NCBI GenBank assembly: GCA_022823825.1 | Contig: JAJEHG010000060.1 | Coordinates: forward strand, 1 to 39,629 | DNA: 39,629 bases | Direction: 5' to 3' | Source: Nitrosopumilaceae archaeon | Lineage (GTDB): Archaea > Thermoproteota > Nitrososphaeria > Nitrososphaerales > Nitrosopumilaceae | In this document: one piece after another, positions 1 to 39,629 of the stretch | Numbering within the stretch: the stretch's first letter is position 1 | Layout of the letters: the number at the start of each line of letters is the position of its first letter | Program-made: the position numbers and the translations under genes | Notes under the pieces: generated by a model | What the model saw: only the letters and a program-made list of their open reading frames with translations | Told to the model about the DNA's origin: nothing | Database searches by the model: none

Positions 1-28
1 GCCCATCATTTGTCGAAAGCTGATGGGC
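1..28. repeat. Perfect stem-loop, 8-bp arms
   Basis: GCCCATCA (1-8) pairs exactly with TGATGGGC (21-28) around a 12-base loop, TTTGTCGAAAGC. The inner arm ends and loop closely resemble those of a second hairpin at 21674-21708 (loop TTCTGTTCGAAGC, same ATCA/TGAT closing bases), so this may be one copy of a small dispersed element. It is cut by the window edge, so outer pairing cannot be judged. It could also be a terminator of a gene to the left. Confidence 0.5.
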
Positions 29-200
29 AAACATGCATATGATCTATAAACTATTGCATTCTGCGGCCTGGCTTCGCCGGGCGCGGTCGTATGCCGGTTG
101 GCCCTGCCCATGCCTAATGATTTGACCTGAGCTCATACGCCCTGATTTGCCAAAAAGTACCGACAGATCTATAAGGAAGGATCAGACTCCAAGAGTAGTC

Positions 201-290
201 ATGGGGGCATCTGGTGAGAAGAGATGGTGGGAGGGCCTCGGCGAGGAACTCCAAGTTGACCTAGAATCCCTCGACGAGCCCGAGCCGTAG
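201..290 (+). CDS. Small acidic hypothetical protein (29 aa)
   Basis: This 29-codon ORF begins ATGGGGGCATCTGGTGAG and ends CCCGAGCCGTAG. I do not recognise it. The product has a Trp-Trp pair near its N-terminus (KRWWEGLGEEL) and a very acidic C-terminal half. A TATA-like GATCTATAAGG lies centred near base 171, about 30 bases before the ATG, which fits the leaderless promoter spacing seen elsewhere in this window. A GC-rich hairpin (GCGCGG/CCGCGC, 291-309) directly follows the stop and could act as a terminator. Short length means chance cannot be excluded; conservation in relatives would decide. Confidence 0.35.
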   Translation: MGASGEKRWWEGLGEELQVDLESLDEPEP

Positions 291-351
291 GCGCGGTGAG
301 GCGCCGCGCATTCAGGTTTCCAATCGCTTGGGAGTTTTATTGGGATTAGTA

Positions 352-428
352 TGGAGCCTCGGACGGGATCTGAACCCGCGACCTAACGCTTACGAGGCGT
401 TCGCTCTACCAGGCTGAGCTACCAAGGC
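352..428 (-). tRNA. tRNA-Thr (anticodon CGU)
   Basis: On the minus strand the cloverleaf is complete and intronless. Acceptor GCCTTGG pairs with CCGAGGC with one T-G wobble, the D arm is GCTC/GAGC, the anticodon stem is AACGC/GCGTT with loop CTCGTAA, and the T loop is TTCAGAT. The anticodon CGU reads ACG, so this is threonine. The discriminator base is U, as expected for archaeal tRNA-Thr, and CCA appears encoded (TGG at 352-354 on the plus strand). Mature tRNA without CCA is 355-428. The AT-rich block at 451-464 sits about 28 bases upstream of its 5' end and probably serves as its TATA box. Confidence 0.95.
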
Positions 429-450
429 ATGTGTGGCGGTCGTCATCAGA

Positions 451-464
451 GTTAATAAAAAGTA
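451..464. promoter_or_regulatory. Probable divergent TATA region
   Basis: The only AT-rich block between tRNA-Thr (minus) and the phosphohexomutase gene (plus) is GTTAATAAAAAGTA. Its centre is about 28 bases from the tRNA 5' end and about 21 bases from the GTG start at 477, so overlapping TATA elements could serve both directions. This is inferred from spacing and composition only. Confidence 0.45.
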
Positions 465-476
465 TCCCAAAGCGAT

Positions 477-1829
477 GTGGTGAAAAAGACGATCTCGGGG
501 ATCAGGGGGATTGTCGGGAACGACATTGGCATCGGGGACGTAATCAAATTCTGCGGCAGCTTTGCAGGCCTGTCAGGCGGCAGGTGCGTGACCGGCAGGG
601 ACACCAGGCCGTCGGGGCCCATGATGGAGCGCGCCGCGCACGCGGGACTGATGGAGGGAGGCGTGGACGTGTACGACATGGGCGTGGCGCCCACGCCCGT
701 GGTGTTCCGGGAGGCAAGAAGGATCGGCGCCGGTATCGTGATAACATCGTCGCACAATCCGCTGGAATGGAACGGGCTAAAGTTCGTCATAGGCGGCAGG
801 GGGATAAACGAGTCGGAGCTCCCGCTCATAACGGGGGCTTACGGCAGCGGGGACGCCGTACCCGGTAACGGCAGCGGGGACACCGCCGCGGAGGTGGCGG
901 CGGCAACAGTGGCAGAACCCGGGGTAAGGCGCAGCCACGCGTCGCCGTACGTGGAGGAGGCAGCAGAGGTAATCGGGGAGATAGGGGGCAGTCCGCGGAT
1001 TGCAGTGGACGTGGGCGGGGGCGCCGCCGCGCGCGTGGCGCCCCGACTGTACGAAAAGATCGGCTGCAGCGTCAGCGTGGTGAACTCCGAACCGCGCTCT
1101 AGGGGGCCCGACCCCACCACGGACGGCCTCGACGGGCTCGTGTCGCTGTCAAGGACAAGGGACAGCATCGGGTTCGCGTTTGATCTTGACGGTGACAGGC
1201 TCGTCATCGTCGCGGACGGGGCAAAACAGGCGCCCGACGCGACCCTGGGGCTCGGCATTGCGGGCGCGCTCGACATGGGATACGAAAGGTTTGTCCTGAG
1301 CGCGGACACCAGCCGGGGCGTGGAGAAACTCATAGAGTCGCACGGCGGGACCCACACGCGGGCAAAGGTCGGGGAGGCAAACGTGGTAGAGGAGATGATA
1401 AGGGGCGGGGCCCAGGCCGGAGGCGAGGGGAGCAGCGGGGGCTTTATCCTGCCCGAGTTCAACCACTGCAGGGACGGCATCCTGGCCGGGGGCGTGATAG
1501 CAAGGATGCTCCAGGAGGACGGCGGGGCGCGGTTCAGGGAGGTGCTTGGCATGCTGGGCAGGTACCACATGATCCGGACCAAGATACCGGCGGCAGGGGC
1601 GGGCATGCGGCAGCGCGACATGATGGAGCGCGCCTCCAAGTGGCTGGAGTCGGAGTGCTCCGAGGTCCAGAGGCTTGACGGCGTCAGGGGGATAATAGAC
1701 GATGACAGCTGGGTGCTGGTGCGGGAGTCAAACACCGAGGACGCGGTCAGGCTGTCCGCGGAGTCCGATGACGCGGCGAGGTGCGAGGCCACGATCGGGA
1801 ACGTGAGGCGCGCCATGGCGGGGGGATAG
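477..1829 (+). CDS. Phosphohexomutase (phosphoglucosamine/phosphomannomutase family)
   Basis: This 450-aa protein has the full alpha-D-phosphohexomutase layout. The phosphoserine loop TSSHNP is at residues 90-95 (Ser92 is the expected phosphoserine), the Mg-binding DLDGDR at 236-241, the sugar-binding GGEGSSGG near 315-322, and a phosphate-binding RESNTED near the C-terminus. The family interconverts hexose 6- and 1-phosphates (glucosamine, mannose or glucose). Archaeal members cannot be assigned to one sugar by eye, but a role feeding UDP-GlcNAc or GDP-mannose to surface glycans is likely. Start is GTG at 477; a second GTG follows at once. Residues about 122-148 form a Gly/Ser/Ala-rich insert (GSGD...GNGSGD) not typical of the family. 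thiL follows 17 bases downstream, suggesting co-transcription. Confidence 0.88.
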   Translation: MVKKTISGIRGIVGNDIGIGDVIKFCGSFAGLSGGRCVTGRDTRPSGPMMERAAHAGLMEGGVDVYDMGVAPTPVVFREARRIGAGIVITSSHNPLEWNGLKFVIGGRGINESELPLITGAYGSGDAVPGNGSGDTAAEVAAATVAEPGVRRSHASPYVEEAAEVIGEIGGSPRIAVDVGGGAAARVAPRLYEKIGCSVSVVNSEPRSRGPDPTTDGLDGLVSLSRTRDSIGFAFDLDGDRLVIVADGAKQAPDATLGLGIAGALDMGYERFVLSADTSRGVEKLIESHGGTHTRAKVGEANVVEEMIRGGAQAGGEGSSGGFILPEFNHCRDGILAGGVIARMLQEDGGARFREVLGMLGRYHMIRTKIPAAGAGMRQRDMMERASKWLESECSEVQRLDGVRGIIDDDSWVLVRESNTEDAVRLSAESDDAARCEATIGNVRRAMAGG

Positions 1830-1846
1830 ACCGGCAGGCGAGCGCA

Positions 1847-2902
1847 ATGGGCGTAGAACGAAAGACGGCATCACCGGGCAGGGGCGGCGCCGCAGTCGGC
1901 GAACGTGACGTGGCGGCGACCATGCGCCGGATGCTGGGAGGCGGCACGCCGGAACCCGACGATGTCGGGTATGCGCGGGTCGGCAAAAAGAAGACCGTGG
2001 TCATCAACACCGACACCTGGGTCCAGAGCACTGACATGCCGCCGCGCATGACCCTGAGACAGGCTGCAAGGAAGAGCGTCGTGTCCTGCATAAGCGACCT
2101 GGCCGCCAAGGGGGCCAGGCCCATGTTCGGAACCATATCGGTCAACATACCGAGGGGCGCGACCCGCGGCGACATCAGGGGCATGGCAGGCGGGTTTGCC
2201 GCCGCCGCCGCCGAGTACGACGTCAGGATAGTGGCGGGGGACACCAACGCCGGAAGGGAGTTTGTCTTCAACGTGTGCATGGTCGGGGAGCACGTCCTGA
2301 AACGAAGGGTGGCCCGGGGGGGAGCAGGGCCGGGGGACGGGATATTCGTGACGGGCCCGTTCGGGTACACGGCGCTAGGGTACAAGGTGCTGCTGGAGGG
2401 GCATGCCGGACGCGGGGGCGCGGTCAGGAGGGCGGTGCGCTCGGTGCTGCGCCCGGAGGCCAGGGCCGAGTTCGGGGCGAGGTGCGCCAAGTACTTTACG
2501 TCCGCGATGGACTCAAGCGACGGGCTCGGGTTCACGCTCAACGAGATGGCAAGGCAGAGCGGCCGCACATTTGAGGTGCGTGGCATGCCGGCCACCGCGC
2601 AGCTTGAAAGGTACGCGCGCCAGAACGGGATGAGTCTGGAGGAACTGGTGTTTTATGGCGGGGAGGAATACGAGATAGTGTTCACGGCCACGGCGTCAGG
2701 CGGCAGGAGAATAGCCAGGGTTGCGGACAGGCTCGGCGTCCCCCTTATGGAGATCGGCACCGTAAAGGCCGCGGGGAGGGGCGGCGGCGGCGGCGGGAGG
2801 TGCTCCGTGTATGTGCGGCGCGGTGGTGGCAACGACAACAACAACAACAACGGCGCCCGCATCAAGATAGGGGGCTCCGGATGGGAGCACCTTGCGTCGT
2901 GA
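1847..2902 (+). CDS. thiL: Thiamine-monophosphate kinase
   Basis: ThiL phosphorylates thiamine monophosphate to the cofactor thiamine diphosphate, the last step of the pathway. The protein belongs to the AIR-synthase/PurM-like ATP-binding fold. Visible motifs are the metal/ATP site VINTDTWVQSTD, SDLAAKGARP, the loop RIVAGDTN, and in the C-terminal half DSSDGLGFTLNE and GGEEYEIVFT. I chose ATG 1847 (351 aa) because it lies just after the upstream stop; the frame is open back to 1781, but that region overlaps the mutase gene. The C-terminus carries simple sequence, a Gly run followed by an Asn run encoded by an AAC-type microsatellite near 2829-2852. Gene order suggests one transcript with the mutase. 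Confidence 0.88.
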   Translation: MGVERKTASPGRGGAAVGERDVAATMRRMLGGGTPEPDDVGYARVGKKKTVVINTDTWVQSTDMPPRMTLRQAARKSVVSCISDLAAKGARPMFGTISVNIPRGATRGDIRGMAGGFAAAAAEYDVRIVAGDTNAGREFVFNVCMVGEHVLKRRVARGGAGPGDGIFVTGPFGYTALGYKVLLEGHAGRGGAVRRAVRSVLRPEARAEFGARCAKYFTSAMDSSDGLGFTLNEMARQSGRTFEVRGMPATAQLERYARQNGMSLEELVFYGGEEYEIVFTATASGGRRIARVADRLGVPLMEIGTVKAAGRGGGGGGRCSVYVRRGGGNDNNNNNGARIKIGGSGWEHLAS

Positions 2903-2958
2903 TGGATGCTGCCCTCGACGCGCGGCCGCGTGGGCCGCGTGCGGGCCTGCGGCCGCAG

Positions 2959-3285
2959 CTACTCGCCCCTCATGGGCGCGCCGCGCTCCACACCGTCTGC
3001 AATCTCTATGATGACGCTTGCTGGAAGCCTTGGAACGCACTCGTTCATCCACGTCTCGTCAAGCTTGATCAGGCGCCTCGCGTCGTCGACGGGTATCTCA
3101 TCAAGCGTCATGTCCGGGTAGGCGGAATGAATTGCGTAGCCCTGCCGCGCCACGTCAGCGCACTTCTGCTCCAGGGGCGTCACGATGTTGTCCCCCGTCG
3201 GTACCACCTGCTGCAGCGCTATGGAGCCGAATATGGCGGCCGCGACCGCCGTCCCGGCCACTGCAAGCAGCATTCCGCGTGCCAT
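2959..3285 (-). CDS. Small membrane-anchored hypothetical protein
   Basis: The protein of about 108 aa starts MARGMLLAVAG and continues into a hydrophobic Ala/Ile-rich stretch (about residues 4-26), so it is probably a signal anchor or cleaved signal with the remainder outside the membrane. The rest (LEQKCADVARQGY...DEIPVDDARRLI...WMNECVPRLP) has two cysteines and no family I recognise. I prefer start 3285 over the longer frame start at 3327: a TATA-like TTCAAATAC lies about 24 bases upstream of it, and the hydrophobic segment then sits at the N-terminus. It converges with thiL, 56 bases apart. Confidence 0.6.
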   Translation of the reverse strand: MARGMLLAVAGTAVAAAIFGSIALQQVVPTGDNIVTPLEQKCADVARQGYAIHSAYPDMTLDEIPVDDARRLIKLDETWMNECVPRLPASVIIEIADGVERGAPMRGE

Positions 3286-3390
3286 CGCGGCGTATGGCCG
3301 CGGCGTGTATTTGAAGCATCTGCGCACGCCTCTTGCGCACGGCGCGTACGCCGTACGGCCCGATACGTAGTGTATTTTAAACCCCCATGA

Positions 3391-4293
3391 ATGGATGGGT
3401 TATTGTCATCTGGAGAAGAAGAGTACAAGGCGGCCGCCGACGAGGCCCCCGAGGAGAGTGCCGCGGAGGCTGGGCAGGACGTACCGCAGGCGGAAGGCGC
3501 CGGAGTGGACAAGGGCGTTGCGGCAGACGGCGGCGGCAGGGATGACGGCATGAATGGTGACAGCGATGGCGATGACAAAAATGATCAGGGTAACGACGCC
3601 AGTGGCCAGTCCGGCCCTGACGGGGCCGCGGCAGAGGACTCTCCGGACGAGGCAGCCTCAGACGAGGTCGAGGACGGGGACGGCGACAGTGACGACAAGG
3701 AGGAGCAGACAGTGGAGATCTCCACGTCCGACGCGCAGGCCCAGCTTGCAAAGCTGCGGACTGCAACCGAGACGCGTGCAAGGGCCATCCAGGCCGACGC
3801 CGAGTCCTCGGAGAGCATGGTGGACGCGATAAAGGCCGAAGACATATCCCAGGCCCGCCGCAAGCAGCAGCAGGATGCGGACGCGGAGCAAGAATCAGAA
3901 AGACACGAGAATGAAAAGTGGGGGATAGCCCACATCTTTAGCAGCTACAACAATACGATAATCCACATGACGGACCTGACGGGCGGGGAGACCGTCGCGA
4001 TCAGCTCGGGCGGCATACACGTCAACGCCGACAGGTACGAGTCGTCGCCGTTTGCCGCAATGAAGGCCGCAAATGCCGTAATCGAGTCTGCCAGGGCAAA
4101 GGGGTTTGTAGGATTTCACATCAGGGTTCGCGCGGTAGGCGGCGTGGGATCAAGGGTGCCGGGACCCGGGGCGCAGTCTGCAATCAGGGCATTGGCAAGA
4201 GGCGGGTTCAAGATAGGCAGGATTGACGACGTGACGCCGATCCCGCACGACACCACCAGAAAAAAGGGCGGCAAGCGCGGCAGAAGGGTCTGA
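3391..4293 (+). CDS. rps11: 30S ribosomal protein S11 with long acidic N-terminal extension
   Basis: The last 130 or so residues are an unmistakable archaeal S11 (uS11): [19 protein letters not shown], then [32 protein letters not shown], and the basic end [16 protein letters not shown]11 sits on the small-subunit platform and contacts 16S rRNA and the mRNA near the E site. The first 170 or so residues are not part of the family core. They are dominated by Asp, Glu, Ala and Gly ([22 protein letters not shown]) and then become a charged, probably helical linker. A TATA-like TATTTTAA (3373-3380) is only 14 bases before ATG 3391 but 27 before an in-frame TTG at 3403, so the true start may be TTG 3403; internal ATGs also occur. 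No other ribosomal gene flanks it. Confidence 0.95.
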
Positions 4294-4417
4294 GCGTTCC
4301 AGATAGGCGGCAGCCCCCGAGTAGGTTTCCATCAAGGTTGCAGGCGCCGTGTCGTGCGCGACACCGCATCCTCGCGCAGTGATGAAAATGACCCCTGTGG
4401 CGCACAGTCGTGCAGCA

Positions 4418-4756
4418 TCAGCGGCCCCGCACTGCCACACTCACCTTTACACTGCAGTTTCTTGACGCAAAATAGTCCGAGAGAAACGCGGCGAAGCGCT
4501 TTGAGCGATCCTTCTCCTTCTGATACTTGGCAAGCATGTCGGAGAACTCGGACTCGATTCCGGCCTGGAGGTCTGGCTTTATCGACAGGCCAAAGAACGT
4601 CCATCCAAAGCGCTCCGACGGCGGCCCGATCTCATAGCCGTTGTACGCGCCCACCAGGCTCTCCATGTGTGAGAGGGCCATCTTGATTGCAAGCTTGTCG
4701 CCGGTATAGTCGTGTCCTGCAATCTCAAGTGAGACTCCCGCGTCGTGCGCGCTCAA
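4418..4756 (-). CDS. Hypothetical protein in rtcB-PDCD5 operon
   Basis: The product is 112 aa and I do not recognise it. It looks like a compact alpha/beta domain (VSLEIAGHDYTGDKLAIKMAL, then FGWTFFGLSIKPDLQ) with a charged helix (MLAKYQKEKDRSKRFAAF) and a final beta strand ending in VAVRGR. The start is probably TTG at 4756, which overlaps the stop of the PDCD5-like gene (TTGA overlap), so it is likely translationally coupled as third gene of the operon. No in-frame ATG precedes the conserved-looking N-terminus. A role linked to nucleic acids is only a guess from its neighbours. Confidence 0.65.
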   Translation of the reverse strand: MSAHDAGVSLEIAGHDYTGDKLAIKMALSHMESLVGAYNGYEIGPPSERFGWTFFGLSIKPDLQAGIESEFSDMLAKYQKEKDRSKRFAAFLSDYFASRNCSVKVSVAVRGR

Positions 4757-5208
4757 CGTGCATGCGGCCCCCCGGCAGCAGCAGCGCCGCCGCCGTTTCC
4801 TGCACTCTTCAGCCTGTCAGATATGGAGACGAACTTGCCGTCCTTCTCTATCTTGATCGACGTTTTGATCTTTACTGGAAGCCCCACCATGCGGAATACG
4901 GCCAGCAGCTGGCCCCCGTCAATCTTGTCTGGAATGTTCTCTGAGCGTATTATCTCTGCAAGCCTGCCCACAATCACCCTGGACTCTGCCGGATACTGTG
5001 CCTCTGCGCTCTCGAGCACCTCCAGTCCCCTGAACCCGAGCGACGCCACCACCGTGTCGCGCGCGGTCGCCTGCCTGCCGCGCCCCTTTTCTGAGCCGCC
5101 TGCCTGTTCCGCCTCCTCGAGCCCCTTTTTTGCGGAGATGTTCTTTTGCATCTCTGCCAGCCTCCTGGCCTTTAGCCTCTCAAGTTCAGCGTCGCCGCCC
5201 TCTGCCAA
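4753..5208 (-). CDS. PDCD5/TFAR19-family DNA-binding protein
   Basis: This 151-aa protein has the pattern of the archaeal PDCD5-like (TFAR19, 'DNA-binding protein') family. It has a basic N-terminal helix (ELERLKARRLAEMQKN), a three-helix core (VVASLGFRGLEVLESAEAQ, VIVGRLAEIIRSENIPDKIDG, LLAVFRMVGLP) and a C-terminal basic tail region (VKIKTSIKIEKDGKFVSI). Family members bind double-stranded DNA; the cellular role in archaea is unsettled. It starts with TTG at 5208, four bases after the rtcB stop, and an in-frame stop lies just upstream, so no other start is available. A Gly/Ala-rich tail follows the core. The classical archaeal ribosomal-protein neighbourhood of this gene is absent here. Confidence 0.85.
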   Translation of the reverse strand: MAEGGDAELERLKARRLAEMQKNISAKKGLEEAEQAGGSEKGRGRQATARDTVVASLGFRGLEVLESAEAQYPAESRVIVGRLAEIIRSENIPDKIDGGQLLAVFRMVGLPVKIKTSIKIEKDGKFVSISDRLKSAGNGGGAAAAGGPHAR

Positions 5209-5212
5209 GCCA

Positions 5213-6667
5213 TCACCCCTTCATGACGCCCATGGGGACGAGCTTTGCAACCTTTGTCCCGATGCCGAGCGCGTGCGACACCTCCACCACGGCGTCCACG
5301 TCCTTGTATGCCTCCGGCGTCTCCTCGACCACCCCGTCCCGCGTGAGTGACTTTATGAATATGCCCCTGCTGTTAAGCGACGCCCTGACCTGCTGCTCCG
5401 TATAGTTGCGGCGCGCCTTGGACCTTGACATCATGCGCCCCGCGCCGTGCGCCGTGGAACCAAAGCTCAGGCTCATCGCGTTTGGCTGCCCCAGAAGGAT
5501 CCAGCTCGCGGTGCCCATCGAGCCGGGCACCAGCACCGGCTGCCCTATGTCCCTGTACCTGGAGGGAACCTCGCTGCGGTCTGCCGGAAACGACCTGGTG
5601 GCCCCCTTGCGGTGCACCACCAGCCTGCGCCTCTCGCCGTCCACCTCGTGCTCCTCCACCTTTGCAATGTTGTGGGCCACGTCGTATACCAGCCGCATGC
5701 CCAGGTCGGTCTCGGACCGCGAAAAGACGCGCTCAAACGACTTGCGCGTCCAGTGGGTTATCATCTGCCTGTTGCTCCACGCAAAGTTGAGCGCGGCAAA
5801 CATCGCCCTGCGGTACGACTCGCCCTCCTCCGACGAGTTGGGGACGCACGCAAGCTCCCTGTCCGGCAGGGTGATGCCGTACTTTGGCATGCACCGCTCT
5901 GACACCCTCAGGTAGTCGCTGCATATCTGGTGCCCGAACCCGCGGGACCCGCAGTGAATCAGTATGGTTATGGATCCCAGCCTTATCCCCATCCGCTCGG
6001 CCGCCACCTCGTCGTGTATCTCCGCCACCTTTTGAATCTCCAGAAAGTGGTTTCCAGAGCCCAGGCTGCCAAGCTGGGGGGCGCCCCTGCTCTTTGCCTT
6101 TTCTGACACCGCGCCCGGGTCGGCGCCGCCTATGCGCCCGGACTCCTCGCAAGAGTCAGCGTCGTCAGCAGAGCCGTACCCGTTCTCCACAGCCCAGTCC
6201 ACCCCCCTTACCATCACCTCGTCAAGCTCCGACTTTCTGAGCCGGACGGAGCCCTTTGAGCCGACGCCGGAGGGGATGGCGCCAAACAGGTCGGACACCA
6301 CGTCCTTTATGCGCGGGCGCATCTGCGCCTCGTCAAGGTCCGTCCTAAGCAGCCTGACGCCGCAGTTGATGTCGTACCCGACGCCGCCGGGGCTTATCAT
6401 GCCCTCGTCGGCGTCCATGGCCGCCACGCCGCCGACCGGGAACCCGTACCCCTCGTGCCCGTCGGGCAGGACCACCCCGTGCCCCACTATGCCCGGTATG
6501 GACGCCACGTTGCAGGCCTGCCTTATGGTGCGGTCGGTCATCATCTTGTTCAGAAGCGTGTCGTCGGCGTATATGCGGACGGGCGCGATGCGGCCGGACG
6601 ACCTGTCGGGCTCTATTACATACTGGTTCTTTCCGGTTTGCACCGGCCGCACTGCAGGATCTGGCAT
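5213..6667 (-). CDS. rtcB: RNA-splicing ligase RtcB
   Basis: RtcB joins RNA 2',3'-cyclic phosphate (3'-phosphate) ends to 5'-OH ends and seals tRNA exons after intron removal in archaea. This 484-aa protein has the diagnostic residues: the metal-binding Asp99 and Cys102 in GGVGYDINCGVR, His207 in LGSGNHFLEIQ, His238 in IHCGSRGFGHQ, His332 in VAHNIAKVE, and the guanylylated His407 in STAHGAGRMMSR. Residues about 163-195 hold a less conserved Ser/Asp/Gly-rich stretch. A TATA-like ATTTAAAAT (minus strand, near 6695) is about 27 bases before the ATG, supporting a leaderless transcript. It heads an operon with the PDCD5-like gene and an unknown gene. The window contains a tRNA-Trp with two introns that would be a substrate. 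Confidence 0.95.
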   Translation of the reverse strand: MPDPAVRPVQTGKNQYVIEPDRSSGRIAPVRIYADDTLLNKMMTDRTIRQACNVASIPGIVGHGVVLPDGHEGYGFPVGGVAAMDADEGMISPGGVGYDINCGVRLLRTDLDEAQMRPRIKDVVSDLFGAIPSGVGSKGSVRLRKSELDEVMVRGVDWAVENGYGSADDADSCEESGRIGGADPGAVSEKAKSRGAPQLGSLGSGNHFLEIQKVAEIHDEVAAERMGIRLGSITILIHCGSRGFGHQICSDYLRVSERCMPKYGITLPDRELACVPNSSEEGESYRRAMFAALNFAWSNRQMITHWTRKSFERVFSRSETDLGMRLVYDVAHNIAKVEEHEVDGERRRLVVHRKGATRSFPADRSEVPSRYRDIGQPVLVPGSMGTASWILLGQPNAMSLSFGSTAHGAGRMMSRSKARRNYTEQQVRASLNSRGIFIKSLTRDGVVEETPEAYKDVDAVVEVSHALGIGTKVAKLVPMGVMKG

Positions 6668-6897
6668 TTACCTGCAAAACGGGAAATGGCATTTTAAATC
6701 ATAAGGTTGGTATGCCGGCCAGTCCTGGGGGTGTTTCACCCCCCCCATCCCCCCTCTCTTCCCGCATGCCGCCCGGCGCGCCGTCGGCACGACGATACGC
6801 GCCCACGATCGGGAATACTGCCGGTTATTTCAGGCCCCGCACATCACAAAGTGCCGACAAGAAAGGATTTATTTTGAAACGCATGGTACGCGACGCG

Positions 6898-8265
6898 ATG
6901 GCCATCCTCCCGATCGACGACGGACGGTACGGCACCGAAGAGATGAAGGCCGTGTTTGGGGGCCAGAACAAGATAGACTGCCAGATACTGATAGAGGCCG
7001 CGGCCGCCTCGGCGCAGGCCGAGATCGGCATGATACCAAGGAGGGCAGCCTCGGCAATCAGGAGGGCCGCCAAGCCCGGAGCCGTATCCGCAAGGCGCGT
7101 GGCCGCGCTGGAGGCAAAGCGCGACCACGACACGGCCGCGCTGGTCGAGGCGCTGGGCCGGATATGCCCCGAGCACGCCAGGCCCTGGATCCACTACGGG
7201 CTTACAAGCAACGACCTGGTCGACACCAGCAACTCGATGCTGATGCGCGACGCCATGAACATCATGTACCCCAAGGCCGCCAAGCTGGCATCAGTGCTGG
7301 CGAAACTGGCGGTGCGGTACGCGGACGTCCCTGCAGTCGGCCGTACCCACGGACAGCATGCAAGCATCATATCGTTCGGGCTAAAGTTTGCGAACTGGGC
7401 GGCCGAGATGGCGGCCCACATGGACAGGATGAGCGAGATGAGGGAGAGGATACTGGTATGCAAGACGCTGGGGGTGGTCGGGACAGGCTCCCTGATGGGC
7501 AGGAGGGCGCCCGACGTGCAGAAAAGAGTGGCCCGCGCGCTCGGACTGCACCCGGTTGCCGTGGCAACCCAGATCGTACCGCGGGAGAGGTACGCCGAGT
7601 ACGTGTTCGGGGCGGCGCTGATCGGGGCGACGCTTGAAAAGATTGCAGTCGAGGTCAGAAACCTCCAGAGGACGGAGATTGGGGAGGTGGCCGAGTCCTT
7701 CAGGAAGGGGCAGATGGGAAGCAGCGCCGTTCCCGTAAAGCGCAACCCGATAAAGAGCGAGCGCATAACGTCCCTTGCCCGGATCCTAAAGGGCCAGGTC
7801 GGCATATCCCTGGACAACATACCGCTGTGGCACGAGCGCGACCTGTCAAACTCGGCGAACGAGCGGTTCGTCCTGCCCACCGTGTCGATCCTTGCAGACG
7901 AGATGCTGCGCACGATGCTGCGGGTGGTGCAGAACCTGAGCGTCGACACCGGCAGGATACGCGGCAACCTTGACGCCACGAGGGGCCAGATATTTGCAGA
8001 GTTCGTGCTGGAGGCCATGATAAGGAAGGGGGTGCCGCGAATCACGGCGTACGAAAACGTGCAGAGGGTCGCATTCGAGGCAAGCCGGACCGGTACGCCG
8101 TACGACGAGGCCATAAAGTCGGACAAAGCTATGTCGGCCATGCTGGATCCGCGCGAGGTGGACCGCATATTCGACCCCGCAAGGCACCTGGGCGCGTCTG
8201 CCAAGATAATAGCGGGCGTGGACAGGACGGTGCGCGGCAAAGTCAGGCGGCGGGTCTCTTTCTGA
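6898..8265 (+). CDS. purB: Adenylosuccinate lyase
   Basis: PurB cleaves SAICAR to AICAR and adenylosuccinate to AMP, each with release of fumarate, in purine synthesis. Fumarase/aspartase superfamily signatures are clear: IHYGLTSNDLVDTSN, VGRTHGQHASI with the catalytic-region His, and the flexible signature loop GSSAVPVKRNPIKSE. The reading frame is open back to 6712, but I place the start at ATG 6898 (MAILPIDDGRYGT, about 455 aa). Family proteins begin this way, and the TATA-like TTTATTTTG at 6868-6876 is 26 bases upstream. ATG 6883 is a possible alternative. The 3' end overlaps the convergent asparagine-synthetase-like gene by 23 bases. Confidence 0.95.
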   Translation: MAILPIDDGRYGTEEMKAVFGGQNKIDCQILIEAAAASAQAEIGMIPRRAASAIRRAAKPGAVSARRVAALEAKRDHDTAALVEALGRICPEHARPWIHYGLTSNDLVDTSNSMLMRDAMNIMYPKAAKLASVLAKLAVRYADVPAVGRTHGQHASIISFGLKFANWAAEMAAHMDRMSEMRERILVCKTLGVVGTGSLMGRRAPDVQKRVARALGLHPVAVATQIVPRERYAEYVFGAALIGATLEKIAVEVRNLQRTEIGEVAESFRKGQMGSSAVPVKRNPIKSERITSLARILKGQVGISLDNIPLWHERDLSNSANERFVLPTVSILADEMLRTMLRVVQNLSVDTGRIRGNLDATRGQIFAEFVLEAMIRKGVPRITAYENVQRVAFEASRTGTPYDEAIKSDKAMSAMLDPREVDRIFDPARHLGASAKIIAGVDRTVRGKVRRRVSF

Positions 8266-9172
8266 TCCTGAGGACGGCCTTGTGAATGCCGGACCCGTAC
8301 TGCATGGCCTTTTTCCTCTTTTGCCAAGACGCGCGGGGCACGCCTATCTCGCTGGCAAGCCGCCTTATCACGTGCTTGCGGTACATGTCCCGGGGCCCGC
8401 GTATCTTTTCGGACAGCGGTATGCCGTACGCAATCCTGCAGAACCTCCTGCTTAGGAGCGGCTGGAGCACGGACACGCCGCACAGGGACGCCACCCTGTC
8501 GATTGCGCGCATCATGCGCAGCTCGTTGTCAATCTTTTGGCGCATTATTTCATGAATGACGTCCGCGGCACCGCTGCTGATTTGGGCGGGGCCGCATGCG
8601 GCCGCGGCGTCGTAGTCCGTACTATTGGCACCGGCAGGAGGGTTGCGGCCGTCACTGGCAGCAGCGTCACTGCCAGCAACGTTATAGTCACCGCCACCAC
8701 CATATTCGCACAGCGCGCGCCTGTACGCGTCATACCCACAGAACAGCTCGTCGATCCCGTTTGCCGCCAGCACGGTATCGACCGGTATGATGCGCGCCAG
8801 GCGGCATATGTGGTAAAAGGCCACAGAATTCTCTATCCACGAGAGGTTGTCAGTGCGTACTACATCTAGCACCGACTCGTACGCGTTGCCAAAGTCCGAC
8901 GTGTCCCCGATCGTCAGTATGTGGTGGCGCTCCCTCATGCGCGACATCTCCGACGCAACGACGCGGGCAAACTCCACGTCGTGCGACCCTTCGAACCCGA
9001 CTGTCAGCAGCGCGACGTCGTATCCCATCGCGTCGCATACGGTTGCTAGCAGCGTGCTGTCGACCCCTCCTGAAAAGGCGACGCCTATGCGGCTGCCCGC
9101 GCCCTGCTTGCCCAGAGCGTCACGTACAGAGCTATGCACGGCGTCAAGTATCGCATGGCATGCCCCGTCCAT
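8243..9172 (-). CDS. Asparagine-synthetase-like protein (synthetase domain only)
   Basis: The 309-aa protein is an N-type ATP pyrophosphatase resembling the C-terminal half of AsnB. The PP-loop GVAFSGGVDSTLLATV is near residues 29-44, the second motif AANGIDELFCGYDAYR is in the middle, and the C-terminus is basic (ASWQKRKKAMQYGSG). The N-terminal glutamine-hydrolysing domain with its Cys1 nucleophile is absent, so it would need ammonia, a separate glutaminase, or another nucleophile. In an ammonia-rich lifestyle direct use of ammonia is conceivable (inference). A low-complexity Gly/Asn/Ser/Asp/Ala stretch (YGGGGDYNVAGSDAAASDG onwards) interrupts the domain after the ELFCGY motif. It is preceded 6 bases upstream by a small ORF and overlaps purB tail-to-tail. 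Confidence 0.75.
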   Translation of the reverse strand: MDGACHAILDAVHSSVRDALGKQGAGSRIGVAFSGGVDSTLLATVCDAMGYDVALLTVGFEGSHDVEFARVVASEMSRMRERHHILTIGDTSDFGNAYESVLDVVRTDNLSWIENSVAFYHICRLARIIPVDTVLAANGIDELFCGYDAYRRALCEYGGGGDYNVAGSDAAASDGRNPPAGANSTDYDAAAACGPAQISSGAADVIHEIMRQKIDNELRMMRAIDRVASLCGVSVLQPLLSRRFCRIAYGIPLSEKIRGPRDMYRKHVIRRLASEIGVPRASWQKRKKAMQYGSGIHKAVLRIRKRPAA

Positions 9173-9178
9173 CGCCCA

Positions 9179-9412
9179 TCACCGGGATTCCTTGGAAAAC
9201 AAGGCTGGTGCGGATCTGGCGTACGTCCCAGGCGTCGCGACCAATCCGGGCGCATGCCCCGGCTTGTCCACCTGTGTGACTAACTGCATCCACTCTGGGT
9301 TGCCGCACTTGGCAAGAGCCGGATTTGGGATGTGCAAATAGCCGGCATCGCGCCGTACATTGTGCGCTATGGACACCCTGAACCTTTTGGCATCCGCGGG
9401 CCATCTGGACAT
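9179..9412 (-). CDS. Hypothetical protein upstream of asparagine-synthetase-like gene
   Basis: A 77-codon ORF begins MSRWPADAKRFRVSIAHNV and ends six bases before the asparagine-synthetase-like start. The predicted protein has a plausible mixed composition (AGYLHIPNPALAKCGNPEW, one Cys) but no family I recognise. A TATA-like CGTTATAAC on the minus strand lies about 26 bases before the ATG, the typical leaderless spacing here, whereas the downstream gene has no promoter-like block of its own. I therefore read it as first gene of a two-gene transcript. A spurious ORF remains possible in such GC-rich DNA. Confidence 0.45.
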   Translation of the reverse strand: MSRWPADAKRFRVSIAHNVRRDAGYLHIPNPALAKCGNPEWMQLVTQVDKPGHAPGLVATPGTYARSAPALFSKESR

Positions 9413-9576
9413 GCGCTGTATTGGAAACCCGTGGTTATAACGTCACTGACGCCGGCCGCGGGCGCGGGATGCGTGCAAGGGTTTAACCTCTCCAATTGTG
9501 AACACGCCCGACTATCTGGATTTGACCGTATATGGAAGATGAAACGGCCCAATGACGTACGCGGCCATGCACCAAT

Positions 9577-9843
9577 TTATCTGAACCTATAGGATCGCGC
9601 CCGTTTGTAAACCGTTATCACGTAAACCCTCATCACTCCGTTTTGCAAATCCTGTATTGCCCTGTAATCGCCCACGCGCAGTCTGTGTAACGGCACGCCG
9701 GATAGGCGTATCGTGGACGCGTATGGATCGTCTTGCAATCTCATCTATACGGTCCATTATGCGGGCTGCCATTTTTTGTCACTCTTGGCTATCCTCGCCA
9801 GACTATTTTCAGCCTGCTTGGCATAAACGACGTCCCACGCCAA
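9577..9843 (-). pseudogene. RelE/ParE-type toxin, frame broken twice
   Basis: Reading the minus strand from TTG 9843 gives a RelE-like start (AWDVVYAKQAENSLARI, then AKSDKK). At a run of six A (T run 9772-9777 on the plus strand) the frame must shift by one base to continue MAARIMDRIDEI. It must shift back near 9733-9741 to give the typical RelE core and end (DDPYASTIRLSGVPLHRLRV, GDYRAIQDLQNG, VYVITVYKRARS) and a TAA stop at 9577-9579. The two shifts compensate, so the total length (88 codons) is normal for RelE/ParE toxins, which are ribosome-dependent mRNA endonucleases or gyrase poisons. Read without shifts it stops early. It lies 4 bases after an intact antitoxin gene. Decay or sequencing error in a homopolymer are the alternatives. 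Confidence 0.75.
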
Positions 9844-9847
9844 TGCG

Positions 9848-10078
9848 TCACAGCCCAAGTTTCTTCCTCAGGTCCGCGCCGAATATGGTTCTCCCCGCCC
9901 GGACGTCCTGCATCCCCCGTTCTACTGCCTTTAGCTCGTCGTCATTCAGGTGGCGGTCCGCGTCATAGACTGCTATCATTCTCTTTATGACGTCCTCCAG
10001 CGACTCCCGGGGGTGGTTCTTTCTGTCTGAGATTAGCGCCTTTGTCTCTGTATTGATCCTTATAGTGGTTGCAGTCAT
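9848..10078 (-). CDS. RelB/VapB-like antitoxin
   Basis: The 76-aa product begins MTATTIRINTETKALISD and continues RKNHPRESLEDVIKRMIAVY. That is a short beta strand followed by helices, the ribbon-helix-helix DNA-binding pattern of type II antitoxins, with a C-terminal amphipathic segment (DDELKAVERGMQDVRAGR) that would wrap the toxin. Antitoxins of this kind neutralise the partner and repress their own promoter. The frame is open further upstream, but I choose ATG 10078 because a strong TATA-like TTTATATATC lies about 27 bases before it. The partner toxin downstream (9577-9843) has a broken frame. Confidence 0.75.
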   Translation of the reverse strand: MTATTIRINTETKALISDRKNHPRESLEDVIKRMIAVYDADRHLNDDELKAVERGMQDVRAGRTIFGADLRKKLGL

Positions 10079-10240
10079 GTTGTGTATGTCATTGTATATG
10101 GAGATATATAAAATTGTGCGGAGCAGACTAGAAGATGCGGCTGCCGGCCGTTCATACGAATTGCCGGATGGATTTGAGATTATGGGTCCGCGGAGACGTG
10201 CATCAGCAATCCATTTAACTGTCATGCGGTATGGAATGGC

Positions 10241-10525
10241 ATGCCGGCCGTGCTATCCGAGGAAGAGATAATGGACGCGACAAGCGGCATGGTCGGATGG
10301 GAGGTCGTCGACGGCAAGCTCCACAAAGAGTACCTGTTTGACACTTTCAACGCCGCGTTCGGATTCATGACGAGGGCTGCTATGGAGATTGAAAAGGCAA
10401 ACCACCATCCAGAATGGCTCAACGTATACAACAGGCTAACCATAGACCTGACCACCCATGATGCGGGGGGCATCACGTCAAACGATATCAACCTAGCAAG
10501 GGTGCTTGACTCGCTGCTTGCATAG
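10241..10525 (+). CDS. phhB: Pterin-4a-carbinolamine dehydratase
   Basis: The 94-aa protein matches the PCD/DCoH family in length and motif. KANHHPEWLNVYNRLTIDL carries the paired His and the Pro-Glu-Trp of the active site, followed by the TTHDAGGIT strand and a helix to the C-terminus. The enzyme dehydrates 4a-hydroxy-tetrahydropterin to recycle pterin cofactors; in archaea lacking aromatic amino-acid hydroxylases the physiological pterin is uncertain, and moonlighting has been proposed for the family. A TATA-like CATTTAACT lies near 10213, about 28 bases upstream. A 6-pyruvoyltetrahydropterin synthase-like gene lies 2.7 kb away on the same strand, separated by an AT-rich minus-strand island. 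Confidence 0.9.
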   Translation: MPAVLSEEEIMDATSGMVGWEVVDGKLHKEYLFDTFNAAFGFMTRAAMEIEKANHHPEWLNVYNRLTIDLTTHDAGGITSNDINLARVLDSLLA

Positions 10526-10589
10526 GAATAACGGTTTTCTAGCGCTTGAACCGGGTTCTCCAAAACGCGCCAAGGATGCAACGATATCG

Positions 10590-10618
10590 TTTGTGACATG
10601 GTGCATGTTTGTCACAAA
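10590..10618. repeat. Perfect 8-bp stem-loop between convergent genes
   Basis: TTTGTGAC (10590-10597) and GTCACAAA (10611-10618) are exact reverse complements around a 13-base spacer. The site lies between phhB (plus, ending 10525) and the 385-aa gene (minus, ending 10739), so a bidirectional transcription end is the simplest reading. It also marks the left border of the AT-rich island. The palindromic form would also suit a protein-binding site. Confidence 0.4.
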
Positions 10619-10738
10619 TGCAGTATGGCGCTCCAAAACCAACTGACTAATCCACAAAGTACCTATATGCCGTGTTAATAAAAGCAACATACGTTTTTGT
10701 GGGATTTGCTAGGTGGATTGGGGCAAGCGGTGGTTTTG

Positions 10739-11896
10739 TTATAACGTGGTTTGTGAAGCATCTTTAACTGCTACTTTAAAGCGACTTATTTCGTTTCTGG
10801 CATATTCTTTTCCTTCAATGTATGTTAGAATAGTCTCGTTTTTGTCAAGGATGTTGAGATCACTCCTTATCTTGCCCGCTTCTAACGACTGTTGTTCCAT
10901 ATTGAAGAGTTTTTGCAAAGTTGATTGCTGTTCGTGTAGCATGTCATCAAGCTTTATAGCCGTATCGTTTGGATAAGATTCACGAATTTCTTCTCCCGTG
11001 GTGGTTTTGTAATATCCATAATCAGACTTAATGAATATCCTTTTCCTGTTTTCTAGTTTTTTGTCATCCGAAATTTGCAAGTTTGGATTGTAACCTTTTG
11101 GACCTATGTGGTTTTCACCCAAAATATCCAATCCAAAGCCGTATGCAGTAAAATCTTTGGAAGGAATGACATTGATATTTTTTAGCGTCTTTCCGGGTTT
11201 TGCATTAATTCCATAAATTAGCGTCTGCTCTAGGATCTTTTTTGTTTTTAAGTGTCTTATTATAGGTCGGAGCTTGAGATGATCCGGCGTCCGCCCGTCA
11301 AAATCAAAACAAAATGAAGTAATTTGATTTTTTGCGTAAAAATCCAAAAGTTTTGGGTATAATTCTCTTGGCAATCTGGGGATTGTTCCCATAATGGGTT
11401 TGTTGTTGAACTCTTCAATTGTATCATAACATAATTGTAGATAAGACATGTAGGATGAAAAGTTGGTCTTGTCAATTTTAACACCTGGCAACGGAATTGG
11501 GGTGATATCTGAAAAACTATGGGCAATGTCGGTTAGGAGCTCTATGTCACTCCTCGACGGAAATTGATTTGGTGTGTTCGGGGAGAATTTTAACACACAA
11601 ATGTTAAGATCCGTGGAATGGCTCCGATTGAAGATTCTTGTTAGTTCTCTGGAGTAGCGATCGTGTTCGTCTGCATCGGTTAGCAACTGATTGATCTTAT
11701 CCGAACCAATCTTCCTGTATATCTCACTGAACCCATACGCGTTTTTATTCAACTTTGTATTAGATCGAAACTTGGTAGTGTCCAGTGCTTTTAGAGGCGT
11801 TATTGCTTCTTTGCCGTTGATCTTTACTCTCTGGCTTCTAAAGAGAGACTTACCATTGTCGTCTGCGAGTGACTCTATTTCTAAATGGGTAGTCAT
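10739..11896 (-). CDS. Unrecognised 385-aa protein of the AT-rich island
   Basis: I do not recognise this protein. It is soluble, charged and much poorer in GC codons than the flanking genes. Notable stretches are RVKINGKEAITPLKALD near the N-terminus, GTIPRLPRELYPKLLDFY followed by FCFDFDGRTPDH in the middle, and IYGINAKPGK and YGFGLDILGENHIGPKG later. The alternation of strands and helices with FDFDGR and GLDILGENH could be a TIM-barrel-like enzyme; the N-terminal phrase faintly recalls tRNA-guanine transglycosylase-type proteins, but this is a weak impression. The C-terminal 90 residues are helical and charged (MLHEQQSTLQKLFNMEQQ). It starts 2 bases after the PIN-domain gene and is the last gene of a three-gene operon. 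Confidence 0.75.
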   Translation of the reverse strand: MTTHLEIESLADDNGKSLFRSQRVKINGKEAITPLKALDTTKFRSNTKLNKNAYGFSEIYRKIGSDKINQLLTDADEHDRYSRELTRIFNRSHSTDLNICVLKFSPNTPNQFPSRSDIELLTDIAHSFSDITPIPLPGVKIDKTNFSSYMSYLQLCYDTIEEFNNKPIMGTIPRLPRELYPKLLDFYAKNQITSFCFDFDGRTPDHLKLRPIIRHLKTKKILEQTLIYGINAKPGKTLKNINVIPSKDFTAYGFGLDILGENHIGPKGYNPNLQISDDKKLENRKRIFIKSDYGYYKTTTGEEIRESYPNDTAIKLDDMLHEQQSTLQKLFNMEQQSLEAGKIRSDLNILDKNETILTYIEGKEYARNEISRFKVAVKDASQTTL

Positions 11897-11898
11897 GT

Positions 11899-12363
11899 CT
11901 ATCTCTTCCAGTAAAATGGAGATTTTTGCAGTATTTGGTTTTTTGCATTGTAGGTGATCTCGTCCAATATTCTGTTCTCTTTCATGTAGATCAGCAACTC
12001 GCTAGTCCATTTAAAATCTAACATGCAGAAAATCTTTCGAGCTTTTGAATCGTCTGATACCACATATGTTTTCTCCACACTCTTGGATGATTGTGCGAGC
12101 AATACGGCCTCGCATTCTCCCCTATGCAGTTGTGGATATTCCTTGGATATTTGAGAGACCCTTGTTTGGTCAACTTCCACGATTTTTACTGTTCCTTGCC
12201 TATGTAAGTCCTGCAACATTTCTTTTCCAGGCGATCTTATAATCTCGTCTGCAACGCCTCTTGGAATGAGTATGTCGCAATCGTTTGCGAGCTTAGTCAG
12301 CGCTTCTGGACACTGCATTTCAGACAAAAATGCAATTACAGTGGTTGCGTCTAGAATTTTCAA
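11899..12363 (-). CDS. PIN-domain protein (VapC/DUF3368-like toxin)
   Basis: The 154-aa protein has the acidic residues of a PIN-domain ribonuclease in order: Asp5 (MKILDATTVIAFL), Glu40 (GVADEIIR), Glu83/Glu85 (LHRGECEAVLLAQ) and Asp104/Asp105 (YVVSDDSKARKIF). The motif GECEA plus the SDDxxAR ending is the pattern of the DUF3368-type PIN proteins usually paired with UPF0175-type antitoxins. PIN toxins cleave tRNA or rRNA with Mg or Mn. The catalytic set looks intact. It lies 5 bases after the antitoxin-like gene (12369-12932) and 2 bases before a 385-aa gene, forming a tight operon of AT-rich codon use that suggests transfer. Confidence 0.8.
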   Translation of the reverse strand: MKILDATTVIAFLSEMQCPEALTKLANDCDILIPRGVADEIIRSPGKEMLQDLHRQGTVKIVEVDQTRVSQISKEYPQLHRGECEAVLLAQSSKSVEKTYVVSDDSKARKIFCMLDFKWTSELLIYMKENRILDEITYNAKNQILQKSPFYWKR

Positions 12364-12368
12364 TTATA

Positions 12369-12932
12369 TCACATTTTTAGCTCTGTAAAAAAATCTTGAA
12401 AGTTTTCACCAGCTATTTCGGCAGCCTTCTGGGCACTAATCTTGTCTTTCCGGTACATGGAAATTGCTAATTGTTTACGGTTACGTATTATGCGCTGGTA
12501 TTTGACGGATTCTGTTTCTAGTGAGTTCTGGTCGGGATCGGACAAGTACACGAATGCTAACAACTCGTCCCCGGTCATATCATTAAGAAGTTCCTTGAAT
12601 TCTTCCACCTTCTCTATCTCTCTCTTGCTAGATTTCTTTTTCAATGCAGCTAATGCCGCGCTTCCTTCCTCCGTTAGCCTAAGGCCATCGCGGGACGTTA
12701 CCAGGCCAGATGATTCTAGCTCCTCCAATTCGTCTGTCACAACTTGGCTGTATCGCCCGAACAGATACGGATCGTAATCTGTGTCACGCGCTAGATCTTG
12801 AAACAGATCTTGAAGTAGGTAGATCTCTTTCTGGAGGTGCAGCCGGCCTGGAATGGGCTCGGATTCTTTTGCGCCCATTAACAATATTATAAATCTGTCC
12901 ACTTCATTAAGCTGTTCTATCTCTGGTTCCAT
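12369..12932 (-). CDS. Antitoxin-like protein, winged-helix-like plus UPF0175-like C-terminus
   Basis: I take ATG 12932 (187 aa, MEPEIEQLNEVDRF) as start, although the frame is open to 13166. The N-terminal 80 residues (RLHLQKEIYLLQDLF, YDPYLFGRYSQVVTDELEEL, GLVTSRDGLRLTEEG) read like a winged-helix module seen in archaeal regulators and SocA/Panacea-like antitoxins. A long charged linker follows. The last 35 residues (MYRKDKISAQKAAEIAGEN, then FQDFFTEL) match the UPF0175 antitoxin pattern, a short helix-turn-helix that partners DUF3368 PIN toxins. A role as autorepressor and neutraliser of the PIN protein encoded next is therefore likely. Both family matches are from motif memory. Confidence 0.6.
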   Translation of the reverse strand: MEPEIEQLNEVDRFIILLMGAKESEPIPGRLHLQKEIYLLQDLFQDLARDTDYDPYLFGRYSQVVTDELEELESSGLVTSRDGLRLTEEGSAALAALKKKSSKREIEKVEEFKELLNDMTGDELLAFVYLSDPDQNSLETESVKYQRIIRNRKQLAISMYRKDKISAQKAAEIAGENFQDFFTELKM

Positions 12933-13238
12933 TGATATGCGCACATCTGCGTCGATATGAATTTTTCGTATGATCCATAGCGTGATACAAACTGGTCTCC
13001 GAAAGAAGTTATAGTGCAGCTCGCCAATGGAAAGCCGCAAGTGACTGCCCGTTAACCATGAGCCCCGGTTAGATGCTAGAACAACAGGTATATCATAACA
13101 GGATAGTTGTAATCCCTGTACTGAGAGGCCGTCCGATCCGATCTCATGCAAGACTCCAGTAAGCACCGGCTTGTGTCTATAGTGCTGAGCGTAACCCGTT
13201 TATAGAATTTATAACGATCTCATGCGGGGCACGGTATT

Positions 13239-14105
13239 ATGGACTCGACATCGCCGCCCCCCACCGACCAGTCCCAGATACTCGACTCGGACTTTGTGTA
13301 CGTGGACGGAAAGGGGAACACGATGAAGAGCAGGACGGAGCTTGCCGTGTCCCAGATGCTGGACTTTCTCGGCATTGCGTACGAGTACGGGCATGCCATG
13401 GACCTGGACGGCGGCAAGGGCAAGACGGTGCGTATCGACTTTAAGACCGACAGGGGCCTCATAGAGGTGATAGACGGCGAGGACGATCTTGCAAAGTATG
13501 AGATGATACGGTCGCACCCCTCGGTTGCGTCGTCCGGCACGCGGATCATGGCGATAGGGGGGGCCAGGAACGTGGCCCGCATAAGCGAGATTGGCGACAT
13601 CATCTGCTATGACAACAAGGCGCCCCAGACGGGCTCCATATTCCTGGAGGATCCCTCGTTCTCGTTTGACTATGCACACATACTGCCCCTAGTCGAAAAG
13701 TGCTCCATACTGCACGGCCACACGTCGTCGGTAATGGTCGAGCTGGTAGGGCAGATGAAGGACAACCTTCTGGTCGACTTTGGGGTGGCAAAGGAGATCA
13801 TAAAGGAGGTGGTGTCCGTGTTCGACCACAAGTTCTTCATAAACGAAAAATACGTGGCGGGGCGGGACGACGCCCACTATACGGTGAGGTTCGACGGCCC
13901 GAGGGGCAGGTTCGACCTGCAGGTGCCAAAGGACACGACGTACCTGCTGAGCGGCGAGGCGACCGTGGAGAACCTGGCAACGGAGCTGATCAGGCTGCTT
14001 GCGCCAAAGATGCCGCCAAACGTGGAGGCAGTCGGCGTCTACATATACGAGGGATACAACAAGGGCTCCCACATCATAACAAAGATCAGGGATATTGAAC
14101 AATGA
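13239..14105 (+). CDS. 6-pyruvoyltetrahydropterin synthase/QueD-like enzyme with N-terminal nuclease-fold-like domain
   Basis: The C-terminal half is a PTPS/QueD enzyme. YAHILP (His147), KCSILHGHTSS (Cys155, His159, His161), LLVDFGVAKEIIKE and FDHKFFIN supply the zinc His triad, catalytic Cys and catalytic Asp/His. Such enzymes convert 7,8-dihydroneopterin triphosphate to 6-carboxytetrahydropterin (archaeosine/queuosine route) or related pterins. The N-terminal 130 residues are extra: SRTELAVSQMLDFLGIAYEY (Glu34), VRIDFKTDRGLIEVIDG (Asp67, Glu76) and KYEMIRSHP resemble the E-D-E core of VSR/DUF559-type endonuclease folds, with no Lys after IEV. A TATA-like AATTTATAA is about 27 bases before the ATG. 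The stop overlaps the valS start (ATGA), so the two are co-translated. Confidence 0.85.
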   Translation: MDSTSPPPTDQSQILDSDFVYVDGKGNTMKSRTELAVSQMLDFLGIAYEYGHAMDLDGGKGKTVRIDFKTDRGLIEVIDGEDDLAKYEMIRSHPSVASSGTRIMAIGGARNVARISEIGDIICYDNKAPQTGSIFLEDPSFSFDYAHILPLVEKCSILHGHTSSVMVELVGQMKDNLLVDFGVAKEIIKEVVSVFDHKFFINEKYVAGRDDAHYTVRFDGPRGRFDLQVPKDTTYLLSGEATVENLATELIRLLAPKMPPNVEAVGVYIYEGYNKGSHIITKIRDIEQ

Positions 14106-16621
14106 GCAGCGGCAGTGACGGTGACGGGGGCAGCAGCGGCAGCGGCAGCGGCAGCGGCAGCAGGAGGGCCCCCACAATAACGGAAAAGGCCTGGAACCCG
14201 GGGCTCGAGTCGGAGATACGCAAAAAGTGGCAGGACGAGGACACCTACAGGTTCACCATTCAGGAGAAGGGCCAGAACTATACGATCGACACGCCGCCCC
14301 CGTACCCGTCAGGCAGGCCCTGGCACATCGGGGCCGCGGCCCACTACTCGCAGATAGACATGATAGCCCGCACCGCCCGCATGTCCGGCAAGAACGTCTA
14401 CTTTCCCATCGGGATAGACAGGAACGGGCTGCCAGTCGAGATATACACGGAAAAAAAGCACAACATCAGGATGCGGGAGACTGACCGCACCGAGTTCCTG
14501 GGGCTGTGCAGCGACTCGCTTGACGAGCTGGAGTCCGAGATGGTCCAGATAATGGACGGGCTCGGGCTCAGCGGCGACACGTCCAAAAGATACCGCACCG
14601 ACACGCCCCGGTACAGGGCGCTCACACAGGCCACGTTCATCAGGATGTGGCGCAACGGGGACGTCTACCTGGCAAACAGGCCCAACAACTACGACTGGGT
14701 GTCCGGCACCACCATAGCGGACGCGGAGATCGCGTATGCCGAGATGCCCGCAAAGCTCGTACACATGAGGTTCAGGCTCGAGGCCCCGCGGGAGGACGGC
14801 GAGGACCACATCATAGTCGCGAGCACCAGGCCCGAGCTGCTGTGCGCCTGCAGGGCCGTGATAGTGAACGCCGACGACGAGAGGTACTCGGGGTGCGCGG
14901 GCCGGACCGTTACGGTGCCAGTCACAAACCAGAAGGTGCCCATACTCGAGCACCACTCTGCAAGGGCCGAGTTCGGGTCGGGCGCCGTGATGGTGTGCAG
15001 CTATGGCGACCAGAACGACGTGGCGCTGTTCAGGGAGCTGGAACTGGAGGAGGTGGCCGCCATCGGGCTCGACGGCCGCATGACCGGCGCCGCGGGCCCC
15101 TACGCGGGCCTCAGGCCAAAGCAGGCAAGGGCCAAGATCATCGAGGACATGCTGGAGTCGGGGGATGTAATCAGCAGGGTGGAGGAGATAACTCACCGCA
15201 CCCCGGTGGCGGAGAGGAGCAGGAACCCCATAGAGATAATCCCGATGGAGGAGTACTATATGAAACAGATGGACTATACGGACCGAATCAGGGAGATGGC
15301 AGAGGGGATAACCTTCCACCCTCCCATGCACAAGCAGGTCCTGTTCAACTGGCTCGAGTCCATAAACATGGACTGGCCCATATCGAGGCGCCGCTACTAC
15401 GGCACCGAGATCCCCGCGTGGCGCTGCAAAAAGTGCGGCGACACGTACGTGCCGGAGCCTGGAAGGTACTACAGGCCCTGGACTGAGGAGTGCCCCGCCC
15501 GGGAGTGCCCCAAGTGCGGGGCGTCGGACTTTGCCGGCGAGGAGCGCACGTTTGACACGTGGATGGACTCGAGCATATCGCCGCTGTTCATATGCGGGTA
15601 CGCGGGCGGCGGGGCGGACGGTGCCTCCGACAACGGGGCAGGCGACAGGTTCGAGAAACTGTACCCGGCCTCCATCAGGCCCCAGGCAAAGGACATCGTC
15701 AGGACCTGGCTGTACTATACGCTGCTGCGGTGCGACAAGGTGACGGGCACGGCGCCCTGGTCGGAGGCGTGGATAATGGGGTACGGGCTTGACGAGCACG
15801 GGCTGAAGATGAGCAAGAGCAAGGGCAACGCGATAGACCCCCTCCCGGTGATAGAGAGGCTCGGGGCCGACACGTTCCGGTTCTGGAACGCAAGCGAGGT
15901 GAACCACGGGTACGACTTTAGGTGCAGCGAGCAGAAGATAGAGTCGGCAAAAAAGTTCCTCAGCAAGCTGTGGAACGTCTCCAGGTTCCTGTCGTCGTTC
16001 GAGGTACCGGACGGCGGCGGCGGGGGGGACGGGGGCGCGGACCTGCTGGTGCAAGACAGGTCCGAGCGCGATAATCTGCAGGACGCGGACCGGTGGATAC
16101 TCGGGGAGCTTGACGTGCTGATACGGCAGTGCCGCAGGGGGTATTCGGAGTACAACTTTTTCACCCCCGCCGTCGCGGTCAGGGAGTTCACGTGGAACGT
16201 GTTTGCCGCGCACTATATCGAGATGGTGAAGGGGAGGGCGTACGGGCTGGGCTTTTCTGAGGGGGAGCGGCTGGCGGCCGTACGGACGCTTCACGCCGTG
16301 CTGCATACCATACTGAGGCTGCTTGCACCCATCACGCCGTTCATCACCGAATACCTGTGGCAGAGCATGTACGCCGCGCCCGGCGGCAGGAGCATACATC
16401 TTGAGATGCTGCCCGGCCGCACTCCGGCGCCTGACGGCCCTGACGGCGATGACGGCACCGCCACAACCAAGGCGATAACAGAGTTCAACTCCATGGTGTG
16501 GAACAGGAAAAAGTCCGAGAACCTGTCGCTAAAGGACGGGATTGCACTGGAGATTCCAGATGCCCTAAAGCCGTTTGAGAGGGATCTGAGGGCTATGCAC
16601 AACATAACAAACGGTGGCTAG
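14102..16621 (+). CDS. valS: Valyl-tRNA synthetase
   Basis: This 839-aa class I synthetase charges tRNA-Val. The HIGH motif is PWHIGAAAHYSQ (residues 74-85), the KMSKS motif is GLKMSKSKGNAIDP near residue 570, the editing domain has STRPELLCACRAVIV, and the catalytic domain has DWPISRRRYYGTEIPAW. The last motif and a zinc-ribbon-like CKKCGD/CPKCGA pair match archaeal ValRS better than LeuRS or IleRS; I judged this from motifs, so isoleucyl specificity is a remote alternative. Two simple-sequence stretches are unusual: a Ser/Gly/Asp tail at residues 2-22 encoded by GGCAGC repeats, and a Gly/Asp run (GGGGGDGGAD) before the anticodon-binding domain. The gene overlaps the PTPS-like gene by 4 bases at the start and pdxT by 4 at the end. 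Confidence 0.9.
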   Translation: MSSGSDGDGGSSGSGSGSGSRRAPTITEKAWNPGLESEIRKKWQDEDTYRFTIQEKGQNYTIDTPPPYPSGRPWHIGAAAHYSQIDMIARTARMSGKNVYFPIGIDRNGLPVEIYTEKKHNIRMRETDRTEFLGLCSDSLDELESEMVQIMDGLGLSGDTSKRYRTDTPRYRALTQATFIRMWRNGDVYLANRPNNYDWVSGTTIADAEIAYAEMPAKLVHMRFRLEAPREDGEDHIIVASTRPELLCACRAVIVNADDERYSGCAGRTVTVPVTNQKVPILEHHSARAEFGSGAVMVCSYGDQNDVALFRELELEEVAAIGLDGRMTGAAGPYAGLRPKQARAKIIEDMLESGDVISRVEEITHRTPVAERSRNPIEIIPMEEYYMKQMDYTDRIREMAEGITFHPPMHKQVLFNWLESINMDWPISRRRYYGTEIPAWRCKKCGDTYVPEPGRYYRPWTEECPARECPKCGASDFAGEERTFDTWMDSSISPLFICGYAGGGADGASDNGAGDRFEKLYPASIRPQAKDIVRTWLYYTLLRCDKVTGTAPWSEAWIMGYGLDEHGLKMSKSKGNAIDPLPVIERLGADTFRFWNASEVNHGYDFRCSEQKIESAKKFLSKLWNVSRFLSSFEVPDGGGGGDGGADLLVQDRSERDNLQDADRWILGELDVLIRQCRRGYSEYNFFTPAVAVREFTWNVFAAHYIEMVKGRAYGLGFSEGERLAAVRTLHAVLHTILRLLAPITPFITEYLWQSMYAAPGGRSIHLEMLPGRTPAPDGPDGDDGTATTKAITEFNSMVWNRKKSENLSLKDGIALEIPDALKPFERDLRAMHNITNGG

Positions 16622-17376
16622 TCGCGCCTTTTGCGCCGCCGCACCGCGTCCACAAAGTGCTGGTGTATGGAAAGGTCGCCTGCCAGCTCGGGGTGGAACG
16701 CCGTGCCGATTATGTCGCCCTTGCGGACCGCGACTATCCTGCGCCGCGGGTTGCCGCCGCCATCGGTGGCCGCATCACCATTGTCATTATCACCGCCACC
16801 AACACCACCACCGCCGCCCACGCCAGGCGGCAGCTCGCAGAGCGCCTCCACGTCCGGCCCAGTCCCGCATACGACGGGGGCCCGGATAAAGACGCCCTTG
16901 AAGTTTGATATCGCAAGAGATTTGATGTCCAGCTTGGTCTCAAAGGACTGGCGCTGGCGCCCGAAGGCGTTGCGCTGCACCTCTACGTCAAGCACCCCCA
17001 GAAGCGGCTGCCCGTCGAGCCTTCCGACCGTCCGGTCGTCGGCTGACCTTGCAAGCATGATGAGCCCCGCGCATATGCCCAGGACCGGCATGCCGTCGCC
17101 GTTGATCCTCTCCCGTATGGCGTCAAGCACGCCGCCTGCAGCGGAGAGCCTGCCGATGGTGGTGCTCTCGCCTCCCGGAATTACGAGCCCGTCCAGCCTT
17201 GCTATCTCGCCGGCGGTCTTTACCTGCAGCACGGCGTCGTCCTCAAAGCCGCGCGGCGCCTTTAGCGCGCTCGATACGGCGGCCACGTTCTCTGCCACGT
17301 CGCCCTGTATGGACAGCACCCCTATGCGGACGCCTTTCCTGTTGCTGTTGCTGTTGCTGCCGCCGTCGCTACTCAT
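16618..17376 (-). CDS. pdxT: Pyridoxal 5'-phosphate synthase glutaminase subunit
   Basis: PdxT hydrolyses glutamine and channels ammonia to PdxS for vitamin B6 synthesis. Class I amidotransferase signatures are present: [13 protein letters not shown] at the start, the oxyanion strand [15 protein letters not shown], the nucleophile elbow [10 protein letters not shown] with the catalytic Cys, and the His/Glu pair in [10 protein letters not shown]. At 252 aa it is longer than the roughly 190-200 aa usual for PdxT. The excess is a Ser/Asn-rich N-terminal tag encoded by a GTTGCT repeat (plus strand, 17341-17361) and a Gly/Asp/Asn-rich insert before the last motif. It overlaps pdxS by 4 bases (ATGA) and the convergent valS by 4 bases. 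Confidence 0.95.
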
Positions 17377-18341
17377 GCCGACGCCCCCCTCTCCTGCATG
17401 CGCAAGTCAAGCGTCTTTACGTCAAGCCCCAGCATGGACTGCCTCTCGTCGATCATCTTTTGCGCCTCGCATACCACGTCGGGATCGTCCCAGTACGTGG
17501 TCGCCATAACTATGGACCGCGCCCGCTCGGCCGCGTCGTCGGAGCTGAATATGCCGGACCCGACGAATATCCCGTCGCACCCAAGCGACATCAGGTATGC
17601 CGCGTCCGCGGGGGTGGCGATGCCGCCGGCCGCAAAGTTTACGACAGGCAGCCTTCCCAGCTTTGCAGCCTGGTCCAGCATGTCGTACGAGACGCGAAAC
17701 TCTCTGGCCAGCCTTATCATGTCCTGCCTGTCCCCGGACTCCCTGACCGCCCTTATGACGCGCATCTCGTCGTTGAGCTTCTTGATGTGCGTGACGGCCT
17801 CGGCCACGTTGCCGGTTCCCGGCTCGCCCTTTGTGCGTATCATGGCCGCGCCCTCCTCTATGCGCCTGAGGGCCTCGGCAAGCGATCGCGCCCCGTTTAC
17901 AAACGGCGTGGTAAAGTCCCACTTCCATATGTGGTGGGACTCGTCGGCGGGCGTGAGCACCTCCGACTCGTCTACCATGTCGACGTTGCAGGATGCCAGC
18001 ACCCGGGCCTCGGCCACGTGCCCTATCCGGCACTTTGCCATTACGGGTATCGTAACGGAGTCCATGATCTCCTCTATGACCTTGATGCTTGCCGTGCGGG
18101 CGACCCCGCCTGCGCGCCTGACGTCGGAGGGCAGCTTGTCAAGCACCATGACTGACACGGCGCCCGCCTCCTCCGCGATCCTGGCCTGCTCTGTGTTGGT
18201 CACGTCCATGACGACCCCGTTTTTGAGCATGTGCGCGAACCCGCGCTTCAGCCTGGCGGTGCCCCGCATGGAGTCGGCGGAGCCGGACTTGTCGCGCACG
18301 ATCCCGGCCGCGTCACCGCGCTGCCCCGACAGTGATATCAT
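17373..18341 (-). CDS. pdxS: Pyridoxal 5'-phosphate synthase synthase subunit
   Basis: PdxS builds PLP from ribose 5-phosphate, glyceraldehyde 3-phosphate and PdxT-derived ammonia in a dodecameric (beta/alpha)8 barrel. The 322-aa sequence has all expected motifs: [19 protein letters not shown], the first Schiff-base Lys in [25 protein letters not shown], the second Lys in [27 protein letters not shown] and [10 protein letters not shown]. The N-terminal 25 residues are a short extension. A TATA-like ATAAAATA on the minus strand lies about 27 bases before the ATG, giving a leaderless pdxS-pdxT transcript. This is the ribose-5-phosphate-dependent route used by archaea. Confidence 0.97.
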
Positions 18342-18558
18342 ACGTGGGATCGACGCCTCAGGCTATTTTATCTATTTGCCCCGGCTCCTGTGCATTATCT
18401 GGCGGTGACTCCAATCCTCCATCTTTGAGATCCGATCCGCTTCTTGTCAGTGTGTGAACCTGGGTGATTGTAATCTGTACCCAAAAACAGGACGTGTAGT
18501 CAAGACGCGACGGGAGCTGCTCATGACTCTTTAAAAGCTACAGTCCTGTAATACGTGC

Positions 18559-20088
18559 ATGAAGGCCGGTATTGTTATTGTGGCGCTCCTTGTGATCGTC
18601 GTGCTGGCCACTGCCACTGCCGCTTATGCCGAGATACCCGACTGGGTCAGGATCGTGGCTGACCTTTGGTCGGAGGGACACATAGATGATGACACATACC
18701 TAAGCACCATAACGTGGTTGATAGACAATGGATTCATTGTATTGCAGGCAGACCCGGTCCAGCAGCAGCCGGGTACAGATGCATACGACGGAAGACCGAC
18801 ACACGATGATAATCCTCCTAGGGAAGAGGCCAAGCCCACAGTCACGCCCCCGACTGACGTATCGGTCAACGCCGCCGGAATCCTTACCGCGCTGCCCTAC
18901 CTTGGAGTGGCGTCTGCCACCGACGCCGCGGGCGGTTCGCCCGTAATTACGAACAACGCGCCCGACATGCTTCCGATCGGCACCACCACCATAACGTGGA
19001 ATGCCACGGACTCGTCTGGGAACTGGGCCACCGCGACACAGCTGGTGACCGTATCTGAGGGCGATCTCGACTCCGACTGGCACTACGCGCTGAGGTGGTA
19101 CGAAGGACATTGGGGGTACGCTGCCATAACGTTCGCAAAACACTTCGACAGCCTGACCATAGAGCCGAGTGACGTTGGGGATGGCGACGCGCACCTGTTC
19201 AAGACGTTCCGCACCGACGACATACGAAACCGCAACATTACGATCAAGTCCGACGCGTCCAGCCCACAGAATGTGACGATATATGTTCTGGACGGGGCGT
19301 ACTCAAAGCACGTACCGTCGGACTTTACCCTGCCGGGCGGGCCCGCCCTCAAGGGCGGCGGGATACTGGCATCGTATTTGCTGCCTGACATGCCCGAATC
19401 GTTCGAGCCTGACTGGACACGCTCTCAGCTGGATGAGACCACGCTCGTCATATCGCTGGAAAAGAAGGTTCCGATTAAGAATTTCAAGATACACTCAGTC
19501 GAGTTTGAAGGACACTCCAAGTGGACGTTTGAGGACTACAAGGTGCAACAGAGAGGCGACAAGGGGACGTACCTCCTGCTGCCCACTCGTCCGTCCGTGC
19601 ACAGCCTTCCGGTCCACGACACCTTTGACAGATCGCTTGACGGATGGACGTACTGGGGACACACGTCAGACTATGCCTTCGTGCGGGACTACTCGGCTGG
19701 CAGGCCCGCGCCGTCCGCGTCCATAAGCATGGATCAGTTCGACGTATTCTCGGGCATGAGCAAGATAGTCGACGTATCTAGCATGCAGGACGGCCAGAAG
19801 CTGACACTGTCGTATGACTACCGCGCGTCCTCCGGCTCGACTCACAGCTTTGTGACAAACTCGTTCCTGCGCGTGCTTGACGCGGACACCGGGGAGGTAC
19901 TGTTCAAAGCCGAGCCGGCGTACGGCGGCACCACGGATACGGGATGGCAGTCATACAGCACGGATCTGACAGACGAGACGGCAGGCTCCGACCGGATCGA
20001 GATAGTGCTCGGGCTGCACGACTCTTGGGTTGCAAGCTGGGGCCAGATCAACTGGTATGACAACGTGGCAGTGTACGCGACAAACTAG
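18559..20088 (+). CDS. Secreted protein with thaumarchaeal N-terminal module and HYR-like domain
   Basis: The 509-aa protein begins with a clear signal peptide (MKAGIVIVALLVIVVLATAT, cleavage expected near AAYA-EIP). It is followed by IPDWVRIVADLWSEGHIDDD and TYLSTITWLIDNGFIVL, a module I know from many exported thaumarchaeal proteins. Residues about 95-155 resemble a HYR/Ig-like domain (ASATDAAGGSPVITNNAP, GTTTITWNATDSSGNWATAT). The remaining 350 residues are beta-rich and include a likely concanavalin/jelly-roll-type C-terminal domain (DTFDRSLDGWTYWGHTS, LTLSYDYRASSGSTHSF). There is no obvious C-terminal anchor, so it is probably released or bound at the S-layer. A TATA-like CTTTAAAAG is about 28 bases upstream. 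Ligand unknown. Confidence 0.8.
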   Translation: MKAGIVIVALLVIVVLATATAAYAEIPDWVRIVADLWSEGHIDDDTYLSTITWLIDNGFIVLQADPVQQQPGTDAYDGRPTHDDNPPREEAKPTVTPPTDVSVNAAGILTALPYLGVASATDAAGGSPVITNNAPDMLPIGTTTITWNATDSSGNWATATQLVTVSEGDLDSDWHYALRWYEGHWGYAAITFAKHFDSLTIEPSDVGDGDAHLFKTFRTDDIRNRNITIKSDASSPQNVTIYVLDGAYSKHVPSDFTLPGGPALKGGGILASYLLPDMPESFEPDWTRSQLDETTLVISLEKKVPIKNFKIHSVEFEGHSKWTFEDYKVQQRGDKGTYLLLPTRPSVHSLPVHDTFDRSLDGWTYWGHTSDYAFVRDYSAGRPAPSASISMDQFDVFSGMSKIVDVSSMQDGQKLTLSYDYRASSGSTHSFVTNSFLRVLDADTGEVLFKAEPAYGGTTDTGWQSYSTDLTDETAGSDRIEIVLGLHDSWVASWGQINWYDNVAVYATN

Positions 20089-20187
20089 TAATGGCATGCG
20101 CCAAATCGTGTAGAAGACAGCACCTTGCTGACAGCGGCAAAGTTACAACCAACGTCCGAATGCACAGGGATCTACCCGCCAATCGGC

Positions 20188-20233
20188 CGGGGCTATAGCA
20201 TAATGGTTAGTTCTCGCCGCGGCCCTAGCCCCG
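20188..20233 (+). other. Hairpin containing a tRNA-like D arm
   Basis: CGGGGCTA (20188-20195) pairs perfectly with TAGCCCCG (20226-20233). Inside it, TAGCATAATGGTTAG resembles the start of a tRNA D arm (TA at positions 8-9, loop AATGGTTA), but no anticodon arm or T arm follows within the stem. It is therefore not a complete tRNA. Options are a remnant of a tRNA gene with an internal deletion, a half gene, or simply a terminator hairpin between the convergent genes at 18559-20088 and 20249-20791. Confidence 0.35.
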
Positions 20234-20248
20234 CTGTCACAATCGTCG

Positions 20249-20791
20249 TCACGGCTGCCGCTTTTGCAGGTCCTCTATGATCCCGTCAAGCTCCGACTCC
20301 ACCATGGTAATTATAGGCGGTATGAACCCGGACGTGACGTTCTGCTCCGGCCAGTGGAGCTGGTTGGCCCTGCCGTTGAGCGTCACCTTTACGTTTGACT
20401 TTTGGTATTCGGTCGCATTCTCAAACACCGGGAACGACTCCGACGGGATGGAGATGAACCCGGTCTCCTTTATGAGGGCCCTGATCTTTGCAAGCTTTGC
20501 GTCGTCAAGCTTGGACTTTATGTCGGGCCTGAGGTACCCTTGGTCGGAGACGGTATACTTTACCTCGCCGTCGTTCTTTATGACCAGAATCTCCGTATAC
20601 TGTGAGCCTACCCGCTCTGTTATGCCGTGCGAGACCTTTTTGAGCTGGTGCTTTGTGTACTCGATGTCTATAGTGTCAAAGGAGTGGGCCGCTGACACGG
20701 GTATCTCGTTTTTGGTCAGGAGGGGCACCGAGATGAGGAGCGCCATGACGACCGGAATGGCGCCCAGAGCCAGATAGAACGGCCTTACCAT
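20249..20791 (-). CDS. Membrane-anchored hypothetical protein
   Basis: The protein of about 180 aa starts MVRPFYLALGAIPVVMALLI, a positively flanked hydrophobic segment that should act as signal anchor, leaving the rest extracytoplasmic. The soluble part contains TEILVIKNDGEVKYTV, then SDQGYLRPDIKSKLDDAKLA and IRALIKETGFISIPSESFP, a beta-strand/helix mix whose layout I have seen in archaeal proteins of unknown role; I assign no function. Start 20791 is preferred to 20893 because a TATA-like CTTATTTGA lies about 26 bases upstream and the hydrophobic segment then becomes N-terminal. Confidence 0.7.
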   Translation of the reverse strand: MVRPFYLALGAIPVVMALLISVPLLTKNEIPVSAAHSFDTIDIEYTKHQLKKVSHGITERVGSQYTEILVIKNDGEVKYTVSDQGYLRPDIKSKLDDAKLAKIRALIKETGFISIPSESFPVFENATEYQKSNVKVTLNGRANQLHWPEQNVTSGFIPPIITMVESELDGIIEDLQKRQP

Positions 20792-21331
20792 GCGGTATGT
20801 ATGTCGTGTCGTCAAATAAGTTTGATTCCAAGCGCCTAGGTGCAGGCCTAGGCCTCCTGTTTGTGAAATCTGTAGGTGTAGGATGACGGGCATGAGTTTT
20901 CAATGGATCTGAACCATGCTGTTTTGGACTGCTCTGGCCGCCCTATATGGTGTAGCGGATTGGCACCGTCACGCTCGCGTCAGGCAGACCTGTAGGTGCA
21001 AAACGCACTATGGCTTGACTATAACTCCCGTCCTGCTATGGTTGCTGTGATAAGCGATGGCGGTACGGCCGCCGCATCTGGAGGCGGACCAAGCTCTGCT
21101 GACCGAGTGCCTGATGCCGCCTAGATTCACTAGTGAGCACAGCGCCGGTCCCTTCACTCGACTTGGCTCCTGTTTGGGCCGATACGGCCAGTGTGTGGAT
21201 TTGCCCGTCGTGCGTCAAAGATATCTGTCGTGTGGAATTTGTACCTGGTTGTCGGAGGACGTGAATTCATGCTCGTCTATCCGCTGTGCTTTTATAACAT
21301 ATCTTGCTAAATTAAACAGGGAAAATCTCAC
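20792..21331. other. 540-bp gap without a confident gene
   Basis: Several overlapping ORFs here look spurious. Two features stand out. One is a tRNA-like D arm, GGTG/CACC with loop TAGCGGATTGG (20949-20967), preceded by CCCTATAT and matching the A-box-like TGGTGTAGCGG; no paired anticodon or T arm follows. The other is a set of TATA-like blocks (CTATAACT near 21020 and CTTTTATAAC near 21294). The second block probably drives the small toxin-antitoxin pair at 21332. Confidence 0.4.
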
Positions 21332-21427
21332 ATGGCCAAAAAGATAACCAAAGAAGAGAAAGAAAAAATCATAGAGGATCTCCTAAACAAACACCACAAG
21401 GTATACGATCGGCTGGCAGAACTGTAA
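21332..21427 (+). CDS. Small antitoxin-like protein upstream of Doc remnant
   Basis: A 31-codon ORF begins MAKKITKEEKEKIIED and ends VYDRLAEL. It is strongly charged and helical, has AT-rich codons unlike the flanking DNA, and its stop codon is directly followed by the ATG of a Doc/Fic-like fragment (TAAATG). Position, size and charge suggest the antitoxin of a Doc-type module, but I cannot name a family. TATA-like CTTTTATAAC (21289-21298) and CTAAATTAAAC (21307-21317) lie upstream. Confidence 0.45.
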   Translation: MAKKITKEEKEKIIEDLLNKHHKVYDRLAEL

Positions 21428-21601
21428 ATGTACTATCCCACAGTTCAAGATGTTGAATTCATCATCGAAAAGCTAAACCGACGTTACAACATGAACGTGA
21501 CTATAATCAACAGGGGACAGCTAGATTTTGCCTTAGAGGTTATGTTTCCAATTCGGTGGGTGGGCTTGTTCTTGCCACCGAATTCGCACCGGCACCGTTA
21601 G
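21428..21601 (+). pseudogene. Truncated Doc/Fic-type toxin
   Basis: The ORF starts MYYPTVQDVEFIIEKLNRRY and runs to NRGQLDFALEVMF, matching the beginning of death-on-curing (Doc) proteins (PTVxDV..., then the RGxLxxAL element). It then diverges (PIRWVGLFLPPN) and stops after 57 codons, before the catalytic HPFxDGNKR motif that would make a Doc kinase. The point of divergence coincides with a perfect inverted repeat, AATTCGGTGG/CCACCGAATT (21550-21559 and 21575-21584). Deletion or insertion at that site probably removed the catalytic half, so it should be inactive. Confidence 0.6.
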
Positions 21602-21658
21602 TGGCGCCACAGAAGAATCACGCGTGTCACCTGTCAAGAATGCCTTCCCAATGCCCCG

Positions 21659-21730
21659 CTTGACGACAGGCTAAGACTGCATCATTCTGTTCGAAGCTGA
21701 TGCAGTCTGGGCCTGCTCTTGCACGTCAAG
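21659..21730. repeat. Long imperfect inverted-repeat element
   Basis: Three nested paired segments occur in order: CTTGACG/CGTCAAG (21659-21665 with 21724-21730), CAGGC/GCCTG, and a perfect 11-bp AGACTGCATCA/TGATGCAGTCT (21674-21684 with 21698-21708) around the loop TTCTGTTCGAAGC. The loop and closing bases resemble the hairpin at 1-28. It sits between the truncated Doc gene and the HicB promoter. It may be a MITE-like element, a structured RNA or a terminator. Confidence 0.55.
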
Positions 21731-21797
21731 ACCAGCCCAACTCAGGACCCGCCCAACGCAGATAATATTTTTAACGCTTGTGGGGGGAATTTACACC

Positions 21798-22010
21798 ATG
21801 AGCACGACGGTGCAAAAAAAGACATACTCTGTCGTAATAACCAAGGATCTTGAAGAGGGCGGATTCGTCGCCACTTGTGACGAGCTTCACGCGGTATCGG
21901 AAGGGAACACGTTTGGTGAAACGATGGAGAACATGAGGGAAGCGATGGAGCTAGCAGCCGAGGAGGGCGGGCACGCAACGGACTTTAACATGCTCGTCAT
22001 GGAACAGTAA
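21798..22010 (+). CDS. hicB: HicB-type antitoxin
   Basis: The 70-aa product (MSTTVQKKTYSVVITKDLEE) has the HicB partial RNase-H-like fold pattern: a strand YSVVITKD, then GGFVATCDELHAVSEGNT with the usual Gly-rich turn, then a helix (ETMENMREAMELA). No C-terminal DNA-binding segment is evident, as in short HicB proteins. I choose ATG 21798; a TATA-like ATATTTTTAA lies about 30 bases upstream. Its stop overlaps the start of the hicA remnant (TAATG), typical for hicBA coupling. HicB would neutralise a HicA mRNA interferase, but that partner is broken here. Confidence 0.75.
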   Translation: MSTTVQKKTYSVVITKDLEEGGFVATCDELHAVSEGNTFGETMENMREAMELAAEEGGHATDFNMLVMEQ

Positions 22011-22245
22011 TGGCGAGATTTCCGCGGGTGTCGGGCAACTAAATGACAAGGTACCTGCAGAAAAAGGGATTTGCCATAACCCGGGGGAAGGGAAGCCACA
22101 TGACGTTGCGTAACGAAGATCTCGTCACGGTCGTGCCCGCGGGGAACAAAAACTTAGGATCCGGACGCAGTTTTCCATACTGCTGTATGCGGGTATGCGC
22201 AAGGAGGAGTTCGTAGGTGATTATGAACGCGGCTTGGTGAAATAG
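22010..22245 (+). pseudogene. hicA: HicA-type toxin, nonsense codon plus frameshift
   Basis: The reading frame opens MARFPRVSGN, the standard HicA start, then meets TAA at 22040-22042, exactly where family members have a residue between SG and the next helix. It continues in the same frame MTRYLQKKGFAITRGKGSHM with the catalytic His of the GSH motif, and VTVVPAGNKNLGSG. After about 22165 the family C-terminus (FSILLYAGMRKEEFVGDY) appears only in another frame, ending at TAG 22243-22245. The nonsense change plus frameshift indicate a decayed mRNA interferase of the double-stranded-RNA-binding-fold type. Total length is normal for HicA (about 78 codons). Confidence 0.8.
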
Positions 22246-22590
22246 TACGTATGAAAAAAGCCGACGTGCAAAAATACGAACTTCCCAAGCGACGCTGCTT
22301 GATCGGGCTGGCACGCCAGAGGTACGATATTGCACCCTTTTTGCAGCCGCATGCGGCACACGCCCTAGGCCGCCCGCTGTGGCATCCTGCCGCCCCCATT
22401 CTCCGTCACCGCCCGGCCATTGTCCGGCACAGACGCGCCGCCCCGGACTTGCCCATGAGGGTTCGCAAAACATGTGATCCATGGACCCGCAGGACCGCCG
22501 CAAAAAACGGCAGAGTCGCAGGCATGGGCCCGGGCTCGCACAGGTCTGCCTCATATAGCTTAAAATTCAAGCATGCCGGCGTAATACCGT
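22246..22590. other. 345-bp gap before tRNA-Trp
   Basis: A 120-codon plus-strand frame starting MKKADVQKYELPKRRC at about 22251 crosses this gap and runs into the tRNA gene. Its composition after residue 35 (many Arg, Pro, His) looks like a GC-rich shadow, so I do not call it. A TATA-like GCTTAAAATT near 22558-22567 sits about 27 bases before tRNA-Trp and is probably its promoter. I see nothing else. Confidence 0.4.
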
Positions 22591-22740
22591 GGGGTCGTAG
22601 CCTAGCCTGGTAGGGCGACAGTATCTACACAGATCACCGCTAAGGGCTCCAGAGGTAAACTAAGCAAACTGACTCACGGATGATGTAAGTTTGGAGCTGT
22701 AGTGACCCGTAGGTCGCCGGTTCGATTCCGGTCGGCCCCA
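22591..22740 (+). tRNA. tRNA-Trp (anticodon CCA) with two introns
   Basis: Removing two segments gives a perfect 74-base cloverleaf. Acceptor GGGGTCG/CGGCCCC has one wobble and discriminator A. The D arm is GCCT/GGGC, the anticodon stem ACGGG/CCCGT with loop CTCCAGA (anticodon CCA), the variable loop AGGTC, and the T arm GCCGG-TTCGATT-CCGGT. Intron 1 is about 22620-22643 (24 nt, between positions 28 and 29) and contains a small ATCT/AGAT hairpin. Intron 2 is about 22653-22704 (52 nt, canonical 37/38 site) and carries TGGAGC, which pairs with GCTCCA across the 5' splice site, as a bulge-helix-bulge requires. Exact splice points may move by a base or two. CCA is not encoded. A TATA-like GCTTAAAATT is about 27 bases upstream. 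RtcB, encoded at 5213-6667, would seal the exons. Confidence 0.9.
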
Positions 22741-22850
22741 CGTCTACATCACAGCACGGCCACGCGAGCTGCGCGCGGCCTGTATCGTGGTACGGGGCCC
22801 ACTCCATCCCCGCAGCAGCCACCACGGCTCGTCACTGCGCACGGGACAGG

Positions 22851-25145
22851 TCACGCGCCACGCCCGTTCTGCCCCCGCTTGAGCACGTTCAGGGCGGAGC
22901 CCGCCTCAAACCACCCTATCTGGAGCTTGTTGTACGAGTGAGCGAGCAGTATGTCCTCCGACTTGCCGTTCGCATGCGTTACCGTGCATGTGACTGGCCT
23001 GCCGGGCTCCATGTGCGACAGTCCGTGCAGGCTTATGCGGTCGTCCTCCCAGATTCGGTCATAGTCTGTGGGATTTGCAAAGGTCAGGGCCAGCACCCCC
23101 TGCTTTTTGAGGTTGGTCTCGTGTATGCGGGCAAGGCTCCTTGCGATGACCGCGGCGCATCCCAGATACCGCGGCGTCATTGCAGCGTGCTCCCTGCTGC
23201 TGCCCTCGCCATAGTTGTGATCCCCCACTATGACCCACTTTACGCACTGTTCCTTGTACTGCCTTGCGATGGCCGCAAACTGCTCAGTCTTGCCTGTCAG
23301 CGCGTTCTTTCCGGAGCCCACCTCGCCCGTGAACGCGTTGACGGCGCCAAGCAGCAGGTTGTCGCTCAGCCTGTCGAGGTGGCCCCGCAGCGACAGCCAC
23401 GCGCCGGCAGGCGAGATGTGGTCGGTGGTGCACTTGCCGTGGGTCTTTACCATCACGGGCATCTCCTCGTAGTCCTGGCCGTCCCACGACTCAAAGGGCT
23501 CCAGCTTTTGCAGCCTGCCGCTGTCCGGGTTTATCTCGACCCTTACCTTCTCCGCGTCCCCGGGCGCAGGCGGCTCCACGTACACCGAGCCGGGGCCCTC
23601 GAATCCCCGGGGCGGCACCTCGGGCGCCGGCGGGGGCGGCTCGAGCACGTGCCTCGTGCCGTCTGCAGACACGAGCTCGTCTCTCGTGGGGTCAAACGAG
23701 AGCCGTCCCCCCAGCGACAGCGCTATGACCATCTCCGGGCTGCCGATAAAGTTCAGGGTCGAGCGCCTGCCGTCGTTGCGGCCCGGAAAGTTGCGGTTGA
23801 ACGTGGTTACGATGGTGTTCTCGGCGCCGGGCTCGAGCTCGGGCCTGTTCCACTGCCCTATGCAGGGCCCGCAGGCGTTTGCCAAGACGGTCGCGCCGAT
23901 GCCCCGCAGCGACTCCATCTGCCCGTCGCGCTCTATGGTGGCCCGTATCTGCTCGGATCCCGGCGTTACAAGCAGCGGCACCTTTGACGCGATGCCGAGC
24001 CTGCTTGCCTGCTCCGCCAGGCTGGCCGCGCGCGACATGTCCTCGTATGACGAGTTGGTGCAGCTGCCGATCAGCGCCACTGATATCTCGTCGGTGTACG
24101 AGTTTGACTCCACGTCCCCTGCAAGCCCCGAGATGGGCCTTGCCAAATCCGGCGTGTGCGGCCCCACGATGTGGGGCTCCAGCTCGGACAAATCGATCTC
24201 TATTATCTGGTCAAAGTATTTTTTGGGGCCATCCGCGACGCCGGGATCGGCCGTGAGCAGCTCCTGCGCGTACTCGTCTGCCAGCCCCGCGATCTCGGCG
24301 CGCCCGGTCATCTTCAGGTACGCTGACATCCTCTCGTCGTACGGGAACACGGAGCAGGTCGCGCCTATCTCCGCGCCCATGTTCGTGATTGTCGCCTTGC
24401 CCGTGCAGCTTATCGACGAGGCGCCCTCGCCAAAGTATTCCACAATCGAGTTGGTGCCGCCGGATACGGTCAGGATCTCGGCCACCTTTAGTATGACGTC
24501 CTTGGGGGCCGCCCACCCGCGCAGGGAGCCGGTGAGTTTTACTCCGATCATTTTTGGATACAGCAGCTCCCACGGGCTTCCGGCCATCACCTCGGCCGCG
24601 TCAAGCCCCCCGACCCCGACTGCAACCATGCCGAGGCCGCCGGCGTTCGGGGTGTGGGAGTCGGTGCCTATCATCAGCCCCCCCGGGAACGCGTAATTCT
24701 CAAGCACCACTTGGTGTATAATGCCGGCGCCTGGCTTCCAAAAACCGCACCCGTACTTGGCCGCGGCGGTGCGCAGGAACTCAAAGACCTCGTTGTTTTT
24801 GCCAAGCGATGTCCTCATGTCCTCCTCGCCGCCGGACTCGGCCCGTATCAGGTGGTCGCAGTGGACCGTTGTGGGTATTGTAACGCGGCCCAGCCCGGTC
24901 TGCATGAACTGCAGCATCACCATCTGCCCCGTGACATCCTGCAGGGCGACCCTGTCGGGCCTCAGGAACACGTAGTCCTTGCCCCTTGCGATGGGTTCTG
25001 ACGGCGCGCAGTCAAGGTGGCCTGCAAGTATCTTTTCGGCCAGGGTCAGCGGCCCTGCACCAGCCTTACTACTGCGGTACCTCTCCAGCCTCTCGGACAT
25101 TGCGCTGTATGTGTCGTGCACAGTCTCAATCGTGGTCTTGCTCAT
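22851..25145 (-). CDS. acn: Aconitate hydratase
   Basis: Aconitase isomerises citrate and isocitrate through a [4Fe-4S] cluster. From ATG 25145 the protein has 764 aa. The three cluster cysteines are Cys362 (GSCTNSSYEDM) and Cys424/Cys427 (ANACGPCIGQW). Substrate loops GLMIGTDSHTPNAGGLG (near 157-173) and NYGEGSSREHAAMTPRYLG in the C-terminal swivel domain are intact. Length and domain order match the mitochondrial-type aconitases. The frame is open upstream to 25247, but MSKTTIETVHDTYS is the natural start. In thaumarchaea it would serve the incomplete or oxidative citric-acid route supplying 2-oxoglutarate (family knowledge). A Pro/Gly/Glu-rich linker (PPPPAPEVPPRGFEGPG) joins the halves. 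Confidence 0.95.
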   Translation of the reverse strand: MSKTTIETVHDTYSAMSERLERYRSSKAGAGPLTLAEKILAGHLDCAPSEPIARGKDYVFLRPDRVALQDVTGQMVMLQFMQTGLGRVTIPTTVHCDHLIRAESGGEEDMRTSLGKNNEVFEFLRTAAAKYGCGFWKPGAGIIHQVVLENYAFPGGLMIGTDSHTPNAGGLGMVAVGVGGLDAAEVMAGSPWELLYPKMIGVKLTGSLRGWAAPKDVILKVAEILTVSGGTNSIVEYFGEGASSISCTGKATITNMGAEIGATCSVFPYDERMSAYLKMTGRAEIAGLADEYAQELLTADPGVADGPKKYFDQIIEIDLSELEPHIVGPHTPDLARPISGLAGDVESNSYTDEISVALIGSCTNSSYEDMSRAASLAEQASRLGIASKVPLLVTPGSEQIRATIERDGQMESLRGIGATVLANACGPCIGQWNRPELEPGAENTIVTTFNRNFPGRNDGRRSTLNFIGSPEMVIALSLGGRLSFDPTRDELVSADGTRHVLEPPPPAPEVPPRGFEGPGSVYVEPPAPGDAEKVRVEINPDSGRLQKLEPFESWDGQDYEEMPVMVKTHGKCTTDHISPAGAWLSLRGHLDRLSDNLLLGAVNAFTGEVGSGKNALTGKTEQFAAIARQYKEQCVKWVIVGDHNYGEGSSREHAAMTPRYLGCAAVIARSLARIHETNLKKQGVLALTFANPTDYDRIWEDDRISLHGLSHMEPGRPVTCTVTHANGKSEDILLAHSYNKLQIGWFEAGSALNVLKRGQNGRGA

Positions 25146-25324
25146 TATCGTTACGAGCTTGGCGGGGGCCGGCCCGAATTTAACTCTAGACTGCGCCGCC
25201 GCACCGGGATGTCGTGGAGCCGTGTAGCAGGCGCCGCCTTCCAGCAATATACAATTATAAGCAAAAAGCGGCCATACAGGGCGTTGTCAGCCATCCCCAG
25301 CACCGCCCCTAGGAGCCGCGCATA

Positions 25325-25960
25325 ATGGTCAACAAGGGCTTTCCAAAGTTCGGCATGTCGCAGGCCGGCGCGTTCGTGGCGGCCCTCAAGAACTACAACC
25401 TGCCTGACTTTATACTTGCAATGATAGCAAAGGAATGCAAGTCCGACCTTCTGGAGCGCGGCAGGATAGACGATCGCCTGCAGAGCATGAACGACGAGGC
25501 GCTCTCTATGCTCCACCGCATATTCGTAGAGTGCGAGGAGGACGAGGCAGGCAAGTACGCCCAGTACAGGTTCTACGCGTTCGTCTCAAGTGTGTACCAC
25601 AAGTGCACCGTGCTGGTCAACGAGACGATACCCGGCGCGTCGGGCAAGAACCACCGCGTGCAGGTCGCCGTAAAGAACGCGGGCGGCGTGTACATCGCAG
25701 TCGCCACGAACAAGGCCACCGGCAACCCGGTGGGCGCAAAGGACACGGAGAGGTTCTACAAGGTGGTCGACGACATAAAGAGCGGCGAGCAGGGGACCAT
25801 GCTGACTGACGCCATATACGGGTCCTCCACCGGGTTCAAGAGGGACGCCACCAAGGAGCTTGCAAGGCTCAACGGCCAGAGGCCGGACGACCCGGAGAAC
25901 AGACTGGAGTTCAAGGCGGCAAACTTTGAGAATACCATATACTCTGTGACCAAGTGCTGA
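25325..25960 (+). CDS. Conserved-looking hypothetical protein (211 aa)
   Basis: I do not recognise this protein. It has a helical first half (AGAFVAALKNYNLPDFILAM, IAKECKSDLLERGRI, MLHRIFVECEEDEAGKYAQY), then a beta section (CTVLVNETIPGASGKNHRV, then GGVYIAVATNKATGN) and a C-terminal region with scattered charge ending in a cysteine. Codon use matches the core genes, so it is likely a native gene. TATA-like sequence (ACAATTATAAGC near 25250-25261) lies about 70 bases upstream, too far to decide a start; the ATG at 25325 is the first in frame. It converges with the next gene with no gap, and the two stop codons abut. Confidence 0.7.
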   Translation: MVNKGFPKFGMSQAGAFVAALKNYNLPDFILAMIAKECKSDLLERGRIDDRLQSMNDEALSMLHRIFVECEEDEAGKYAQYRFYAFVSSVYHKCTVLVNETIPGASGKNHRVQVAVKNAGGVYIAVATNKATGNPVGAKDTERFYKVVDDIKSGEQGTMLTDAIYGSSTGFKRDATKELARLNGQRPDDPENRLEFKAANFENTIYSVTKC

Positions 25961-26551
25961 TCAGCCTGATTCGAGCGCGGACGCGTCCACGACAAGGAAC
26001 GACGGCCTCTCCTCCGTAACCTTGTGCGAGCCGTCATACTGGACAAACTCCAGCTGCGAGAACACATGTTTCGTCCACAGGTCGTGCACGTCCTGTATGT
26101 GGCGCTTGTTACCCTTCATGCGCAGCATCTCGTGCAGTATCTGGTGCGACACGACGGTGCAGTTTTTCTCCGCGAAGAACAGGTCGGCGTCCTCCTCGGA
26201 TATGTCCGCATCCTTGGGGGACTGCCAGTACGCCATGCCAAAGTTCTCGGCGTGGTACCCCTCGCACGTACAGTCCGTCCAGATGGGCCTAAAGTACGTG
26301 AGGTAAAAGTGGTAGGTCTCCTTGCCGCGGTGCTCGTGGTCCCTGACGAGCGTGTGCATGTTTATGCGGTCGAACACGCCGCGGGGGTTTGCGACAAGCT
26401 CGTCGCACCTGACCTCGTATGAGATGCCGAACTTTTCGCGTATCCAGGAGCCGTAGAACGCGGCCATCCTCTGGACGTAGTTGTAGTCGCGGCCCGAGGC
26501 GGCCCTGTTCTGCTCGTGCTTTGTGACGAATATGAAGTGGAGCACGGGCAT
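25961..26551 (-). CDS. Hypothetical protein with clustered His/Cys residues (196 aa)
   Basis: No family is recognised. The sequence is rich in aromatic residues and has candidate metal-binding groups: CTCEGYHAENFG in the middle and, near the C-terminus, VVSHQILHEMLRMKGNKRHI followed by DVHDLWTKHVF, which place five His within about 25 residues. Early stretches FIFVTKHEQNR and RMAAFYGSWIREKFGISYEV look like an alpha/beta domain start. A metalloprotein role is a guess. The start could be ATG 26551 (MPVLHFIF) or an internal Met (MAAFYGSW). It is tail-to-tail with the 211-aa gene. Confidence 0.65.
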   Translation of the reverse strand: MPVLHFIFVTKHEQNRAASGRDYNYVQRMAAFYGSWIREKFGISYEVRCDELVANPRGVFDRINMHTLVRDHEHRGKETYHFYLTYFRPIWTDCTCEGYHAENFGMAYWQSPKDADISEEDADLFFAEKNCTVVSHQILHEMLRMKGNKRHIQDVHDLWTKHVFSQLEFVQYDGSHKVTEERPSFLVVDASALESG

Positions 26552-26665
26552 TGCGTGTGCTGTGTTTGGGTGGGTTATTGATGTTGTCGTGTCACTTGTA
26601 AGCGGTGGGAGCCCGTAGCCGCCCGCTACTACATATGGAAGTGAGAAAAAATCATAGTGCGCGGC

Positions 26666-26905
26666 TCATGACTGGCCCTCGATGCCCATCAGGGTGAGCG
26701 TCGAGCGGATCTTTTCGATCTTCCTGATCTTCCAGGTGATCGTCTCCCTGAGCTTTTCGACCGTCTCGGACTCGATCTTTGCCAGTATGTCATACGCACC
26801 AAACGTGCCGTGAACCTCGATGACGCCCTCAAGACCCTTCAACTGGTTGATGATGTCCTCCTCGGAGCCCAGCTCACAGTTTATCAAGACATACGCTGTT
26901 GCCAT
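26666..26905 (-). CDS. Stand-alone Lrp/AsnC-type ligand-binding domain protein
   Basis: The 79-aa product begins MATAYVLINCELGSEEDIIN and continues GVIEVHGTFGAYDILAKIES, a complete RAM/SAM (Lrp/AsnC effector-binding) domain without any helix-turn-helix. Such small proteins form dimers or octamers, bind amino acids or other small ligands, and may modulate full-length Lrp regulators. Start 26905 is preferred to 26965 because it begins with the first beta strand and a TATA-like TTGATATATG lies about 24 bases upstream. Confidence 0.85.
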   Translation of the reverse strand: MATAYVLINCELGSEEDIINQLKGLEGVIEVHGTFGAYDILAKIESETVEKLRETITWKIRKIEKIRSTLTLMGIEGQS

Positions 26906-27002
26906 GGCAGCTGTCAATACGGGGCATATATCAACAGTTCGCGCGGCAGCGTGTGCGGCCGGCACGGCCTGCGCGCTACAGTGCCAGTGGCTGGGCCGCT
27001 GC

Positions 27003-27425
27003 TCAGGGGCCGTCCTGCTGCTCTGACATCCGGATTACCTCGTCCCACACGTCCTTGGGGACCGGCATGACGGACAGGCGCGATATGCGCAGGAGGTCCC
27101 ATCCTGCCATCTTCTTGTTCTGCTTGATCTCCGCCAGCGTGACGGGCCTCTTCAGCGGCTTCTTGTACTTTACGTCCACCACCACGAACCGCTCGTCTGC
27201 CTCCTCTGGATTCGGGTACGGCTCTGACGTAACCTGCATGATTCCGACTGCCCTCTTCTCCTTGCCCGTGTGATAGAACAGCACTAGGTCGCCGGGCCCC
27301 ATGTTGCGTATGTGCTTGAGCGCCAGGTTGTTGTGGACGCCGTCCCACATGGTGGTGCGGTCGCGTTTCAACTGCTCAAACGAGTAGGCGCTCGGTTCCT
27401 GCTTTGCAAGCCAGCGGTTTGCCAA
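27003..27425 (-). CDS. EVE-domain (PUA-like) protein
   Basis: The 140-aa protein matches the EVE domain: RWLAKQEPSAYSFEQLKRD, then TTMWDGVHNNLALKHIRNM, GDLVLFYHTGKEKRAVGIMQ, a central strand FVVVDVKYKKPLKRPVTL, and the end MAGWDLLRISRLSVMPV. EVE domains relate to PUA and YTH folds and are thought to bind modified nucleotides in RNA or DNA. This is a single-domain protein of normal length (family about 140-150 aa). The start at 27425 gives MANRWLAK, the usual beginning. It lies about 100 bases upstream of the Lrp-like gene on the same strand. Confidence 0.9.
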   Translation of the reverse strand: MANRWLAKQEPSAYSFEQLKRDRTTMWDGVHNNLALKHIRNMGPGDLVLFYHTGKEKRAVGIMQVTSEPYPNPEEADERFVVVDVKYKKPLKRPVTLAEIKQNKKMAGWDLLRISRLSVMPVPKDVWDEVIRMSEQQDGP

Positions 27426-27776
27426 CGCGTCGCGTGGCGCGGCCCCCGCTATATGGCTTGGGATTGTTCCCCAGTTCTGACTCGCGCGGGATCATCGGTG
27501 CTTTAGCCAAACCCTCACCAGGTTCTCTAACCGGGGGTCGCCCTCTGTGTAGCACGCCTGGGTGAACCGAAAGTCACCGGCATCGATACGATCGCATCAT
27601 CCCGGTCCGTCTGCGTGCTTGCTCTTGGGCGACACGCGTTGCGCAGCCGATCTAAAAAGGATTTAGAATACGCTGCCTCTTGCTTGCTGGACGCGCCCAA
27701 GATCGACTTATTCGGTCTGTTATTCTTCCAGCCGCCCATAATGTCACGTTACGTGGTATTGTTTGAAGGCTCGTCT
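27426..27776. other. 351-bp gap, no confident gene
   Basis: A 70-codon minus-strand frame (27527-27739, MGGWKNNRPNKSILGASSKQ) is the best candidate, with only a weak AT-rich block (TTCAAACAATACC) about 25 bases before it and no family resemblance. The C-terminal part is Arg/Pro/Thr-rich as in chance GC-rich frames. I do not call it. Confidence 0.35.
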
Positions 27777-28691
27777 TCAGGCAGGCGGTGAGCCGACCAG
27801 ACGCGCTATGCCGTCTTTCAGCTCAGTGGAATGTATCCATGGTATGGAGCGCGCCGTCAGTGACGTGTCGGCCCTGCTCTCGCGCACGTCCCCCTCCAGT
27901 GGATCCGCGTACTCCGGGGCCACATCCACGCCATAGGCCTGAATCATAACCTGAGCCAGCTCGTTTATGGTGGCGCTCCTGCCCGTCCCCACGTTGAAGA
28001 AGCCGTCGCGCGTATCGCTGGCCATGGCAGCCAAGTTGGCCGACGCCACGTCCTCCACGTACACAAAGTCGCGCGACTGGGAGCCGTCCCCGTTGACCAC
28101 CGGCGGCCTGCCCCCCTCCAGCCTCCTCATAAACTGGGTTATCACCCCCGCATACGCGCTGGTCTGGCCTACCCCGTACACGTTAAAGTATCTCAGTCCA
28201 ATTACCCCGGCCCCGCCCGTCATGTACTCTTGGGATATGATCTCGGCCTCTGCCTTGGTGGCGCCGTAGGGGTTTATGGGCGTACGGGACGCGTCCTCCT
28301 CGCGCATCGGCATGCGTTTGGCGTCTCCGTACACGCTGGCGCTGCTGGCGTACACGACCCTTGCCCCGTGCCTCTTTGCCACGTCAAGGACGTTCCTTGT
28401 GCCGTTCACGTTCACGTCCTGGTACTCGTCCCTCATGTCAAACGATTGCTGGACCGACACGAGGGCCGCCTCGTGGAACACGCCGTCACATCCGCCCGTA
28501 GCGGACTCCAGGGCGTCCAGATCCCGGATGTCGGCCTTTGTGAACTCTATCCTGTCCATGATGCCGAGCAGCCTGTCCTTGGAGCCCGCATGCAGGTTGT
28601 CCAGCACCCGCACCGAGTGCCCTGCGGCAAGCAGGGCCCTTGCTATGTGGCTTCCGATAAAGCCGGCCCCGCCGGTCACCAGGTATCTCAT
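27777..28691 (-). CDS. NAD-dependent sugar-nucleotide epimerase/dehydratase
   Basis: This 304-aa extended short-chain dehydrogenase begins MRYLVTGGAGFIGSHIARAL with the NAD-binding GxxGxxG. It has ADIRDLDAL (adenine-binding Asp), the catalytic Ser in VVYASSASVYGD, the YxxxK pair in NPYGATKAEAE, and substrate residues RYFNVYGVGQ and GDGSQSRDFVYVEDVA. This is the GalE/UDP-glucose (or UDP-GlcNAc) 4-epimerase type; exact sugar unknown. ATG 28691 starts the family sequence. A GAGGAG purine tract 10 or so bases before it may be a ribosome-binding site, and TATA-like AATTATAAC lies about 41 bases upstream, implying a short leader. It opens the surface-glycan locus. Confidence 0.9.
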   Translation of the reverse strand: MRYLVTGGAGFIGSHIARALLAAGHSVRVLDNLHAGSKDRLLGIMDRIEFTKADIRDLDALESATGGCDGVFHEAALVSVQQSFDMRDEYQDVNVNGTRNVLDVAKRHGARVVYASSASVYGDAKRMPMREEDASRTPINPYGATKAEAEIISQEYMTGGAGVIGLRYFNVYGVGQTSAYAGVITQFMRRLEGGRPPVVNGDGSQSRDFVYVEDVASANLAAMASDTRDGFFNVGTGRSATINELAQVMIQAYGVDVAPEYADPLEGDVRESRADTSLTARSIPWIHSTELKDGIARLVGSPPA

Positions 28692-29026
28692 ACGTAGTGG
28701 CTCCTCGCACGCCCTGAATTCGGCCGGGTTATAATTCGCGCGGCACCGCGTTCTCTGAAAGCAGCGGCCGCCTGCTTGACGCATTTGCGGCGTCTGTGGA
28801 CATCACAAGTCTGGCCGTATAGTTACATGATCCTGCCGCCCTCTATGATGAATCCAAGACGGCCGGACTGGGTTCCGTCATTGTCGGATTTTTGCGGACT
28901 TTATTTGTCTAAACAGCATCGTCAGCCACCTTCAACCAAGAAACCGTGACAAAACTCACCCTTCTGAATTTTTTGGTTGTATATGAATTGATGAACGTCA
29001 CTATATATACCGTCTAACATTCTGAA
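28692..29026. promoter_or_regulatory. 335-bp divergent intergenic region with two promoters
   Basis: This region separates the epimerase (minus) from a glycosyltransferase-like gene (plus). TATA-like AATTATAAC (minus, near 28732) and CTATATATAC (plus, 29001-29010, about 22 bases before ATG 29027) are the likely promoters. The right half is clearly AT-richer, marking the composition change into the next gene. No gene is seen in it. Confidence 0.5.
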
Positions 29027-30067
29027 ATGAGGCAGATGAGTAAAAAAACAAGAATCGTATTTTTATATAAATCCTCAGATCCATTCTTTACCGGACACCA
29101 CTCTGATAATACGAGCTATGAATTTTTGATCATGGCCATGCAAAATAACAAAAACATAGACTATAACATCATTCCAGTATCGCATGAGTATGACGTTGGA
29201 AAATTAAAAAACAAGTGCGATGCCGTCATTCTTGCAGGTTTTCGTGACTATAACATGCCCAAAATACATGGCCTCAAGGCACTCAACGTGCCGATACTTG
29301 CTCGTATAGGAGACTTTCATGATGTGACACGGTATGGCATCGGGGAAGACAATTACGACGATTACGGCATCAGCTGCACATTTAATTTCATGAGTGAAAA
29401 ATATTTTTACGAATATTATCCCGCACACATGAATTACAGGGAAATTTTCTTTGGAATTGATCCACCGTTATATGAAAACTTAACACCTTACGAGGATAGA
29501 ATAAAGCACAAAATTCTAGTTTCCGGGGCAATTCAACGTTATCCATACAAGCCTATTATGATATACAGGCGCATTAGATATTTTATGAAAGACATTTTTA
29601 AAAACCCAGAGAAATTACCGTTAAAGACGCGTGTATTGCACCAGCGCCCGCCCTTCTATCATTATTATAAATTAAGATCTGATTGTAGCCATCTCGGATA
29701 CGTCGAATATGGACGCAGGATAGAAAACGAGTCATATCCCATGATGCTGTCTAGATACAGGGGGGCCATCGCGGCCACTACGTACTATCCCACCATAAAA
29801 TACTGGGAAATTGCGGCCGCAGGCTGCCTCACATTCATGGAAATCACGGATAAAAATCATGGCTCGTACTTGGGATTCCAAGACAAGAAAGACTGCATCG
29901 TGATAAACGAGGACAATTACAAGGATCGCTTTGAGGAATATCTGGCAGATACCGACAATCCCACGTGGCAAAGAATCGCGGAGGCGGGGAGAAGCTACGC
30001 CATGCGGAAATTTAACAACAACAAAGCTGTGGAAGACATACTAGGGTTGATTGAAGAATTGTCATAG
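29027..30067 (+). CDS. Probable glycosyltransferase (GT-B-like), AT-rich
   Basis: The 346-aa protein reads like a GT-B-fold glycosyltransferase of the 'glycosyl transferase family 1-like' kind with a C-terminal domain. HLGYVEYGRRIENESYPMML is followed by RYRGAIAATTYYPTIKYWEI and AAAGCLTFMEITDKNHG, resembling the donor-binding pattern in which the chosen subunit is displayed as 'E-x-x-A-A-G'. It ends with DRFEEYLADTDNPTWQRIAE and a typical RSYAMRKFNNNKAVEDI tail. The N-terminal half (RIVFLYKSSDPFF, AVILAGFRDYNMPKIHG) fits the acceptor domain. Codons are AT-rich, unlike most of the window, suggesting recent acquisition. Start could be ATG 29027 or 29036. Confidence 0.7.
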   Translation: MRQMSKKTRIVFLYKSSDPFFTGHHSDNTSYEFLIMAMQNNKNIDYNIIPVSHEYDVGKLKNKCDAVILAGFRDYNMPKIHGLKALNVPILARIGDFHDVTRYGIGEDNYDDYGISCTFNFMSEKYFYEYYPAHMNYREIFFGIDPPLYENLTPYEDRIKHKILVSGAIQRYPYKPIMIYRRIRYFMKDIFKNPEKLPLKTRVLHQRPPFYHYYKLRSDCSHLGYVEYGRRIENESYPMMLSRYRGAIAATTYYPTIKYWEIAAAGCLTFMEITDKNHGSYLGFQDKKDCIVINEDNYKDRFEEYLADTDNPTWQRIAEAGRSYAMRKFNNNKAVEDILGLIEELS

Positions 30068-30099
30068 TTGGCTGCCTGCCGAGATTAGTTGGCTTCCCG

Positions 30100-31056
30100 T
30101 CACTTCTCTGAGAGCAGCTCCATGTACATCTTTTCATACTTCGATATGACCGCGCTCCACACCAACTGACTTGTCACGTATTTGTAAGCCGTCTCCACAA
30201 TATCAGACGTTGGTATGGAACCATCAAGGATGCCATTTATGACATCTGCCATGCGTCCGGCATCGTCTAGCTCCACCAAGAATCCTGTCTTGCCGTCCTC
30301 CACCAGCTCGGGGACGCCACCGACCGACGTGGCCACCACCGGAACCCGCAGATAGAATGCTTCCTTTACAGCGGTGGGAAGGCTCTCCATTCTTGATGGA
30401 AGCACCATGACGGATGACTCTGTCAGGACGGACATCGCGTCTCGCCATTTTAGATCCGTGCAGTAGCGTACAGTACCGTGTATGTCCTGCTCGATACCCC
30501 TCAGTATATCGATCCCTTTTTCGTAGCTGTCACGCCCCACGTACGCTACCTGACCTGCTCGCTTTTGAGTACCTGTAAGACCCTCGAACATGGCGGGGTC
30601 TATGGCTGACGGCAGATATGCAAAATTATACCCCATGGTACCGTATTCTGCCGCCGTCCTTTTAGAATCCGTGGTCAGGACATCGGCCCACCCAAAGGCT
30701 TTGGTTTCGGCTGCATCTGCAAGTCTTGCGGCAGAGCGTGAGTGTATCATACCCATCTGCTCACCGTATACGCCATGTACGGAAAGCACTTTTTTTGCTG
30801 CTTTTGCGTACCGCATGGGGAGCGCCGACGGTACGTTAAAGGCGTGAACTATGTCGTACCGTTTGCTTGTCACGAGTGTCTTAAGGGTGGCCAAAATGGC
30901 AAAGCTGGGGTTTTTGAGGTTTTTTATTGGTATGTGAGGTACTTTCAGTAGATCTACATCGTGACCGCGTCTTTGAAGCTGATCGGCCAGCATGGCCGCA
31001 TGGCCACCTATGCCGTCAACATATCGTGAGGATATGAAAAGTAGCTGCACAATCAT
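30100..31056 (-). CDS. Glycosyltransferase family 4-type
   Basis: This 318-aa GT-B protein has the GT4 order. An N-terminal acceptor domain holds SSRYVDGIGGHAAMLADQLQ and a His-containing VLSVHGVYGEQMG. A C-terminal donor domain holds GQVAYVGRDSYEKGIDIL, VMVLPSRMESLPTAVKEAFY with the E-x7-E type region, and VPVVATSVGGVPELVEDGKT then GFLVELDDAGRMAD. It probably transfers a sugar from a nucleotide donor onto a lipid-linked glycan at the cytoplasmic face. It is a little shorter than typical GT4 enzymes (about 350-380 aa). It converges with the preceding gene, 32 bases apart. Confidence 0.9.
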   Translation of the reverse strand: MIVQLLFISSRYVDGIGGHAAMLADQLQRRGHDVDLLKVPHIPIKNLKNPSFAILATLKTLVTSKRYDIVHAFNVPSALPMRYAKAAKKVLSVHGVYGEQMGMIHSRSAARLADAAETKAFGWADVLTTDSKRTAAEYGTMGYNFAYLPSAIDPAMFEGLTGTQKRAGQVAYVGRDSYEKGIDILRGIEQDIHGTVRYCTDLKWRDAMSVLTESSVMVLPSRMESLPTAVKEAFYLRVPVVATSVGGVPELVEDGKTGFLVELDDAGRMADVINGILDGSIPTSDIVETAYKYVTSQLVWSAVISKYEKMYMELLSEK

Positions 31057-31559
31057 GCTCTATGATCCGGGTTAAAAAAGTCATCTTGGTGGTCAACTTG
31101 ACAGGTATGCCTCGACGGCCCGCAAGCCCGATCCGTCCAGTTTATTCGCAATCTTGCGATCGTTAGCGTAAGGCGGCAGATGAATAAGATCTCGTTATGG
31201 GTGTGATGGGGGGAGGGGGACAGGACTAAGACGCACTACAACTCGGCCGCGCTTATACCCCTGTTTGTGTCCCGCCTGATGGGGTACCACACAAGTACGA
31301 TCCCTGCATATTATTGCAGGTTCAAAACGACGGAGACGCCGGATCCCAAGACTCATGCATGCTGATGTCGCAGAGATACAATCCTAGTGAAGCTGTGTCA
31401 TCCCCAAACCACCGTGGAATCTCTCCTCTGAGCCAATCGGCTCATGTTTGGGTTAATTATTCTGAGTCTTCAGAGCAGAACCACTGACTGTGCTTTCGGG
31501 TTAACGGGGCTCTCGACTCAAGGTAAAAATATAGATTATTCAGATCGCGTCGCATACAT
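31057..31559. other. 503-bp gap with gene remnant and promoter
   Basis: The gap holds a 33-codon coding-like remnant (31093-31191, listed separately), a small TGAGCC/GGCTCA hairpin near 31421-31436, and at its right end an AT-rich GTAAAAATATAGATTATT (31523-31540) about 27-30 bases before ATG 31560, the likely promoter of the dehydrogenase gene. No full gene is visible. Confidence 0.5.
31093..31191 (-). pseudogene. Probable 3' remnant of an unidentified gene
   Basis: The minus strand encodes DLIHLPPYANDRKIANKLDG and then SGLRAVEAYLSS before a TGA stop at 31093-31095. An in-frame stop lies a few codons upstream of this stretch. The piece has natural amino-acid composition and a typical helical C-terminus, unlike the Arg/Pro-rich chance frames nearby. 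I cannot name the parent protein; a sugar-processing enzyme would fit the locus. It may also be coincidental. Confidence 0.3.
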
Positions 31560-33005
31560 ATGATGCACAAAGCTCAACACAGCGGTGTCAGTTCGACAAT
31601 CCTCGACGCTCATGATGTCAATACGCGCCTACGCACGGGACAGGTTCGCGTATGCGTCATAGGTATAGGCCGGATCGGCCTGCCGACCGCACTCTCATTT
31701 GCAAAGTCCGGACTCGCGGTAACCGGACTGGACGTCAACGAGGAACTGATATCACGTATACGCTCAGCCGACTTTCCGCTGGAAGACGAGCCCGGATACC
31801 GCGAGATCTTCGAGGCCGTACACGGCACAGACCTGTTCTCAGTTACTACGGATCCCGCCAAGGCCATACCGGATTCGGACGTCGTGCTACTCTCCCTGCC
31901 CACCCCCATGGACGACTCTAGCACCCCGTACTATACGGCCCTAGAATCGGTCGCGTCAGACCTGAACTCCCTGCTGACTCCTGGCTCCGTGGTGGTGGTA
32001 GAGAGTACGGTGGAGCCGGGCTTTGTAGAGTCGGAGATGGCGCCACTCATAGAGGGCGACCGTTCGAGGCTGAAGATCTCAGAAAACTTTGGCCTCGGAG
32101 CTTGCCCGGAGACTGCCAACCCCGGCGAGATATTGCGCAACTTTGAGAGCCTGCCGAGACTGGTGGGTGCCATGGATGCGAACACCGCCGACATAATCTC
32201 CAAGGTATACGGGCATGTATTTCCAGTAGACCTGATCAGGATGCCCGACTGTCGCACAGCCAACGCGGTCAAGCTTACCACCAACGTGTTTCGCGACGTC
32301 AACGTGGCGTTTGTAAACGAGCTGGCAATCCTCTTTGAGAATCTTGGTATAGACATTAACGTAGTGCTGGATGCCGCCAAGCGAAAGTACAACTTTGAAC
32401 CGCACTATCCGGGGGCCGGGGTAGGCGGGCCCTGTCTGCCGGTAAACTCATACCAGCTGCTCAACACCGCATCCGGACTGGTGGGCGGCGATTCACTGCT
32501 CAGTATGGTCCGCGCCGGGCGGCGCGCCAACGAGGCTATGCCGTCGCACGTGGTAAATCTGATGTTTGACGGACTGCACGAGGCAGGTATCGCGGCGGAT
32601 TCCGCGCCTGTAGTAGCGCTGTTGGGTGTATCATACAAGCCTAATGTGCGCGACATGCAGCTGGCCCCCTCCCGGGAGATAGTGCGGTTGCTGCGGTCCA
32701 AGGGCGTGGTGCGTATCAGGCTGTATGATCCATACTATGTGGGGGAAGAGATCCTCGGGGTGAAGGCGGCCGCATCTGCAGCTGATGCGATGCACGGGGC
32801 AGATGTAGCCGTACTAGTCACAGCGCACGAGGAGTTGCTGGCGCTAGACGCGCGCACTGTGTCAGAATCCGGCTGCAAAGTATTTGTAGATTCCATGAGG
32901 ATAATGAGCCCCGAGGAGGCTGCGTCCGCGGGCTTGGTATACAGGGGGGTGGGGCGCGGAACCAGTAACGAGGAAGGTGACAATTCTGACAGGCATCCTT
33001 CCTGA
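31560..33005 (+). CDS. UDP-N-acetyl-hexosamine dehydrogenase (UDP-glucose/GDP-mannose dehydrogenase family)
   Basis: The 481-aa enzyme oxidises the C6 hydroxyl of a nucleotide sugar to a uronic acid with two NAD+. Motifs: the Rossmann start VCVIGIGRIGLPTALSFAKS, LLSLPTPMDDS, VVVESTVEPGF, the middle helix TTNVFRDVNVAFVNELA, the catalytic Cys in GAGVGGPCLPVNSYQ (about residue 290), and the C-terminal VALLGVSYKPNVRDMQLAPS. The GVGGPCLP form favours the UDP-ManNAc/UDP-GlcNAc dehydrogenase branch (WecC/WbpA-like) over plain UDP-glucose. An extra 25 residues precede the Rossmann fold. The start at ATG 31560 fits the TATA position. The 3' end overlaps the following asparagine-synthetase-like gene by 29 bases, implying translational coupling. 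Confidence 0.9.
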   Translation: MMHKAQHSGVSSTILDAHDVNTRLRTGQVRVCVIGIGRIGLPTALSFAKSGLAVTGLDVNEELISRIRSADFPLEDEPGYREIFEAVHGTDLFSVTTDPAKAIPDSDVVLLSLPTPMDDSSTPYYTALESVASDLNSLLTPGSVVVVESTVEPGFVESEMAPLIEGDRSRLKISENFGLGACPETANPGEILRNFESLPRLVGAMDANTADIISKVYGHVFPVDLIRMPDCRTANAVKLTTNVFRDVNVAFVNELAILFENLGIDINVVLDAAKRKYNFEPHYPGAGVGGPCLPVNSYQLLNTASGLVGGDSLLSMVRAGRRANEAMPSHVVNLMFDGLHEAGIAADSAPVVALLGVSYKPNVRDMQLAPSREIVRLLRSKGVVRIRLYDPYYVGEEILGVKAAASAADAMHGADVAVLVTAHEELLALDARTVSESGCKVFVDSMRIMSPEEAASAGLVYRGVGRGTSNEEGDNSDRHPS

Positions 33006-34251
33006 TGGCGCGGCATACGACCCTGCCGCGGCGCAGTACATCCTGACGCTACGTTACAACCCACTGCTGGCGTCTGTGTTGCCTGCCGTTACACCCCGCG
33101 ACATGCGTCCGTCCACCCGCCACTCACCCTCGCCCGAAGTCATAGAGCGCTTGGCTGTGGCTGCCCTGCATGACATACTTGGCGCGTCTCCAGACGCGCG
33201 GGTCGCCGTCTCGCTGAGCGGTGGGGTCGACTCGGCTCTAGTGCTTGGTCTGATACGAAAGCACTTTCCGAACCTGAACGTATCTGCCATATCGGTGCGC
33301 TTTGAAGACGGATACGACGAGACAAAACGAGCCGCACGCATTGCAGAATCCCTCGGGGTGGAACAACACGTCATAGTGACCGTCGAGGACTATATGCGGG
33401 AGCTACCTGCAGCGATATCCGCCGCGGCATTGCCCATGTGGGATCTTCACTGGTACCACGTGACCAAGCGGGCCGTGGCCGAATCGGCCGACGTTCTGAT
33501 ATCTGGAGACGGCGGCGACGAGCTCTTTGGGGGGTACACGTTCCGGTATGAAGGCTTTCTGTCAGCGATCAAGGGCGCCGCCCCCACCGAGATTGCATCC
33601 CCCGATCAGAGGGTGCGCGCGTACCTAGACAACCACGCCCGCGACTACGTACCTGATCAGGAGAAGGTCTTCGGACCCCGCATGAACTTTTCATGGGATG
33701 ACGTGCGGGGAGTGCTGCTCCCGTACTTTGGTGACAACGGACTGGATCCTCTGGAGCAAGTGTTCTTGGCAGACTACAAAGGCAAACTGGCCTATAATTT
33801 TGCGCACGTGAGTGGCGCAATGGCGCGTCACTTTGGCATCAGGACCGCCTCTCCTCTCCTTTCGAACGACATGATACGTCATGCCATGGGAATACAAGCT
33901 GCCAAAAAATACGATGCAGCGCGCGGCGTGGGAAAGCTGCCACTTCGCGCCCTGCTGCGATCAATGGGCAACGTGGATCGGCTGATGTCAGACTCCAAGA
34001 TGGGATTTTCTCCCGACACCGTATCGTACTGGCAGCGGCGAGGCTACGACCTGTGCTCCCTATACCTGGGAGGCGGTTCGTCTAGAACCGTATCGCACGG
34101 ATGGATAAGCGGGGAGTGGATCTCGCATAACATGTCACGCGATCTGCAGGATGTCAGGTATGTCAACAAGCTTCTAGGGCTGCTCGCCTTCGAGATATGG
34201 TACCGTATATTCGTAACAAGGGATCTTGACCCGGCGACAAGACTTTCCTAG
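32977..34251 (+). CDS. Asparagine-synthetase-like amidotransferase of the glycan locus
   Basis: This 424-aa protein has the AsnB synthetase domain: the PP-loop VAVSLSGGVDSALVLGLI (about residues 68-85), the SGDGGDELFGGYTFRY motif (near 173-188), and DKMGFSP-like DSKMGFSPDTVSYW near the C-terminus. No N-terminal Cys glutaminase domain is present; only about 60 short residues precede the synthetase part. Starting GTG (32977) lies inside the upstream dehydrogenase gene; ATG 33103 is an alternative. Next to a dehydrogenase that makes uronic acids, it may amidate a sugar carboxylate, as reported for asparagine-synthetase homologues in some polysaccharide loci (inference). It ends with a 4-base overlap to the convergent glycosyltransferase. 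Confidence 0.85.
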   Translation: MTILTGILPDGAAYDPAAAQYILTLRYNPLLASVLPAVTPRDMRPSTRHSPSPEVIERLAVAALHDILGASPDARVAVSLSGGVDSALVLGLIRKHFPNLNVSAISVRFEDGYDETKRAARIAESLGVEQHVIVTVEDYMRELPAAISAAALPMWDLHWYHVTKRAVAESADVLISGDGGDELFGGYTFRYEGFLSAIKGAAPTEIASPDQRVRAYLDNHARDYVPDQEKVFGPRMNFSWDDVRGVLLPYFGDNGLDPLEQVFLADYKGKLAYNFAHVSGAMARHFGIRTASPLLSNDMIRHAMGIQAAKKYDAARGVGKLPLRALLRSMGNVDRLMSDSKMGFSPDTVSYWQRRGYDLCSLYLGGGSSRTVSHGWISGEWISHNMSRDLQDVRYVNKLLGLLAFEIWYRIFVTRDLDPATRLS

Positions 34252-35327
34252 CCTATTGCCGGATTCGCCGCCTTGACAAAATCATCGCATATCTTGTCCC
34301 AGTTAAAGTTGTCTTGTACAAACCGCCTGCCGTTTCTACCCATCTCCCTTGCTCCGCTCTCATCGCAGAGCAGCTCGCTAATTCTCGCAACTACGTCCTT
34401 GGGGTTCTGCCGTTTCACCAGAAAGCCGGTAATTTTGTCCCGCATTAATTCCGGTATGCCTCCCACGTCGGTAGCGATCACGGGCTTCTGCGCAAGCTGG
34501 GCCTCCTGCAGCGTTAGGGGCGACATGTCGATCCCACTGATCAGGGCGTATATGTCGATCTCTGCAAGGTATCTGTTTACAGCATCTGGATAGTCAAGAT
34601 TCCCCAGCCACACAAAATTGTCGTGCTTTGAGAGCTGCGGGAGTATCCTGTCGCGGTACGGGCCGTCACCGGCCCAGTAAAATGTGACATCTGGCAGCGC
34701 CTCCATGACCCTTGGCAGCACGAGCATCTCGCGCGCCTTGCCCCAGATGTTGGCGCTCTGCAACAGTCCCACGCAGGGGTGCTTGAGATCCATACCGTCC
34801 ATGTCGGCGCTATCCCACCTGGCCGGGTCTATCCCTTGGTATATAGTGCTCACAGGTTTGTCAGGATATCTCCGTTCCACTACATCCCTGAGGTAGTTGC
34901 ATATGGGCAGTATCGCGGAGGATTCACGAAAGCATCTCTCCTCCATTTTGGACTTGATGTATCTGCCCACTCTCTTGACCGGGCCCCTGCCAATTGTTTC
35001 TTTGTACCATTGCATCTCCGACCAGTGATCTCCGCGCAGCTGCACGAGCAACGGTAGCCCTTTGTCCAATACCGCCTTGGCGAAGTGTCCATTCCTGTCA
35101 ATCAGGACCGCATCCGGTTCGAACTCGTCAAATAGCTGGTTCGCCCTCTTCGCGGTCTGGAACCATGATGACACCCTGCGGTTGGGAAACCCATCATGTA
35201 TGTCGGAATCTATTACCACCTTGCATTCTGTGCCCTTTCTTGACATGGCTGTAGCAAACTCTTTTTGGTGAAAGAGTTTGGAAGGAGCAGAGCCTATAAG
35301 GAGCCTCATGCCCGCAGCGTCGGTCAT
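34248..35327 (-). CDS. Glycosyltransferase family 4-type
   Basis: This is a GT-B enzyme of about 359 aa. Donor-site motifs are clear: VTFYWAGDGPYRDRILPQL, DIYALISGIDMSPLTLQEAQ with the acidic residues of the GT4 E-x7-E position, and QKPVIATDVGGIPELMRDKI then TGFLVKRQNPKDVVARI. The N-terminal domain has IGSAPSKLFHQKEFATAMSR and EPDAVLIDRNGHFAK. I choose ATG 35327 (MTDAAGMRLLIG), since the TATA-like ATTTAAATC is about 26 bases upstream; GTG 35339 and ATG 35309 are alternatives. It converges with the asparagine-synthetase-like gene. Confidence 0.9.
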   Translation of the reverse strand: MTDAAGMRLLIGSAPSKLFHQKEFATAMSRKGTECKVVIDSDIHDGFPNRRVSSWFQTAKRANQLFDEFEPDAVLIDRNGHFAKAVLDKGLPLLVQLRGDHWSEMQWYKETIGRGPVKRVGRYIKSKMEERCFRESSAILPICNYLRDVVERRYPDKPVSTIYQGIDPARWDSADMDGMDLKHPCVGLLQSANIWGKAREMLVLPRVMEALPDVTFYWAGDGPYRDRILPQLSKHDNFVWLGNLDYPDAVNRYLAEIDIYALISGIDMSPLTLQEAQLAQKPVIATDVGGIPELMRDKITGFLVKRQNPKDVVARISELLCDESGAREMGRNGRRFVQDNFNWDKICDDFVKAANPAIG

Positions 35328-35816
35328 GACAGAGCCCACGCGTGATGAGATTTAAATCAGGCGTAAGGTTCGCTGACATATGAGGGCCGGGTTTCCGGCG
35401 GCCTCAAGCGTTTGGTGCGTGTGGTGTGAATGGCCGTTGGGCATTTCCCGATCAATTGACCTTACACGCGATGGCATCTGTTGCGTATTCGGTTTTCGGC
35501 TAGCAATCCCAATCAAACTTTTGTTTTGTCAGGTGACTTAACTTCTTGTTGTACGATCTGAAATACTCGATCAATTCATCATGCGTGTCTCGGTTCATGG
35601 GAGGATATATTTGTCCACGTTCAACGGACGGCGGGCAGGGGCGTGTGTGATCGGACGTTCAGGATCGGGGAAGAAGGGGAAGGGGGAAGAGGGAGCCGTC
35701 AAGAACTAGTGACCCGAATGAGACTATCAAAAAAGTGATCTGCCGCGACTAGGACTATCTGAGAGAGTACACGCAGACTGACCGCCGTCGTTTATCTACT
35801 GCTTATGACCCTATAC
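35328..35816. other. 489-bp gap with sulfotransferase fragment
   Basis: Besides the glycosyltransferase promoter at its left end, the gap contains a coding-like minus-strand fragment resembling a sulfotransferase C-terminus (35500-35625, listed separately). The 190 or so bases between that fragment and the sulfotransferase stop codon (35626-35816) contain a purine-rich tract (GAAGAAGGGGAAGGGGGAAG near 35669-35688) and no reading frame I can support. Confidence 0.5.
35500..35625 (-). pseudogene. Detached sulfotransferase C-terminal fragment
   Basis: The minus strand encodes VERGQIYPPMNRDTHDELIE followed by YFRSYNKKLSHLTKQKFDWD and Cys-stop. This is the usual end of a PAPS-dependent sulfotransferase (YPPMxxxTxxxLxxYFxxxNxxLxxL...W). 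The complete gene just upstream on the same strand (35817-36644) stops at the equivalent of NVGSYP, immediately before this part. The fragment therefore appears to be its displaced tail, or the tail of a lost second copy. It lacks any PAPS-binding motif and should not function alone. Confidence 0.6.
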
Positions 35817-36644
35817 TCACGGCGATCTCGACGGGTACGAGCCCACGTTCTGCGGGGGAAGGGTGGGCATGCGCACTCGCCGCACGCCGAGGTGGTCCCA
35901 CACTTTTACCAGCACCGCTTGCGGGTCGGCGATAAAATCATCAAAATTAACAATCAACATCTTGTCGACTGGGAAGTATTTGTCCCACCGTTCAAGGTGA
36001 CGGGCGTATTCTCCATGCCTGCGGTACATGTGCCATGGATTGCCCATCATGTCACCGCGCAGATATTCAGCGTGCCGTTTCGCCTCGAGCTCCAACGCAA
36101 TTTCGAATGTCGGTGCGGTCTCGTACCCGCCACGGCGCGCCATGTGGTAGTGGGAATACGCCCGGTCCGTCGGGTCGCGTAACATCACGATGATCTTGGC
36201 GCGCGGAGTCATCTCTTGTATGCGCTTGGCTATCGGCAGCGGGTGCGCCAGATAAGATGCAGAAGCCTCACCTGTGATGCGTCCACGGCGTCGGATCGGA
36301 AAAAAGGACCGGTAATAATGTTCGCCATATTCCCACCGTACAAAGTAGAACGAGGGCTCCTTGCCCTTGAGGCAAGGACTAATGTCTGGGTGCATCACAA
36401 TATACTTGTACAGCGACGTGGTAGCACATTTCGGTGCACCGATGATATACCAGTCAGGCAGCGATCGCAGTGGCGACGTAATATACCGATACGGGCTGTT
36501 GTACAGAGGCCACAAGTGCTTGCGGCGCCTGAGCCATTTGCTCAGCGTGCGGCGAGGCCACGACTTGCGCGCGTCATTGTTATGACGCTCAAAAATCTTG
36601 CCAAGAATCCCGCGAGTGGAAGGGAGAGTCAAGACGTTATGCAC
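35817..36644 (-). CDS. Sulfotransferase, probably C-terminally truncated
   Basis: PAPS-dependent sulfotransferases move sulfate onto hydroxyls or amines, here presumably of a surface glycan. The 5'-phosphosulfate loop is WYIIGAPKCATTSLYKYIVM (about residues 64-83). The 3'-phosphate site is KIIVMLRDPTDRAYSHYHMA, with Arg and Ser in the expected places, and LIVNFDDFIADPQAVLVKVW follows. The ORF ends soon after MPTLPPQNVGSYPSRSP, short of the family's C-terminal helix region. A matching tail is found 190 bases further on (35500-35625), so the gene may have suffered an insertion or rearrangement. The first 50 residues are basic. Start GTG 36644 overlaps a small upstream ORF by 16 bases; later starts are possible. 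Confidence 0.8.
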   Translation of the reverse strand: MHNVLTLPSTRGILGKIFERHNNDARKSWPRRTLSKWLRRRKHLWPLYNSPYRYITSPLRSLPDWYIIGAPKCATTSLYKYIVMHPDISPCLKGKEPSFYFVRWEYGEHYYRSFFPIRRRGRITGEASASYLAHPLPIAKRIQEMTPRAKIIVMLRDPTDRAYSHYHMARRGGYETAPTFEIALELEAKRHAEYLRGDMMGNPWHMYRRHGEYARHLERWDKYFPVDKMLIVNFDDFIADPQAVLVKVWDHLGVRRVRMPTLPPQNVGSYPSRSP

Positions 36645-36751
36645 TCTCCGGGCATGAGATCCACAGCAGACATCCAGTTCGTCAAGCGCTCCACGGCCTC
36701 GTCCCAGAGTTGTTGCATGCCTATGGACACCTGATAATTTGTTCGCCGCAT
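36629..36751 (-). CDS. Small ORF upstream of sulfotransferase
   Basis: A 40-codon ORF begins MRRTNYQVSIGMQQLWDEAV and ends LMPGECITS. It has natural composition and overlaps the sulfotransferase start, so coupled translation is possible. A TATA-like GTTTATATC (minus strand, near 36782) lies about 30 bases upstream of this ATG and would be the promoter of both genes; ATG 36775 in the same frame is an alternative. No family recognised. Confidence 0.35.
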   Translation of the reverse strand: MRRTNYQVSIGMQQLWDEAVERLTNWMSAVDLMPGECITS

Positions 36752-37117
36752 GTTTTCACAGGTAGGTTCTCTCATAGATATAAACTTAGATTCGACACGT
36801 ATTCCAACGTGAAGGCGCCTGCATCTTTTTGGTTTAAGCATCGTCTCAGCTACCCGTGGGAAGGTAGCGTTAGCACATACCGCGCCACTGTCATGGCAGC
36901 CGGGATCCGGCATGGACATATCGACAGCGGGATACCACCGTCAATGTTCGGTACGGTGGAGGGACGCGGTGATCCGAGGACAATCGAGCAGCACCCGCGA
37001 CCCCTCATGTCACGCTGTGTCTTCGCGCCGAAGGAACGATACGGCGGCCTAGTCGTTACCACATAAGCCGAGACACGGCTGAATTTGACTGATCTTATAC
37101 TTGTGATTGTTGATCTT
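36752..37117. other. 366-bp gap, no confident gene
   Basis: The left end carries the promoter-like GTTTATATC (minus strand, near 36782). A plus-strand frame ending at 37066 (HRLSYPWEGSVSTYRATVM...ERYGGLVVTT) shows fairly natural composition and might be a gene remnant, but no start, promoter or family was found. Codon composition is GC-rich compared with the AT-rich gene to its right. Confidence 0.35.
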
Positions 37118-38140
37118 TTATTCGGCTCCCGTCAACCTATCTGACAGTAGTTTTTGAAAATCGGGTATGTCGCGAGTATACAAAAGGCAAACAGACATAT
37201 AATCACTTTGATCGATATTTCGTGCCATTTTTACTGCGTTGTGATCTGCATGTTTTGAAGCCCATCTGAATCCGTTTATTGTATTCGCGTATTGGTTTCG
37301 GAATGCGTAAAGATACAAATACAATATTGGGTGGCGAATCACAGTTCGATAAGTCATTCGACGTAGTAGATTTTTTCTGTATTTGCTACGTTGCTCTTGC
37401 AACGCGTTTATCACATTAGTGTAATTTGCATAAAGCCATATGCCAAATTGAAACTGCTTCCATGGATAATCTGCATTTTCAAGTTCTAAGTTATGCGTCG
37501 CTGTTATATTATGCAATTCAATCCGGGCACGTTTTTTAAACAGTTGCTTAAACGTAAATACGTCCGTGTCGTTGTAAATCTGGCGATACTTTGCTTGATC
37601 CATGTCCTCAAAATAATATGGACGGTATATCCAGTACGTTCCCACACCCACATTTTTTCGATTGAGCCATCGGCGCCATATGTAGCGTATGGCATATCTG
37701 GGCTTAAAACATGGACGCGCATTCATAGTTACAACTGCAGCATTGTTTTTACCCACATATTCGAGCCCTTTTAGCATTCCGCGTTTTAGTACAGAGTCGG
37801 CGTTAAATGTATACATGTAGTCGTTTTTACACTGTGAGTAACAGTTCCACAGGACATGAGACAAATGCATATTCCATGATTCGGAGCGCTCGGTTTGAAT
37901 CATCCTCACATTGGTTTTAGAACTATGCCCTGACGCCTCAACTATCCTGCTTATGTAATCTACAAAAGATTTGGATGCCGGTGCGTCGATTCCCACAATA
38001 AATTCATCTGGATTTAGTGCCAATGCGGATGGTATTGATCGCGTTGCAAACTTGCGCTCGCGCAACGCATCACGGAGTGGCATTACAATGCTGAATTTTG
38101 GGTTGTTGTGGTGACCGCGGGACATGTTACATTTCATCAT
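37118..38140 (-). CDS. Probable glycosyltransferase family 2-type, AT-rich
   Basis: The 340-aa protein begins, after a short leader, with PKFSIVMPLRDALRERKFAT and PSALALNPDEFIVGIDAPAS, the first strands of a GT-A fold. It contains a DxD-like FNADSVLKRGMLKGLEYVG (Ala-Asp-Ser) at the metal/nucleotide site. The second half is basic and aromatic (RYAIRYIWRRWLNRKNVGVG, RMTYRTVIRHPILYLYLYAF), possibly a membrane-associating region. AT-rich codons suggest import. The start may be ATG 38140 or 38125. A TATAAA-like block (38162-38169) is 26 bases before 38140. It is divergent from the dehydrogenase gene. Confidence 0.7.
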   Translation of the reverse strand: MMKCNMSRGHHNNPKFSIVMPLRDALRERKFATRSIPSALALNPDEFIVGIDAPASKSFVDYISRIVEASGHSSKTNVRMIQTERSESWNMHLSHVLWNCYSQCKNDYMYTFNADSVLKRGMLKGLEYVGKNNAAVVTMNARPCFKPRYAIRYIWRRWLNRKNVGVGTYWIYRPYYFEDMDQAKYRQIYNDTDVFTFKQLFKKRARIELHNITATHNLELENADYPWKQFQFGIWLYANYTNVINALQEQRSKYRKNLLRRMTYRTVIRHPILYLYLYAFRNQYANTINGFRWASKHADHNAVKMARNIDQSDYMSVCLLYTRDIPDFQKLLSDRLTGAE

Positions 38141-38151
38141 GCCCGCGCTTA

Positions 38152-38170
38152 CTTTTTATTGTTTATAAAA
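38152..38170. promoter_or_regulatory. Overlapping divergent TATA boxes
   Basis: TTTTTATTG followed by TTTATAAAA lies between divergent starts at 38140 (minus) and 38183 (plus). The palindromic TTTATAAA is about 26 bases from the minus start. The left block TTTTTATTG is about 28 bases from the plus GTG. Each start therefore has one correctly spaced box, and the two boxes overlap the partner's transcript start. Confidence 0.5.
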
Positions 38171-38182
38171 TTCCGTCATAAC

Positions 38183-39508
38183 GTGAATATCGGATTTGTG
38201 GGCCTGGGAAAACTTGGACTTCCTTCTGCGCTAGCCATAGAGTCCAAGGGACACGTAGTGACAGGATACGACGTAAACCCCAACATCGCGACATACATAG
38301 AAAACAAGCAGATCCCATACATGGAGGAAAACGTTCCGGATCTTCTTAACAAGACATCTATTCAAATGCTGCCGCTGGCAGATGTCTTACGGCTTTCTGA
38401 GATTGTGTTTGTGGCAGTTCAAACTCCGCACGATCCATTGTATGAAGGAGTGACAGCGCTTCCGGAGACCACTGCAGATTTCGATTATACGTACCTCAAA
38501 AACTCATGCCGCGCCATATCCGAGGAGCTTGATGTGCTGAAGCAAGATCGCATAGTTATAATAATAAGCACGGTTCTGCCGGGGGTCATTGAACAAGAAA
38601 TCAAACCACTCCTCTCAAAGCATGTCAAGCTTTGTTACAACCCATTCTTTATTGCAATGGGCACTACGGTGCATGACTTTCTGCATCCCGAGATAGTGCT
38701 GTTTGGGGTAGACGACAAAGATGCAGTATTGAAAGCTAAGAAATTTTATCGCACCGTTACTGACGCTCCGTTTCACGAGATGTCGATCGTGAACGCCGAG
38801 CTGGTCAAGGTAAACTACAATACATACATTTCGATGAAGATCAACTTTGCAAACAACTTGATGGAGATATGTGAAAAGATGCGCGATCAAGGAGCTGACG
38901 TGGACGTAGTAATGGACGCGCTTTCAGATTGTACCAAGCGCATAATCAGTCCCGCATACATGAGGGGTGGAATGCCAGATGGTGGTGGATGCCATCCTCG
39001 CGACAATATTGCACTGGCAGATTTTGCCAAGCGCCATGCACTCTCCAATGATGTCTACACGGAAGGAATGATGGTACGCGAACACCATATCAAGTGGTTT
39101 GCAGACATGATCAGATCTTACAAAATGCCCAAAGTCATATTAGGAAAAGCGTATAAGCCGGGCACCAACCTGACGGTGGGAAGTCCTTCTATTAGACTTT
39201 ACAACGAGCTGCTACATGATGTTGCATCTGCGCAGAGAGAAAAGGAAGTAGCGGCGGAAAGGAAAAACCATGCTTCGCCCACTCGCACTTCTACTCCCCC
39301 CATAATGTGGGATCCGTATGTGGACTCCAAAAGGCCTGCAGAACTTGATAAACCCGCAGTATTTTTTGTTGGAACGCGCCACGAACAGTTTCGTGACTTT
39401 GATTATCCCAAAGGAAGCGTAGTGATAGATCCGTTCGGATACGTAAACCCAAGCGAGGGTGTCACCTTAGTCAAGGTCGGTCGCCAACAGGAGGTTGGTA
39501 CCGAATGA
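38183..39508 (+). CDS. Nucleotide-sugar dehydrogenase (UDP-glucose/GDP-mannose dehydrogenase family)
   Basis: From GTG 38183 the product has 441 aa and begins MNIGFVGLGKLGLPSALAIE. Family motifs follow: VTGYDVNPNIATYIENK, FVAVQTPHDPLYEG, IIISTVLPGVIEQE, YNTYISMKINFANNLMEICE, the catalytic Cys in MPDGGGCHPRDNIALADFAK, and KVILGKAYKPGTNLTVGSPS. The reaction is four-electron oxidation of a nucleotide hexose to a uronate. The active-site loop differs from the 31560-33005 enzyme (GGGCHPRD instead of GGPCLPVN), so substrates probably differ. The frame is open upstream to 38108, but the family starts at the GTG, which also fits the promoter spacing. The C-terminal domain holds a Lys/Arg/Glu-rich linker (REKEVAAERKNHASPTR). 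Confidence 0.9.
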   Translation: MNIGFVGLGKLGLPSALAIESKGHVVTGYDVNPNIATYIENKQIPYMEENVPDLLNKTSIQMLPLADVLRLSEIVFVAVQTPHDPLYEGVTALPETTADFDYTYLKNSCRAISEELDVLKQDRIVIIISTVLPGVIEQEIKPLLSKHVKLCYNPFFIAMGTTVHDFLHPEIVLFGVDDKDAVLKAKKFYRTVTDAPFHEMSIVNAELVKVNYNTYISMKINFANNLMEICEKMRDQGADVDVVMDALSDCTKRIISPAYMRGGMPDGGGCHPRDNIALADFAKRHALSNDVYTEGMMVREHHIKWFADMIRSYKMPKVILGKAYKPGTNLTVGSPSIRLYNELLHDVASAQREKEVAAERKNHASPTRTSTPPIMWDPYVDSKRPAELDKPAVFFVGTRHEQFRDFDYPKGSVVIDPFGYVNPSEGVTLVKVGRQQEVGTE

Positions 39509-39552
39509 CGATATTCGTCGTGCCAGCCCAGCCAACTGGCAGATTAATATGA
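39505..39552 (+). CDS. Very short coupled ORF after dehydrogenase
   Basis: ATG 39505 overlaps the dehydrogenase stop (ATGA) and encodes only MTIFVVPAQPTGRLI before TGA. The coupled start and hydrophobic first strand look like the beginning of an enzyme of the sugar locus that has been cut short. A hairpin lies inside its 3' half. It could also be accidental. Confidence 0.25.
   Translation: MTIFVVPAQPTGRLI
39521..39541. terminator. Possible terminator hairpin
   Basis: TGCCAG (39521-39526) pairs with CTGGCA (39536-39541) around a 9-base loop, followed by AT-rich DNA (GATTAATATGATCTAATTT). Position just after the dehydrogenase gene suggests transcription termination. The stem is short, so confidence is low. 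Confidence 0.35.
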
Positions 39553-39629
39553 TCTAATTTATAGGGATGGACGGAGCCAATAAATCCTGATTATCTGTGC
39601 ATTTGTCATCCCTTGAAACGCCGTACGAC

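Follow-up and report, generated by a model that had tools for sequence, protein, structure and literature searches.

Three genes between two pterin genes

The window, by which we mean the whole stretch of 39,629 nucleotides that was analysed, carries an AT-rich operon of three minus-strand genes at positions 10739-12932, with intergenic gaps of 5 and 2 bases. In the direction of transcription these encode: i) a composite antitoxin/regulator of 187 aa (12369..12932); ii) a PIN-domain ribonuclease of 154 aa, the predicted toxin, which has a TTG start and lies 5 bp from the antitoxin gene (11899..12363); and iii) a third component of 385 aa (10739..11896; ATG start, 2 bp from the PIN gene), predicted from family alignments, profile matches to archaeal tRNA-guanine transglycosylase (TGT, which exchanges bases in tRNA) and a residue test to be a TGT-related (beta/alpha)-barrel protein. 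The three genes have GC contents between 38 and 45% (41% for the PIN gene), compared with 54-63% for the genes on either side, their GC3 is 0.40-0.48, against 0.69-0.86 in the neighbouring genes, and the GC minimum of the window (profiled in 2.2-kb steps) falls at the cassette. The genes on either side were identified by Pfam matches as the pterin genes PCD (PF01329; 10241-10525) and PTPS (PF01242; 13239-14105). In all of the 14 congeners inspected (L161-L174) PCD and PTPS adjoin, less than about 100 bp apart, with no gene of the cassette in between; the order PCD-PTPS-LeuRS is retained in these congeners, with an asparagine-synthase-like gene upstream and, where the locus extends far enough, PurB upstream as well. 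Since the two pterin genes are uninterrupted in the congeners, the cassette represents an acquisition by this genome or a close lineage at a housekeeping locus, and the GC profile together with the conserved adjacency delimits the AT-rich insertion, which has no strand of its own, to 10526..13238. A search for direct or inverted repeats flanking the insertion yielded none that was convincing.

Several other features of the window were recorded in passing. Beside the cassette, between the asparagine-synthase-like gene and PCD, lies a decayed second toxin-antitoxin pair (9558-10225, minus strand), in which a VapB/ribbon-helix-helix-like antitoxin gene (9848-10225) precedes a RelE-type toxin frame that is broken by internal stops and frame changes. 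Further AT-rich stretches at 29000-30070 and 35817-39510 contain, as judged by eye, apparent surface-sugar genes: two encoding glycosyltransferase-like proteins (346 and 340 aa), one UDP-sugar dehydrogenase-like and one sulfotransferase-like.

The antitoxin gene starts with an ATG at 12932; its reading frame stays open as far as a GTG at 13166, yet the homologues begin near 12932. The C-terminus of the protein is a UPF0175 domain (PF03683) that scores 28.6-29.5 bits against a curated cut-off of 27.9 and is present in all seven aligned antitoxins, whereas the N-terminus shows weak matches to wHTH, SocA/Panacea and DarG-type models. We take the protein to be, on these matches, a winged-helix domain of the SocA-Panacea/DarG-CTD-like kind followed by a UPF0175 HTH. 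A SocA_Panacea domain was matched weakly (E=0.0021) in one of the seven antitoxins, which is not the protein of the window, and membership of the Panacea antitoxins is not supported. The nuclease matches the PADLOC model PDC-S70 (E=6e-12), as do proteins at two homologous loci (L015 and L049), and its alignment with homologues shows two invariant acidic positions, E40 and D104. The UPF0175 part of the antitoxin also matches PDC-S70 models. The components of a UPF0175(COG2886)-PIN type II system are therefore present, namely a UPF0175 HTH and an adjacent PIN nuclease with acidic residues; UPF0175 is known to pair with PIN and with RelE toxins (PMC2701414), and VapC-type PIN toxins cleave tRNA or rRNA (PMC10440598). 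According to the available part of the source (PMC12988326), PDC-S70 is a phage-defence candidate of PADLOC, a PIN nuclease that is predominantly archaeal and possibly of archaeal origin; its proteins are counted there among the commonest putative archaeal defence genes, and most PDCs are said to lack experimental validation. The original prediction, made from the nucleotide sequence, was borne out as to gene positions, strand and gaps, the sharp compositional contrast with both flanks and the separation of the two pterin genes, and it had correctly read the first protein as a fusion of a winged helix with a UPF0175-like tail and the second as a PIN nuclease with its acidic residues.

Conservation of the unit across Thermoproteota

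The third protein had been described as matching nothing known, and this held in searches with the single sequence and with the family against Pfam, NCBIfam, PADLOC, PHROGs and PDB sequences, none of which returned a match; profile searches of PDB with two family alignments (A1 and A7) gave chance matches only. Homologues that are about 17-30% identical were recovered from Thermoproteota genomes and from one Haloarcula plasmid, the only one found in the plasmid search. Viral contigs and phage records contained no homologue, so that an origin as a phage gene is unsupported. A scan of genome contigs with a profile of a four-member subset recovered four loci, all of which were also found by the other searches.

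The genetic context of the family was strongly conserved. A profile match to the composite antitoxin adjoins the 385-aa gene in 20 of the 21 aligned homologues, and an RNase toxin is present as well in 19. The exceptions are the Haloarcula locus (L013), which has neither a recognised antitoxin nor a recognised toxin as neighbour, and L058, where an antitoxin but no recognised toxin was found; furthermore, a pseudogene remnant of the 385-aa gene (L059) has no partner, and two copies that contig ends cut short (L125, L126) have the antitoxin. Two layouts occur: an antitoxin-toxin-TGT-like operon with the third gene last, as in the window and two other loci (L049, L061), and, in most loci, a third gene that diverges from the antitoxin-toxin pair, with starts that are mostly 23-77 bp apart. 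The toxin is a PIN protein in 14 of 18 tabulated loci and has the ParE/RelE fold in the other four, three of which (L014, L016, L053) were assigned by PF05016 and one (L047) by its sequence likeness to these. The toxin has thus been swapped on at least two branches (L014/L016/L047 and L053), and the antitoxin and the third gene are kept there. The distances between third genes correlate with those between antitoxins (Mantel r=0.92, permutation p about 2e-4) and with those between PIN proteins (r=0.62), although the agreement of the third-gene and antitoxin trees could partly reflect a shared species history.

Most of these loci were found via the third gene, and a test that starts from the antitoxin is therefore more independent. 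In 398 Thermoproteota genomes, 18 of the 20 strong antitoxin matches (E<=1e-20) came from genomes in which the 385-aa family is present too, and of the two remaining genomes one (G364) has a PIN gene and a short, weakly matching frame alongside. A long-known UPF0175-PIN or UPF0175-RelE pair (PMC2701414) beside which an unrelated gene hitch-hikes, in other words an ordinary two-gene system of the COG2886-PIN or PDC-S70 type, would explain the antitoxin and the toxin. This is very improbable for the cassette as a whole, given that the neighbour is conserved at 19-20 of 21 loci, in many families, in two layouts and with congruent trees, and that the composite antitoxin is rarely found without it. 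The comparative evidence thus presents the wHTH+UPF0175 protein, the PIN (or RelE/ParE-fold) nuclease and the 385-aa protein as one inherited unit across Thermoproteota. The two-component toxin-antitoxin with an added third gene that the original prediction proposed is, accordingly, a conserved module, and the opposite pattern, a 385-aa gene that occurs mostly away from PIN and antitoxin genes, was looked for and is not what the loci display.

Among the weaker antitoxin matches, two Nitrosopumilaceae loci (L127, 1766-3754; L131, 2947-4787) contain a winged-helix antitoxin-like gene with a divergent neighbour that encodes 385-412 aa and shows, close to the beginning, the TGT-like sequence EIKT..GT.E(T/S)P. 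At another locus (L130, 2670-3764) ankyrin-like repeats are fused to a winged-helix domain of the antitoxin type.

Relation of the third protein to TGT

The connection of the third protein with TGT came from profile comparisons. With a profile of eight members of the family, the three matches at the bottom of the reported list, ranking after the family itself, were archaeal TGTs; with a profile of 21 members, the matches below the family in the 398 genomes were nearly all frames some 500 aa long that align at profile positions of about 308-371, and eight of the ten that we opened were TGTs. When the family was compared directly with archaeal TGT by hhalign, the score was 49.2 (E=8.8e-6); 200 column shuffles averaged 14.8 and reached 23.6 at most. 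Locally, the best match extends over 77 columns that follow the predicted barrel (profile 299-375 versus TGT 269-345), and the significant similarity is concentrated there. A global alignment is collinear across the catalytic domain, but weak; collinear stretches include R..l...g..v.TP at the N-terminus and N...E...ir..I...l..y...K at the C-terminus.

The residues on which TGT activity depends are missing. TGT requires two aspartates, and three Cys together with a His make up its zinc site (PMC6165067). None of the 21 family members has the CxCxxC motif (16 of 18 TGTs), the Asp of the DSG motif (18 of 18) or the nucleophile motif D.FDS (17 of 18). In the merged alignment, the nucleophile column is mostly Asn, with Asp in four of the 21 members, and the position of the zinc His is occupied by F/Y/R/V/I/L in 19, by H in one and by a gap in one; the Asn directly after it is kept in 20. 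The TGT domain PF01702 was matched by none of eight members, even at E<=5. On these grounds membership of the TGT family (PF01702) was rejected, as was, by the residue test, identity with an active TGT or DpdA. The family keeps a set of its own: E58, P135, P173, D198, N231, D248, G260, Y293 and N332 are invariant or nearly so, and the polar ones among them are E58, D198, N231, D248, Y293 and N332. Two AF2 models, made with five sequences each, are of low confidence (pLDDT 43 and 50); strands and helices alternate in them, and the conserved residues are located at strand ends. Taken together, profiles and residues indicate a distant relationship of the protein to archaeal TGT, namely to its catalytic domain, with the zinc site and the conserved catalytic aspartates absent; it is for this reason a relative of TGT and not a TGT.

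We also considered that the protein could belong to another superfamily of TIM barrels, as an enzyme that acts on small molecules or as a sensor of a ligand, its likeness to TGT being local and limited to one helical segment. Foldseek searches with the low-confidence models returned mostly TIM barrels, with aldolases, RuBisCO and DHODH at the top, TGT not first and no match below E=1e-3, and the significant similarity to TGT spans only about 75 residues, as such a reading would have it. It is nevertheless unlikely in our judgement, because in many genomes TGT recurs independently, each time at the same place in the profile and beyond the expectation from shuffling, and because stretches at both the N- and the C-terminus are collinear with TGT.

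A separate, normal TGT is encoded elsewhere in 14 of the 15 genomes that carry the module, and the module therefore does not replace it. Two of the module-bearing genomes (G413 and G308) encode in addition a short second TGT-like protein (L084, 1387-2421, 344 aa; L085, 1252-2163, 303 aa) that keeps the DSG motif and is possibly DpdA-like. In a congener, an antitoxin-like winged-helix gene is accompanied by a 415-aa protein with a TGT-zinc-like CDCKYC...H and without a PF01702 match (L124, 2993-5692).

Predicted function and comparison with known systems

The toxin fold changes from locus to locus and the other two components stay, which suggests to us that the third protein functions together with the antitoxin and not with one particular toxin. 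With the catalytic residues lost and a conserved pocket retained, binding of an RNA or a base-like ligand is favoured over base exchange. We thus envisage that the wHTH+UPF0175 protein would repress the operon and neutralise the nuclease, and that the TGT-like barrel would perform no base exchange and instead bind either RNA (tRNA or tRNA-like) or a nucleobase or 7-deazaguanine-type ligand. Such binding would decide if the antitoxin keeps hold of the nuclease or lets it go, and the third subunit could in this way couple the state of tRNA, or infection, to toxin release and hence to dormancy or abortive infection. On the biochemical side, the third part is probably a rewired TGT-like barrel that senses RNA or a nucleobase. 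The reading as a whole, a horizontally acquired and conserved three-component RNase toxin-antitoxin module with a TGT-like barrel as its sensor or regulatory subunit, has in our estimate an even chance of being correct.

The original prediction had pointed to enzyme-like motifs and to a possible modifying enzyme. The motif FDFDG and the GLDILGENH region do fall within the predicted TGT-related beta/alpha barrel, and the absence of the TGT catalytic and zinc residues leaves the label of modifying enzyme unsecured. The third protein could also be an active enzyme whose chemistry has been rewired (towards base exchange, N-glycosidic cleavage or base modification) and which marks or repairs the RNA target of the toxin, so acting as a second, enzymatic antitoxin. 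This would be in keeping with the TGT ancestry, with conserved polar residues of its own at predicted strand ends (D198, N231, D248, Y293) and with the TGT homologues of the Dpd and BRC defence systems (PMC6884629, PMC12839542). We consider it improbable, as none of the 21 members has the zinc site, as the two catalytic Asp of TGT are not conserved either, and as no gene of the preQ0 or another 7-deazaguanine pathway was noticed beside the module at the loci inspected. Returning to the sensor, we tentatively extend it one step further: a degenerate TGT paralogue that reads the tRNA or 7-deazaguanine status, as a sensor or as an enzyme with a new specificity, and on that basis licenses an exchangeable RNase toxin might represent a new class of archaeal immunity or stress module that links the tRNA modification machinery to abortive defence.

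A role in defence, also part of the original prediction, is plausible, given the PDC-S70 label and four loci, among those inspected, that have restriction-modification or OLD/Gabija-like genes alongside (L013, L014, L016, L058). We grade it no higher because the locus of the window is a housekeeping locus and not a defence island.

No description of the three-gene unit was found in the literature searched, which missed most subscription journals and preprints, and the third component appears to be undescribed there. Its near-constant presence suggests a three-part system and not a plain toxin-antitoxin pair. Should the TGT-like partner prove necessary, the functional unit has been overlooked in this lineage, the PDC-S70 PIN protein having been scored as a single gene. 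Nothing in the sources searched had pointed to tRNA-modification machinery recruited into a toxin-antitoxin circuit; a relative of TGT that is linked to RNases with two unrelated folds would be a first indication of it, and supplies a candidate trigger that is directly testable.

The closest known systems each share part of this arrangement. PDC-S70, models of which match both the PIN protein and the UPF0175 part, is treated in the available part of its source as a single-gene PIN system, with no partner mentioned there (PMC12988326), whereas we find three genes. The type II pairs COG2886/UPF0175-PIN and COG2886-RelE (Makarova 2009, PMC2701414) likewise combine a UPF0175 HTH antitoxin with a PIN or RelE toxin, but their UPF0175 protein is small, while in the present module it has a winged helix fused to its N-terminus and is joined by a near-obligate third gene. 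The hyperpromiscuous Panacea/PanA antitoxins (PMC8832971, PMC10440598) resemble the module in that one type of antitoxin occurs with swapped toxins; the UPF0175 domain and the TGT-like third gene are extra here. Archaeal TGT (PF01702) is the closest profile match of the third protein, with collinear N- and C-terminal stretches, and differs from it in its zinc ligands, its conserved catalytic Asp pair and its C-terminal extension, none of which the 385-aa family has. A precedent for a TGT fold that serves without catalytic residues as a partner subunit is QTRT2, the non-catalytic subunit of eukaryotic TGT (PMC6165067), which has kept its zinc domain and is partnered by an active TGT, whereas the partner of the present protein is an RNase toxin module. 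Finally, the Dpd and BREX-related capture (BRC) systems (PMC6884629, PMC12839542) also place a TGT homologue (DpdA/TGT) in a defence setting, as a known or proposed modification part, but there it is read as an active DNA-modifying enzyme with restriction or HerA/PglZ partners, and here its companions are a toxin-antitoxin pair.

Follow-up and report, generated by a model that had tools for sequence, protein, structure and literature searches.

Introns of archaeal tRNA-Trp genes guide the formation of Cm34 and Um39 (or Cm39) together with L7Ae, Nop5, and fibrillarin (PMC6313347, PMC4090602). The closest described examples are sR50 of Pyrococcus and the pre-tRNA-Trp intron of Haloferax volcanii, each a guide for Cm34 and Um39 (PMC7994747, PMC4090602, PMC6313347). 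An H. volcanii strain with an intronless tRNA-Trp gene is reported to be viable (Joardar 2008, cited in PMC4090602), which shows that the guide intron is dispensable. Crenarchaeota and Thaumarchaeota also carry non-canonical bulge-helix-bulge (BHB) introns, which lie outside position 37/38, may be present several to a gene, and have a BHB that is recognized by an endonuclease made of two kinds of subunit (PMC8450103, PMC3218864, PMC4090602). Our partial coverage of the literature turned up no paper describing a tRNA-Trp intron in the Nitrosopumilaceae.

Here, we describe a tRNA-Trp locus from an ammonia-oxidizing archaeon of the Nitrosopumilaceae, located in a 39,629-nucleotide stretch of DNA (contig JAJEHG010000060.1 of assembly GCA_022823825.1; hereafter, the window). 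Based on sequence comparisons, we think it likely that this tRNA-Trp(CCA) gene is functional and contains two BHB introns, and that the second of these is a former box C/D-type guide that has lost its C39 arm. Like the sR50-type guides, intron 2 occupies position 37/38 of tRNA-Trp and has boxes D′ and C′ and an arm directed at the anticodon loop, with the position-39 arm retained in sister lineages. Unlike the sR50-type guides, as judged from published descriptions of the euryarchaeal introns, the Thermoproteota introns (~50–60 nt) have no recognizable boxes C and D, their arms covary with the intron bases at the splice junctions, and the window's family is without the position-39 arm. Nothing essential separates the locus from the known BHB introns of Crenarchaeota and Thaumarchaeota, and the 28/29 site in tRNA-Trp is common to several classes.

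A tRNA-Trp(CCA) gene interrupted by two introns

Removal of both introns (Table 1) leaves a 74-nt tRNA-Trp with the anticodon CCA. The joined exons, GGGGTCGTAGCCTAGCCTGGTAGGGCGACGGGCTCCAGACCCGTAGGTCGCCGGTTCGATTCCGGTCGGCCCCA, form stems of 7, 4, 5, and 5 pairs. When excisions were enumerated around both sites, only one 74-nt product combined U33 and CCA with 21 or more paired stem positions; the boundaries of intron 2 are equivalent under slides of −1, 0, and +1. With both introns removed, ARAGORN reported a 75-base tRNA-Trp(cca) that includes the next base. With intron 1 alone removed, it reported tRNA-Trp with an intron "(39,52)", and with intron 1 left in place it returned the wrong isotypes (Val, Gln). 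The initial annotation had placed introns at 28/29 and 37/38 of a flawless 74-nt tRNA-Trp(CCA) and had held that neither excision suffices by itself; the unique product and the ARAGORN calls bear out both claims. Precise excision therefore restores a canonical tRNA, as for archaeal tRNA BHB introns.

The unspliced gene was missed by both ARAGORN and Rfam, whose sole call in the window is an intronless tRNA-Thr(CGT) at 352–428 on the minus strand. Our search of the genome, the assembly of which is ~90% complete, found no second copy of tRNA-Trp. The TATA-like TTAAAATT lies ahead of the gene, and AAAATTC is found ahead of the intronless loci as well. Free-energy z-scores for the precursor and introns were uninformative, ranging from −0.6 to +0.2; the minimum free energy (MFE) fold of the whole precursor has a misfolded D-arm and so was left out of the analysis.

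Table 1. Features of the tRNA-Trp locus and associated genes in the window (a slash within a bulge marks the cut)
Feature	Position	Strand	Basis or remark
TATA-like TTAAAATT, 24–31 nt upstream	22560–22567	+	Read from sequence; putative function
Exon 1: acceptor 5′ strand, D-arm, positions 26–28	22591–22619	+	Spliced product, family conservation
Intron 1 BHB central helix, GGCG, pairs with CGCT 22638–22641	22614–22617	+	RNAalifold
Intron 1 bulges, AC/A and AA/G	22618–22620 and 22642–22644	+	One at each cut
Intron 1, 24 nt, non-canonical 28/29	22620–22643	+	Excision, conservation; site used in other classes
Exon 2, GGGCTCCAG, positions 29–37, anticodon CCA at 22649–22651	22644–22652	+	Sequence, spliced product
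Intron 2, 52 nt, canonical 37/38	22653–22704	+	Boundaries equivalent within −1/+1
Putative former C39 guide arm site; AAACTAAGCAAA not complementary to the tRNA	22657–22668	+	1–4 of 9 pairs, all registers
Box D′-like CTGA	22669–22672	+	Mean major-base frequency 0.995; kept in other families and classes
Box C′-like ATGATGT	22680–22686	+	Mean major-base frequency 1.000; invariant in family
UUUGGAGC, antisense to G31–A36, wobble G37, and first intron 2 base	22690–22697	+	Sequence, conservation
Intron 2 BHB helix 3′ strand, GTAG; pairs C32, U33, C35; C34 mismatch	22699–22702	+	MFE, intermediate lacking intron 1
Intron 2 3′ bulge, TG/A	22703–22705	+	MFE, intermediate lacking intron 1
Exon 3, from A38 through discriminator A73; no encoded CCA	22705–22740	+	Sequence, spliced product
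Aconitase gene, downstream	22851–25247	−	Marks synteny of intron-bearing and intronless species
RtcB tRNA-splicing ligase	5213–6667	−	PF01139, E = 7.6e-172; predicted role

Splice sites and splicing machinery

At intron 1, RNAalifold recovered the GGCG–CGCU helix in 38 unique sequences, and in other classes GACG–CGTT replaces GGCG–CGCT at the 28/29 intron, which is a compensated change. For intron 2, the MFE structure of the intermediate lacking intron 1 (−15.8 kcal/mol) resembles a BHB, with UGA bulged on the 3′ side. The folding check suggested in the initial annotation thus yielded a BHB at both splice sites, that of intron 2 being mismatched at C34 and weak in its inner helix. The annotation had also reasoned that an intron within a stem calls for an endonuclease of broad specificity. 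In agreement, the genome encodes two full-length paralogs of the tRNA-intron endonuclease (PF01974/PF02778; 187 and 204 amino acids, counted from the first Met), each of which has an N-terminal and a C-terminal domain. Fibrillarin is also encoded in the genome.

The published assignment of the α2β2 type of endonuclease to Thaumarchaeota (PMC4090602) is the basis on which we infer that type here. In the splicing pathway that we envisage, the BHB of intron 1 would form between D-arm bases 23–26 and the 3′ end of the intron itself. Intron 1 is probably cut before intron 2, since the BHB of intron 2 is framed by the anticodon stem, which is absent until intron 1 has gone. Both introns are predicted to be cut by the two-paralog endonuclease, probably as α2β2, and RtcB would then join the exons and likely circularize the introns as well.

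The homologous intron in other lineages is a probable guide with covarying arms

A profile search with the intron region gave matches across the class and the phylum. These introns share a common order of elements. Arm 1 precedes CUGA or a variant of it; a short loop or hairpin leads on to GAUGA or AUGAUG; and arm 2, which contains UGGAG, is followed by a purine-rich BHB strand. In most sequences from outside the family, arm 1 makes 8–9 of 9 pairs with positions −3 to 43, so that g5 faces C39 at the N+5 position of a box C/D guide. On the precursor, arm 1 spans the 3′ splice site, and arm 2 the 5′ splice site, in most other lineages. Where a hairpin separates the boxes, its pairing is kept, as expected for a K-turn, while its sequence changes (CCAC-UGAG-GUGG, CUUCC-UAAA-GGAAG, CACG-GAAA-CGUG).

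The pairing of both arms covaries. Among 19 unique non-family sequences with at least six of nine arm 1 pairs, g5–C39 is always G–C; g3:−1 occurs as U–A, C–G, and A–U, and g2:−2 as A–U, C–G, and U–A. L284 and L285, which belong to the same family, are distinguished by precisely such a swap. When the arm 1 guides were shuffled among these 19, a set selected for pairing and a shuffle that ignores relatedness, the mean was 129 pairs and the maximum 141, so that none of 2000 shuffles reached the 150 observed. Arm 2 pairs with exon positions 31–37 and the first intron bases and covaries with them (118 pairs observed; shuffled mean 90, maximum 102, 0 of 2000), in a shuffle that likewise ignores relatedness. 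Given how the 19 were chosen, and the blindness of the shuffle to relatedness, a fairer figure comes from all 25 unique non-family sequences, which average 6.68 pairs at N+5 versus 1.3–4.1 in slid registers. Since the covariation of both arms takes in intron bases at the splice junctions, it is the unspliced precursor that is recognized, and the covariation thereby shows a putative intronic methylation guide that reads this precursor. Pairing by arm 1 is also absent from the f14-g47 and f10 lineages; its loss is therefore not limited to the window's family.

Intron 2 in the Nitrosopumilaceae

The window has counterparts of box D′ (CUGA) and box C′ (RUGAUGA) in CUGA and AUGAUGU, with a short loop in between. 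Within the family, the loop between them has a mean major-base frequency of only 0.64, compared to 0.967 for AAGTTTGGAGC. We predict that the two boxes form a K-loop or K-turn that is a site for L7Ae. The initial annotation had described strings that "faintly recall" boxes C and D; the likeness is genuine, but "faintly" understates it, as the boxes are near-invariant and homologous to those of the covarying guide. It was also right about TGGAGC (22692–22697), which is complementary to the exon sequence GCTCCA (22646–22651).

The pairing partners of a working guide are another matter. In the family, arm 1 at N+5 averages 3.26 of 9 pairs, much as in other registers, and a guide arm with position 39 at N+5 of CUGA is thus absent from the window and from the family (~3 of 9 pairs). 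Arm 2 of the family ends at the first intron base and does not covary with the junction. The antisense arm is present, but no box D follows UGGAGC, and at the spacing that would put C34 at N+5 most family sequences read GUAG or GCAG. Terminal boxes C and D were likewise looked for upstream of arm 1 and downstream of arm 2 and found neither in the family nor in the lineages read. Three further candidates were set aside. A box C at the junction of the circular intron (GUG/AGGU) was dismissed, as the bases vary within the family (for example, GUG/UGG and GUA/AGG), and a box D read as CUGU or CUGC directly after GGAG is missing from f7, some f14, and others. A conserved alternative target for the bases preceding CTGA was judged unlikely, because the distance of the AAGCUA block from CTGA differs among genera.

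The proposal of a guide RNA in the intron therefore holds for its ancestry, with arms that covary elsewhere, but not for its present form in the family, where the C39 arm is lost and box D is lacking. We regard intron 2 of the window's family as the probable relic of a guide. A working methylation guide is unsupported, because the arm adjacent to CTGA matches tRNA-Trp in no register and UGGAGC is followed by no box D. Nevertheless, CUGA, AUGAUGU, and UUUGGAG are conserved to an extreme degree, which argues for some remaining role of intron 2.

What intron 2 may still do

Could intron 2 be a fully working C/D guide after all, which methylates C34 by means of UUUGGAGC? The near-invariance of the boxes and of the antisense arm would fit, as would the fibrillarin gene, and Cm34 has been measured in tRNA-Trp of S. 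acidocaldarius and H. volcanii (PMC7668247). We nonetheless consider this unlikely: the arm has no CUGA on its 3′ side, the one CTGA that exists follows a stretch with no complementarity to the tRNA, and the covariation between arm 2 and the junction is missing within the family. It is also doubtful that the conserved elements serve splicing or folding only, their resemblance to C/D boxes being without RNP meaning in this family. In favor of such a role, the arm 1 site of the family holds AARCU-type bases that can pair with an intronic AGUUU, and 70% of unique family sequences form at least 5 bp with it, versus 41% when shuffled. This excess is modest, however, and the boxes show near-zero variation amid potentially pairing bases that vary, whereas plain folding elements would be expected to covary rather than stay fixed. 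Finally, the locus might be a pseudogene or a chance tRNA-like sequence, with another tRNA-Trp doing the work. That standard finders miss it and that the genome is somewhat incomplete could be cited in support; but with flawless exons, retention throughout much of the family (see below), and no other copy found in the genome, we hold this to be highly improbable.

We favor the relic of a guide, and suggest the following history. Intron 2 would descend from a box C/D-type guide in which arm 1 was followed by D′ (CUGA), a short loop, C′ (AUGAUGU), and finally arm 2. As comparison with other lineages shows, arm 1 of the ancestral form paired on both sides of the 3′ splice site and put C39 at N+5 of CUGA, and arm 2 paired on both sides of the 5′ splice site and covered the anticodon loop. 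Because both arm pairings are made with the unspliced precursor and are incompatible with the BHB, the methylation mark would have been placed before splicing. Arm 1 of the window's family no longer matches its target, and C39 would no longer be marked by intron 2; the K-loop boxes and UUUGGAGC have most likely been kept as an L7Ae-bound mask of the anticodon loop until splicing. More speculatively, the Thermoproteota tRNA-Trp intron might be a minimal single-K-turn guide that clamps both splice junctions, and so combines C39 methylation with a checkpoint that delays splicing, of which the Nitrosopumilaceae would keep only an L7Ae-dependent switch. We offer this last idea tentatively.

Phylogenetic spread and loss of the introns

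Among the 151 genomes sampled (members named Nitrosopumilaceae), ~115, from 22 genera, have the two-intron 150-nt precursor at full length or nearly so, with 80–99% identity. Carriers among named organisms include Nitrosopumilus, Nitrosarchaeum, Nitrosotalea, and Cenarchaeum. Outside the family, introns at 28/29 and 37/38 turn up again in further orders and classes of the phylum (in our comparison, f2 is Nitrosocaldus), which makes this an old architecture of a known type. Judged from these genomes, the two-intron arrangement is ordinary for these archaea, old in the phylum, and not peculiar to the window genome.

An intronless tRNA-Trp(CCA) gene was found in 21 of the 151 genomes: 10 of 22 from the window's genus, and 11 of 21 from g19. 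All seven that we examined (L049, L050, and L058–L062, from family genomes G019, G011, G068, G119, G080, G064, and G141) occupy the same aconitase-flanked locus and are ~97% alike between the two genera, implying that both introns were lost or replaced in place. Either a simultaneous loss of both introns or a horizontal replacement in place could account for these loci. Unlike the H. volcanii strain mentioned above, this is a natural loss of both introns, at the same locus in two genera. A stand-alone guide with the pattern TGATGN{8,24}TTGGAGNNCTGA gave no match in the intronless genomes and two single matches in intron-bearing ones. In f8 (L308, L312, and L313), which we infer to be Nitrososphaeraceae, the 37/38 intron is without C/D-like boxes and a second intron lies in the T-arm. 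Full two-arm guide, half guide, box-less intron, and intronless gene thus form a natural series for intron retention, and close relatives among the ammonia oxidizers, some with the introns and some lacking them, offer a direct test of whether the intron is maintained by methylation of C34/C39 or by control of splicing.

Extra introns occur in several other lineages, near 9/10, in the D-loop, or in the T-loop. A third tRNA-Trp intron, near 9/10 or in the D-loop, is present in L071, L082, L315, L316, and L318. An archaeal tRNA-Trp was also present on two contigs labeled Chitinophagaceae and SAR324 (L155 and L168), which therefore look like misbinned thaumarchaeal contigs.
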